Below are positions 1-64,000 of a DNA stretch of 64,000 nt, piece after piece. The stretch comes from Dysidea avara. Taxonomy: Eukaryota > Porifera > Demospongiae > Dictyoceratida > Dysideidae. Position 1 is the stretch's first letter, and each line of letters starts with the position of its first letter. Both the position numbers and the translations under genes were made by a program. The notes beneath the pieces were generated by a model. That model searched no databases. It was given only the letters and a program-made list of their open reading frames with translations, and was not told the origin of the DNA. The stretch lies in NCBI RefSeq assembly GCF_963678975.1, contig NC_089273.1, positions 10,540,614 to 10,604,613 of the forward strand. The letters are read 5' to 3'.

Positions 1-60
1 CAAGCAATAAATACTCTACAAGAACAGTCAGGCAATAAAATACTCTAATAGAACAGTCAT
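1..60 (+). repeat. two copies of a dispersed ~27-bp motif (core CTCTAATAGAACAGTCA)
   Basis: Two neighbouring imperfect copies of a motif that recurs, mostly with the prefix GATCGAGATA, at about 3513, 3593, 3841, 6256, 6311(-), 6631(-), 6940, 6978, 8160, 19622(-), 19637(-), 21634(-), 21662(-), 35018(-), 49260(-) and 52442. It sits inside several different MITE-like elements. Its function is unknown. Confidence 0.7.
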
Positions 61-1040
61 TGAACAATATAACTGAATATTTACATCTCTGTCTGAAAAC
101 ACTCCCAGATCCCAGATGCAATCTCAGAGTTGCTATTTCAAGATGGTGGCATTCCCCAAGATCACCTAGAAAAGCATGCTTTGCAAATAAGTGCTTTACA
201 CACATTTTTGGTTACCCTGACTGTAGCCATTATTGCTTGGCATGACCAGTAATTTCCACTGGCCCTTGTCCTAATAAAAAAATAAATAGCTACTATAGGA
301 ATGTATGTTATATGCAGTGGCTAAAAAAAACTATTTTTTACAACTAGCCCAAACCTCAGACCGGGGAGAGAGTAAAATTAAAAACAAAATTTTCTTTGTG
401 TTTGAATTACATGTATTTTGTGTTCTATATTGTCACAAAATGTCAGTGAAGGGAATGATTGAAGAGATTTCAGAGGGTATGAGAGAGCATATTTACCTAG
501 TTGAAACACAATTGTGGCAAGATTCAATCTGGAAGCAATTTGAAATGACCTGGAACTAGGAAATAGCAAACAAACTTACAGTGATGTACAAGCCAATTTT
601 TCAGATCAAAATATTTATCAATAGTGGACTGTGAAAATGACCATGCGTATCTCTAAGTTGCAATTTTAGTGGGCCAATAGTGGAAAGTTTTTGAAAATGG
701 CAATCTCAAGACTGGATCTTGAGGCACTCTTAGTCAAATCCCTGTATACATGCACAGCACATGTATGTAATTTTTGAGTTTATTCTTTTCTGTGGTGCAG
801 CTTGTTATTTAGTCTGACTTTTACAACTAGCCAAATCACCATTTACAACTAGCCAAAAGTCATTTACAACTAGCTTTTTGGCCACATCTAGCCCCTTTTT
901 CAGCCCCTGGTTATATGCCCACCACCTATCAGCAGATTTCTGTTTGGTTGCAACACCTCTACAAAGCAGAATTCATCATACACCCCCATGGCTTGAACAT
1001 TGGGTCTGTAAATTATATAACTGACAAAAATTAGTGATAT
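61..1040. other. no gene seen
   Basis: AT-rich sequence with only short open frames and no recognisable protein, RNA or terminal inverted repeat. A 13-bp phrase, TTACAACTAGCCA, recurs imperfectly around 340 and 823-880. Confidence 0.6.
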
Positions 1041-1856
1041 CCCTCCAAAAACACCTTTGCTGTAAAAAAAAGGCGCGTCCAAGAAACTACAAGTATCTGC
1101 AACCCCACGTAAAGCAGATAAGCTGTAGAAAAACACTCCATGAAATTAATGGGTAACTGAAAGAGCTGATATCTAGAGCAGCCAAGAATCAATAATGTTA
1201 CTACAACTGACTATGTTTACCAAAGAATACCTTGGCTGTAGAACAGGTAAATAAAAGTAACTGGCAACCAAAACAGCTGATATCTGAAGCAGCCAAGAAT
1301 AAAAGTTAAGTTGATCCAATTATAAACTTGCAACATTGAATCCTAATCATTCAACTGTGTTCTATACATTCACCCTTGCTACATCCTAAATTAATTCTTT
1401 GTAACTCTAATTGGCTGGTAATTTGGCCGCCTTTTTGACAAAGGCGGCCTTATTGAAAAAGGCGACCAAATTACCAGCCAATTTGAGTTACATAGAATTA
1501 ATTTAGGATGTAGCAAGGGTGAATTTATAGAACACAGTTGAATGATTAGGATTCAATGTTGCAATTTATAATTGTAGTAAGTTGTATCAACTTAACTTTT
1601 ATTCTTGGCTGCTTCAGATATCAGCTGTTTTGGTTGCCAGTTACTTTTATTTACCTGTTCTACAGCCAAGGTATTCTTCGGTAATCATAGTCAGTTGTAG
1701 TAACATTATTGATTCTTGGCCACTCTAGATATCAGCTCTTTCAGTTACCCATTAATTTCATGGAGTGTTTTTCTACAGCTTATCTGTTTTACGTGGGGTT
1801 ACAGATACTTGTAGTTTCTTGGACACGCCTTTTTTACAGCAAAGGTGTTTTGGGGG
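1041..1856. mobile_element. long palindromic (foldback) element, ~395-bp arms
   Basis: The left arm (about 1041-1435) and right arm (about 1456-1856) are near-perfect reverse complements. They meet at a small GC-rich hairpin: GGCCGCCTTT at 1425-1434 pairs with AAAGGCGGCC at 1440-1449 across a 5-nt loop. Each arm also carries an imperfect direct repeat containing CTGATATCT...GCAGCCAAGAAT, spaced about 115 bp. No protein is encoded. A foldback-type non-autonomous DNA transposon is the simplest reading. No clear target-site duplication was found, and the right end runs into a G12 tract. Confidence 0.8.
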
Positions 1857-2143
1857 GGGGGGGGTTACTATTACAGTAGAGTATCTCAATTTTTCAAACA
1901 AATTTTTCCTGTAATATTATGCGACCACCTTATGCATGTTTTCCTCTATAATTTTTGTTCTGTAGGTAATCATTATACGGTTTCACTGCAGCATGAAATT
2001 GACAGTATGCCCCCTTCAGCAGCATTTTAGTGGCTATGACAATTGTAAATAAGCACCAACCATAACATTCCATATTATTACAAAAATGGCTCAGTAATAT
2101 CAAGAGTTCACAATAATATATATATATATATATATATTTAGTA

Positions 2144-2548
2144 GAGTATCCTACTCTCATATACCCCTGCAGAAGGGCGTAATCGTGAAGTTATGACGTA
2201 GCGTTTTCGAGTGCGTCCATTTCACTTTGTATAAGTAATGATGTCAGTAATTGAATGTGATATCGATTGAATGCATGTCGTTGCTACGTAGCAACCGAAC
2301 TGACTCTAGCTTTCAGCATTTCTCACTAAACTACAAGCATGTTTTCATGGGTTTAGACAACTGCATAGGCATTTCTTACCAGTCCATTTGCAAGTATGGC
2401 ATTTCCTAGTGTCACGAGTGTAGCACAGTGCTAACTATTTTGGAACTTTTATGGCTGCTCGTAAATCGACACCTGGTCAACACCACGTCATAACTTCATG
2501 ATAATACACCCTTCTATAGGGGTATATATATATGAGAGTAGGATACTC
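2144..2548. mobile_element. MITE with ~55-bp terminal inverted repeats
   Basis: The left terminus begins GAGTATCCTACTCTC and the right ends GAGAGTAGGATACTC. The inverted similarity continues inward through the AAGTTATGACG / CGTCATAACTT blocks (about 2190-2200 and 2486-2496). Both ends are embedded in TA dinucleotide runs, so the target duplication cannot be resolved. No coding capacity. A perfect 16-bp palindrome, GTTGCTACGTAGCAAC, lies inside at 2280-2295. Confidence 0.75.
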
Positions 2549-2730
2549 TCCTCAGTATATATATATATTATGGAACTGTTGGTAATATTTGTTAAAGGCA
2601 AAGTAAGCTGGTTATAATGACCACTGAATACTTTTAAGCAATGAAGCCAGAGAGATTATGTAATATTCATTAAAAGACAGGAAAGGTAATAATTGTGAGT
2701 TTATTGAAATGGTGCCAATTGTCTATATAT

Positions 2731-2979
2731 GTGACTGGGCCTGCGATAATAGGGCATGTGGGCACATGATTTTTGCCTACTTTTTCACACTTTCATCATT
2801 CATAACGTTTTGTATCAATATGCTATGGTATTGCAATTTTCAGCTCTTAGTAAGCATTTAATTGGCATCATTATGCAAGTTACAGAATGCAAAAATACTA
2901 TTCCAGTACTGAGATATGACCTGTAGAGTGATGAGGTGTAGTTTGTGCCCACATGCCCTGTTTTCGCAGGCCCGGTCAC
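2731..2979. mobile_element. MITE family A, copy A1
   Basis: About 250 bp with inverted ends GTGACTGGGCCTGCG / CGCAGGCCCGGTCAC, extending to about 35 bp (including GGGCATGTGGGCAC). It is flanked by ATAT on both sides (2727-2730 and 2980-2983). The same family occurs at 22163, 28871, 35178, 43362 and 50008. It is non-coding. The transposase family is not identified. Confidence 0.85.
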
Positions 2980-3149
2980 ATATCATGGTGCCAGATTATT
3001 GGTTGAACAAGTACAGTATATGAGAGTTGAAGTTATGTACAGTATACAGTGATTCACAGGTGGATTGCTACATACATTTTATTAGGTTAGGTAATCCAAA
3101 GGCTGCAGTACATGTTGCTGTCAGACCTTCAGTGCTGGTCACTGTAAAG

Positions 3150-3200
3150 TACTATTACTACTACTACTACTACTACTACTACTAATAATAATAATAATAC
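3150..3200. repeat. (TAC)n/(TAA)n microsatellite
   Basis: About ten TAC/ACT triplets followed by five ATA/TAA triplets. Confidence 0.95.
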
Positions 3201-3393
3201 AGACCACGATGCATACATTAGTATTGAAAAAGATTATGGACCTCGTCACCATACACTATACAAAGGTGACCACTTAATTCAGGTGACCATTAACACAGGT
3301 TTCAATGCACTATTGTGTAGTACTGCGCATGCATGTTGTTACACATAACTTTTGTGCTAACAAACTGAATCGTGTGTTAGCTAGGTTCCGCAG

Positions 3394-4037
3394 TAGGGAC
3401 GCGTCGATTTTGCCGGCAAAATTTTGGCATAATAGGTGGGTAAAAGCAACTAGCAAAATGCTGGCATAATAGGTGCAATTTTTGTGAAATGGATATTAAA
3501 AATTGCACAAAAGATCGAGATACTCTAATAGAACAATCAGACGTGCGAAATATCGACAATGCATAGCTAATTGTTACAGGAACAACAAGTGACAATCGAG
3601 ATACCCTAATAAAACAGTCACACATGTCAAGCAATATTGCTGTAACTAGTTTTTTTTTCCTTGCCACACCCACTTGTGGGCATTCTATTGCCTTCTCTGT
3701 GGTAGTGTGAGTCCGAGGACTCACTCACTCACTTATTTGGCTATAGATATTTTTGTATATTGTCATTTTTTTTGTTGTTCATCACCAATGATGGTTTCTC
3801 TCCAGCTAGCTTCTTGCTTTACATGTTAGGAGTAAGTGCTGATCGAGATACTCTAATAGAACAGTCACTTTAAGGCAAAACTGTAGCTTTGCACTTGGAA
3901 ATATTCAATTAACAAAGATCAGTGCTGAGTAAAATTTATAATTCTTGAGCAAAATATGGAGCATAATAGGTGAAAAATAAAAAGAATTGCTGGAAAGAAA
4001 AATATGTGGGGAAAAAAGCAAAATAGACTGGTCCCTA
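3394..4037. mobile_element. degenerate hAT-type MITE
   Basis: The left end TAGGGACGCGTCGATT and right end GACTGGTCCCTA are mutated versions of the perfect termini of the element at 6117-6573. The interior shares its GCATAATAGG phrases and holds three copies of the dispersed 27-bp motif (3513, 3593, 3841). The flanks GTTCCGCA (left) and GTTCCTGC (right) look like a decayed 8-bp target duplication. Confidence 0.55.
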
Positions 4038-4511
4038 GTTCCTGCTATAAGCAAATTTTCAGAGGCTTGGTAGCCTTCCACCCTATAACACTGCACTTTC
4101 TTTCAAATCTTCAAATTTTGCTCTTTTCTTTAATTTCCTTGTGATAGTGAAGATTGATTCTATCTACAGTATACATAGATACATAATTTGATTTAAGTGT
4201 ATTGCATTCATTGCCTGTTCAAACCCTAATGTGTCTCAGGCAGTGGTAATTAAGTGAATAGTTTGGACAACTGAAGCCCATACATTTATATACAGTGCTC
4301 TGTTTAAATACTCTTAGAACATACACCTGTGCTCAATGGAACAGTCATTTCCATAGAGAGGGTACGGATAAATTGGAGTTGAATACCCTATATATATTTA
4401 CTTTCCAAAATTATACAAATGAAAACACAACACTTATTAAATAAAGGGTAATGTATTGCTGAGGTATACTCACTGTCAAAACACATAACACAACTAACAA
4501 ATCCATATTAG

Positions 4512-5377
<866 letters not shown>

Positions 5378-5690
5378 TCTAAACTATTTCTCTTTTGCTG
5401 CTCTTTTATGCAGGCATAGTATTTATTTCACTTTACCATACATGCACTATACACATGTCTGTACTTAAACCACAAAATTTGTGGTGTTCCATAGAGTTGT
5501 TGTTAGAAGGAGCTTACCATAGCTCTATATTTAATATTATATTAATTATAGTCCTTATTATACGTAGGTCACACTGTGGGCTGGAATATCTATAAAGTGA
5601 ATTATATTTTTATACAAACTAAAGGAGGACTAATACAATAATAGCATTGCATACCTAACCAACAGCTAACGAGAAATCAGCAATGTATAT

Positions 5691-5938
5691 GTTACCGGAT
5701 TTGCAAAAAGGTACCTTTTTCACATGCAAAATTTGACCCATTTTTGAACTTTTAAGCTTCATAACTTTTTGATCATGGTATATAATTGCTTGAAATTTTC
5801 AATGAATGTAGTTATAGTATCTGGCTACATCTTGATACTAAGAACAAGTTGATCAGTATAAGGAGCCAAGTGTTACATCATTTTGTTTGCTGGTATGTAA
5901 AATGTGTGGAAAAGGTACCTTTTCGCAAATCCAGTCAC
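5691..5938. mobile_element. MITE family B, copy B4
   Basis: Inverted ends GTTACCGGATTTGC / GCAAATCCAGTCAC, followed inward on both sides by AAAGGTACCTTTT and a CACAT/ATGTG block. It is flanked by ATAT (5687-5690 and 5939-5942). It lies just 3' of the phosphatase gene and is non-coding. Confidence 0.8.
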
Positions 5939-6116
5939 ATATTTCGATGTCTTGGCTGCATTTTTGTACATGTCTACAAGTAGAAAGTGTGCATGGTGCT
6001 TTATAAAGATTTTTCTAGCTATCTGGCTTCTAAAAGAAATTATTGTAATGATATTCAATTTCATCTTCAATTTTGGAAGAACTTTTTCTCAACTAAAATT
6101 TGTTACATGCCATAAT

Positions 6117-6573
6117 TAGGGACCCGCCGATTATGCTGGCATAATAATGAACATAATAGGTGCCTGAAAGCATTGAGCATAATGCTAGCATAATAGGCAG
6201 AAAACTTGTGCAATACTATAAATTCTTGCTTATCAAAATACATATCCGACAAAAAGATCGATATACTCTAATAGAACAGTCAGTAGATCTAATAAAATTA
6301 TCACATAGCTGACTGTTCTATTAGAGTATATCGATCTTTTCTGTGACATGCATTTTGACAAGCAAGAATTTACAGTCTGTGCTTCAACCACTTACTGCTT
6401 TTCCATAAAGTGCAAAGTTATTAGAAAAACATGGGAACTGAGATAAAAATATTGAGCATAATTTGAGCGTAATAGGTAAATATTGAGCATTAATTTAGGC
6501 ATAATAGGTAAATTTTTTAGCAGTGCAGCATAGCATAATAGGTAAAATAATGAGCATAATCGGCGGGTCCCTA
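6117..6573. mobile_element. hAT-type MITE with perfect ends and 8-bp TSD
   Basis: The termini TAGGGACCCGCCGATTATGC and GCATAATCGGCGGGTCCCTA are perfect reverse complements. The flanks GCCATAAT at 6109-6116 and 6574-6581 are identical, an 8-bp target duplication as expected of hAT transposition. Its centre is a palindrome made of two inverted copies of the dispersed 27-bp motif (6256-6282 and 6311-6337). Non-coding. Confidence 0.9.
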
Positions 6574-6599
6574 GCCATAATTTGCTTCATTTCCATGAT

Positions 6600-9185
6600 T
6601 GACCATGAAATCTTTTCATGTAAAATGAATGACTATTCTATTAGAGTATCTCAATACTAAAATGTGTTTAGAAATGTTCGTATAATTGTTGCAAATGAAC
6701 AATTCAGCTGGTAAAGCACCTCCCTGAAGTTGTTGCAGTTACTACTGTATAGGGTGAGGGGTAACAGGCATAACTTTCATTTTGTCTACCTTTTGGTGCG
6801 GTGTAGCCAGGGAAGATTAAGAAACTGAAACTTCATGTTTCCAGAATCTGGAATCTAATATGGAACAGGACACATTTTAAACTTTTATCTTAGTTAAATA
6901 ATAGTTTCTCACGTGATAGCAGCATTGTTCTGGTGAAAAGATCGAGATACTCTAATAAAGCAGTCAGGCATTATAAAGTACTCTAATATAACAGTCACTT
7001 AGCTGTAGTGGAAACCCCTTTTCAAAATTCCTGTGTACGCCCCTGTAGATCAGTACTTCTTCTAACTTAACCTTTTTGTTTATAGTAAGTTCATAACTTG
7101 CTCACTGCATACAGACTGTTGGAAAAGTATACAGTAGCACTTTTGATAGGTGTGGGCAAGCCAATTGGGTGCATGTACGTTTGTCTGTGTGTTTCTCCTG
7201 TGTAATCTATTAGAGTGAGTGCCTTCTCTTTGTAACTCCAATTCTTTGTGATGTGATGAAATGTGTACCTGTGTATTAAGTTAATTTTGCTCAAACCCCT
7301 TGCAGTATAGCTAAAAGAGCTTTAAATACTATTGACCACGTTATTACAGTGCGTGCATAATAGGATAGCACCACACATGTCTTGATAATTATTTGTTTAG
7401 CTTACATGCAATTCTGCTGTTAGTAAACTCCATGTTCACATCACTTTAACTATTAGACTTGCATGATACTGAAATAACGTTCATGATATCACCATGCATG
7501 TTACTCAGTTTAGGACATGCTTCATTCCTAAAGCACTGATTCATGTTATTGTGGTTAATGTGAAAATGTATACATAGGGCAGGTACCATGAATATACAGG
7601 CATGGGCAGGCCAATTGGTTTGTCTATTTGTTTTTCCCATGCACAGTAAGTGCCTTCTCTTTTTAACTACAATTCTTTGTGGTGCTAATTCCTAAATTAT
7701 AACCAGGAAGTGTGTACCTGTGTATTAAGTTAATTTTGCTTAATCCAACAAGTGAATGTGTTGCAATAATAATACTCTCAATAGCAGCTTGATGTATTAT
7801 ATTGAAATATGTCAAGGGAATAGCCAATAGAATTAGTATTACATTTATTTGTCAAGGTAACTTGACAAAAATCTATAATACTAATTTGATAGGCTAAAAT
7901 AGTGTGGTGTATTCCTATTAGAAGTAAATGTCCGACTTGACAACTAGTGTTACCATAGTGATAGATGCCCTCATGGCATAGCAACAATATGGCTGCTTAG
8001 CAATGGTTGCTAAGTATGATTGGTATTTTGCAGAGGTTATTTTTGTATTTCTGTTGCCTAGCAACAGTTGCTATGGTTGTAATTCTAGAGCCTCCCCGGA
8101 TTGGGACTACCAAAGTTTAAATAGAGCACTCAAATGCATTGTACATAGCTCCTTAGGTTGATACTCTCTAATATAAGTCATTTTATATTGAAATACTCAA
8201 AAAAAGCATTCGCTGATTAAAATGTTCTATAATAATTGTCACAAATGTTGCTAACTTAGGAGCATAATGCAAGCATAATAAGAACACTAAAAATTTTCCT
8301 GAAAGCATTTGGGCAAAATTTTGAGCATATTTGGCTCAGGCGGGTCAGGCCTATACACAACTAATTACCTGTGTACACTGGCTTCTGCCTAATTAGAGCC
8401 ACCTAGCTCGCAGTGGTTCTTCCTCTTTACTACTATTTTATTATCAAGTTAGTGCTTTAATAAAAGCAAGAGCTCTATTACTGCACAATGCAGCTGCACA
8501 AGAATTGCCTGCTTACACAGTCCCTGCAGCCATTGATTTACACTTGAATGCTTGCAGGAGTCTACCAGAGTATTCATTACATACTCCTTATTATGTACCC
8601 AATGTTTTCCCATGGCATTTATGCACCTATTGAAATTTTGCCCCTTCTACTCTCATGTGGGCAAAGGTGGGGGAAATATGAAGGGATTAGGCAAAAAATT
8701 AGATCCCAGGTGTGGGGGTTTAGGCAATGCTTGAAACAAAGAGTTTAGATGTTCTAATGGAGAAGGAAGAGATTATACCTACAATTTTACCAATTAGACT
8801 TAGAATTTGGTCATATTTCTTCCTATTCTCCCTTCAGGTGGGGCAAAACTTTGATAGGTGCATTATCTCAACAACAAAAAGAGATATAGTAAGGTTTCTG
8901 CTCAGTGTGTGACGTATATGACTGAATTGTATTGTATGTACTGTATTGTCCTGTACATGTACTTGTATGTATGGTGTGCTATAATTGAGATAATGTAAAG
9001 TTGCCCATGTACCATTATCAAGAGTTGATAATAGTGGCAGGGAGAGTATCCAACCCTGTATGGTCTGTCCAAAATGAGTGTGCAGAGTTTAATTGCATTG
9101 ATAGTTAAAGTGAAGAAGTCAAAGGGTTTCTATATGCAATGAATTCTGTTAAAGGGCCTGTCAGATAGAAATGGTGTAAAACATT
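6600..9185. other. non-genic, AT-rich; old repeat fragments
   Basis: No supported gene. Copies of the dispersed 27-bp motif lie at 6631(-), 6940, 6978 and 8160. A decayed fragment of the TAGGGACCCGCC-type MITE is visible around 8260-8350. Short palindromes include GTTGCCTAGCAAC at 8053-8065. Two imperfect copies of a phrase ending GTGTACCTGTGTATTAAG occur near 7263 and 7710. Confidence 0.5.
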
Positions 9186-9186
9186 G

Positions 9187-9292
9187 ACTGTGGACTATGG
9201 ACTGGACTATGGACTGGACTATGGACTGGACTATGGACTGGACTATGGACTGGACTATGGACTGGACTATGGACTGGACTATGGACTGAAGA
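9187..9292. repeat. 12-bp minisatellite (GGACTATGGACT)n
   Basis: About eight near-perfect head-to-tail copies of a 12-bp unit. The minus-strand frame reads a 4-residue IVQS repeat, which is a by-product of the array and not a gene. Confidence 0.95.
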
Positions 9293-9299
9293 CTAACTA

Positions 9300-10780
9300 C
9301 AGTTAATGAAAATGTTTGAATTCTTAGCAAAGTATACTGAAACTTGCACCAAATCCGAGGCCAAATCCCACTGTGTGGTGGAGCTAAGAAATAAGGGATA
9401 GCCAAGTTAGGATTTGACAAATCATCTGAACAACTTCTGCTATATTTCAATACACCAAATGCAACAGCTCATTATGTGAACTGGAAATGGCCTGAATGTT
9501 ACAATGACTAGCTTGGAACCTGTAGGAGTGGGGATTTTCCATGGAATTTTAAAGATCAGTCGTGTTTTGACAGACTGTGGCAATTACACAAGCAAGTTTA
9601 GTTAAGCTTTTGCCAATTGCAATTTAACATGAATGCAATACATTCCCCATGTCCCCCCCAGGGTGGTGGGTATGCCTAACTAGGAGCATTGCAACAATAT
9701 TTTGACAGGATAAGCATTTTGTATTATTTACTGTATAAATCACCAATGCTCAAGAGGAGTAGGGCTTTGCATTGATAGATACATAAACTACACTGAGTGT
9801 TTGGGAGAAATACATATGCCCATGGCTCATGATGGATGGGGTCTAATTCATAAGTGTCATTGTATTTGCAGATAGCTGCTGATAATATAGACATTTACCC
9901 CTACAAATATTGTAAATTCAGGTTGCTAGGGGCAACTTTTGTTATGAGATTATTCATTAGCGTAGGCAACATTATTGTCCTATGAATGCACTTATGGAAA
10001 TTAACTCACCACTTCCCAGAAAAAAAACACAGATCATAATCTCAGTTCCAGCCATTTTTATTCCAGTTCCTAAAACTAAAACTGGAACAATAATTTCACT
10101 TTCCTAAAGACTGGAACTGCGACTAAAACTATAATTTTGCTTTCCTCAAAACTGGAACTAGAACTAAAACTATAAAGAAATTTTATCAAGTACTTGAACT
10201 AATACTGAAACTGGAATTGGTCATAACCATACAGGTGTATCCATAAACTACACTATCCCAAAATTTCGGGCTATATGATCTTTTCTCTAAAGGACTGTTA
10301 CTCCATAAGTTTGTTACCTTATATCCAATTATGGCAAATGTTGTGCGGAAACATTTACAGACACTCCAATGGCATTCAAAACACCATAGTTGATTTGGTT
10401 TCCGTACTTTATATCATTGTACTCCTTACTACATGGTGAGGGGTACATGTAGCAAATCTGGGACTGTATTCCTGCTTAACGTACTATGTTATCGCTTAAT
10501 TGGATTTGTGGTTAGCTTATGATCACTGTCTATGCTGATCTGAAGTAGTGTCATCCATTTCTTCCAAAATCTGCAGGATTTAACCCTCTGAACATACTTT
10601 TATAAGATTAAAAAATTAAAATAATAAAATAATAAAAAAATTGCTCATGTGATTGGTGTTGTTGATTATCCCTAGATTGTTTTACCTCTTCAATCTTCAA
10701 CGGGGTTCTAATCTCTTAGTTTGGCTTATACGGAGACAAGAAGAATAAATAAATCCAGTCAGCTGCGGTATTTCTGAAAT
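9300..10780. other. no gene seen
   Basis: No coding or RNA gene recognised. At 10040-10215 there is a cluster of degenerate CTGGAACTAAAACT phrases, a decayed tandem repeat. Confidence 0.5.
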
Positions 10781-10834
10781 TTCATGATTGTTTTTACAGA
10801 CAGTGGGCAGTAAAAAGAATACTCTTTTGGAAAC

Positions 10835-12359
10835 ATGCCAAAATACAAATGTAAGAATAATAGAAAGCCGTATGACAAGTGTACACCTCACGAGAACAAT
10901 GCTGCTAAAGGCAGTGTTGGGAGTAACGCGTTACTTATGTAACGTGTTACGTAATATTATAACTTTTGTGGTAACTAAGTAATATAACGAAATACACTAT
11001 AAAAACAGGTAATATAACTCAAGTTATTTTACTTACAAATGTAACGCGTTACCTAAGTAATATAGTTACTGTAACGAATCTAATATTACATAATATCATT
11101 ACTACAATATTAATCTCCTTAGTCAATGTCAAGTTTCTGGATGCGGCCTTGTACAATGTGAATGTTGTGATTTGTGGTACTGTAATGTATGCTGTGGAAT
11201 TACTGAAGATGCTTTGGTACTACTCGGCGAAGCGGAGTGTCTTCATTTCTTTTGTTCATCTTGTGAAGGTGAAGTCTTCTATGTTATTAACAAGAATTAT
11301 CACGACAACACTTCCATCACTAGTCCTCAGAAAGACATTTTATCAACTGTGTCTGATACAATTACCAAAGCCATCAACAATCTTCAAAGTGCAATGCATA
11401 CCACTATTACTACGTACGTAGCTTACACTGTCCTCAGAACCAGGAACAGATCATGGTTACAAAATTAATGATCAACCTTCTAGCAAACCTTCTCTCCATT
11501 GTGACGAGATTTCTCAAGCTGTGTCTTCTGTACTAAATGAAGAGAAAGAGAAAAGCAAAAGAAGACTTAATGTCACCCTACATAACATACCTGAATCAAT
11601 TGCTGAAGAAGTGGATGTGCAAAAACAACATGATACAGATACAGCCAAAGCAATCGTCAATCAGCACTTAGGAATTCCAGCATCAATTTTACAAGCTGTT
11701 ACGCCTAGCCATGACGAAGTAATGAAGCCTACTGAATGAAGCTTATTCACCAACTTCTTACTTATAACCAAGATTTGCACATTGTCCAACAACGCAATCA
11801 TATCACGTGATAAGGTGGTAGTTTCACACATGACAGCTTAAGGCTGTGGACACAAAGTAATATAATATGTAATATTATTATAGTTACTTTATTTTATGGG
11901 TAATATGTAACTGTAACTAAATAGTTCAGTTGCAAGTAATATGTAATATGTAACTAGTTACTTTAAAAAGTAACTTGCCCAACACTGGCTAAAGATAAAG
12001 GTGCTGCTTCTGATACCAAAGACTGTCGTTCAAATTCGAAAGAACCTACCACCCTGCAAAGTGACTCTTTCAAAGCTGCCTTGTCTGTGGAACCGAGCTC
12101 TTGCAGAAGGTCTGTTAAGTCAAGACTACTCAGAATACCTGTCGGGTCTGATCAGGAGAAAACTGAGATCCTCTGCAATTGTACCAAAATCCACTCAATT
12201 TCTGAGCCAGAATATTTGAGGAAAGTGTTTATTACACCTGACTTGACAAAGAAGGAGCAGGAAGAAAATAAAGTGTCCAGGAATAAACACAAAGAAATGA
12301 ATAATGGGCCCGCCAAGTATCAGATAAAAAATGGACGGATAGTACCAAGGAGAAGTTAA
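10835..12359 (+). pseudogene. CR1/L2-like LINE ORF1 (PHD and RRM-like), interrupted
   Basis: ORF1 appears in three collinear pieces. The start MPKYKCKNN is at 10835-10910. A Cys-rich PHD-like finger (QCECCDLWYC, then FCSSC, about 11127-11275) is followed by a helical stretch and the first half of an RRM-like fold (RRLNVTLHNIPES, about 11557-11735). The second half and C-terminal domain (SRLLRIP, VFITPDLTKKEQEENK, NGRIVPRRS) occupy about 12000-12359. This order matches ORF1 nucleic-acid chaperones of CR1/L2-like LINEs. Stops and frame changes separate the pieces, and the middle one lies between hAT-type ends at 10912 and 11987. Non-functional as it stands. Confidence 0.6.
10912..11987. mobile_element. 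hAT-type ends (CAGTGTTGGG...CCCAACACTG) enclosing ORF1 sequence
   Basis: The left end begins CAGTGTTGGGAGTAACGCG and the right ends AAAGTAACTTGCCCAACACTG-like sequence. Subterminal regions on both sides are rich in GTAACG/GTAATAT phrases typical of this hAT terminus. The flanks GCTAAAGG (10904-10911) and GCTAAAGA (11988-11995) agree at 7 of 8 positions, which fits a target duplication. The interior, about 11120-11740, encodes parts of a LINE ORF1. No transposase is present. Confidence 0.7.
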
Positions 12360-12384
12360 GTTCTTCTGGACTAATACATCAGTT

Positions 12385-13407
12385 TTGGACCACAACTCAG
12401 ATAACAAGAGTAACATCAGTTTTGAAAATCTAAAAGTCTTTTATACTAACACTAACCAATTTATTAACAAGAAAGATGATATGTTAATGTCAACTGCAGG
12501 TAATGAGCCAGATATTATATTACTTACTGAAACACTTCCCAAAGTTCACAATGTATCAATCTCTCTAGCACTTCTATCTATCCTGAACTATCAAGCATAT
12601 TTCAACTTTGACCCTAACTTGACTGTTACAAGCAAGATACGTGGGGTTGGCATTTCTGTTCACAGCAAAATATCTGGCTCTACTATAATTACATTCTGTA
12701 GTGAATTTAAGGAGGCTTTATGGGTTGAGATACCCTTGCACAATCGTGATTCACTACTTATTGGTTGTATATATCGTAGCCCATCATCAAACCTAGCTAA
12801 TTCAGTATCTTTACTGTGCAACTTGTTAAATATGATTGATGGATACACTCATTTGCTTATCTGTGGTGACTTCAACTTTCCAAACATAGATTGGTCATTT
12901 ATTACTGGTAATAACAATCATACACAAGCTTTTGTGGAGACAATTCAATATATATTTTCGTACCAACATGTTGACCAACCTACCAGGTATAGGCCAAACA
13001 CTACACCTCATATACTCAATCTTATTTTAACTAATGGACAGAATATGGTCAGCGACCTTGAATATTTACCTGGTTTGGGCTCAAGTGACCATGTCTGTCT
13101 CAGGTTCAATTTGGCTTGTTATTCAACTTGCAGTAAGGTACAACTTGATTTACGCTCTGCCAATTTCACAAAAATGTGTGAATTATTAGAAGCGATAGAC
13201 TGGCATACTTGTATAGATCCCCTCAATACTTTGCAAGCTTGGGACTTTTTTGCCAAACATTTTGAATCATGCTTAAAAGAATGTGTACCATATAAGAGAC
13301 CTAGCAATAAGAAACAGAACATACTTATGACTCAACAAGCTCTACATCTTAGAAATACAAAGAAGAAACTCTGGCAAAAAATATACCTCTACCAAACTGA
13401 ACTCTGA
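12385..13407 (+). CDS. LINE ORF2 N-terminus: apurinic-type (EEP) endonuclease
   Basis: A 340-residue open frame with endonuclease/exonuclease/phosphatase landmarks of non-LTR retrotransposons: DIILLTET with the metal-binding Glu, YRSPSS, GDFNFPNIDW with catalytic Asp/Asn, and a terminal SSDH motif. These elements use the domain to nick target DNA for target-primed reverse transcription. It begins 26 bp after ORF1 ends. The frame then breaks by frameshift near 13400, and the reverse transcriptase continues in pieces downstream, so the element cannot make a complete ORF2. The clade is most likely CR1/L2-like, judged from the ORF1 layout and the short 3' tail. Confidence 0.85.
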   Translation: MDHNSDNKSNISFENLKVFYTNTNQFINKKDDMLMSTAGNEPDIILLTETLPKVHNVSISLALLSILNYQAYFNFDPNLTVTSKIRGVGISVHSKISGSTIITFCSEFKEALWVEIPLHNRDSLLIGCIYRSPSSNLANSVSLLCNLLNMIDGYTHLLICGDFNFPNIDWSFITGNNNHTQAFVETIQYIFSYQHVDQPTRYRPNTTPHILNLILTNGQNMVSDLEYLPGLGSSDHVCLRFNLACYSTCSKVQLDLRSANFTKMCELLEAIDWHTCIDPLNTLQAWDFFAKHFESCLKECVPYKRPSNKKQNILMTQQALHLRNTKKKLWQKIYLYQTEL

Positions 13408-14990
13408 CTACCAAGTTTATTGCAGAGCTAGAAATTCGTTACTAAGCTTAACCAGTAATCTACAGAGGAATCACGAAACTGAAGTTACTCGAAATGCCAA
13501 ATCAAACCCCAAGTGCTTTTGGCACTACATTAATTCCCAGCTAGAAGTAAGACCAACTATTTCCAGCCTTAAAAAACCTGATGGAACTGTCACGCAAGAT
13601 AGCTGTGAGATAGCTGACATATTTAATACTTATTTTTCAAGTGTTTTTACATTATCAGATGACACCTCAGTTCCAACTTTCCAACTTAACCATGAAGTGT
13701 CACCCATTACTGACATTGATATTAATGCCGACATTGTTTACATTAAGCTTGTCAACTTAAAAACTGACAAGTCCTCTGGCCCTGATGGCTGACCTATTCT
13801 TGCATTAAGAGAAACAGCACTACAAATCAGCTCTCCTACTTGCTATAATTTTTAAGAACCTTTTTCAACAACAAGTCATACCCAACGTTTGAAAACATGG
13901 TCACATAACCCTTATTCATAAAAAAGGCAGCCGGCTTTATTCCAGTAACTATAGACCAGTTAGTCTTATCTCCCCAATTGTGAAACTGATGGGGTCTATC
14001 ATCAAAGACAGTATTTCTGCTTATGTGAGTAATTACAACTTATTTTCACCAAGTCAACATGGTTTTACTGTAAGAAGGTCTTGCACCTGCCAACTACTTT
14101 GTGCAATGAATTATTGAACACAATATATTAATGTTTGAATGACAAATTCCCTGAGGATGTTGCATACTTGGATTTCCAAAAAAAGCTTTCGATTTGGTTC
14201 CACAAAAGTACTTGCTGAGCAAATTGTATGGATATGGTAATCAGGGAAAATTACTCTCTTGGATTGAAGGTTTTCTTACTGGAAGGAAACAGAGAATTGT
14301 CTTAAATAGTCACTGTTCCACCTGGGCTGATGTACTTAGCGGCGTGCCCCAAGGGTCTGTTTTGTGGCCCTTATTTTTCTACATATATGTAAATGAAATA
14401 CCTGATATTGTTGATAGTCCAATTCTTCTGTTTGCTGATGACATCAAGATCTTTAGATGCATTAAGTCACATGAAGATTATATCCAGCTCCAAAATCAGA
14501 TTTGAATTGCCTCTCTGAATGGTCATTTAAGTGGAAACTAAAATTCAGTGTTAGCAAGTGTAATATCTTACATCTAGGCACTAAAGAAAACTACACCTAT
14601 TTCCTTTGCGGTACTGCCATCCAACCAGCACAATCTGTCAGAAACCTCGGGGTTATGATTGATCAAGATCTTAAGTTTCACGAGCACACTTCACTTGTAA
14701 TCAACAAAGCAAATCACATACTTGGGTTGATTAACGAAAGTTCTTCTTATTAGACTCTGACATGTTGGTTCATCTTTACAGATCTATGGTACGTCCTATA
14801 CTAGAGTATGGTAATGTAATATGGGGACCCCACTACCTATTAGACCAAAAGTAGGTTGAAACAATTCAGCGAAGAGCAACAAAATTGATAAACAATTTGC
14901 ATGGTAGTGACTATGGCACAATACTCACAGAATTAAGGTTGCCTTCACTTAATTATTGTCGTCAGTGTGTTGACATGATACTTCTACAAG
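13400..14990 (+). pseudogene. LINE ORF2 reverse transcriptase, multiply broken
   Basis: Successive frames encode recognisable RT blocks: a KSSGPDG block near 13780 followed at once by a stop, SSNYRPVSL near 13940, SQHGF near 14055, GVPQGSV near 14343, and the catalytic FADD box near 14430. The thumb/C-terminal part (FSVSKCNILHLG, RNLGVMIDQDLKFHEH, then RPILEYGNVIWGPHY) follows to about 14990. At least three stops and several frame changes interrupt it. The element ends near 15010 in an AT-rich tail. A dead copy of the LINE that begins near 10.8 kb. Confidence 0.85.
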
Positions 14991-15009
14991 TATAAGAAAA
15001 AATTTGTAA

Positions 15010-15945
15010 TTTTAAATTAGATTAGGGACAGTGTATAATGCTGCAATAAAAGCACTGAAACACTGAAACAAGCTAGATCGGAGTAGTACGTAATGTCCAA
15101 ATACCGTAAAACAATAAGAAGTGAATATCGCTACTGTACTACACTCAGGTCAGTTTAACTGCTAAAAGATACTTTGGGACCACTATCAAGCATCCGCATT
15201 GTACAGGTGTCCTTAATTTCAATTTTCTTGATTACAATAAACAGAAATAATCAGTGTTTTGTTTTCCCTTAATACTGTTAGTAAATTTTAAAGTCACAAC
15301 AAAGACTTAGTCTGTAAAGGCATGTAGCTCCTTTAAGGGTTGTATTTAATCTTTGTCTGTTTAGCTAGCATGCCTGATGGAATTTAAAATGGAAGTGAAA
15401 CCTCAGTGCAATGAAGGTCTTGCCTTGCATCTTTATGTCTCACATTGTGACTGTGTAGAATAGTCGAGAGTTAAGCAGCCAAGATTAATTACTTTCTCTT
15501 GCCATATTTCTAATGGCAGTGACTCAGTCTACTCTGTTGGTTTGGAAACTGCATGCTCACTCAAATGTTAACAGCTCTAATAATTCCATCACATCTTGTG
15601 GTTTTGCTTTGAGTTTCCGGCTTGCTCTATACAGTCATCTTGATCAAACATAACTTTTGCATTCTTGACTACTTGAGCATTACAATCAATCAAAGAAAAA
15701 ATTAGGACTACTACACAAACACATCACAAATAAATCATTACACTAGATAATTTTACCCACCAGATGTAGGGATAATGTCTGGTCATTGTGCACACTTTCC
15801 CCCAAAATACAATAAATTATAATTATATCATCATATTGCTTTGCATTAAAGGTGATAAATTAACATCCGTAGTGAACCAGATTCAAACTCTGTAGTTTAG
15901 TTCCCATTACCAGATGGACATTAGAAGTATATTGTGCTCCTACAG

Positions 15946-15978
<33 letters not shown>

Positions 15979-17022
15979 ATGAATAGGCTTAACTTTTATT
16001 ACATGACTCCTTTACCATGGCAACCATTTCTTCCATTTCCAGTGTTAATGTTGATTTGTACAGTACTTGGTGCATACTTTCCAATCCATTAACTGCACCA
16101 GTATGTACTCAATAGTCAGTGTGCAAGAACAATAATGCTGTTGCACTGTAGTGTTGATTCATAATAGAGGTCACCTGTGTTTTGCCAAACCTTTTCTGGT
16201 ACACTACCTACGTAAGTGTCACCTCAGAAAACTTGCTTTTAAACCACAAAGAAGCCTTAAAAGTTAATTTGGAAGAAGTATCTGTTTACTAGTAAAATAT
16301 GAAGTCAAAAGGAACCAATAAAGGTATTTTAAAAGAAACTGAAATTAAAATTTATACATGCCATCATGTTCATATTATTGTTATTTTTCACTGATTTACT
16401 ACAGGAAAATCCTTTCACTTTTGTATTAAAACTACATAGTTTTCCTTCCTATGCTATTCTTCATGTTCATGACCAAAATTAATGCATATTGTGATGACAA
16501 CATACAGTACATTCTCAAGCAAATTTGCTTTTTGCCGTAGGATCACTTTATCTGAAGAGTGAAGCCTTTTTGCTGTAACGGAAACCCAATGTATTAATAA
16601 CTACCCGATCCAATTTTAATTTGAAACCTATACCATTTCCTATATTGTAACCACAGCATATTAAGTACAACAATGTAGTTAGAAATACCAGCCACCTACT
16701 TTGACTTGTTGTGATTGCAGCGCTGCACAAATGATACATACCAGAAGCCATCCTCATATACCATTCCTGGCCACAGCATGCTATACACTGCCTACGTATA
16801 GTTGGATAAATCAAAGCTGAATAGTGCAATACACTAAACTGGAACGAAACAATACACTAGGGTTGTTAACTTCCTTTATAATTTTTTTTGATTTGATAAT
16901 GACTTAATAATTGCAATCAATGGTATTGGGGGTATAGTACTGAAGGTCCACTATGTAGCTCTGGGCTAGCAGCCATTAAAAAAAACAAAACTACAATACT
17001 TATATTACTTTCTGATAAAAAT
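15010..17022. other. no gene seen
   Basis: AT-rich sequence. A degenerate relative of the pogo-like MITE found at 34596 is recognisable around 15170-15245. A (TA)n run lies at 15944-15974. The minus-strand open frame at 16548-16829 resembles nothing I recognise. Confidence 0.5.
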
Positions 17023-17254
17023 GTGACTGGATTTGTGAAAAGAGGTCTTCCACATGCATTCAAATCTGTGAACTTGAAAGACCATAACTAAGTGTTCATT
17101 TTAACCTAAATATTTTGCCATCCATTCAACCATGCATGTTGGTGGTCACTTCTGACCAAACTTCAAGCCAGTAGCTCTGTCCAATCTATATATGAATTGT
17201 CAAAGTTGGTAAATTGGATGTGTGTGGAAGACCCCTTTTTGCATATCCAGTCAC
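17023..17254. mobile_element. MITE family B, copy B1
   Basis: Inverted ends GTGACTGGATTTGTGAAAA / TTTTTGCATATCCAGTCAC with inner GTCTTCCACA / TGTGGAAGAC blocks. It is flanked by AAAT on both sides (17019-17022 and 17255-17258). Non-coding. Confidence 0.85.
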
Positions 17255-17899
17255 AAATTACATTAAAGGGGATTGGAACATCTACTATACATGGGCATAC
17301 AAAAATTAATGGTATAGTTTTCATGTATAAAGTTAGATTAAAATGTGTCCATAAAATAGTATATTCTAGTCTTGTTAGTCTTGATAGATAGAGGTAAATC
17401 AATTGGGGGTAGGATGTTCCATATTCAAGTGAAGAAGAAATCTCTACTTGTACGTTACTACCATGATTCGTTTTACCACTTGTGGTAAGCCCATTAGCCA
17501 AGGTGATGTATAGTTTGTGACATCGAAGGAAGAAAAGTGGTACAATATACTTGAGTGAGTTCAGCACAAAAATAATTTTGGTAAGTTCAAAGGTGTAAAT
17601 TTAGGGTAGCAACATAAGTTTTTAGAATCAGTGGGAAAATTCCTACTTTGGCATTGAACAAAATGATTGTTATAACATGCCAATGTAGGGATATTCCAAC
17701 CAAGCTATGTTGTAATACCATCATTCATCTCTTGTTTCACTACTTTGTGGCTTGGATCCCCCCTTCACTATGTCATTTTAAAATTAAATTATAATATAAT
17801 AAGGTTTAGTCACCATATCATTGAACAGTATGTAATTTGTGATCTCATAAAGATATTAATTAGGTACACAGTTTTCTTGGCTGTCACTGTTTGGTACTG

Positions 17900-18020
17900 G
17901 CTAAAGCTGTGACTACTGTTCTACTGCTGCAAGCTGTGACTACTGCAAGCTGTGATTACTGCAAGCTGTCACTACTGCAAGCTGTCACTACTGTTCACTG
18001 TTTGGTACTGGCTAAAACTG
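17900..18020. repeat. short minisatellite, CTGCAAGCTGTGACTA-type units
   Basis: About five imperfect 16-18-bp units of CTGCAAGCTGTSACTA, flanked by a duplicated GTTTGGTACTGGCTAAA phrase. Confidence 0.8.
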
Positions 18021-18436
18021 TACTGGCTATACTGTTTGCTACAATTTCTGTATCCCGAATCTATAATAATGATTTAGAAGAGCAGTAATGTCATGGAGAT
18101 CACAAACACTATGTAGTGAATATTGTACAGTAGAGCTGAAACAGATAGCATCCTAATTAAATCATTCCGGATATTCTACAGGTAGTGAAATCATTAAAAA
18201 CATGACATTATTTTTGTCATGAACCTGCTGTCTATACACATATAGATCAGAAGTAAGTATAGTATTCTTACAACGATTGGGATTGTAATAAAAGTTTTGT
18301 ATCAAAGAAAATCATCATGACATTGCTTTAAGTTATTAGCAACTACAGTAACTGTATCCTGATGGCTTCACATTACTATTTGGAATGATATAGCTACAGA
18401 TATCTGTTTCAGCCCTGCAACTTAATGGTTGGCTTC

Positions 18437-18953
18437 AGGAGCAGATCCAGGAGCTGGCAAGGGGAGGGGCACAAACAGGCTAAGTTGTAGGTGGTTGCAT
18501 GGGGAGAGCATGCAGTTTCTCTTGTTAGTTGCTGTATTCTTTAAGCAGCAATGATCACTCGTCAGTAGGTTGATTTTTGTTATTATGTCCTTTGCAGATG
18601 GTTGTGAAGTCTTAAAAGCTGTTTAAAAGGCTATGTAAGTCCTAAACACCAGCCACACAATAATTATTTTAGAGGCACTTAGTACGTACGAAGGACATAG
18701 TTGTCAGACTAAAATCAATTTATACACAGAAAACTACATAATATCACCATTTATTGCAAAATCACCTGAAACTAAAGTTAAACAGCTGGCAAACTGTCAC
18801 CCAGCACCGAGCTCAGCACCTTCGACTTTTAGTCTGACAACTATGACAAGGTATATAGTATTTCTATCAAAAGTAGTAGCTATGGCTCTTCCACTGAGGG
18901 AGGGAGGGGGGAGGGGGCATTGCCCCAAATGCCCCATCCTGGATCCGCCATTG
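18437..18953. mobile_element. MITE with GGATCCAGGA termini, copy 1
   Basis: The left end holds AGCAGATCCAGGAGCTGGC and the right end TCCTGGATCCGCC. A second copy sits at 19913-20407 with the same order of internal blocks (AAGTTGTAGGTGGTTGCATG, the GGCACTTAGTACG block, a G-rich right arm and CCCCAAATGCCCCATCC). Copy 1 also has an internal inverted repeat around GTCAGACTAAAA / TTTTAGTCTGAC. Non-coding. Confidence 0.7.
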
Positions 18954-19008
18954 GGCTTGATACACATATGCTTAGTAGGCATGTAAGATATAAAAAAGTA
19001 CACTGTTA

Positions 19009-19303
19009 TTATTATTATTATTATTATTAATTAGCAAAGCCCACCAGGGGCAACACGCTAATGTTCATTACAATTACACACAATACCAATCAGATTGTTC
19101 TTAAAAGTGTCAATGTCAGTCTTGTCAATATCAGAGATAGGTAGTTGGTTCCATTGAATAATTGTTCGTGGTAAGAAAGAGTATTTGTAAACATCGATTC
19201 TTGTTGGTAAGTGAAATAGCTTGAGGGAGTGGTTGGAACGAGTATATGATACTGGAACTGATAGTGGTATACAACGATCAGGTATAACTATTAACCTTCT
19301 CAA
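19009..19303 (-). pseudogene. 5'-truncated LINE 3' end (CR1/L2-like)
   Basis: The minus strand encodes the terminal ~80 residues of an ORF2, including YKYSFLPRTIIQWN, which matches the C-terminus of the larger LINE at 38503-40662. It is followed by a 3'UTR with AACACGCTAA / GGGCTTTGCTAATTAA sequence and a tail of TAA triplets (19009-19030 on plus). 5' truncation is the usual outcome of LINE insertion. An adjacent inverted repeat (CTATTAACCTTCTCAAAA / TTTTGAGAAGGTTAATAG, near 19288-19326) marks the truncation side. Confidence 0.8.
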
Positions 19304-19424
19304 AATTTTTTGAGAAGGTTAATAGTCATACCTGATCGTTGGACTGCACTGCACTGTACTTATACATGCAGGGGTTTTATCATTAAATTTTTATTAATAT
19401 GGTTGCAACTTTTATATAGCCATC

Positions 19425-19800
19425 AGCGGCGGAGGAAGTAGTTCATATGAGGGGGGGCTGGGCTGACCCAGACTTATTTCTATAGTTTGGTAAGGTGAGA
19501 TCAAAAAAAAAAAAAAAAAAAAAAAAAAGGTCGCAACCAACTGACAAGAGCTTTCCACCTCACCAGCTATCATTTCTAGCTGATAAACTACATAAAAATC
19601 CTTTCATAGCTCGCTACACACTGACTACTTTATTAGAGTGACTGCTCTATTAGAGTATCTCGATCTTTATCACGGTTTTCAGCCCCACTCCAAGAAAGAT
19701 AATTTCGGTGTGATATCATTCTGAGGGGGGGCTAAGCCCCCCCTCAGCAGACCAAGGGGGGGCTTTAGCCCCCTAGCCCCCCCCTTTCCGCAGCCTATGA
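19425..19800. mobile_element. MITE with perfect 8-bp TSD
   Basis: The flanks TAGCCATC at 19417-19424 and 19801-19808 are identical. The ends AGCGGCGGAGGAAG and CTTTCCGCAGCCTATGA are weakly inverted, and the interior has G-rich and C-rich arms. Inside are a 26-nt A run (19503-19528) and two minus-strand copies of the dispersed 27-bp motif (19622-19667). Confidence 0.7.
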
Positions 19801-19912
19801 TAGCCATCCTTTCTTATTTATTCAATTTCTCTCAGATAATGAGTCCAGTTAGGCAGTAGATCAGGGTGAACATAGCAGGTAAATGTATACCACTACCCTA
19901 TACAGGGGCGGA

Positions 19913-20407
19913 TCCAGGAGCTGGCTAGGGGAGGGGCACAAACAGGGTAAGTTGTAGGTGGTTGCATGCATGGGGAGAACCATATTCTCTATAGTTCAGT
20001 GCTGCTTTTTTAAAGCAGCAAATAATCACCTCTTAGTGGTGTCTCACTGTTGATATTTGCCATTTTGGCCTTTTCAGATGGTTATGAAGTCTTAAAACTG
20101 TTTAAAAGGCTCTGAATGTCTTAAATAACAGCAACACGATAATTCTTTTAGAGGCGCTTAGTACGCACGAAGGTGCTGGGTGACTATTTTACAGTTAGTT
20201 TGACTTCGGTTCGCTTTGTTCTCAGGTGAATTTGTAATAAATGCTAGTAAAATGTGCATATTTTCGTAAGTTTTAAACTGATCTTGGTTGGCCTGACATA
20301 AAATTTACTAGCTGTTTTAATCAGAAGCATGGCTGGCTCCTCCACAAGGTGGAGAGGGGGGGGGGAGGGGGGCATTTGCCCCAAATGCCCCATCCTGGAT
20401 CCGCCAT
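19913..20407. mobile_element. MITE with GGATCCAGGA termini, copy 2
   Basis: Starts GGGGCGGATCCAGGAGCTGG and ends CATCCTGGATCCGCC. The left 200 bp and right 70 bp align with the element at 18437-18953. The interior differs from about 20170. Non-coding. Confidence 0.75.
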
Positions 20408-20441
20408 TGCTATATAGAAATCAAAGCAAAAATTGTATATA

Positions 20442-20886
20442 CACTACTGGACAATAATCTATGCTATTACCATGAAATTCCCATTATCCTGTGAAACACC
20501 CATGAAAGTTTCGGTTGATAATTTTTTCATGGGTATTGAAATACCCATGAAATGCTGGGTAAAATACTGTACCCATGAATGACCCATGAACGAGTGAGTT
20601 TTCATGGGTTTGTATACCGTGAAAAACCTGTGAAATCACACCAATGAAAATCCTATTTCATAGGCTTTCCACACATTTTTCATTGGTGTGATTTCACAGG
20701 TTTTCACGGTATACAAACCCATGAAAACTCGCTCGTTCATGGGCTTTTCATTGGTACATTGTTTTGCTCTATACATTTCATAGTTATTTCATTACCCATG
20801 AAAAATACCGGCTGCAACTTTCATGGATATTTCAAGGGGATCATGGGAATTCCATGGTAATAGCATGGATATATTGTCCAGTAGTG
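20442..20886. mobile_element. palindromic (foldback) element, ~215-bp arms
   Basis: The ends CACTACTGGACAATA / the reverse complement TATTGTCCAGTAGTG are perfect, and inverted similarity continues through most of the element to a centre near 20660. The arms repeat the phrase CCCATGAAA many times in both orientations. The inner arm block GTATACCGTGAAAAACCTGT has its partner at about 20697-20716. Non-coding. Confidence 0.85.
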
Positions 20887-21028
20887 ATAGTGGGATAAAT
20901 AGCTGCCTGCATGGAGTTTGTCACAACAATTTGGACTTTAACTATAATAAGTAAACCAGCTCTGGGTACTTTTTTGTAAGCTCAAATTGTAAGTTAAGAA
21001 AGTTTCCTTGAAAACAATTTGTACCAAG

Positions 21029-21948
21029 CAGTGGCGTAGCCAGGAAAAAAGTTTTACTGAAGTAAAGTTTATATATTGACCTAATTGAGAGGGTCTGACT
21101 CAACTGATTCACAAAAGCTTTCAAGCTTAATTAACTGGTTGGATGTTTCAGAAGACTCTGAACATATTTCTGCATGTCATAAGTAATGCTCCATCCAGTT
21201 TACAGTATACCATGCTTCAATTATTAGACTAGTTTAATTTCACTCAGCACAAAAAGCTGACTTCCTCTGGAGATATTTTTAGAGGTCAGGCCATCCATGG
21301 ACTGCAACAAATGAGGTCATAGTCATGCACACTATACTTTTATTGATCTGATGTGATATTTAAGTCGGAGATCATCTCTTTCATGTGATATTCAGCTGCA
21401 TGTGAAACTAGGAGTATGAGGGCATGCTCCCTCAAGGAAAATTTTGAAAATATATGCTTTGAAATGGCATGTGGAAGCTATTTTTTGATTGTAACTGCTA
21501 ATGCATGATGTGATCAATTCAGTAGCTCAATACACTGCCATGCAGTTGACTCATTGGAACAATTGAAAAAATTAACGTAAATGTAAATGATTTAAATCAA
21601 GCAGTGTAATGAGAACTGTGGCTATAATCTGTACTGAATGCTCTATTAGAGTACATTACGATGACTGCTCTATTAGAGTATCTCGATCTTTTTGATACAA
21701 ATTCAAGTAGCTGAAAAGTGGTCCAGCCAATGCCGGACTTTGTCACCATGGGCTCCGGCCCTGCTTAGTATTGCAGCCATATAGATTCTATTTTGTGTGG
21801 TACAGTATTGCTGTCTTAGTATTAGTAAACGTTTGAGTAGAAAATTAGGTTGCCACTCAAAACTCAGGCTGCTCATCCTGAATTGTTGAGCAATTTTTTA
21901 TCGAGGCAGCTACCTCGGTTTCCTCACTGAATGGTAGCTACGCCACTG
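21029..21948. mobile_element. hAT-like non-autonomous element (CAGTGGCGTAGC ends)
   Basis: The left end CAGTGGCGTAGCCAGG and right end GTAGCTACGCCACTG are inverted repeats of a type common in hAT-derived elements. The flanking ACCAAG / CTTGGT also pair, so the inverted repeat may extend outward. No 8-bp target duplication is evident. It contains minus-strand copies of the dispersed 27-bp motif at about 21634 and 21662. No transposase frame. Confidence 0.6.
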
Positions 21949-22162
21949 CCTTGGTGGTTGTTGGTGCTCCAGAAAGCACTCTAATCAACACAGAAGTAAA
22001 AAATAAATAAGAAATAAAACTATTAAATGGCGTCTGTATATCAATTAGCTACAGTTTTCCATGGAAACAGTGCTTTTCTAGTGATCAACCCACTACCACG
22101 ACACTCAAAAAAGGCATGCTGCAATCTCGTACAATAATGAGTTTGTATGGGCAAAAGAAAAT

Positions 22163-22411
22163 GTGACTGGGCCTGCGATAATAGGGCATGTGGGCACATG
22201 ATTTTTGCCTACTTTTTCACAATTTCATCGCTCATAACGTTTTGTACCATTTTGCTATGGTAAGGCAATTTTTAGCACTTAGTAAGCATTTAATTGGCAT
22301 CATGATGCAAGTTACAGAATGGAAATACTTTTTTCCAGTACTGAGATATGACCTGTAGAGTGATTGAGTGTAGCTTGTGCCCACATGCCCTGTTTTTGCA
22401 GGCCTGGTCAC
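22163..22411. mobile_element. MITE family A, copy A2
   Basis: Ends GTGACTGGGCCTGCG / TGCAGGCCTGGTCAC, with AAAT on both sides (22159-22162 and 22412-22415). The same internal sequence order as A1. Confidence 0.85.
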
Positions 22412-22699
22412 AAATGTAGGTGTGGGCGGTTGATGAGAAACAAGTTATCTCATTGTAGTGGCCTAACGCTGTTGTAGTCTAATTACGTCATAACACTTTC
22501 AAACCGTAGAGTCACATCACTGATAAAAATATTAATAACAACGCAAGTGCGCATCTATGCTCAATAATATTTATACATTCTATTACCTAAATTAAAAGTC
22601 CCAAAGGCCATTGTGGTCAGAGTTTGGGTTTTAAATTGAAAGTTCTTTGAGGTTAAATCAACTTGAGGTGGGGTTTCAACCCCAACCGGAAAAATCAAA

Positions 22700-22845
22700 T
22701 TATGCATATAAAGCTATGATTGGCTTTAGCCAATACTGAGCTACGGTTCGACTGATTCAGCAATCAAGCGAGGTTTTTAGTAGACGTACATGAACTAGCT
22801 AGCAGTCATACTATTAATCTCAGTGGTGAATTAGAATTGTTAAAG
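22700..22845 (+). promoter_or_regulatory. promoter and 5'UTR exon of membrane-protein paralog 1
   Basis: A back-to-back CCAAT pair, ATTGGCTTTAGCCAAT (22719-22734), is followed by sequence conserved with unit 2 (ATACTGA, ACGGTTCGA, GTTTTTAGT). A likely 5'UTR exon ends at 22845 before GTGAGT. A TATAAA lies at 22707-22712, but unit 2 does not keep it. Supported by conservation between two diverged copies and by the exon 1 acceptor TTTCAG just ahead of the ATG at 26053. The transcription start is not defined. Confidence 0.55.
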
Positions 22846-22849
22846 GTGA

Positions 22850-24170
22850 GTTTTGACACACAGTTTTTTACTAGCTATCAGTTTAAGATAAGCTATGGTG
22901 GGAAACTTAACCATTCACAAGTTTCTCCGTTTCGCTTTTGGCAACTTCTTTGTTCTTTCGGGATGGTGCGAAATGCTTAACTTATTGACCATTAATAAAG
23001 CTAGCTATACTAGCTGTTTAGTATTATATTTATGAATTAGGGACGAACATTTATGCCGGTACGAGGTGTTTACCACTAGCCTAGAAGCTATAAAGTGAAA
23101 AGTTTTCAGTAGCTAAAGTATCCTAAAATGAAACTGTGACGGGACACTAAATACCTAGACTAGAAGAGCTGAAAAAACCCTACCGTCCATGCACCTAGTA
23201 ACAGTATTAACTGGCTGTACATTCGCGCCCAGACTATGTTGAGGCAATACTGAGTGTTTGTTGAAAATTTTCCCCATATTTTGTGATAGTCAGTTTTACA
23301 CCTAATAGTATGCCTTTCCTGCCACTCATATTCGGTTTCACCTTGGGACCTTTCCCTACTGCAACTGGCATATGAATCAATCATCCACCATGGACAGACA
23401 GTAGTAGCAATCCTCCAGACACCAAAATATCCCAATACGATCGTGGGGGGAGGACAAGACCACGTGTGAAGCACTAAGAAATATAGTAAATGTCATATTA
23501 CCTGTTGAAAGTACCTATAGATCGTACAACCAACGATTGTATTGTAATTCATTGATGACCACTGTTACCGTTGATGTGAGAGTCATGACTGCCAACATTG
23601 CCATCATTGTAAGTCTAATTTCTCCATAACAGCAGCGTTTTTCCAATCATGAATTACACCATGACAAACAGCCAACTAAAATATGTACCAAGCACCATTG
23701 AGCTCCTTTGTCTACTTTTTGTACAGGAGATATTCTGCAGCTCACATGAAATACTTTCAGTACTTGCCCAACATTTAGCTGGCCAGGGTAATATTATATT
23801 AATACTTACACGTATATTATTATTATTATATTATATCAGTCAAGCACAATGTCTATAGCTAGAAAAGCTCCCTAGCTTTTTTCACTTCATTTTGAATTAA
23901 AATTGTAAATGGTAAAAAAACTCTTGAAACTGTTTTTATACAAATTGACTTAGGCATTCCAACTCGATTATATAATTTTGGACTTTTTATATGCTCAACA
24001 GATAGTGCCAGGACCTTCGGCGCTTATAAGCTCCTGATAGTGCTGATCTCAGAAATAATAGTCGTTGGATTGGAATTTGGCATGCACAGTGCTTTAGAAC
24101 TGAAAAAAAGGTTCTTTGGGGCTCCCCATACATTTTAAAGTAAAAATGGCACAAGTAGCTATAGGTAAGA
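22850..24170. other. 5' part of intron 1, paralog 1
   Basis: No protein recognised. A left-end-like fragment of the TAGGGAC-type MITE is near 23038. The minus-strand frame at 23160-23474 has no family resemblance that I can see. Confidence 0.45.
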
Positions 24171-24177
24171 CATACAG

Positions 24178-24393
24178 TGCTAGGATTCTTAAGTGGATAA
24201 ACAACCCTGAAGGTTCGAATGGTGCAATAATCACCTAGCAGGAAAACCAGAAAGCCAAGGTGATTATTACATCATTTTTTGCAGTTGTTTATCCACTGAA
24301 GAAGAGGATATAATAAATTATAACCAATGTGAGGAGCCAAGGTGATTATTGCATCATTCCTTTCAGTTGTTATCTGCTGAAGAATCCTAGCAA
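24178..24393. mobile_element. MITE shared by both duplication units (copy 1)
   Basis: Inverted ends TGCTAGGATTCTTAAGTGG / GCTGAAGAATCCTAGCA with an inner GTGATTATTACATCA block. The homologous element at 42033-42157 is shorter, so insertion predates the duplication. Confidence 0.65.
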
Positions 24394-25274
24394 TGTATTA
24401 AGTAGGCAATGGCCTGTATCTGGAATTATGTTAGCAATTCATGCCACAAAGTATACAATTTGTTTGTCAAAATCTGTGTGTTATACTCTTTGGAATGCCA
24501 TTGTCTTTGAACTAGGAAGCCATCTGGCAAACTGGACTGTCTTGAAACTGCAGTTACTTCTAGCTGCAAGTTTGTACATGCAATGTTCAGGGTTTATTGA
24601 ATCTCAGTGATCTTTGTATGCTTCATAGTGAGCAAATACGTATGCTTCGTGGTGAGCAAATACGTATGTTTCACCTACTGCACACTTTTTAATATAATGG
24701 TGTATATGCCCATAGGGAAATGGCTAATTAAAAGTTAGCAACCTATAAAGGTAAACAACTACAGTGGAAGTGTCACAATGATGCAACAATTTACTAAAGT
24801 GGAGTTATGGTTTTAATTATGCCATTTTTATGATGAAATAGCCTTTGTTGTACTTTTTGAGTTGGCGACACAACCATCAAAAAATTATTGTGTAGCTGAA
24901 AATCACTTAGTCTAACGTGAGCAAAATAATGACACACTTTAAAGTAAACACCAGTGAATGAATACCTTCCATTTGACAGTATGTTTTCAAAGTATTCAGA
25001 ATCAGCATACATTACAAAGTTTTAAGGCAACGTAAAACTTACTTACTATAGGTGTAACATATCCAATAAAACACCATGATCACTATGAGGACAAATTCCA
25101 TAATTTTATGTGAATGGATCTGCGAAAAGGGGTCTCACAGCCTTTCTAAGTTTCCATGTTTGATGAGTTATAACTCATCATGTGTTTAACCTATTGTTGT
25201 AAAATTACATCCAGGAATAGTGCTATGTTAGGAGTGTACGGTGACCAAATGTCAGGCTGGTACCATACTGCGTA

Positions 25275-25288
25275 CTGACTGACTGACT

Positions 25289-25322
<34 letters not shown>
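25275..25322. repeat. (GACT)n microsatellite
   Basis: Eleven or so tetranucleotide repeats with one CAGA variant. It starts a ~330-bp dispersed repeat that continues to about 25610. Confidence 0.9.
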
Positions 25323-25610
25323 GTAACTGATTGATTCCTTCAGACAAGCATAACTCAATAACGGCTAAGGCTACAGGCTTGATTTTTTCAGTATTCAACG
25401 TTGCTTTAGCCCAAGAGGTGCCTTTTGGTGTACCGCAATGCATACAATGCATTCTTCATGGATTTACCTTTGTGTCCCATTCATCTTTGCTGACAGCGAG
25501 GTGTCGATTCGGCAGTAGCACGTGATGGCTTCTCTTCATAACATTTCACAGTGGCTACTTTGATTGCAGAGGTGCTTTTCAAACAGTTATCTTTTCGGTT
25601 TGTTGCATGT
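25276..25610. repeat. dispersed ~330-bp repeat, copy 1
   Basis: It aligns with 30335-30660: GACT-rich start, TTCAGACAAGC, AGGTGCCTTTTGG, GATGCATTCTTCAT-like phrase, TTTGCTGACAGC, then GTGGCTACTTTGATTGCAG. It is not obviously a protein gene or tRNA-derived, and its class is unknown. Confidence 0.6.
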
Positions 25611-26052
25611 GTGTATGCTACTAAAACTTTCACTATTGCAGTATCATACGTGGTACAGTACGTGAATATTACATATATAATTTACTACCAAGAAATTCCT
25701 TACGTATATTCATAGTCAGTTCACATTCACCTGAGTGCTTGTTTCTTGTTAACAACTCCTGATACATGTGCCAGCTGCCCAAGAAAGTACTTACTGTGTA
25801 GTGCTATGAAGCACTTTTTAATGCCAAAACTGTTCATCAAAAAGCTAGTGCTTTGATACGGTTAAGTTATGAGGCTGTAAAAATACCCCATACATTAGAT
25901 GATCACCAAATTTAGTATAGATAATTCTAGGGATTCAAACATACTGTACCTTTTTTATATATTAGTAGGGGCTCAGGTGATCATGAACTGACTAAGTATA
26001 TACATTTTTTGGTAGAAGTATGTATATATAATTGTGTTTGTTTAATTTCAGG

Positions 26053-29000
26053 ATGGCAGATCTTGAAGATAAAGTTCCATTGTTATCAGATAATGACAAT
26101 GATCAAAGTATGGAGAATAACAAGAGTAAATAAGAAAAGAGAGAGTATCTAACTCCAGTATGGGCCATCAAAAATGACAGCCACAAGTCTTTCTGGATAT
26201 TGTAGTAAATTCACGCTTATGATATAAGTGCTGATTGAGTGAGTTAACACTTTAGGAGGTGGTGACTTTGAGTAGCCCCTTGAAAGTTACTGTATGGAAG
26301 CCAAAGTATGTTAACACCCTTCCTATAAATTCAAGGGAAGCCTGTAGACTTGTGGCTGTCATTATTGATGACCCATACTGGAGCCCATATGAGCAGTAGT
26401 GTTGCGAACCAGTATGGAAAAACCGGTTATTAACCAGTATGGAAAAACGTATTGTCTAGGTCAAGCCAATTATTGGCTAAGACGCCTTTAAACCAGTTTT
26501 GCCTGCCCTCTTGGTAAACCATAAATTACCCCTGCTGACAAGATTAACATCATAACATAACCTCAAAGCATGTGTAAACATGTGATTGTAATAGCTGTTA
26601 TTGTAAGGCAGGATGTTGATGGTCACTTTGGTACCACCCTAAGGCTTCCAACAAGCATTTTTAGTAGCATAATGTCTGCAAATTTACAATCAGACAATAA
26701 TCAGTCAATATCCAATTATTCACCTTCCAATGATGACTGGTGTTAGTAAACTCTGCAGGTTCACAGCACTAATGAGCAGAGCCCATATAATGGTTCTTGA
26801 TAATAGTAGAACAGTTTATTGTCAAAATGAATGTTCTGTGCTCCGTGGAACCACCCTTACAGGACTCTGCCTGTAAAGGACACTCTACATACATTTAACC
26901 TCTTAATTGGGGACTTATGGTCCCTATAGACCTTTACCAATGCAATTTTACCTCTAAAAGAGGACAACCTCCTTGTAGCAGTAAAATTTTAATCAAAATT
27001 TCATCTGTATAATTATGATATTTCTTATGCTGTAGACCTTTACCCATAAAATGCATAGCTAAATTATCGCCAAACGGATTTCAATATTATTACTATTTAC
27101 AATCCATTTGGTCTTAAAAGTATCCATGTGATGTACAATTGTCTTAAAGCATACATCATGTGGTGACTACTTCAAGTGACATAGATGCAGTAAAGGCTTC
27201 TTCAAACAACAAGCTGTAGCTTCAAGAAGTGCTTCCAGACAAACAGAGCAACTGTAGTGCAAATTGTATTAGTACTTTAAGTTTCATTATACTGCAGGGT
27301 TCATACTGTATCTTTACGGTTCCTGTAAATGTGCTGCATTACACTCTGACAGCCCTCCAAATTTGAAGTAAATTGACTAAAGCACACGTGAGTTGGAGTA
27401 AGTGGTGCAAAAAGAGGATAAGAAAAAGTGAGAACAATTTGAAAGTGCATATCTCAGTGATGCTCAGTTTAAATTTAAACAGGAGGTACCCTAATCTGAG
27501 GGAATTTCCATAGCAACAATGGTTAAAGTTCATTCAGAAACTATTGAGCTATGGATGCATTAAAACGGTGTTTTCTTGGTTCCTGTAAAATACATTCTTA
27601 TCTATTGCACATCCACACTTTTATTTGTCTATTCAGGCTTTACAGCACAAGTGCTGAAGGTCTGTACAACACTGGTCCTACAGCCTGTTTAAAATGTTTC
27701 ATTGTACTTGGCAGCATGACACACTTCTTGATATGTAATGTAGAACTGATTAGGCTTTAGCCTATTATGCTCAAAGATATTCTAATTATTCTTTCTGGCA
27801 ATTTTTTAAAATTTGCTTTTGTATAATTTTATGAAGAATATTTGTTGTATAGACAATCAGTGGCGTAGCTAGCCCAGAAGGGTTGGTTGGGCACCATTGT
27901 ATGCGTATATACAGGCTGCAGCAAGCGTGCTGTAGCTAGGGGGATCTGGGGGAATGTCCCCTAGGAAAATTTTTTAAATTACATGCTGAGATTCAATTTG
28001 GTGGCATTTTGCAGTTAAAATTTGTCATCTCCAGTAGGACACTAACTGTACGTATGTTTTGTTTGCATAATAATTATTATTAGTTACATAGCTGTAGGAT
28101 AGTTACATAGCTGTAGGATAGTTACATAGCTGTAGGATAGTTACATAGCTGTAGGATGGTTACATAGCTGTAGGGTAGTTACATAGCTGTAGGATAGTTA
28201 CATAGCTGTAGGATAGTTACATAGCTGTAGGATGGTTACATAGCTGTAGGATGGTTACGTAGCTGTAGGATGGTTACGTAGCTGTAGGATGGTTACGTAG
28301 CTGTAGGATGGTTACGTAGCTGTAGGATGGTTACGTAGCTGTAGGATGGTTACGTAGCTGTAGGATGGTTACGTAGCTGTAGGATGGTTACATAGCTGTA
28401 GGATGGTTACATAGCTGTAGGATAGTTACATAGCTGTAGGATGGTTACATAGCTGTAGGATAGTTACATAGCTATAGGATAGTTACATAGCTGTAGGATA
28501 GTTACACAGCTGTAGGATGGTTACATAGCTGTAGGATAGTTACATAGCTGTAGGATGGTTACATAGCTGTAGGGTAGTTACATAGCTGTAGGATGGTTAC
28601 GTAGCTGTAGGATGGTTACATAGCTGTAGGATAGTTACATAGCTGTAGGATAGTTACGTAGCTGTAGGATAGCTACTTACGGTAAGTATACCTGAGTTGG
28701 TAGGGCACTGGAACTGATTGGTTGGGCCTGTACCCTACCAGTACCCACCTTAGCTATGCCAGTGTAGATAATCACACACATTGGAGTGCAAATTTGGCTG
28801 TTACGAGTACAATTGAGTACAATTATTCTATAATTGCACAAAAATATGTGTGGTTGCCTACTAATCATATGTGACTGGGCCTGCGAAAACAGGGAATGTG
28901 GGCACAAACTACACTCTATCACACTAAAGGCTATATTTCAGTACCGGAACAGAGTATTTGCATTCTGTAACTTGCATCATAATGCCACTTAAATGCTTAC

Positions 29001-32000
29001 TAAGTGTTAAAAATTTCATTACTTTAGCACATTAGTATTAAACGTTATGATTGAAGGAAGTTTGAAAAAGTAGGCAAAAATCATGTGCCTACATGCCCTG
29101 TTATCGCAGGCCCAGTCACATATAGTGACCACCCTTCATGGGTTTGTAGTGCACATCTATCCAGTTCTATGTGGCCATTAACTTCTACCAGGTGATTGCA
29201 TCATTCTTCTTTCTATCACATAATTTTGTTGTTGCACTTGAAAGGCTTCACATGTCAGCAATTTTGATTGGCTACTCAAAATGTCAACATATGTTTCACT
29301 TGAAAGGCTTCGATTGTCAGCTTATTGATTGCCTATTGATTATATCACATTCTTGTTGCACTTGAAAGGCTTCTATTGTTCAGCTATCTTTACAGTGCAA
29401 TTACAGAAACAAGGTCATGCAATTAGGGATTAATTGCACTCCTACTATTGAGACTAATGTATGGCAAACTAAATCACCATGTGATTATGCTATGAAAAAA
29501 TGAATTATGATATAGACATTTTTATGAAATAATGGCTGTGAAGTCACTCTCTAGAGTTCCTATGCATACATATACATGAAATTGACAAGGAGATAATATC
29601 CTGACCGCCTGGCAGACTCCTGTAAGTGATTGAACATAATCAGATGGCTGCAGGTTCAAGGCTGCACAGGTCCAATCTTGAATTTTTCTCTTTTCAAACA
29701 TAGAATGTAGGACCAGGTGTTACCTTCAGTACTTGTGCTGTAAAGCCTTAATAAATAAATAGTTTTAAAGGGTGGTCATCAACGATTAAGTTGGCAATAC
29801 CACAATATCAAAGGAAAAATGTCACAAAGAAACTTTTTGTGCCCACATTCCCTGTTTTCTCAGGCCCAGTCACAAATATTGGAAAATTACCCATATGGGC
29901 GCACATGACATAATTGTGGTTAGCGGGATGCTGATAAGAGCAGGGCACAGTTTTGAAAATATTTCAAGAATTTTGTTGCAATTTAAGGTATTGAGAATGG
30001 CTTAAAACTATCAACAAATAGATTTGCACTATAAAGTTTGTGATTTGATCATATATTTTAGGTGTCAAATGTGTCCGTATGGGTGATTTTCCAAAATTCA
30101 GTCACAAATTATCATACAGTAAAATAGTACTGTATAGTAGGGACCACAAAGGAGTAGGCATTGCCCACGAAATAACATCTTCCAAAACCAGCCTCAATTT
30201 TCCCTTACGACGATGAGGCAGTATTGGTTAGGTAAAACTAAGCCCAAACAAGCTTTCAGATTGACCTAAAATGCTTTCAACAAGTTACTACAGAATATTT
30301 AAATATATATATTATTTAACGGAACTTTCTACTGACTGATTTCCTGACTGACTGACCAATGCTTTCAGACAAGCTTAAGTTGATAACAGCTAAAGCTATA
30401 TACATGCTTGACTTTTTCACTGTTTGACATCGCTTCAGCCTGAAAGGTGCCTTTTGGCATACCTCAGTACATATGATGCATTCTTCATAGTCTTACCAGT
30501 GTCCTCCTTTGTGTCTGATTCTTTGCTGACAGCTAAAAGTGTCAATTTGGCGGTACCACATGATGGCTTCCCTTCGTAACAGAAATTGTATGTATTTTTC
30601 ATAGTGGCTACTTTGATTGCAGAGGTGCTTTACGAACAGTTCTTGATTCATAATGCTGTGTAACGGGTTGAACATAGCTGACAACGAAGTGTAATGGATA
30701 CTCCACTTTTCAGACGATAATTGATATAGCTGGGGCATGTGGCACCATTTCAGATGCGGAATGTGTGGGTTCACCAGCCATAATATAGTTAACAAACAAG
30801 TATGTACACACAGGAAATTCCAAATTTTTTATGTACATTTGTATAAGGTTTTACAATCATTTGATACACTATTCCTATGTATAGATGGTTCTACTGACTC
30901 CCTTAATGCTACTGATAAAACATCAACAGCAGTTGGTGACCAGAGTGAATCACCACCTGAATATCATGCCGCTGTTAATGACGTTCCAACAACAAACTCC
31001 ACAAATAGTTATCTTTATCCTCAAACAGAACTACGCCCAATGACTGGTGGTGGTGGTCAGCGTAATGTGACAGTTGTAGTGACCCAGGTAAGCTGTTGGC
31101 TACATTCACAGCCTTCTACATAACTGAAAGTACTGGAAATCAGTCTAACATGTAATTGTAAAGTACATACAACACATCACACATTAACTTGCCTTAATGT
31201 ATTGGCAGTGTCATTAAAACATTTAGTGTATAGTTCGTTTTAAAATGTGTTATAGAGGGAGAGATATTCAAAATGCTCACATATTGAAATTGTTTTGTAT
31301 GGTGATTCAAAACTATTAATGATGCAGTGTGTACATGATGATGTGTTTATGGATGCTTTTGTGTAGTTTAAGTCAAATTTTCAGTTTTCCATCCTCTACC
31401 ATGACGTACAGTGTACCAGGAATAGTTGCATGTGAGTGATACTAGTATTTCAATATTATCTATTAAAAATTCAATCGCTTTAATGTTGGACAACCATCCT
31501 AAATACATTTATCATTTATAACAAAGGATTAACTCGCTGACTCATTCTCACTATTACATGAATATAATCCAAACTATGGTATAATCCAAAATACGGTATA
31601 AAGATCAGAAATAAAATATAACAGATAGAATAGAAATAATATATGCTGTACTATATAAATAAATGCTGTTTAAAATGTATTTTAGAAGTACATCACTGAT
31701 CAGAAAATTAGCTGTTTGTTGAATGTATTAATTAACCAATAAAACCTTGACAATTCCCATGTAAAGGCTTTTTGAAAATTGATTGTGTTGTTGAATGAAG
31801 ATGTGCTTTGTCACAAGTGATAGGACTGCTATGTTGAGGCTTAGCTTTTGACACACACTAACTTCTATAGAGTACAATTATAAGAAGTTACAAATGAATT
31901 GAGCAAAAATGCACTGTAAATCTGACAGTCAAAATGACTGATCAACGACATATGAATAGCTGATGACTCCATCTGATACAAAACAATTCAGTTATAGTTT

Positions 32001-34480
32001 ACCGGTAATTGACAGAACATGTACACTTACAGTATAAAGGTAAGCATAACCACAAAACTAGGTGTATCCCACAGTTTGCCATGGTACACCGAGTGGTGTG
32101 GTTGTAAGTGCTAAAGTGGTACATGTTCATTTCACTTCACCAAAATTAAAATTAAATGTGACCAGATTTTACAAAACCGATCCAAATCACACATCAGGCA
32201 AAATCAAACTAACACCACCAGTGGATAGCTACACTATCATACTACTAATTTTGACCCTCAGTGCTACTCAAACTACTCGAGGCTGGTTTTAACAGACGTC
32301 TTTTCTGGGTGGTGTGGAGTGCTCAAATGGCGGTTTCAGGCCTTGTGAAGGACCTGGCTTGGCAAGAATCAGTGGTTTACTGGTGGACAGCCTTATAATG
32401 TTGGCCAGACGTTTTCTCTGTTGATTTTGCTACATATCAGCCACTAAGGAGCCAGCACTGCCCTGTAATCTTGTGTCTGGCCTCCAATCATGGTCTGCCT
32501 CCATTTTGAGGTCTATCTCTTGCCCTCCCCGCCACCCCCCACCCTCCACCCCATAATGTTGGCCAGGCGTTTTCTCTGTTGATTTTGCTACATATCAGCC
32601 ACTAAGGAGCCAGCACAGCCCTGTAATCTCATGTCTGGCCTCCAATTGTGGTCTGCCTCCATTTGAGGTCTATCTCTTGCCCTCCCCTCCACCTCCCACC
32701 CTCCACCTCCCACCCTCCACCCCATAATGTTGGCCAGATGTTTTCTCTGTTGATTTTGCTACATATCAGCCACTAAGGAGCCAGCACAGCCCTGTAATCT
32801 CGTTTCTGGACTCCAATCGTGGTCTGCCTCCATTTTGAGGTCTATCTCTTGCCCTCCCCACCCTCCACCCCATAATGTTGGCCAGACGTTTTCTCTGTTG
32901 ATTTTGCTACATATCAGCCACTAAGGAGCCAGCACAGCCCTGTAATCTTGTTTCTGGACTCCAATCGTGGTCTGCCTCCATTTTGAGGTCTATCTCCATT
33001 TTGAGGTCTATCTCTTGCCCTCCCGCCGCCCCCCACCCTCCACCCCTTTGTGAGCACTCGTGATACTACTTCGCTTGTCCAACTGCTCAGATTTTCTATC
33101 TTATTTGGCGGGAAACTTTACAAGCAGCTACAAATACTGGACGTGGCCTGAAAGGTAACAGATTGATGCATTTTTGTGTAAATTTCATTCACGTACTTGC
33201 TATCCTTGGAGAGTTATGCTGGCTTGAATTCTTTAAAACCGTTTATCTCGAAACTTCTAATGTGCGATTTGGATTGTTTTTCCAAAATCCAGTCACAAAT
33301 ATTATTTAAAATAGGGAACGTCTATGTTTTTGTGGCTTATTACCATTTCCACTGTACCATTAATGATAGTAACTGGCTTCTTTCAAAGAATTCATGGCTT
33401 AGATCAGTTCTTGCTCAACTCCGTTCGATGTGCTATTGATGCCACCATCTTGAAAAGTAATTAAATTATGTCATTTACAGTATCAGTTGGTGTCAGGCAT
33501 TTATACAGTAGTTTTACCAATACAAGTCTAATATTGCCAAAATAGGGCCGATACTGATGTTAGTATTGGTATCAGTGCATCACTGATTAGCGTACACAAT
33601 TGCCTACTTGCTGCATTTTATGTAACGTAACTAAGTTAGTATTCTTAACATGTTGTCTCTATTTTATAGCCAGCTGGTGTGGTGTATCAGAACAATGTTT
33701 CACGTCCTGGGCAGGAGTATACTAGAGCACTAAGTGTGCTCTTTATTTGCTCTGCAGTGGCATGCTGCTTCTTCTGGCCTACTGCATTGTGTGCCTGCAT
33801 AGCAACTTGTTTGGTAAGTGGGAACACAAATGTTATATGTGCACGCACAGTGAATTTTAGTATAACTGAAGACAACACCTTTTCTGTTTTATAAGGAAAA
33901 TAGTTCTATGACTAGCATATTTATGTGCAATGTGTTGTTATAAACCGGATCCTCGCTTATTATCTTAACAGAACTGTTAAGGTTTATAGCTACCCAGACA
34001 GAGATTTATTCAAATTTTCATTCAAATTGCACATTAGCTAAGAAATCATTCTAACAGAATATGAACTTTTACATCTAGAATCAGATAATTCCAGCATTAA
34101 ATTAAAAGAGGTCCAATTCACAATTTTTGTACTCCACAATAACTGTAATTCATGTAGTTGAAATATCAGTTTGCTTTACAAAATTAATGCCATTATTTTT
34201 GGTGCTAAAAGCTGATTTTAAATGTGATTTTTATTGCATCCATAATTCACGATCAATAAATGTAACTCACCCACATACAGAGTAATGCATACATACATAA
34301 AATTTGTATAATTATATTGTGGTCTCTATATAATTTGTACAGGTTTATCACATGGCAGCTAATGGTAAAGATCCACGTCCATCAATAGTGGTAGCTATTA
34401 TATTAATCATTATTAGTTTTGTTATTGGAATCCCTTTATCAATTTGGTACATTTCAACTCATCGCAATAACAGTGACTAA
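26053..34480 (+). CDS. small two-TM membrane protein, paralog 1 (possibly dispanin/CD225-like)
   Basis: Four coding exons: 26053-26107, 30885-31087, 33670-33813 and 34343-34480 (TAA), all with GT-AG borders and matching phase, giving 179 residues. An alternative in-phase donor after 26125 would add six. An acceptor (TTTCAG) directly precedes the ATG, so the 5'UTR is spliced. The cytoplasm-like N-terminus has an acidic dileucine motif (DKVPLL) and a PPEY box that would bind WW domains of NEDD4-type ligases. Two hydrophobic segments follow, the first in exon 3 with a CC pair (ACCFFWPTAL), the second in exon 4 (VVAIILIIISFVIGIPLSI). PPxY plus membrane-proximal cysteines plus two TMs recalls IFITM/dispanin proteins, but their A-x-x-S-A-K signature is not evident, so the family name is tentative. 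Introns hold many MITEs. Intact, and therefore probably expressed. Confidence 0.82.
26153..26383. mobile_element. MITE in intron after exon 1, unit 1 only
   Basis: Inverted ends CTCCAGTATGGGCCATCA / TGATGACCCATACTGGAG continuing into GACAGCCACAAG / CTTGTGGCTGTC. Absent at the equivalent place in unit 2 (about 44570), so inserted after the duplication or lost there. Confidence 0.75.
26400..27850. other. intronic sequence, paralog 1
   Basis: No gene. From about 27040 it aligns with unit 2 from about 44600. A minus-strand SINE-like tail (CAGCACTTGTGCTGTAAAG on minus) is at about 27640-27690, shared with unit 2 near 45245. Confidence 0.5.
27858..28764. mobile_element. hAT-like element with an internal minisatellite
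   Basis: The left end CAGTGGCGTAGCTAG and right end AGCTATGCCAGTG are inverted with two mismatches. The flanks TAGACAAT (27850-27857) and TAGATAAT (28765-28772) match at 7 of 8 bases, fitting a hAT target duplication. The middle two thirds is a 19-bp minisatellite. No transposase. Confidence 0.7.
28083..28670. repeat. 19-bp minisatellite, ~31 units
   Basis: The unit is GTTACATAGCTGTAGGATA. Variants are clustered: seven consecutive units (about 28253-28385) share GTTACG instead of GTTACA, and GGATG/GGATA alternate in blocks, as expected from local slippage or unequal exchange. It lies wholly inside the hAT-like element. Confidence 0.95.
28871..29119. mobile_element. MITE family A, copy A3
   Basis: Ends GTGACTGGGCCTGCG / CGCAGGCCCAGTCAC, flanked by ATAT (28867-28870, 29120-29123). 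Unit 1 only. Confidence 0.85.
29590..29765 (+). repeat. SINE-like repeat with tRNA B-box-like motif (unit 1 copy)
   Basis: A B-box-like GGTTCAAGGCT stands in a short unit that ends CAGTACTTGTGCTGTAAAGC plus a TAAATAAAT tail. The homologous copy is at about 45550-45745. I see no convincing A box, so tRNA derivation is uncertain. Confidence 0.35.
29837..30105. mobile_element. chimeric MITE: family A right end joined to family C element
   Basis: A family A right terminus (GTGCCCACATTCCCTG...CAGGCCCAGTCAC, 29840-29873) runs within a few bases into TTGGAAAATTACCC. Its inverted partner, GGGTGATTTTCCAA, precedes the right end CAGTCAC at 30105. The left terminus of the second element is replaced by the end of the first. 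Confidence 0.55.
30335..30690. repeat. dispersed ~330-bp repeat, copy 2
   Basis: Second copy of the repeat described at 25276-25610, in the same orientation. It ends about 200 bp before exon 2 of paralog 1. Confidence 0.6.
31090..32150. other. intron between exons 2 and 3, paralog 1
   Basis: No gene. It aligns with 46304-47300 of unit 2 apart from insertions. Contains AT-rich stretches only. Confidence 0.5.
32158..33296. mobile_element. 1.1-kb MITE (family C) carrying a tandem array
   Basis: The ends GTGACCAGATTTTACAAAAC and the right GTTTTTCCAAAATCCAGTCAC-type terminus are inverted, extended by ATCCAAATC / GATTTGGAT and CACAT / ATGTG. It is flanked by AAAT (32154-32157, 33297-33300). The interior holds a four-unit tandem repeat (32395-33047). 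Unit 2 lacks it. No protein recognised. Confidence 0.75.
32395..33047. repeat. ~150-170-bp tandem repeat, 4 units
   Basis: Units begin ATAATGTTGGCCAGACG at about 32395, 32553, 32724 and 32872. Each contains CTACATATCAGCCACTAAG and a C-rich end (CACCCTCCACCCC) whose copy number varies between units. Confidence 0.9.
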
Positions 34481-34595
34481 CTTGACTGATAACTACACTG
34501 TAATATGATCCAGCGTTGTAGAATTTGTACTTTGTAATGCTGCTTAAACTATGGCATACCATGCAGTGTTGGTATAATGTTAAATATGCTTACTA

Positions 34596-34717
34596 CAGTG
34601 AAACCTGTGTATTGGGGACCAAGGTACAGTGTCCTGATTTAGTTTGGGACCATTACCAAGTGTCCAGATTGTGCAGGTGTCCTCATTTTCAAAGTGCCCC
34701 GATTACAAGTTCCACTG
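34596..34717. mobile_element. pogo/Tigger-like MITE (unit 1 copy)
   Basis: 122 bp with ends CAGTGAAACCTGTGTAT / ACAAGTTCCACTG, flanked by TA on both sides. The same element is at 48826-48947, so it predates the duplication. The CAGTGRAACC terminus and TA duplication fit the Tc1/mariner-pogo group. It lies 115 bp after the stop of paralog 1 and may be transcribed in its 3'UTR. Confidence 0.7.
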
Positions 34718-35017
34718 TATAGTTAGTGGTAGCTACAAGTACATTCAACATAATTCATCATAACATTAAGGAACAATTATATTGAAGATATAACACATAG
34801 ACAATCATGGTCATTCTTAAATAGGGTTGGGAGATAATTTAGTTTTAAAAAAATTATCGTAATAATAAAATAATAAAAAAGTGATGCCTATTTATGATCT
34901 ATCAAAATAAGGCCACTTGTCTTGATCAAGATCCTATCAAGATCAAGCATTGTTTCAGGCCAGAAAGTTAGCCTAACCCAATGCTGGCAGGCACCTGATT
35001 ATTCATTACATACACCT

Positions 35018-35065
35018 GACTGTTTTATTAGAACTGAATGCTCTATTAGAGTATCTGTTTGATCT
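35018..35065 (-). repeat. two copies of the dispersed 27-bp motif (unit 1)
   Basis: Head-to-tail minus-strand copies ending GTATCTGTTTGATC, conserved at 49260-49311. Confidence 0.7.
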
Positions 35066-35177
35066 TTTATTAATTCATTGCATTATTTGTCTCACTCTTG
35101 CACAGAAGTACAGAATATACATCTGCAGATGTCTTGTTCAGATATACATCTGCAGATGTTCAGTGTGATCATTAAAT

Positions 35178-35426
35178 GTGACCGGGCCTGCGAAAACAGG
35201 GCATGTGGGCACAAACTACATCCCATCACACTAAAGGTCATATCTCAGTACTGGAACAGAATATTTGCATTCTGTAACTAGCATCATAAAGCCAAATAAG
35301 CGCTTGCTAAGTGTTAAAAATGTCATTGCCATAGCATGTTTGTGTAAAAAGTTATGAGTCAAGGAAATTTGAAATAGTAAGCAAAAATCATGTGCCCACA
35401 TGCCCTGTTTTCGCAGGCTCAGTCAC
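35178..35426. mobile_element. MITE family A, copy A4, with empty site in unit 2
   Basis: Ends GTGACCGGGCCTGCG / CGCAGGCTCAGTCAC, flanked by AAAT (35174-35177, 35427-35430). Unit 2 at about 50300-50315 reads GATCATTAAATAGTTTGCAC without the element, the exact uninserted sequence with a single AAAT. Confidence 0.92.
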
Positions 35427-35663
35427 AAATAGTTTGCACAGTTAGTAACTAGTTAATAAATAATAACAAGACTGAAGGTATTGTGCCATGCTTGGTCAAT
35501 TAAGTTATTATAACGGAATAAAATTAAATATCCTCGCATCAATCAGAAGCCAATTGCAATAGAAGGTACAAAACTTGATGTATATTTACTTTTGTTTGGC
35601 AATGTTTGCTTGTTCCTGGACTTTGTGTTTGAATAATGTGTATTGCATAGAGCACATAATTAT

Positions 35664-35854
35664 GTGACTGGGTTTGCAAAAACGGGTTTTCCACACACAT
35701 GCAATATACCAGATTTGATGGTTCATACACTGTAACTTCAGATTACAATAAGCTATTGCCTTGAAATTTGTTTGTTTGTATGTGTTTGTATGTGGTCCTC
35801 CAAATCCATGGAATCAGATGTGTGTGGAAGACCCCTTTTTGCAAATCTGGTCAC
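35664..35854. mobile_element. MITE family B, copy B2
   Basis: Ends GTGACTGGGTTTGCAAAAA / TTTTTGCAAATCTGGTCAC with inner TTTTCCACACACAT / ATGTGTGTGGAAGA. Unit 2 near 50535 lacks it. The flanks TTAT / ATAT match imperfectly. Confidence 0.75.
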
Positions 35855-36662
35855 ATATTAAGCATTCTGCAAAACTGTTTTTGTGCTAATGATATGGATG
35901 TTTTTGCTGTGACTAAGAAATTCATAACATCCCTTACAATGTGACAATATATTATAGCTGCAGGATTCATCATCATTCACTAGTACACAAGCACAGTTAC
36001 TGTTGTGAATAGCATATAACATTCACTATGATAAGTTCTTCCATCTGATTCAGCTCCACAAACTTTATCACTTAACTGAGGAGTGTTACAGGAACATGGA
36101 GCAACACAACAACCACTAACATTTGTAATACTAACTAAAGTCACTACCAGCTTCCGATAACAGCTGTTTGTTGTTCTGTGATAAGTTGGGAATCAGCTAA
36201 CACTATCAACTATTGATAACACTGTTCTTATAATTACCACTGGAACAGAATCCCAGCTTTGGTTACACTTAAAGTACATATAAAAGTAGCTACTAGCTAG
36301 GTGTTATGATATGTAGTTGAAGAACTACTAGAATATTATTGATTTAGAGCTTTGGGCCAATTTTAACAGGTGATACAGCTCAGCAGAATTTGCTCTCGAG
36401 CTACACAATTAGCTGTATTCCATTTCATTGCATAATATACATATGGTGGAAAAAAAGAATAGCTTATAAACAGAATTGGAGACTTTAATAAGACTACTAC
36501 AGATATTTTTGAATATTAATTAAGAAACTTCCTTGTCATTTTACAAACAATTTTGTACAGTGTACCAATTCCAAAGTAAATACATACAGTAAATGAAGCA
36601 CCTAAATGCAGTATAATTAATATAATATACATAATAGATTCAATGATCAACCATTAAAAGCA

Positions 36663-37595
<933 letters not shown>

Positions 37596-37953
37596 TAGCT
37601 AGACCCTCTTCTGCACTAGGCGTTATAGCGTTCAGTATAAGCACATGCGCGGAAGGGTCTCGGGAAATTGGACCACATTCCGTGAACTCAGTTGATACGA
37701 ATCAAATTGCAGCATTTACTTGAAGCGACATGCAGTAACAAGTAGACTACGTCCTGACACGTAGGGGTAAGCCACATGCATCGATGATCTATCACGTAGC
37801 TAGATAAAATATTCTCGAAAATATTTTAATTTGAAAATCCCTTTGAGGCCCTTGTGGTTCTGAGATTGGTTTTAAATTGAAAGTCCATTGAGGTAAACAA
37901 GAACGTGGGACTTTCAACCCGCCCAGATCGAACTTTGTGGTGTGAATGTTATG

Positions 37954-38081
37954 ATTGGTTAACCAATACTGAACAACGGTTCGATTCAAGCTAGCAAGTT
38001 TTTAGTTCAGTTGCCGTAAATACCAGCTGTAATTGAGCTAGACTAGCAACCCCAGTGGTGAATTAGTATTAAAGGTGAAAG
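37954..38081 (+). promoter_or_regulatory. promoter and 5'UTR exon of membrane-protein paralog 2
   Basis: A perfect 14-bp palindrome of two CCAAT boxes, ATTGGTTAACCAAT (37954-37967), is followed by the conserved ATACTGA and ACGGTTCGATTC blocks. A 5'UTR exon ends at 38081 before GTGAGC. A second possible donor (AAAG/GTGAAA) lies 7 bp upstream. It differs from unit 1 only by small changes here, which suggests functional constraint, but the start of transcription is inferred. Confidence 0.55.
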
Positions 38082-38502
38082 GTGAGCTTTGCACACAGTT
38101 TAGCTAGCTATCACTATATAATATGTAACATTCATCAGTTTCTTCGTTTCGCTTTTGGCAACTCTGTTCAGGATTGCTGCCGACGAAATAAAAGGCATGG
38201 CTATAGCGCTACAACATTACTATGAAAACTCACGATCTCGTCCAGACTAGCTACTGTCTGTGGCGCAATCGGATTGATTCACGCGCCAGTTGGAATGGAT
38301 TTTAATTCCGTTCAGTACCGAGGTGAAACTGAATACGGGTGGGTGGTTGGGTAGTCGTACATGTAGGTTCTGGTATACTGAGCTACTGGAAATGCCGTTT
38401 GTGCTGATCATGAGCGTTAGTGGCGGGAACGCCCCGTGGTTGTGCAGGTGTAGCTAGCTAGTTCATAAGTGCATTGCATTTGCAGATAGGTACTGATGGA
38501 CG

Positions 38503-40662
38503 TTTTATTATTATTTTTATTATTATTGTTAATTAGCAAAGCCCACTAGAGGCAACACGCTAATGAGCATTACAATCACATATCATATATCGTCGCTCTA
38601 CTTTGAGGGGGAGGGCTTCTACGATCAAATCTAATCTTTCGTCACAATCCCAAAGAGTTTTAGACTTGAACAGTGAACCGGGTGCTTCTGCCTGGCTGAC
38701 AGCATTGCCTTTAGCAGAGCAGGGATTCCACCTGATGAAGCAAGAATTTTGGGATGCCTTGCATCTTAGATACGGCTGGAAGCTCCTGAACATACCCAGT
38801 CACTGTGTTTGTGGGGTCCCATTTTCTGCGGATCATGCTATGATTTGCAGACATGGAGGCCTCACATTTGTTCGCCACAATGCTTTGCGAAACATCACTG
38901 CAGAGTGGCTTTCCAAGACATGTCATGGTGTGGCCCTTGAGCCACCTTTACAGCCACTTACTGGGGAGATCATTGCACCTAAGACTGCCAACTGTCAGGA
39001 TGAGGCTAGGGAAGACATACATGCTAGGGGATTCTGGGGGCAGCGGCAAAGTGCCTTTTTTGAAAGTAAGGGTGTTTCATCCTAATGCACTGAGCTACTG
39101 CAACACCAGTGTCCCCTCTTTGTATCGACGTCACGAGGCACAGAAGAAACGTGAGTATGGTGACCGTGTCAGAGAGGTTGAGCAGGCCTCCTTCACTCCC
39201 CTTGTGTTTGCGACCACTGGAGGTATGGGAAGGGAGGCAATAGTTTTCTACCGTCGTTTGGCTGACCATCTATCTCGCCGCGGCTCTACTAGTTACAGTC
39301 AGACTCTGGCTTTTATCCGATGCACATTGTCTTTTTCTCTACTTCGGTCAGCTACAATGTGCATACGTGGAAGTAGGTCCATCTCGCATCGTTCCTCTGA
39401 TGCCTCTCCTGAGATGGGCCGCATTGATGAGCACAGGGACTTTTAATTAAACTTTCAGCAATCTGGTCCTTTTTATTCAGTTGTCCAGCACGTGCTTTCT
39501 TTGTGCTGGGGGTGGTAGGCAAGGGCAGTCCATCCAGCCTGGGAAAAAAAAAACTTACAGCGTTCTAAATGTTTCAAGATCTATTGTGTCGATGTTAGGA
39601 ATTTGAAAGGAGTTCCATTGAATAATTGTTTGTGGGAGGAGGGAGTATTTGTACACAACAACTCTTGTTTGCAATTGAGTTAGCTTGAGAGGATGTTGAG
39701 CACAGGTGTAGGACACTGGAGTTGGTGACGGTAAGCAATGATCAGGTATTGCTAGTAAGTTCCTGATAATCTTGAATAGGAAGGTGAGTCTAGCAATTGT
39801 TCTTCTGTTTTGAAGTGTAGGCCATTCAAGACTGGTTAACATATCTGTGATGCTATCATGGTTTTGGTTAGATCTGTGCCAGGGTTTGTTCAAAATGAAG
39901 CAAACAATGCGGTGTTGAATCATTTCTAGTTTACTAGTACTAGTGTGATGATAGGGGTCCCAGATGGCTGAGCAGTACTCTAATGATGGTAAGAGCAATT
40001 GTTTGTAGATGTGTTCTTTAATTTCTGATGGTGCATTGTGGAGATTTCTTTTTAAGAATCCAAGGAGTCGATTTGCCTTGTTACAGATGTAATTGATGTG
40101 AGGATCCCATGATAGTTTGTGGTGGAGATGGATTCCAAGGTAATTGTGTTCTACTACTGTAGCCAGTGGAATGTCGGACATTTTGTATGTGAAGGTACTC
40201 TTTTTATGGTGAAGGTACTCTTTTTATGGTGAAGGTACTCTTTTTATTGTGTGTTGTTATCTGTAAAATTTTACATTTGGAGATGTTGAATTCCATCATC
40301 CAGTCAGTTGCCCATCTTGTTAGTGAGTTTAAATCATCTTGAAGTATTTTATGGTCTTGTGGTGTTTTAATGGTTTTGTAAATAAGAATATCATCTGCAA
40401 AAAGACGGATCTCACTTTGGATGTTGGCAATGATGTCATTGATATAAATCAAGAATAGAACTGGTCCAAGAACAAACCCTTGGGGAACACCAGATGTTAC
40501 ATCACAAATGGATGATTTAGAACCTTCTACTATAACTTGTTGTGTGCGACCATGAAGAAAGGATTCAAGCCAGTGTAATACATTCCCTCTTATTCCATAG
40601 TGCCTTAGTTTGTAGAGGAGTCTTGAGTGAGATACTTTATCAAAAGCTTTAGAATTAATCAT
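38503..40662 (-). pseudogene. 5'-truncated CR1/L2-like LINE, ORF2 RT and C-terminus
   Basis: The minus strand reads from about 40662 down. RT blocks are FDKVSHSRLLYKL, SGVPQGFVLGPVLF, the catalytic FADD box (LFADDILIY) and SKCKILQ. After a frame break around 40190-40250 comes a 208-residue C-terminal frame (40181-39555) with LEYCSAIWDPYHH and YKYSLLPQTIIQWN. The break coincides with three tandem copies of GTGAAGGTACTCTTTTTAT. The 3'UTR and TAA/TTA-rich tail lie at 38503-38580, split from ORF2 by a retroposon at about 38585-39552. 5' truncation removes the endonuclease. Same family as the 19009-19303 fragment. Confidence 0.85.
38585..39552 (+). pseudogene. poly(A)-tailed retroposon fragment encoding a PD-(D/E)XK-like retroelement C-terminus
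   Basis: Two overlapping plus-strand frames (38603-39085 and about 39066-39446) encode one protein. It has a Cys/His knuckle (CVCGVPFSADHAMICRHGG), RHNALRNI, an EAREDIHARGFW block, then VRVFHPNALSYCNTS, FTPLVFATTGGMGREA and SATMCIRGSRS. I recognise this motif set from retroelement polyprotein C-termini common in cnidarians and sponges. The R-x-D ... D-V-R-V pattern suggests a restriction-like nuclease. The frame breaks at GCCTTTTTTGAAAGTAAGG, at the expected D-V-R-V. A run of A at 39543-39552 marks the 3' end. It sits inside the 3'UTR of the minus-strand LINE, so it inserted later. Confidence 0.65.
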
Positions 40663-40669
40663 GCAAGGC

Positions 40670-42030
40670 TATCAGAATTTGTTTGGTAGCTAAGCAAATC
40701 AGATGGTTCTTGGTAAACCTGATCACCAGAAAGCCTGAAATGATGCAATTAATTGTGTGGCTATCAGATGAAATGCGCAAGTCACAGATGCAATCTTCTT
40801 AGAGACAAATGGATACCAAGCAGCCGCCATAATTCCAATATCCTGGTCATAGCTAAAGAATTTTCTGTGCTCACTCCTCAGAACTGTGCATGGGATTTGA
40901 CATATCTGTTAAATTAATTAATTAAACTAATTATTAATGTGTGTGTGTTTGCCTTGCCAGTGCTCCATAACTCCTTGGTACCCCTATGTCTAGGTCCCTT
41001 ATTTATTTTCGTACATTTGTCTTGAACCATAAGACGTATAAATCAATCAAATTTATGCCATGATTACCTATGACCTGAGCAGCTTTATAATGCTATGTTC
41101 ATGAAATGACCGATTTTTATAGTGACACATCTAACATTATAGCTTATACGACATGCAATGCTTTTCAGCACATTATTTCTCTCTTGGTCAGTTTCCAATT
41201 TCTTGACTTAGTTATACAAAGATAATTGTGTGGTTAGCTGCAATTTTATACATCAAGTTGATCTTATATGTACATGTTTATAGTTAGAGTAGTTGCAATA
41301 ATCCACACAATATCTATTATAGCAAGACTACATATCTGGCTCCATTTTGAGTTAATAAAATTCTAAATGGTAACACTCTTGAAACTGTTTTTATAGCTAA
41401 AACTTAACTTAGACATTCTCACAATATTAAATTTTATTAAAATTATTTTGTCATGCTCAATAGATAGTGCCAATCTCAGAAATAATATTATGTTGGGTTG
41501 GGAATTTGGCATGCATGGTGCTTGAAAACTGAAAAAGAAAGGTTCATTTTCCTCCACACACCCCATGCATTATAAAGGGAAAATGGCACAAGCATAGGTA
41601 AGACACAGAGAAAACAGAACATGATGTCACAATGATTGTGTGACGTGTACGTACTGTACATTTTTAGCATAGGGTATAGTTGTAGTAAACCATGAAGTTA
41701 ATCACTGGATTTATTGTCAGGATTGGTAATTTTCACTAGTGTAGAAATCGTTTCATGCGTTGAGCTTCATTGAACTCCAGCGATTTTACAATGAACTTCG
41801 CAATAGAGTGCTATTATTGTATTTAAAACAAATTCTGACCTTATTTTCAGGTACCTGTGTTACTAATCACTAGTAGTAAAATTAATGAATTCTACTTTGG
41901 CATCTAAAATGATGCAAGTAGCTAATATGTTAATTAGTTTTTCATTATGTAATTATCATTGGAATTCTAATACATTGCACAACATCATAATGTGTTATGA
42001 CATCATATCCTACCCCTCTGGGTAAGATAT
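40670..42030. other. intron 1 sequence, paralog 2
   Basis: No gene. From about 41340 to 41620 it aligns with unit 1 at about 23890-24170 (shared CTCTTGAAACTGTTTTTATA and AGATAGTGCCA phrases). Confidence 0.5.
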
Positions 42031-42032
42031 GT

Positions 42033-42157
42033 CACTGCTAGGATTCTTAAGTTGATAAACAACCACGAAGGTATGATGTAATAATCACTGAGGCAGAGCT
42101 GAGGTGATCATTACATCATTCTTGAGGGGTGAATATCCACTGAAGAATCCTAGCAAT
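42033..42157. mobile_element. MITE shared by both duplication units (copy 2)
   Basis: The TGCTAGGATTCTTAAGTTG / ACTGAAGAATCCTAGCA element homologous to 24178-24393, here with about 90 bp less in the interior. Confidence 0.65.
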
Positions 42158-43361
42158 GTGTGTCTTGTTTATTTAGGCAATAGCCTCTGTATCTGGAATT
42201 TTGTTATATAGTAACCCACGGCCACAAAGGATGTTATTTGTTTGTGTCAAATTTTGTGGCTACGTATCTTACCCAGTAAGACACCTATGTACAGATCTTT
42301 TACCAGTATAAACCCTGCAAACTTTGCAAATATGAAACAAAATCTGAATGTCATCGTCAAATTGAATTTAAAATTCCATTGTCAAATTAAATTTAAAATG
42401 ACATCTAGCTACCTGGACTGTCTTGAAACCATACTTACTAGCTGTAAGTTTGTATGTATTATAATGAGAGTAACTTTTGGATCTCAGTGATCTTTATAAT
42501 TAATGCCTTCTTTGTGGTGTGCAAATACAGTATGTTTAACCAGCTACGTATGCACTTTTTAAATATAATACTGATAGGGATGTGGCTAACTATAAAAATT
42601 TATTTAACGTTAGAAACTATAAAGGTAAACAACTACAGTGGAGATGTCACAATGACGCAACAATTTCACAATGATGCAAGGTGGAGTTGTGGTTTCAATC
42701 ATGGCTTTGTTATGCTGACTTTGAAGAGGTTTGTACTTTTGAGTTGGTGATACAACCTTCAGAAAATTATTGTGTAGCTGATGAGGAGTAAAGTGAAAGT
42801 AACTACGCACTTTTAAGTTTGCGCCTACTTGTAAATACCTCCCATCTGACAGTATGTATTTTTAAGTTTCAAAGTATAAAATCTGTTTACATTACAAACT
42901 TTCAAAGATTACAAAACAACACAGAACTTGGCACTCAATAAAGCTAAGATTTGCACAATGATCAACATATGAACAAACCCCAACCCCACATTGATGTTTA
43001 TCCCCATACGAGCTCGGATAATGGAGCAATCTCAAGTTAAATGTGCACTGTTTATGTTTTGTGCCAAGGTTCTATTGGGGTATATATTATAGAAAATTTT
43101 TTATAGACATCTCGGATGCCGGAATCTCTACTTAGCTGGTTTGGGATGTTTACTGATTGCAACTAAGCCTGTGAAAACACAAATTATACCCTGTCACAAA
43201 GCAGGTCATTTCTTAGCATTCTCTATCATGTACTATGTTATAAACCAAATAAATGTTCAATAATAGCAAATATTGTGTGACCATAACATAATGGCATTAG
43301 TAATAAAAGTTGAAAGAAATGATAGCATAACTTTTGCATAGAACCACAATATATTGAATTT

Positions 43362-43591
43362 GTGACTGGACCTGCAAAATTAGAGCATTTGAGCACAAAC
43401 TACACTCTACCACACAACTCAGCACTGAAATGTAATTAATGTTAATTTTGCATTCTGTAACTTGTTTTATGAAGTCAAGCAAAATGATAATTATGAGCTA
43501 AAAATTCTATGGCCATAGCAAGATTACACACTAAACGTTGAAATTTTAAAAAGTAGGAAGATTTTATTCTTGTTTTTGTAGGCCTGGTCAC
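43362..43591. mobile_element. MITE family A, copy A5 (diverged)
   Basis: Ends GTGACTGGACCTGCAAAA / TTGTAGGCCTGGTCAC. Internal order as in A1 but with more substitutions. The flanks ATTT / ATTA match at three of four bases. Confidence 0.7.
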
Positions 43592-43599
43592 ATTAACTA

Positions 43600-44510
43600 T
43601 GCAACAATCCATTATTACTCTTTCAAGTAATCTGTGAAGTATCACTACTAAAATATAAACTTCTTTACCCTGCATCAAAAACCTCCAAGTTACTAACAAC
43701 ATCATACATAACTACATACTTAGTTATCACCTTATAGTTATGTAATCATAGCTCCTCATGAAGTACCTGAAGTACCTTACCTCGTGAAGTAACTTTTTCA
43801 CAAGTCAAGTTATTGGTTATCAGGTACATGCAATAGAAAGGTATAAGCACTATTTTGTGGATCCGATCAAATTTATTGTTTGGTCTTTTTCTCACTTCAT
43901 ACTCCCTTTTGGCTATAGACACAGGTTAGGCCCACAGACCTTCAGCACATCACTACGTGTGTATTCTTATGCTATGTCCCTGTGTTTACCACTCATGTAT
44001 TGCTATAAAGCACAAATAAATAAATAATATAAGTATCCCTTCTTGTATATGAGTGCTACAATAATGATAGTAACGGTCTAAGCTTCAACCATGAGGTCAA
44101 ATTTTGTAGTTTGTTATGTAAACTTCATTAATTTTGTTTTATGGCTGACCAAACTAGCTGCATTATTAAATCCATACATTCAATAGTTTGTGTGAAGCCA
44201 AGTGTGGTTCTGTACAGGGCTGTTGCATCAGCTCCCAGGAATTGACTGTGTTCCTATCTGCTTATGTATAGTAAGGGTCTTGATGAGTATTCTTCCAATC
44301 AAAATTCCGGTCAGGATGTTGCTGCTTCTCTTCAGTTTTCCTTGTCCATCCCGCATATATTCCAACATGATCTTTAGCTCAATCTTTATTCAGGACAATT
44401 CAGGATTCATTCTGACTATTGCATTAGTTCATGACTTTAGATATATTATAATATAAATATATGCTTATGCACTTTGGGTTTATAATTTTTGTTATATTGT
44501 GTTTCTTTAA
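43600..44510. other. intron 1 sequence, paralog 2
   Basis: No gene. A SINE-like tail (GACCTTCAGCAC..., with AAATAAATAAATAAT) is recognisable around 43935-44027. Confidence 0.45.
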
Positions 44511-44517
44511 TTTCAGG

Positions 44518-47500
44518 ATGGCAGATCTCGAAGATAATGTTCCACTGTTATCAGATAATCAAAGTTAGTATGGATAATAGTAGAGCAGTTTATAGATTTT
44601 TACCCATAAAATGCATAGCTAAATTATTGCCAAATGGATTCAAAACATTATCAGTAATACTATTTGCAATCCAATTGGTCTTGAATTTAAAGTATAACTA
44701 TAGCTATCCATGTGATGTCTATAAAGCTGCAAAAGTATAATAATGTATATCCACATTGTGCAGTTCTCTAAAATATAACTGTCTTAAATCATGCTTCATG
44801 GTGACTGCTTCAGGTGACAAACATGTAGTGAAGGCTTCTTCAAACGATGGACTATAGCTTCAAGAAATGCTTTCAGATAAACAGAACAACTGTAGTGCAA
44901 ATTGTATTAGTACTTTAAAGTCCATTATATAGCATGGTTCATGCTATACCTTTACATAAATGTGCTGCACTACACTTGGATAGCCCTCCAAATTTGAAGT
45001 AAATCGACTAAAGCACACATGAGTTACAGTAGGTGGTGCAAAGAAAAAGTAAGAACAATTTGAAAGTGCATATCTCAGTGATTTTGAAAAGGAGGTACCC
45101 TACCCTGAGGGAATTTCCATAGCAACAATGGTTAAAGTTTATTCAGAACCTTTTGAGCTATGGATGCATGAAAACAATATTTCTTGGTTTCCGTAAAATA
45201 CACTTTTATCTATTACACACCCACACTTTTATTTATCTATTAAGGCTTTACAGCACAAGTGCTGAAGGTCTGTAGGACACTGGTCCTACAGCCTGTTTAA
45301 AGATGTTTTGCAGTACTTGCCTGCATGACACACTTTTTGATATGTAATTTTGAACTGATTAAACTTAAGTCTACTATGCTTGAAAATATTACAATTGTTC
45401 TTTCTGGCAATAATTTTTAAATTTGCTTTTGTATATGAAGTTTATTTTGCAATGAAAACAAAGCGAATTATGATATAAACACCTGTTATGAAATATTGGC
45501 TGTGAAGGCACTCTCTAGAGTTCCTATGGATGCATATACATGAAATTGACAAGGAGAAAATATCCTGACCACCTGACAGACTAATGTAAGCATTCAATCA
45601 TAAATCAGATGGCTGCAGATTCGAGGCTGCACAGGTCCAGGAATGAATCTTTTCTCTTATCAAACATACTTATTACAAGATCTACAAACATGACAGGCTG
45701 TAAGACCAGGTGTCACCTTCAGCAATTATGCTGTAAAACGTTAATAAATGAAAAATGTGACCAGATTTGTGAAAAGGGGTCTTCCACACACATCCTATTT
45801 ATGAACAATGACAATTCATTAGTTTAGATTGGAAAAACCATTGACTTGAAATTTGGTCAGAAGTGAGCACAAACATAGCTGAATAGATGAAGAAAAATTC
45901 AGTGTAACTTGAACACTTAGATATGGTGTCCCAAGTTCACAGAATTGGATGTGTGTGGAAGACCCCCTTTTGCAAATCTGGTCACAAATATGAAAGGTCA
46001 TTAAAGATGAAGTTGGCAATACCACAATATCAAAAGATAAATGTCACAAAGAGTGCATGCATAAAGGCTTTACAATGATTTGATACACTATTTCTTCTAG
46101 ATGGTTCTACTGACTCCCTTAATGTTACTGGGGAAACGTCAACAGCAGTTGGTGACCAGAGTGGATCACCACCAGAATATCATGCCACTGTTAATGATGT
46201 TCCAACAACAAACTCCACAAACAGTTACCTTTATCCTCAAACAGAACTACGCCCAATGACTGATGGTGGTGGTCAGCATAATGTGACGGTTGTAGTGAAC
46301 CAGGTAAGCTATGTGTATATATTCATGGCTACACTATAAAAGTGCTGGAAATCAGTCTAACATGTCATTGCAAAGTACATACAATACATCACACAACATG
46401 ATCTTGCCTTAATGTATTATTACTATTTGGCATTGTCATTAAAACATTTAGTGTATGGTTCATTTTAAAAGGTGTCATGAAAGGAGAGATATTCAAAACG
46501 TATGATGATTGAAAATGATGTAGTGTGTACATAATGACGTGTCTATGGAGTGTATAGCTTAAGTCACTCCAAGTAAATTTTTGGTTTTCCATCCTCTACC
46601 ATCACGTACCAGTGAATAGTGAGTATTTCAATATTTTCCTTTAAAAATTCAATTGCTTTGATGTTGGACAACCATCCTAAATGCATATATCTTATACATA
46701 AGTCTTACAAAGGATTAACGACAAATTGTCCACTCGCTGACTTATTTTCAAAGACCATTTTCACTCCCAATATCTGTGACCGGATTTTGGAAAATCAGTC
46801 TGAATAATGACACACACAAACTACATATAAATCTGCACTTTTAAGCATCACCATTAAAGTGCTTATGCACCTGTTGAAATATTTTACAGAATTAATTGTA
46901 ATTCAAGGTACTGACTAGTGATTCTAATGATTTTAAAGTTGATTGGAAGTTTGGAATTCCTTATTCATTGAATATCGGAGTTGTAAAATGGGACGATTTT
47001 CAAAAATCCAGTCACATATATACAAAATGCCACTACACAAGAATATAGTCCAAACTATGGTATAAGGATCAGAAATAAAATAAAACAGGCATAATAGAAA
47101 ATATATGCCGCACTATATAGCTATATAGATACTGTTTAAAATGTATTTTAGAGTTTATACATCACTGATCACAAAAATAGGTGGTTGCTGAATGTATCAA
47201 TTAACCAATAAAACCTTTAAAGGCTTTGACAATACCAATGTAAAGTTATCTGGAAATTGATAGTGCTGTTGAACGAAGATGTGCTTTGTCACAAATGATA
47301 GGACTGCTAATTATGCACAATAAATACCTTAGCAATTTAATGATGCACTGATACCACTTTTCACTACTGATCCAATACCGATACATTTGAGGCCAGAAAT
47401 ATCATTCCAATGCCAATACATTGCCACACATAATCATGTTATATACTCACAAGATAAACCAACTTACTAAACATAGTTACAAATGTACATTAACAATAGT

Positions 47501-48738
47501 TTATGGCTTCAATGAATCTTATTTTGTGGCTTATTACCATTTCCACTGTACTAATAATGCTAGTATATGGCTTCTTTCAAATAATTCATGGCTTAGATCA
47601 GCTCTTACTCAACTCCTTTCGATGCACTATTGACACCACCATCTTGAAAAGTAATTAAATTATGTCATTTACAGTATCAGTTGGTATAGGGAATTTATAT
47701 AGTAGCTTTACCAATACAAGTCTGATATTACCAGAATAGGACTGATACCGATGCTAGTATTGATATCGGTGCATCACTGATTAGCATACACAATTGCCTA
47801 TTTTCGGTATTTTATGTAACGTAACTAAGTTATAAAATTCTTAACATGTTGTCTCTATTTTATAGCCAGTTGGTGTGGTGTATCAGAACAATGTTTCAAG
47901 TCCTGGGCAGGAGTATACTAGAGCACTAAGTGTGCTCTTTATTTGTTCTGCAGTGGCATGCTGCTTCTTCTGGCCTACTGCATTGTGTGCCTGCATAGCA
48001 ACTTGCGTGGTAAGTGGGCACACAAATGTTATATGTGCACACAAATGTTATGTGCACACACAGTACATGTTAGTATAACTGAAGACAAAACCTTTTCTGT
48101 TTTATAAGGAAAATAGTTCTATGACTAGCATATTTATGTGTATAATGTGAAATGTGTTGTTATAAACCAGATCCTCGCTTATTTTTTAACAGAAGTGTTA
48201 AGCGTATAGCTACCCAGACAGAGATTTATTCAAATTTTCATTTAAATTGCACATTAGCTAAGAAATCATTCTAACAGAACATGAACTTTTATATCTAGAA
48301 TCAGATAATTGCAGCATTAAATAAAAGTGGTCCAATTCACAATTTTTGTACTCCGCAATAACTGTAATTCATGTAGTTGAGATATCAGTTTGATATCCAA
48401 AATTAATGCCATTATTTTTAGTGCTAATAGCTGATTTTAAATGTGATTTTTATTGTATCCATAATTCACAATCAAAAATAATCCACCCACATACAGAGTA
48501 ATGCATATTTACATAAAATTTGTATAATTATATTGTGGTTTCTATATAATTTGTACAGGTTTATTACATGGCAGCTAATGGTAAAGATCCACGTCCAACA
48601 ATAGTGGTAGCTATTATATTAATCATTATTAGTTTTGTTGCTGGAATCCCTTTATCAATTTGGTACATTTCAACTCATCTCAATAACAATGACCATCATA
48701 ATTATAACATGACTGATAACTACACTGCATTATTATGA
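44518..48738 (+). CDS. small two-TM membrane protein, paralog 2 (possibly dispanin/CD225-like)
   Basis: Coding exons 44518-44563, 46101-46303, 47866-48009 and 48559-48738 (TGA) join in the same phases as paralog 1 to give 190 residues. The dileucine in the N-terminus is kept (DNVPLL), as are the PPEY box, the ACCFFWPTAL segment and the second TM (VVAIILIIISFVAGIPLSI). The N-terminus is three residues shorter (DNQ instead of DNDNDQ). The C-terminus is longer: where paralog 1 stops, this copy reads on for 14 more residues through NDHHNYNMTDNY to a TGA. By eye there are about 17 replacement and 9 silent differences across the two coding regions, so constraint on sequence is modest. Both genes lie on the same strand about 15 kb apart and each has its own promoter. 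Confidence 0.82.
45550..45745 (+). repeat. SINE-like repeat (unit 2 copy)
   Basis: Homologous to 29590-29765. The B-box-like phrase here is GATTCGAGGCT. Ends in TTAATAAATGAAAA, directly followed by MITE B3. Confidence 0.35.
45757..45985. mobile_element. MITE family B, copy B3
   Basis: Ends GTGACCAGATTTGTGAAAA / TTTTGCAAATCTGGTCAC, flanked by AAAT (45753-45756, 45986-45989). Unit 1 at about 29750 lacks it. Confidence 0.85.
46776..47015. mobile_element. MITE family C, copy C2
   Basis: Ends GTGACCGGATTTTGGAAAATC / GATTTTCAAAAATCCAGTCAC-type sequences are inverted. The flanks ATCT / ATAT match at three of four. Unit 1 near 31560 lacks it. Confidence 0.7.
47341..47776. mobile_element. hAT-like MITE (TGATGCACCGATA ends)
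   Basis: The left TGATGCACTGATACCA and right GATATCGGTGCATCA are inverted. Internal CCAATACCGATAC-like blocks recur in both orientations. Only the right end is recognisable in unit 1 (about 33550-33585), where a different MITE occupies the left part. Confidence 0.6.
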
Positions 48739-48825
48739 TCCAGCATAGTAGAATTTGTACTTTGTAATGCTGCTTAAACTATGGCATACCATGCAGTGTT
48801 GGTATAATGTTAAATATGCTGACTA

Positions 48826-48947
48826 CAGTGAAACCTGTGTATCGGGGACCAAGGTACAGTGTCCTGATTTAGTTTGGGACCATTACCAAGTGTCCAGATT
48901 GTGCAGGTGTCCTCGTTTTCAAAGTGTCCCGATTACAAGTTCCACTA
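48826..48947. mobile_element. pogo/Tigger-like MITE (unit 2 copy)
   Basis: Same element as 34596-34717, at the homologous place 3' of paralog 2. The right end has one change (CCACTATA). Confidence 0.65.
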
Positions 48948-49259
48948 TATAGTTAGTGGTAGCTACAAGTACATTCAACAGAATTCATCATAACATTAAG
49001 GAACAATTATATTGAAGATATAATACATAGACAATCACGGTCATTCTTAAATAGGGTTTGGAGATAATTTAGATTTAAACAACTGTCGTTGTGAAGTAAT
49101 AATAAAAAATAAATAAAAGTGATGCCTATATGATATATCAAAATAAGGCCATTTGTCTTGATCAAGATCAAGATCCTATCAAGATCAAGCATTGTTTCAG
49201 AAAGTTAGCCTAACCCAATGTAGGCAGGCAGCTGATTATTCATTACAATCTTACATACA

Positions 49260-49311
49260 CCTGACTGTTTTATTAGAGCTGAATGCTCTATTAGAGTATC
49301 TGTTTGATCTT
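49260..49311 (-). repeat. two copies of the dispersed 27-bp motif (unit 2)
   Basis: Conserved counterpart of 35018-35065. Confidence 0.7.
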
Positions 49312-49331
49312 TTATTAATCGTTTTCTTTAT

Positions 49332-49526
49332 TTATTGAGAATTGAAAGGGTTGACATCCCTTCTCCTGACATTGGGGTTGGTCTTCAATCCACGTATCCT
49401 TTCTTTCTTATATTTGTTTATAACTTCTATACAATCATTATACATTGAGATGATGAAGTAATAGCGAAACTCATAATAATAACAAACAAGTTTAGGTGGT
49501 GGGACATAGCAATGTGGGCAGGGAAT
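49332..49526 (-). other. possible terminal exon of an unrecognised gene
   Basis: The minus strand has an acceptor-like TTTCAG before 49526. A 64-codon frame follows, starting IPCPHCYVPPPK with a Cys-Pro-His-Cys motif and rich in basic residues, ending in TAA that overlaps an AATAAA. It belongs to a ~650-bp insert absent from unit 1 (about 49318-49968). Phrases near 49905-49935 resemble 15901-15935. No family is recognised. It could be a transduced or copied exon, or chance. Confidence 0.2.
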
Positions 49527-50007
49527 CTGAAACATAAAATTAACAGTAAGTGGCCTGAAGTAATATTGAGATAATAGTAGATCTCAATAATCTACTGTGT
49601 ATCACAGGTAAGCTTGCATAAAGGTGTCAAACTAGCTAGTTGGAAAAGAACTGAAGTCAACAAAATTAACTGTTGTTACATATTAACTGTTGTGACATTG
49701 CTTCTTATTGAGATAATATTGTTGAGATAAAAATGGTTTTGACTTATGTACATATCAATATAATTATAGATTGTGCTATTATCTCACGGCCCTATGTCAA
49801 TGTGATGCTAAGGTTTGTGATGTGCAGATGGACTCTGTTTGCTGAACATTACAAGTACACTCAACAGCATGTTGGATGCAACTTTAGGCATTTGATGGTT
49901 TTATTCTCATTACCAGATGGACATCAATATAATATTGTGCAGTGGAGAGAGGAAGAACAGTCATCATTATGTTATTTGCCTAACCCTTGTACAGAAGTAC
50001 AGAATAT

Positions 50008-50245
50008 GTGACCGGGCCTGTGAAAACAGGTCATGTGGGCACAAACTGCACCCCATCACTTTACAGGTCATATCTCAGTACTGGAACAGAATATTTACAT
50101 TCTTTCATAAAGCCAATTAAATGCTTACTAAGAGCAAGAAATTGTGCTATCATAGCAAAATGGCATTAAAGTTAGGAGTGATGGAAGTTTGAAAAAAAGA
50201 CAAAAATCATGTGCCCACATGCCCTATTTTTGCGGGCCCAGTCAC
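50008..50245. mobile_element. MITE family A, copy A6, with empty site in unit 1
   Basis: Ends GTGACCGGGCCTGTG / TGCGGGCCCAGTCAC, flanked by ATAT (50004-50007, 50246-50249). Unit 1 at about 35110-35125 reads GTACAGAATATACATCTGC without it. Confidence 0.9.
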
Positions 50246-51014
50246 ATATACTATACATCTGCAGATGCCTTGTTCAGATATACCTGCAGATGTTCAGTAT
50301 GATCATTAAATAGTTTGCACAGTTGGTAACTAGTTAATAAATAATAGCAAGACTGAAGGTATTGTGCCATGCTTGGTCAGTTAAAAGTTCTTATAATGGA
50401 GCAAAATTAAATACCCTCACATCAATTAGAAGCCAATAGTAGAAGGTACAAAACTTGATGTATATCTAATTTTGTTTGGCAGTGTTTGTTGTTCCTGGAC
50501 TTTGTGTTTCAATAATGTGTCTTGCATAGAGCACATATGCTTTCTGCAAAACTTTTTAGTGCTAATGATATGGATGTTTTTGCTGTGACTAAGAAATTCA
50601 TAACATCCCTTACAATGTAACAATATAATACAGCTGCAGGATTCATCATCATTCACTAGTACACAAGCTCAGTTATTGCTGAAAATAGTTTATAACATTT
50701 ACTATGATAAGTTCGTCCATCTGATTCAGCTCCACACACTTTATAGCTTACAGGTAACTGAGGAGTGTTACAGGAACATGCAGCAACACTGCAACCACTA
50801 ACATTTGTAATACTAAAGTCATTACCAACTTGTGGTAACAGCTGTTTGTTGTTCTGTAGTAAGTCAGGAACCAGTGAACACTAGAACACTGTTAACTATT
50901 GATAACACTATTCTTATAATTACCACTGGAACAGAATCTCAGCTTTGATTACGCTTAAAGTACATGTAAACATAGCTACTAGCTAGGTATTAATGTAGTT
51001 GAGGAACTACTAGA

Positions 51015-51351
51015 CACTGTGAAAAAAGAGGGATATAAGATGGTATTTCCAGTGGCTTATTGAATACAAAAAAGCTTGATATAACCTGTATTATACTAAC
51101 AATCTCATGTAAGGCTTTAGTTAATGTGTTAAACATACTGAAACCATATATGTGATGGTATAGTGTGGGTATTATATTCGATATAAGCTATTTCAGGTAA
51201 TGTGGTAAATAAACTGAAACCATATATGTAATAGTATAGTATGCATTATACTAAACTATAACATGAGTATAATACAGGGTTTATATTAAGGCGTATTTGT
51301 ATTCAATAAGCCACTGGAAATACCATATTATATCCCACCTTTTTCACAGTG
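51015..51351. mobile_element. CACTA-type MITE with 3-bp TSD and empty site in unit 1
   Basis: Termini CACTGTGAAAAAAG / CTTTTTCACAGTG, with about 50 bp of inverted repeat including CAGTGGCTTATTGAATAC / GTATTCAATAAGCCACTG. It is flanked by AGA on both sides (51012-51014, 51352-51354). Unit 1 near 36325-36345 reads CTACTAGAATATTATTG with no insertion. A CACTG terminus plus a 3-bp duplication fits the CACTA/EnSpm group. Confidence 0.85.
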
Positions 51352-51649
51352 AGAGTATTACTGATTTTGAGCTTTGGACTAATTTTTTATAGGTGATGCA
51401 GCTCAGCAGAATTTGCTCTTGAGCTACACAATTAGCTGTTGTATTCCATAATAATTATACATATGGTGAAAAAATAAAGAATAGGTTATAAATAGAATTG
51501 GAGACTTTAATAAGACAACTATTTTTGAATAATGTCTAATGTTTATTAAGAAAACTTTTTCTTGTCATTTTGCAAACAATTTTGTACAGTGTACCAATTG
51601 CAAAGTACATACATATAGTAAATGAAGCACCTAAATGCAGTATATCAAG

Positions 51650-52470
51650 ACACACGGTAGTGTGTCGTGCGGCCCAAGAAGCCGGCGCGTAACACCCGTG
51701 AGTATATTGACAGGAAGAAAGAAAACGCAATTTTCGCACCTCCGTAGCTCTGTGCTGCCTTGATGAAACAAGACGATTTTTGCTGTGGACATGCCCTCCA
51801 CCTTCAGCACTCCACATTCCAAATTTGAGCGAAATCGCTTCACGCGTTCCCGAGATATGCGACTTCAAAAATTGGCTCAGTTTCTTCGTTTTTTTTTTCT
51901 TCTTCTTCTTCTTCTTCTTATTTTTCTTTTTCTTGTCGCACACTTACAAAAACTGCTATAAAACGCGAACGCCTTATCCGATTTCCTTGAAATTTGGCAC
52001 ACAGAAGGGGGGTATGAAGGCGCATCTCGGTACCAACTTTGGCTGGAATACGATAAACAGGCAAAGAGTTATGAGCGATTATTCACGAAAAATAACACCA
52101 ATATGTTGTCACGCCTACAGGGTAAACCGCGTATGGGAAGAAGCTGAAAATCGGTGGGTGAATAGGTTAACTATTGAACCTCAAACCTTTTGTGGTTTGA
52201 AAGAAATCGAGCTAAAACCCAGGAAGATACAACGAAAAAACTAACACTGTGTAACAATTACGCAATCGAGATTAGCTAATAAAAAAACGACTGCTTGCCA
52301 CGTCTACCACTTGGGGTAATGCTTTGAAATCGTTGTACAGATGGAGTAATCATCTTAGAAAGGCTCATCAATGGTGTAGAAGAATCAGACTTAAAGCCAC
52401 GGAGTTATAACACGAAATCCAACTTGGTGCAGCTAGTGCGAGATCGAGATACTCTAATAGAGCAGTCATC
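51650..52470. repeat. unclassified repeat element
   Basis: Starts where similarity between duplication units ends. It is less AT-rich than its surroundings, with a TTC/T tract at 51888-51935 and phrases such as ATAAAACGCGAACGCC and GAAATTTGGCACACAG. The end carries a 27-bp motif copy (52442-52469). Open frames across it look incidental. No terminal inverted repeat found. Confidence 0.4.
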
Positions 52471-52479
52471 CTACTAGCT

Positions 52480-53300
52480 AGAGCAGTCATATTGCTATAC
52501 ATCATGCAGAAAACCATCACCCTCTACAGTTCACTCTAAAGGAAAGTTTTAAACTACTAAAGTCACCATGCATGCATGCAGGTAAAGTTATAGAGATCAG
52601 CTATACAATTTTATACTGCATGTATAGTGAGCCCAGCTATATAGTCCCTTTATACAAATTTTTGTAAATAAACAGTCAGTCAGTCAGTCAGTCAGCATAC
52701 TGTATATATAAAATTCTAGTAAAATGGAAATCTTTTAAAATTTCATAGAAACTTGTTGGAAGGGTTTCATTAATAAGACACTACACTTTGCACTTGGTTA
52801 TGCCCTAAACAAATGAAGGAAAATTGAAGCTGGTTTGAAAGCTATCGAATCCCCCGAGTGGGAAAGAGAAAAAGAAAACCTTGGGGAAAATGGAGTGAAA
52901 GAGCAATCCAACAATCATTGTTTATAATATATAATATGACATGCATATTTAATTACATTATTATCAGAATTATTAAATATTTAGTAATTATAATGTTGTT
53001 ATGGTTAAGGATTGTTATGTGAATTACTATCTTGCAGAATAGTCACACAGCAGCATTATTGACTACTATAGATGTTGGTAACATAATGATTATTAGCAAC
53101 CAAGATACTTATTGTAGAAAGTAGAAGTGGCACAAATGATAACAACATACATGTTCAAGTTGAGCAAGACAGGAAAACCATACTGATTATGTTATTGATC
53201 ATATGAATACACCTGTTATTCCCTTGTCAGTCCACTTTAACAACAAGATTACAGCTGTATATCCTATAGACAATCAACAACATCCATCAACTTTATTGTC
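52480..53300. other. no gene seen
   Basis: AT-rich, with a short (CAGT)6 run at about 52673-52695. Confidence 0.5.
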
Positions 53301-53479
53301 ACTGATAGTATCACCATCAGTGGTGACGAGTGGAGTCCTTTGATGACACAGCCATACATGATCAAAATGACATATTCTAAATTACAAAATGAAGTAGAAG
53401 TGCATGGTCTCCTTTGGTTTGCTACCAGACCACTGGTGTTACCATTACAAACTTGGCAACACAACAACATAACACTAAT

Positions 53480-53935
53480 GACTATAAATTACACGATGAG
53501 TTATCAGTGGTGTCCTTTGATGGCATAGTCACATTTTTGTTACAAAATGAATTACTGGTGGTCTCCTTTGACAACACAACATAACCCTGACTGTAAATTA
53601 CACGATGAGTTATCAGTGGTGTCCTTGGCCACATTTATCATAACAGAATGAATTACTGGTGGTCTCCTTTGACAACACAACATAACACACTGACTGTAAA
53701 TTACAAGATGAGTTATCAGTGGTGTCCTTTGGTGGAATAGACACATTTTCCATTACAAAATGAATTATTGGTGGTCTCCTTTGACAACACAACTACATAA
53801 CACACTGACTGTAAATTACACGATGAGTTATCAGTGGTGTCCTTCAATGGCACAGCCACATTTATCATTACAGAATGAATTACTGGTGGTCTCCTTTGAC
53901 AACACAGGCGCACCACAGTGGTGCACAAGTCTATC
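53480..53935. repeat. ~103-115-bp tandem repeat, 4 units
   Basis: GATGAGTTATCAGTGGTGTC begins units at about 53495, 53604, 53707 and 53822. Each has ACTGGTGGTCTCCTTTGACA in the middle. A degenerate partial unit precedes at about 53285-53345. Confidence 0.9.
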
Positions 53936-53959
53936 TCTGATGAACTGTAGTTATTAATT

Positions 53960-55510
53960 AGATAATTAAAGCATTGCTATAAGAAACTCTCCCCGTTTTC
54001 TCTAGCCCGGAGCTATCCATGATGAAATAGAACACACACTATATACACGACCCTAGGTTTACCTGCTACGACTTGCTAGTCTGACGTGGGTGCCAGGCCA
54101 GACTGAGAAGTTTTGGGTGAGTTAAGCAACGAGAGGGCATTGTCTTCGCATCAAACCCGATTATAAAACTGTCCTGAATTGATTTGGTCGCCGGGATGAT
54201 TACGCGAGACTACCAGTGCAGCATATATACGCATGTTTCTCGTACTTTAATAGACTTCATTCTGGGAACACAATCTCCTTACAAGTAGCTAGATTTCATT
54301 GGTCAGTGATGGCTACATCATAAAACTAAAAAAATAAGCGCACCATGCTGTCTCATAATATACTTTATGGCGTTTAAATTTTCACCTAAGCGCCCTACTT
54401 AAGTCCATACAAGCATTGCAGCACTGCTACTTTCAAAGAGGTCGACTAGCAGTTGCGTGTGAACGTTTCTGTTAGTAATTTAGTATTGAAGTGACTGAAG
54501 TTTCCTGACAGGAGCTTTGCGAATAAATTAAACGGACCGAGTATTCAACTGGCTGGACATTGACCGGCTAAGGTGAGTATGGTTATGAACATTAACATTT
54601 TATTACAACCTGGGTACTACATCCTTTTTGCTATCGTGCATGTAGGAACGAGCAGGAAGAGCTCTCACTTATTGGACGGTGATAGTGCACAACGTTCGTT
54701 CTAGGTGCTCGAGCTGAATTAGTCATTACCTGGATTGCAGTACGTCTCAACATACAGCGTCATTTAGTCCAGGGTTAAGCAGTCCACTGAGGTATGAGTA
54801 TTGGTAAAATGTAGTATTGTATTAAACTACGTGAGGTGCTTGTGTGTGTTAGTTGCAAGTAATAAGTGTAGCTAAATCCGAAGCCTGCATGAGCCCAAGC
54901 CACTCATACTTGCCAATGACAGTGAAAAAAAAACAAAAAAACAATGCATTTTTGTAGGGGTGTGCATTTAATGGAAGTGCATTTAATGGAAGTGGTTCAC
55001 TTAATAATTAATGCCTCTTGCACAAACTTAATGCATGCAATTTAAAATCATTGCAAAGCGTTTACAGACTACACTTAATGCTTGTAGTTTATAAGCAACA
55101 TATTATTTACATGTAAAGGTGCCAAATGGTGTGTCTTCAGTTATAAATGTGAATAATCTATGCTTACAAATAAATTTATTGTCTTGTAGGAACATTGATA
55201 TTCAAACTTGAGTACTAGACCTTAATTACCTTACATCATAATACAGCATTGAGCATTAGTTCAAGCAGGCCATTAAGGTATCAGATATTGAGAATAATTA
55301 TTCTTTGTTTTATAGTTTATGATGTTACTTTTATAGTTGCAACTTTTGTAGTTGTTTTGTTGCAGTTATTCATTTTGTAGTTGTTGTTACTCATTTCATT
55401 GTTGTTGAATCTCTTATTGTACAGCTACATACTGTCTGCATCGAAATAGAACTGCAGTTTATTTTACTACAGGAACTATATACTTTCTACAGCAGTGTTG
55501 GGAGTATCAA
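53960..55510. other. no gene assigned; possible spliced leader region of the downstream element
   Basis: No protein frame. Several donor-like junctions occur (GGCTAAG/GTGAGT at 54571, CACTGAG/GTATGA at 54790), as do acceptor-like ones (TTGTAG/GAACATT at 55189, TACTACAG/GAAC at 55472). A non-coding 5' leader for the Helitron gene or another transcript is possible but unsupported otherwise. Confidence 0.25.
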
Positions 55511-55540
55511 AGTCAGATCAGTTAAAAATTGAAAAGGTGA

Positions 55541-56398
<858 letters not shown>

Positions 56399-56400
56399 TG

Positions 56401-56540
56401 CTACTTACTTACTTAATTGATAGATTACTTTAGTACTTAATTACTTGCTTAGTTACTTACTTAATAACTCATTTAATCACTTATTTGCTTGTTCACTCAT
56501 ATGCTTATTTACTTAATTACTTACTTAATTTCTAACTTAC
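56401..56540. repeat. degenerate (ACTT)n/(TTACTTAA)n tract
   Basis: Imperfect ACTTACTTAATTACTT-type repeats directly 3' of the GT tract. The rest to 56791 is AT-rich and without features. Confidence 0.7.
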
Positions 56541-57247
56541 TTTACTTATGCTGCTGTACTATTTAATATTAATAATGATCACATTTTTATGTTTCTCTTG
56601 TACTTATATATAGCATTCTCTTATATCCTGTATTAGATGCATTGGTATCCTATATTTCATTGTGTGTTACAATTACTTCCACTATGCTAAGATAAAATTG
56701 TTTCTTGTCTCTGTATACATATACAGCATGTTTACATATGCATACAGTTTAATAACATATGCACATTTTCTACTTTATGTGAAGCACAATTATGGTTAGT
56801 AAAGCCCAGAAGAGAAGAGGGAAACGACAACAACAACACAAAGAAAAGCAAAAAGATGAAACGGAACCTGTTGAAGATTCAGAGGTTAATGTTTGGGAAC
56901 AGCGTAAAGATAAAGTAAACCTACAAAGACGCATGAAATATGTGGCTTCACCAAGTCGAAAGATTGCCAGGTCAAACTATTATCAACTGCACAAGTCATC
57001 AATCAAGGAGCATATGCGACATTTCTACTCCATCAATCGGGTACCTATAAGCCAAAAGATTAGAGCAGCTTATACTGAAAACCCTTTGCCGAGGAAAAGA
57101 AAAATGCAAGAAAGTTATGCCAAGCACCCTACAGAAAAGCAACAGAAGGTGCTTGATAGATATCATGCCAATCCATCACGAGCCAAGAAATATGTAAGTG
57201 AAAAATACAAGTTAGATCCATCACCAATAAAGCGAATGATGCGCAAA

Positions 57248-57606
57248 AGATATGCATTAAACCCATCACCAAAGAGACGAAAGGTTCGTCAAAGATATGC
57301 ATTAAACCCATCACCAAAGAGACGAAAGGTTCGTCAAAGGTATGCAGTAAACCCATCACCAAAGAGACGAAAGCTTCGCCAAAGGTATGCAGTAAACCCG
57401 TCACCAAAGAGACGAAAGTTTCGCCAAAGATATGCATCAAATCCATCCCCCAAAAAACTAAAGCTTCGCCAAAGATATGCATCAAATCCATCCCCCAAAA
57501 AACTAAAGCTTCGCCAAAGATATGCATCAAATCCATCCCCCAAAAAACTAAAGCTTCGCCAAAGATATGCATCAAATCCATCCCCCAAAAAACTAAAACT
57601 TCGCCA
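57248..57606 (+). repeat. in-frame 45-bp repeat array inside the Helitron gene
   Basis: Eight or so near-identical 45-bp units encode RQRYAxNPSPKxxK repeats. The last four units (about 57426-57605) are almost identical to each other, with CCATCCCCCAAAAAACTAAA shared. Flanking units on both sides keep the Y-x-x-N-P spacing but have diverged. Confidence 0.92.
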
Positions 57607-60600
57607 AAGATACAAATTAAATCCATCACCAACAAAAGCAAGGGTTCGAAATGCATACAAGAAAAATCCCTCTCCTATACGAAGAAGAGTCCTTGCTGCT
57701 TACCACCACCATCCAAACCCTTTGATCAAGCGTATATTAAGGAAATATCATCTGAACCCATTTGCTGTTAGGCGTTGTGCATTACTATCCTACCATTCTA
57801 ATGTTGAGCTTAATAGATATATAAGACGTAAAAAGTACACCGAAAATCCAATACCTGCTAAAGATAGGTCAAGACGACGGTATGAACAGAACCGAAATAA
57901 GCTTCTACAGCAAGCAATGGAGAGAAGATGTGCTACTGTGACTGCGTTAAGTGTGCGTAATAAGTACAATCGTATGTTTAAGCGCAAAAGGAATTATCAT
58001 GGTACATCATCAGAGTATGTAGAAAAGCTTGTTAGAAAAATGGGCATAAGAAACAGATCTGCGAATACAATAAAAGCAGGGTTTTTGGTGAAGTCTTGTC
58101 TACAGCAACTTAGTTATTTCAAACATAACTTTGTGAAGTGTTTGGAAAAATTACGTAATAACTTAGATGCATCACTTATGAAGCAAACTGAGGATGATTC
58201 AATTTCACTGTGTGGTGTTAGTTTGCATACGTCATACACTGAGACATTTTTCCCTCAGGCCACCTACAACCAAGATGCATTTAATGATGATGGCAGCATA
58301 AAGTATGAAGAGTTTCCAGGCTATTCAAGCAAGTACACCATTGCAGGCAGGGATGTTTCAACATGGGAATGTAGTTATGACCCACCATGGTGCAAATTGG
58401 AAGAATCAGAAATAATCGAGGGTAAACTTCAGATCATCTATTGTAAGATAACTGAATGTGCACCTAATGCTGCTCACAGGTACATCCAGCATATAGACGA
58501 TTGCACCAATCAGTTAACAAAAGAGGAGCTACTTCAAGGTCATCCATTATGTTGCTATACAGAATCTCCTCCCTGCGATTCTCCACTGTTATATTTGCGT
58601 GTGCTAGCACCTCATTTTCCAGACATACGACGTGTGGTGCAATTGTTGTATGAAGTGCGCAGACATGATAGAAAGATCACGGAAATTGAGCACGCTTTGC
58701 AACATGGAGACCTGGATAAACTGTCTGAGATTACCGACATTGCTAAGAGCAATCGATTGAGACAGTTTCAAATAGACAACCAGCCATTGATTGAAACTCA
58801 AATCTATGAACAACACAAGGCAGCTTATGATAAGTTTTATGAAAGGTGTTTAGATGTTGCAAAGTACCCTTGCATATCATGTGACAAGTTGTGCTACCGA
58901 CGGGAATGTTCACACTTAGGTAGTCTACGTAGTTTGCCCAACAGCTGTGAGTGGCAGGCCTTGATGGATTACAATACGCGTAGACCAGAGTACAACGATG
59001 GACTTCCTGAAGGATTTATATGCAAATATTGCCTAAATAACTTTAGACAAGGAAAATTACCACCAAGGTGCATACTCAATAGTCTGCAGTTTGGAGACAT
59101 TCCACAAGAGATATCACAACTAAATGCTTTTGAAAAAATATTAATACAAAGAGCAAAATGTTTTCAAACTGTCAGTAGAATGGGTACAGTTGCGAAAAGG
59201 CAATTGCCTGCCAGCCACAAAATTCAGAAGGTTATTGGCACTACGTTCCACTTGCCATTACCAATTGAAGAAACTTTGAACAAATTGCCTGACCCACAGC
59301 AAGCTCTTCCAAATCATGGGGAACTTTTTATTTTAATACGAAGTTTACCTAGTAAATCTAATGTCATATGGCAGGACCTTGTAGATATCAATAAAGTCTA
59401 CAATGCCCTACTAAAGCTAAAGGAAATCAATCCCCTGTATGCTTTAATTCAGCTTCCTGGAGCTCCAGAAGATCTAGATATTGGTAACCGAATTGATGAA
59501 GGTTCTTATGGAGAACCACTTTCAACATCTGGAGAGGCTATGGTAGAAGAAATTGCTGAACATGAGGAGCAATCTTACTATGAGCAATATACCATTAATC
59601 CATTGCACGCCCCAAGGGAAAACAAGAAGGCCACGGCACTATACCAAATGCTAAAAGTAAATGAAGCCCCTCTTGATAGTCGTATGAAAAACTTGGATAT
59701 GTTGTGTTTTCCAGATTTATACCCACATGGAATTGGTGGACAGAGGTGTCAACGAGAGGTGCCATTAAGCGCAGCAGAGTACGTGAAGTGCATTTTGCAA
59801 TCGCGTGATCCACGATTCAGGATTAACCAACAGCTCATCTTTTTCTTGAATAACCAAACAATACTGCGACAAATAGCAAGTGGTATTTACCATAAACTAA
59901 AGGTGATTAGGCCAAGTGAAAAGCTAACAGCTGCCCGCTGTCTAGAAATGTTGTCATCTGAAGAGCTGGAAGGAAACCTAACAACAATATTTGCACGTGT
60001 TAGAAATACTGAATCATTTTGGACCAGACATCGAAATGATCTTAATTGTATGTCATTTCATTATGGTCCTCCTACATGGTTCATTACTTTAAACCCTGGT
60101 GAATGGTTATGGGAGGATCTTCGTACTTACTTAAAAATTGTAAATCCCAGTTTTGCTGACATGTCTATAGCTGAGATGATTGCCACTGACCCGGTGTCCA
60201 GTAGTAGATTTATTGACAATAAATACAAGGCAATTTATGATTTCATTCTAAGTGACAGCCAGCCTTTGGGTCCTGTTTGTGCTCTTGGTGCAAACCGTGA
60301 ATACCAAGGGAGAGGATTGCAACACAGTCATGCTGAGGCATGGGTAGAAGGAGCACCAATAATTGGTGAAAGCACAGAAGAAGAAATATGCGAATTTGTA
60401 ACCAAGTATGTCACCTGTCACATCCCCGACATTACACTCAGCCCAACACTATATGAACGAGTGATTACATTTCAGCAACATAAGTGCAATAATTATTGTT
60501 TACGCAGTAAGAAGACTAATGCAGGAGTAAAAAAAGTATGTAGGTTTGGCTATCCCAGGCCTTAGCGTGAAAATTTTGTGCTTCGAAATGTGGTAGATGC

Positions 60601-63189
60601 TGTTGCTGGAAGAAAATCCTTAAAGACTAATTCTCGTCTTTATGATCTACCACGCGCTGCAAATGAAATGCGCATCAATGATTATAATCCAGCCATGCTA
60701 CTCGCATGGCAGGGAAACATGGATATTCAATTTATTGGTGAGAATTCATCTGTTCTTAACTGGTATTGTACCAAGTACTGTACAAAACCAGAAAAAAGCC
60801 ATGCCCTTCAAGAATTTGATGACATAAATAAATCTACCAAATCTATCACAAGTAAGTTATGGAATTTTGCAATGAAATCCATATCACATCGAGAGTGTGG
60901 TGCTTTGGAAGCATGCGACACACTTCTTGGAATACCACTCTTTGTTACTGATCCCAATACCACAATCCGGTGGGTTGATGTTAATATGGTGCGTAGCAGG
61001 CGGTTGAAAGAAAAGTCCATCATAGAAGGACTGGAAGGTGAGTCATCTGACATATTTTTCCCCTCATGGGTAGACTCGCACTACCCCAACAGACCAGAGC
61101 AACTGGAAAATGTGTGCCTTTATAATTTTTTAGCTTATTATGACTTGGTTCAAGCAGAACCAATTCGTTTAGCAACATACTATCCTTTTAAAGATGGTTT
61201 TTTGAAAAAAAGAACAAGGCCTTACTTAATTAATCATTACAAACATAACATAGACCAAGAGGTAGAGAAGTATTATTATGCAATACTCCTTTTGTTCAAG
61301 CCTTGGCGAAATAGTGAAACTTTGATTGGTAGCAGTGAAAGTTTCCAATGTGAGTTTGAAAATTGTCGAGAGCAGTTACCGGATGCTGTAAATTATCACA
61401 ATCGACTACAGCAGATGCAGAAACGAGATGAAATTGCCAGGGAACAGATTGACAAGCGACGAACTGAAATTGAGCAAGAGGAGGACGGCACTACAGAAGT
61501 TCATGCACCTGATACACTACTGCATGCACATACTGAAGCCCAGGATGCGATGGCTGAGTTCGAGGAAGTTGTGGCTAATGAAGACATCGTTGATGTGGAG
61601 TCCATGATTGAAAGTTTAAATGAAGATCAAAGAAGGGTGTTTGATAGGGTAAGCACTCATTTGCAAGCCCAGCATTCTTCAGCAATATCTAATCATCCAC
61701 AACCACTATGTATGTTTGTTAGTGGTTGTGGTGGTACAGGTAAAAGTTTCTTGATAAAAACTTTAAAAGCATGGATCCATTCCTCATTGGAAAAGCATGC
61801 TGCTATCACAGCACCTACAGGAATCGCTGCATTCAATGTGAATGGTCTAACGATTCATCGCTTACTACAGCTGCCTGTGGAACATGGCAAGACACCTAAG
61901 TATCGTTCACTATCAGATGAAGCCATTAAGATTGTCAGACAGAAGTTGCAACAATTGGTGCTTTTGATTGTAGATGAAGTCTCGATGGTCAGCCATGTCA
62001 CCCTACTGTATATTCATCTAAGACTGACAGAAATATTTAACACAGGTGACATAAAAAATGGTTGGTTTGGCTGTAAGAATATTTTAGTGTTTGGTGATTT
62101 GTTACAGCTACCACCAGTGTTTGAGCAGCCTGTGTATACCACACTTACTAGTGCTACTGTTCATAAGCATACAGACTCTCCAGGTGGTGTGGACATATGG
62201 CAGCTGCTCTTTGAATATGATGAGCTAGTTATCAACATGCGCCAAAGAGATAATAGGCAGTTCACAGAATTGTTAGGAAGAGTTAGACTGGGAAAACTTA
62301 CCGTGAAAGATATAAAAACCCTTAATCAGCGCAAGTTATCCCTTAAGAGTCCTTCAATTAGTGGGAGAATGAAAGAAGTTGTAGATGAGCTCCTAAAGCT
62401 ACCAGAAGACACTGTTTGCTTGCTGCCGACTAGGAGCATGTGTACAGAAATCAATATCGAAGTTTTAAGCCGTCTACCAGGTGAAGAGTACAAACTTGTA
62501 GCGGAAGACAGTGTGGACTGTTCACGATCCATTTTACAGAAAGTGAAGGCCAAGTTGACCAAATGTAGTGAAGACTGCACCCAGACTGCAGGATTAGAGA
62601 ATATTGTTCATGTAAAGATTGGATGCAAAGTTATGTTGCGCCGCAATATTGATGTTTCTCAGGGTCTAGTTAATGGTGCTATTGGGACAGTCCAGTCCAT
62701 CCAGCGTAGTATTGAAAAAGCCAACAAGGTAGAGTCAATAACCATTAAATTTCAAAATAATCAACAACATTTGTTAAAGAGAGTGAGTACAAAATTTGAA
62801 GTATTTGACAGAGCTTTTGTGATCAGATCACAATTTCCAATAACTGCTGCAAGTGCCATCACCATCCACAAGAGTCAAGGGCTTACGTTGAAGCATGTAG
62901 TAACAGATATAGGAAACACAGTGTTCAGCTGTGGTCAGGCGTATGTGGCTTTGTCTAGGGTAACATCACTTGATGGCCTATATTTGATAAATTTTGATCC
63001 TAGGTCTGTCAAGGCCTTGGATTCAGCAATACTTGAATACAACCGGTTGAGGCTAAAGCATCGTCCAACTCTAGCACAATTTTCTGTCACCAAACAAAGA
63101 CCCAAAAAAGTAGATGATATTCAGTGGTGCACAATTCCATGGACATCTGCAGTTCAAAGACCAGCAGCACAAGCCATTACTTTAAAAAG

Positions 63190-64000
63190 GAAAGGATTTG
63201 TAAATAAAGATGGTGTATCCAGTTATGCAAACTCAGTAATGCAGTGTGTGCTATTTTCACCAGTTGTGCGTAGAGTGATCTTAGATGGATGTGATGGAGC
63301 TATTAAAAGTATGTGCAGACAGTATGTAAGCAATGCTGACACCACTTTGGATTGCACAGAATTACGTCAAGAGCTAGGCAGTCCATTTGATGGATCTACT
63401 TCTCAAGATGCTTTAAAGTTTCTAATATTGATAATGGTAACTTCTTTTGAAGTTCACTTGCCAATGCATCATACAGTCAATGTGCACACTAGATGTCGAC
63501 ATTGTGGTAGAAAAGATGTGGACACATGGACTGAAAATGTTGTAGAATTACATTTTCCAGAATCATGTAAAAGTATAAAATTTGATGATCTAATGAAATT
63601 TTCTTTAGGGTGGATGGAATCTGATAGTTCATGCAAGGACTGCCATGGTATTGAAGAGGTTCGTAAGGACATTATCAAAGCAGGTAGTGTGCTAGTGTTT
63701 AGAATGAATGTATGTCCATTAATTAAAGGTAAAACTTTTCCACGAAAGACTAGTGTCACTGCAGTATCAAGTAGTACATTTGTGATAGATGGTCAAAAGT
63801 ACAAGTTAATGGCAGCAGTTAGTGAGGTGGCTACTTCAGCACGACCTGGGTATGAGTACAAGGCTATACTGTCAATAAGTGGAAAATGGCTACATTGCAG
63901 TGATCTTTCTACCAGTGTAGAGAATTGGCCACGTGGTTCAAAGGGTGTGTATTTGTTATTTTATCATGCTGTATCTACTGTACCACCTCCAAAAGATGCA
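63190..64000 (+). other. USP (peptidase C19)-like domain fused to the helicase, catalytic Cys replaced
   Basis: After the helicase the frame continues GFVNKDGVSSYANSVMQC, which lines up with the USP Cys box G-L-x-N-x-G-N-T-C-Y-x-N-S-x-x-Q-C. The Cys position is Ser (AGT, 63221-63223). Further on are two C-x-x-C pairs (CRHC, CKDC) placed like the USP zinc ribbon, then FRMN, YKLMAAV, PGYEYKAILS in place of the usual G-H-Y-x-A, and VYLLFYH near the end. The His is therefore also not where expected. The fold assignment rests on motif order. Protease activity is not predicted. Confidence 0.6.

Follow-up and report, generated by a model that had tools for sequence, protein, structure and literature searches.

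Two classes of deubiquitinase (DUB), OTU and VTD, are known in Helitrons, the rolling-circle transposons, where according to the accessible parts of PMC9741609 they substitute for one another. The same source describes VTD domains of zebrafish Helitrons that cleave ubiquitin and are thus active DUBs, and its authors propose that proteins required for transposition are spared from degradation. For the OTU proteases, a role in chromatin signalling or in cleavage of Rep/Helicase was proposed earlier (PMC4067079, available in part). Pseudo-DUBs, in which the active site is lost, make up about 13% of DUBs and serve as allosteric activators or scaffolds, as far as the accessible text of PMC10919355 goes, and for Trichomonas a C19 domain is mentioned next to a different kind of transposase (PMC2836005, available in part). 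A ubiquitin-specific protease (USP, peptidase family C19) in a Helitron was not found reported in the full-text literature searched, which was covered by titles and beginnings of abstracts and included neither most subscription papers nor the Repbase reports; it is new as far as this literature shows.

The element described here, from the sponge Dysidea avara, resembles the OTU Helitrons and Helentrons in joining a Rep-helicase protein (RepHel) to a ubiquitin-type cysteine protease, but the protease has the USP (C19) fold, is present in tandem and includes a conserved dead copy. With the VTD Helentrons it shares a transposon-encoded deubiquitinase-type domain, two of which occur in one zebrafish element; there, however, the domain belongs to another DUB class, the elements carry an AP-type endonuclease, and both VTDs of the tandem element react with ubiquitin probes (PMC9741609, accessible parts). 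We consider it likely that the present element is a Helitron whose RepHel ends in a deubiquitinase module of two USP domains, of which the second (USP2) is predicted to be active and the first (USP1) to be a conserved pseudo-USP acting as its binding or regulatory partner.

Coding frame of the Helitron

The window analysed is a stretch of 64,000 nucleotides (G000:C2:10540614-10604613) of a genome assembly of 550.8 Mb in 108 contigs, and its last 7.2 kb are Helitron coding region on the forward strand. The first part of the RepHel frame (56783–60562) contains a DUF6570 domain (56.6 bits in the profile match, cut-off 24.3) followed by the Helitron_like_N or Rep domain (59780–60331; Pfam PF14214, 68.6 bits, cut-off 28.9) with H-x-H at 60320, and stops at a TAG codon (60563–60565). 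From 60566 the frame is open up to the window end at 64000 and includes the motif WYCTKYCTK (60761–60787, position read from the frame), a PIF1-like helicase domain (61616–62305; Pfam PF05970, 92.9 bits, cut-off 25.9) and then USP1. We take H-x-H and WYCTKYCTK to be the histidine and tyrosine motifs of Rep. The TAG codon lies between the two, inside Rep, and the window copy is therefore probably dead as a transposase. The combination by which Helitrons are recognised, an HUH Rep and a PIF1-type helicase in one protein, is found in a single frame in two other copies and interrupted by the TAG in the window copy. The first-pass annotation had pointed to OTU proteases or an endonuclease in some animal Helentrons; membership of that class is not supported here, as no endonuclease domain was found in the stretches scanned, which comprised the frames outside the linker described below.

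The N-terminus of RepHel (56783–57900) consists of an array of basic repeats of about 15 residues, of the NPSPKRRKVRQRYA type and the NPSPKRRK type, that vary in number and sequence from copy to copy. Directly 5' of the element frame lies a long CA/GT-rich microsatellite (55487–56404), and a fragment resembling the reverse transcriptase of non-LTR retrotransposons was recognised by eye at 39555–40668 on the reverse strand.

Two USP domains in one frame

The USP-like domain proposed earlier behind the PIF1 helicase is indeed present in the same frame. It reads from 63182 to 63976, the previously given start at 63190 being out of frame, and matches two Pfam profiles, UCH_1 at 27.0 bits (cut-off 22.2, partial match) and UCH at 23.9 bits, which is exactly the cut-off of 23.9 and extends along nearly the whole profile (positions 6–254 of 254). 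Taken alone, USP1 thus barely clears the curated thresholds; the corresponding domain of a second, divergent element family reaches 25.1 bits against the same UCH cut-off. A search of the PDB with a profile of three USP1 sequences matched no USP, phmmer with USP1 as query gave no match, and a single-sequence structure model of USP1 alone had a pLDDT of 34, a value worthless for judging the fold. The assignment of USP1 as a USP comes from its near-cut-off Pfam scores together with its kinship to the domain that follows it.

That domain lies beyond the window. When the assembly is read past position 64000, the frame continues through a linker of 119 residues in total, whose start occupies 63977–64000, into a second USP domain and then a stop codon. 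USP2 (G000:C2:10604950-10605756, window-equivalent 64337–65143, forward strand) scores 73.1 bits against UCH and shows the Cys, His and Asn boxes GVSCYANS, SGHYT and ANDS, so that both a C19 profile match and the catalytic residues are present; in the second family, on contig C4, USP2 reaches 53.3 bits (cut-off 23.9). It matches the solved structures of cellular USP21, USP2 and USP15 (best E value 5e-8) and shares with these enzymes the Cys/His/Asn residues and two CxxC pairs; it differs from them in its small size (about 265 residues) and in its fusion to RepHel. On these features, an active ubiquitin protease is the most likely reading of USP2. USP1 and USP2 are 25% identical (pairwise BLAST E value 8e-25) and are of common descent.

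Alignment of the two USP1 and two USP2 domains of both families reveals all three catalytic features (the Cys, the SGHYT box, and either ND or DD) in the USP2 sequences and none of them in the USP1 sequences. In the window copy the catalytic Cys position of USP1 is occupied by a Ser codon, AGT (63221–63223), as had been noticed from the sequence alone, PGYEYK (63845–63862) stands where USP2 has its SGHYT box, with the catalytic His gone; across the two USP1 sequences, Ser or Thr replaces the catalytic Asn/Asp. USP1 of both families is thus devoid of the Cys, His and Asn/Asp of the catalytic triad. A reading of USP1 as a serine protease was dropped because the His and the Asn/Asp are missing too. 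The other landmarks reported for the domain, the motif GFVNKDGVSSYANSVMQC, paired C-x-x-C motifs and a terminal YLLFY, were all found in USP1; the CxxC pairs correspond to C105/C108 and C151/C154 of the domain (63494–63643), and these four cysteines are invariant across all four aligned domains.

A motif search among the fetched loci, which permitted Ser or Cys at two adjacent positions, counted a copy under two locus identifiers once and covers those loci with a recognisable motif (destroyed motifs being invisible to it and several listed fragments outside the count), gave Ser in all 13 copies of USP1 and Cys in all 14 of USP2, every one from a single genome. The Ser codon is AGT, with AGC in one copy, and the Cys codon TGT, with TGC in one. 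One heavily decayed locus (L047) has Ser at the Cys position in what is left of USP2, and the only matches to USP1 there were cross-matches to USP2.

Proposed role of the domain pair

USP1 lacks the catalytic residues and is under purifying selection (see below), and a non-protease role is therefore likely. This much of the earlier proposal, which saw in the domain a ubiquitin- or partner-binding module rather than a protease, can be kept; the picture of an element with a dead domain only cannot, since a USP2 with the catalytic residues in place follows. By analogy with the VTD and OTU proteases of Helitrons, we infer that USP2 would cut ubiquitin off the transposase itself or off host proteins of replication or repair that sit at the rolling-circle intermediate. 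No longer cleaving, USP1 would most likely bind ubiquitin or dock on USP2, and such binding or docking could tune the activity or the chain preference of its neighbour. A dead DUB fold retained as a scaffold or allosteric partner is what the accessible text on pseudo-DUBs describes (PMC10919355); here, by comparison, the dead and the intact-looking domain sit side by side within a single transposon protein. Tentatively, the pair may be pictured as an intramolecular pseudoenzyme and enzyme, in which an inactive USP, constrained about as tightly as the helicase, switches or targets the adjacent, predicted active USP and thereby directs the removal of ubiquitin to the site of rolling-circle replication. 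If true, the conserved dead/intact pair would provide a natural example of pseudo-DUB regulation in compact form, within reach of experiments on just two small domains.

A rather unlikely alternative is that the tandem USPs act mainly in cis, USP2 processing the RepHel polyprotein and USP1 providing a fold or a spacer. A linker between the domains would fit this reading, as would the naming of Rep/Helicase cleavage as a possible task of the OTU proteases (PMC4067079) and the statement that viral DUBs are often polyprotein processors (PMC9741609), both taken from the accessible parts of these sources. However, Gly-Gly is absent from the linkers of both families, and linker length is not conserved, with 119 residues in the window-family copy A and 34 in copy F of the second family.

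Selection and history of the two domains

Between the window copy and copy L18, dN/dS is 0.114 for USP1 (bootstrap 95% interval 0.066–0.185), 0.138 for the helicase part (0.107–0.176) and 0.296 for USP2 (0.201–0.434); among 1000 bootstraps, the USP1 ratio was as high as that of USP2 in 2 and as high as that of the helicase in 270. Three further pairs of the window family with L17 or L18 gave 0.110–0.135 for USP1 and 0.278–0.311 for USP2, dS being about 0.40 in the USP1 comparisons that yield 0.11–0.135. These values support purifying selection on USP1. The helicase part of L17 compared with that of L18 has a ratio of 0.97, as expected because both copies are dead. In the near copies A, B and C, where changes are few, the USP1 ratios are 0.48 (8 changes) and 0.58 (9 changes) and those of USP2 0.37 (11 changes) and 0.43 (12 changes), the pair A–B differing by one change each in USP1 and USP2. 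Comparison of copies F and L22 of the second family, where dS is saturated (1.6–1.7), yields 0.277 (USP1) and 0.290 (USP2). Neither the near copies nor the second family repeat the contrast. The apparently tighter constraint on USP1 than on USP2 therefore reflects in effect a single split, that of the window family from L17/L18, which are now broken.

The two families are 31% identical in USP1 and 33% in USP2, and USP1 compared with USP2 gives 21–28%. In a tree of nine domain sequences without outgroup, USP1 stands apart from USP2 with support 100/99, and the division by element family is the same within each half; on the USP2 side the fork joining F and L22 has the lower support of 89/91. Two groups with mirrored topology place the loss of catalysis before the family split; most likely, therefore, the domain was duplicated and the active site lost before the families diverged.

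It is improbable, on this evidence, that USP1 is a functionless, decaying remnant, a duplicated domain that lost its active site and is merely carried along. The loss of all three catalytic residues, the disruption of many copies by stops and frame breaks and the ratios of 0.48–0.58 in the near copies would agree with decay, but at a dS of about 0.40 the USP1 ratio is not above that of the helicase, open frames and the CxxC cysteines are retained in both families, and catalysis was lost earlier than the families separated.

Gene capture by Helitrons is known (PMC6431247, available in part), and the first-pass annotation had assumed a domain acquired from a host gene. That the module is a passenger from a recent capture of this kind is nevertheless very unlikely. 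USP2 has 34 matches in its own genome, the best of them outside these elements reaching an E value of 8.8e-4 over 55 residues, in a search that took host genes with introns exon by exon and from which a donor could escape; the matches at this E value sit where the UCH profile also matches. So weak a best match gives no sign of recent capture and no close host relative. The module moreover occurs in a single frame in two families that are as divergent in these domains as given above. A stronger USP2 match at C14:11226349 proved to be a decayed element of the same kind. Scanning of viral and prokaryote contigs with the USP alignment gave 6 and 7 pattern matches, respectively, with no confirmed relative among them, and PHROGs gave no match.

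The window ends inside the module, as might be expected if USP1 were flanking host sequence joined by chance read-through, a case of negligible probability given that the same fusion recurs in copies on C2, C8 (two), C14 and C15 and, in divergent form, on C4. The domain hence belongs to the element, as first proposed. The two copies on contig C8 are free of the stop codon of the window copy, and Rep, helicase, USP1, linker and USP2 follow one another in one open frame, 2769 residues long in one copy and 2798 in the other. In the divergent family on C4 the frame (2095 residues) lacks the N-terminal part and comprises the helicase and both USP domains. Dispersal is evident from 28 genome matches to the Rep stretch, belonging to several families. 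When the flanks of copies are compared, shared sequence extends for kilobases, and neither clear ends nor an insertion site emerge; one apparent element end adjoins, as judged by eye, a MITE-like sequence.

Related Helitrons with an OTU protease

Three distant elements among the 28 Rep matches were examined. Two of them, on C13 and C3 (L029:1829-7294 and L030:1016-6481), have an OTU domain C-terminal to RepHel, in the place where the USP pair stands here, scoring 35.4 bits on C13 and 37.3 bits on C3 (cut-off 23.3); on C3 a single stop separates the OTU frame from the one before it. In the third, on C15, the frame stops after the helicase, and no protease was found in the two of its three long frames scanned, with about 640 bp fetched beyond. 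The occurrence of a USP at the position at which related Helitrons of the same genome carry an OTU would, if the interpretation holds, be comparative evidence that deubiquitination as such benefits rolling-circle transposons, and USP would be the third DUB class recruited by them, after OTU and VTD.

A candidate HDV-like ribozyme 3' of the coding region

Downstream of the USP frames lies a block of about 100 bp (L010:1166-1256, window-equivalent about 67553–67643) that resembles an HDV-like ribozyme. It is also present in L012, L014, L015, L018, L027 and L039 and, elsewhere, in L033. Nine of 11 genome matches to the block follow a USP-Helitron copy and share its orientation, at distances of 1.4 to 5.6 kb by coordinate arithmetic. 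An HDV descriptor (double pseudoknot, P1–P4, C in the P4–P2 joint), based on the consensus of such ribozymes and written after the sequences had been seen, fits seven of the nine element-linked blocks and the L033 block; it also matches L034 away from its block, which we take as chance, and has no match in three single-base shuffles of 322 kb. In seven aligned blocks, 97.0% of the pair cells are standard and five pairs are changed on both sides (shuffles give 1.8, sliding the structure no more than 3); further pair types number 8, not above shuffles (8.0). L033 alone accounts for the both-sided changes in P2, and those in P4 separate the L010 and L015 rows from the other element-linked rows. 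Rfam gave no HDV match to the block, its miRNA and other matches being dismissed as below gathering scores, and the literature searched by titles and beginnings of abstracts describes no Helitron with an HDV-like or self-cleaving ribozyme. The block is a candidate ribozyme whose RNA may cleave itself.

The core of the putative ribozyme occurs at 22 sites genome-wide, eight of them at these elements, and a reversed control gave none. The core in L033, the sole one examined of the 14 other sites, directly precedes a non-LTR retrotransposon with endonuclease and reverse transcriptase. The position just before such retrotransposons is a known place of HDV-like ribozymes, and the Helitrons may have picked up the ribozyme from a retrotransposon context.

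Among the fetched loci, L032 contains a COX1-like mitochondrial sequence inside the nuclear assembly. Translated with codes 4 and 5, its frame seems to fit code 4, as judged by what we take to be the landmarks of COX1; that code would be in keeping with a sponge or a cnidarian. The neighbouring stretch is presumably ND1.
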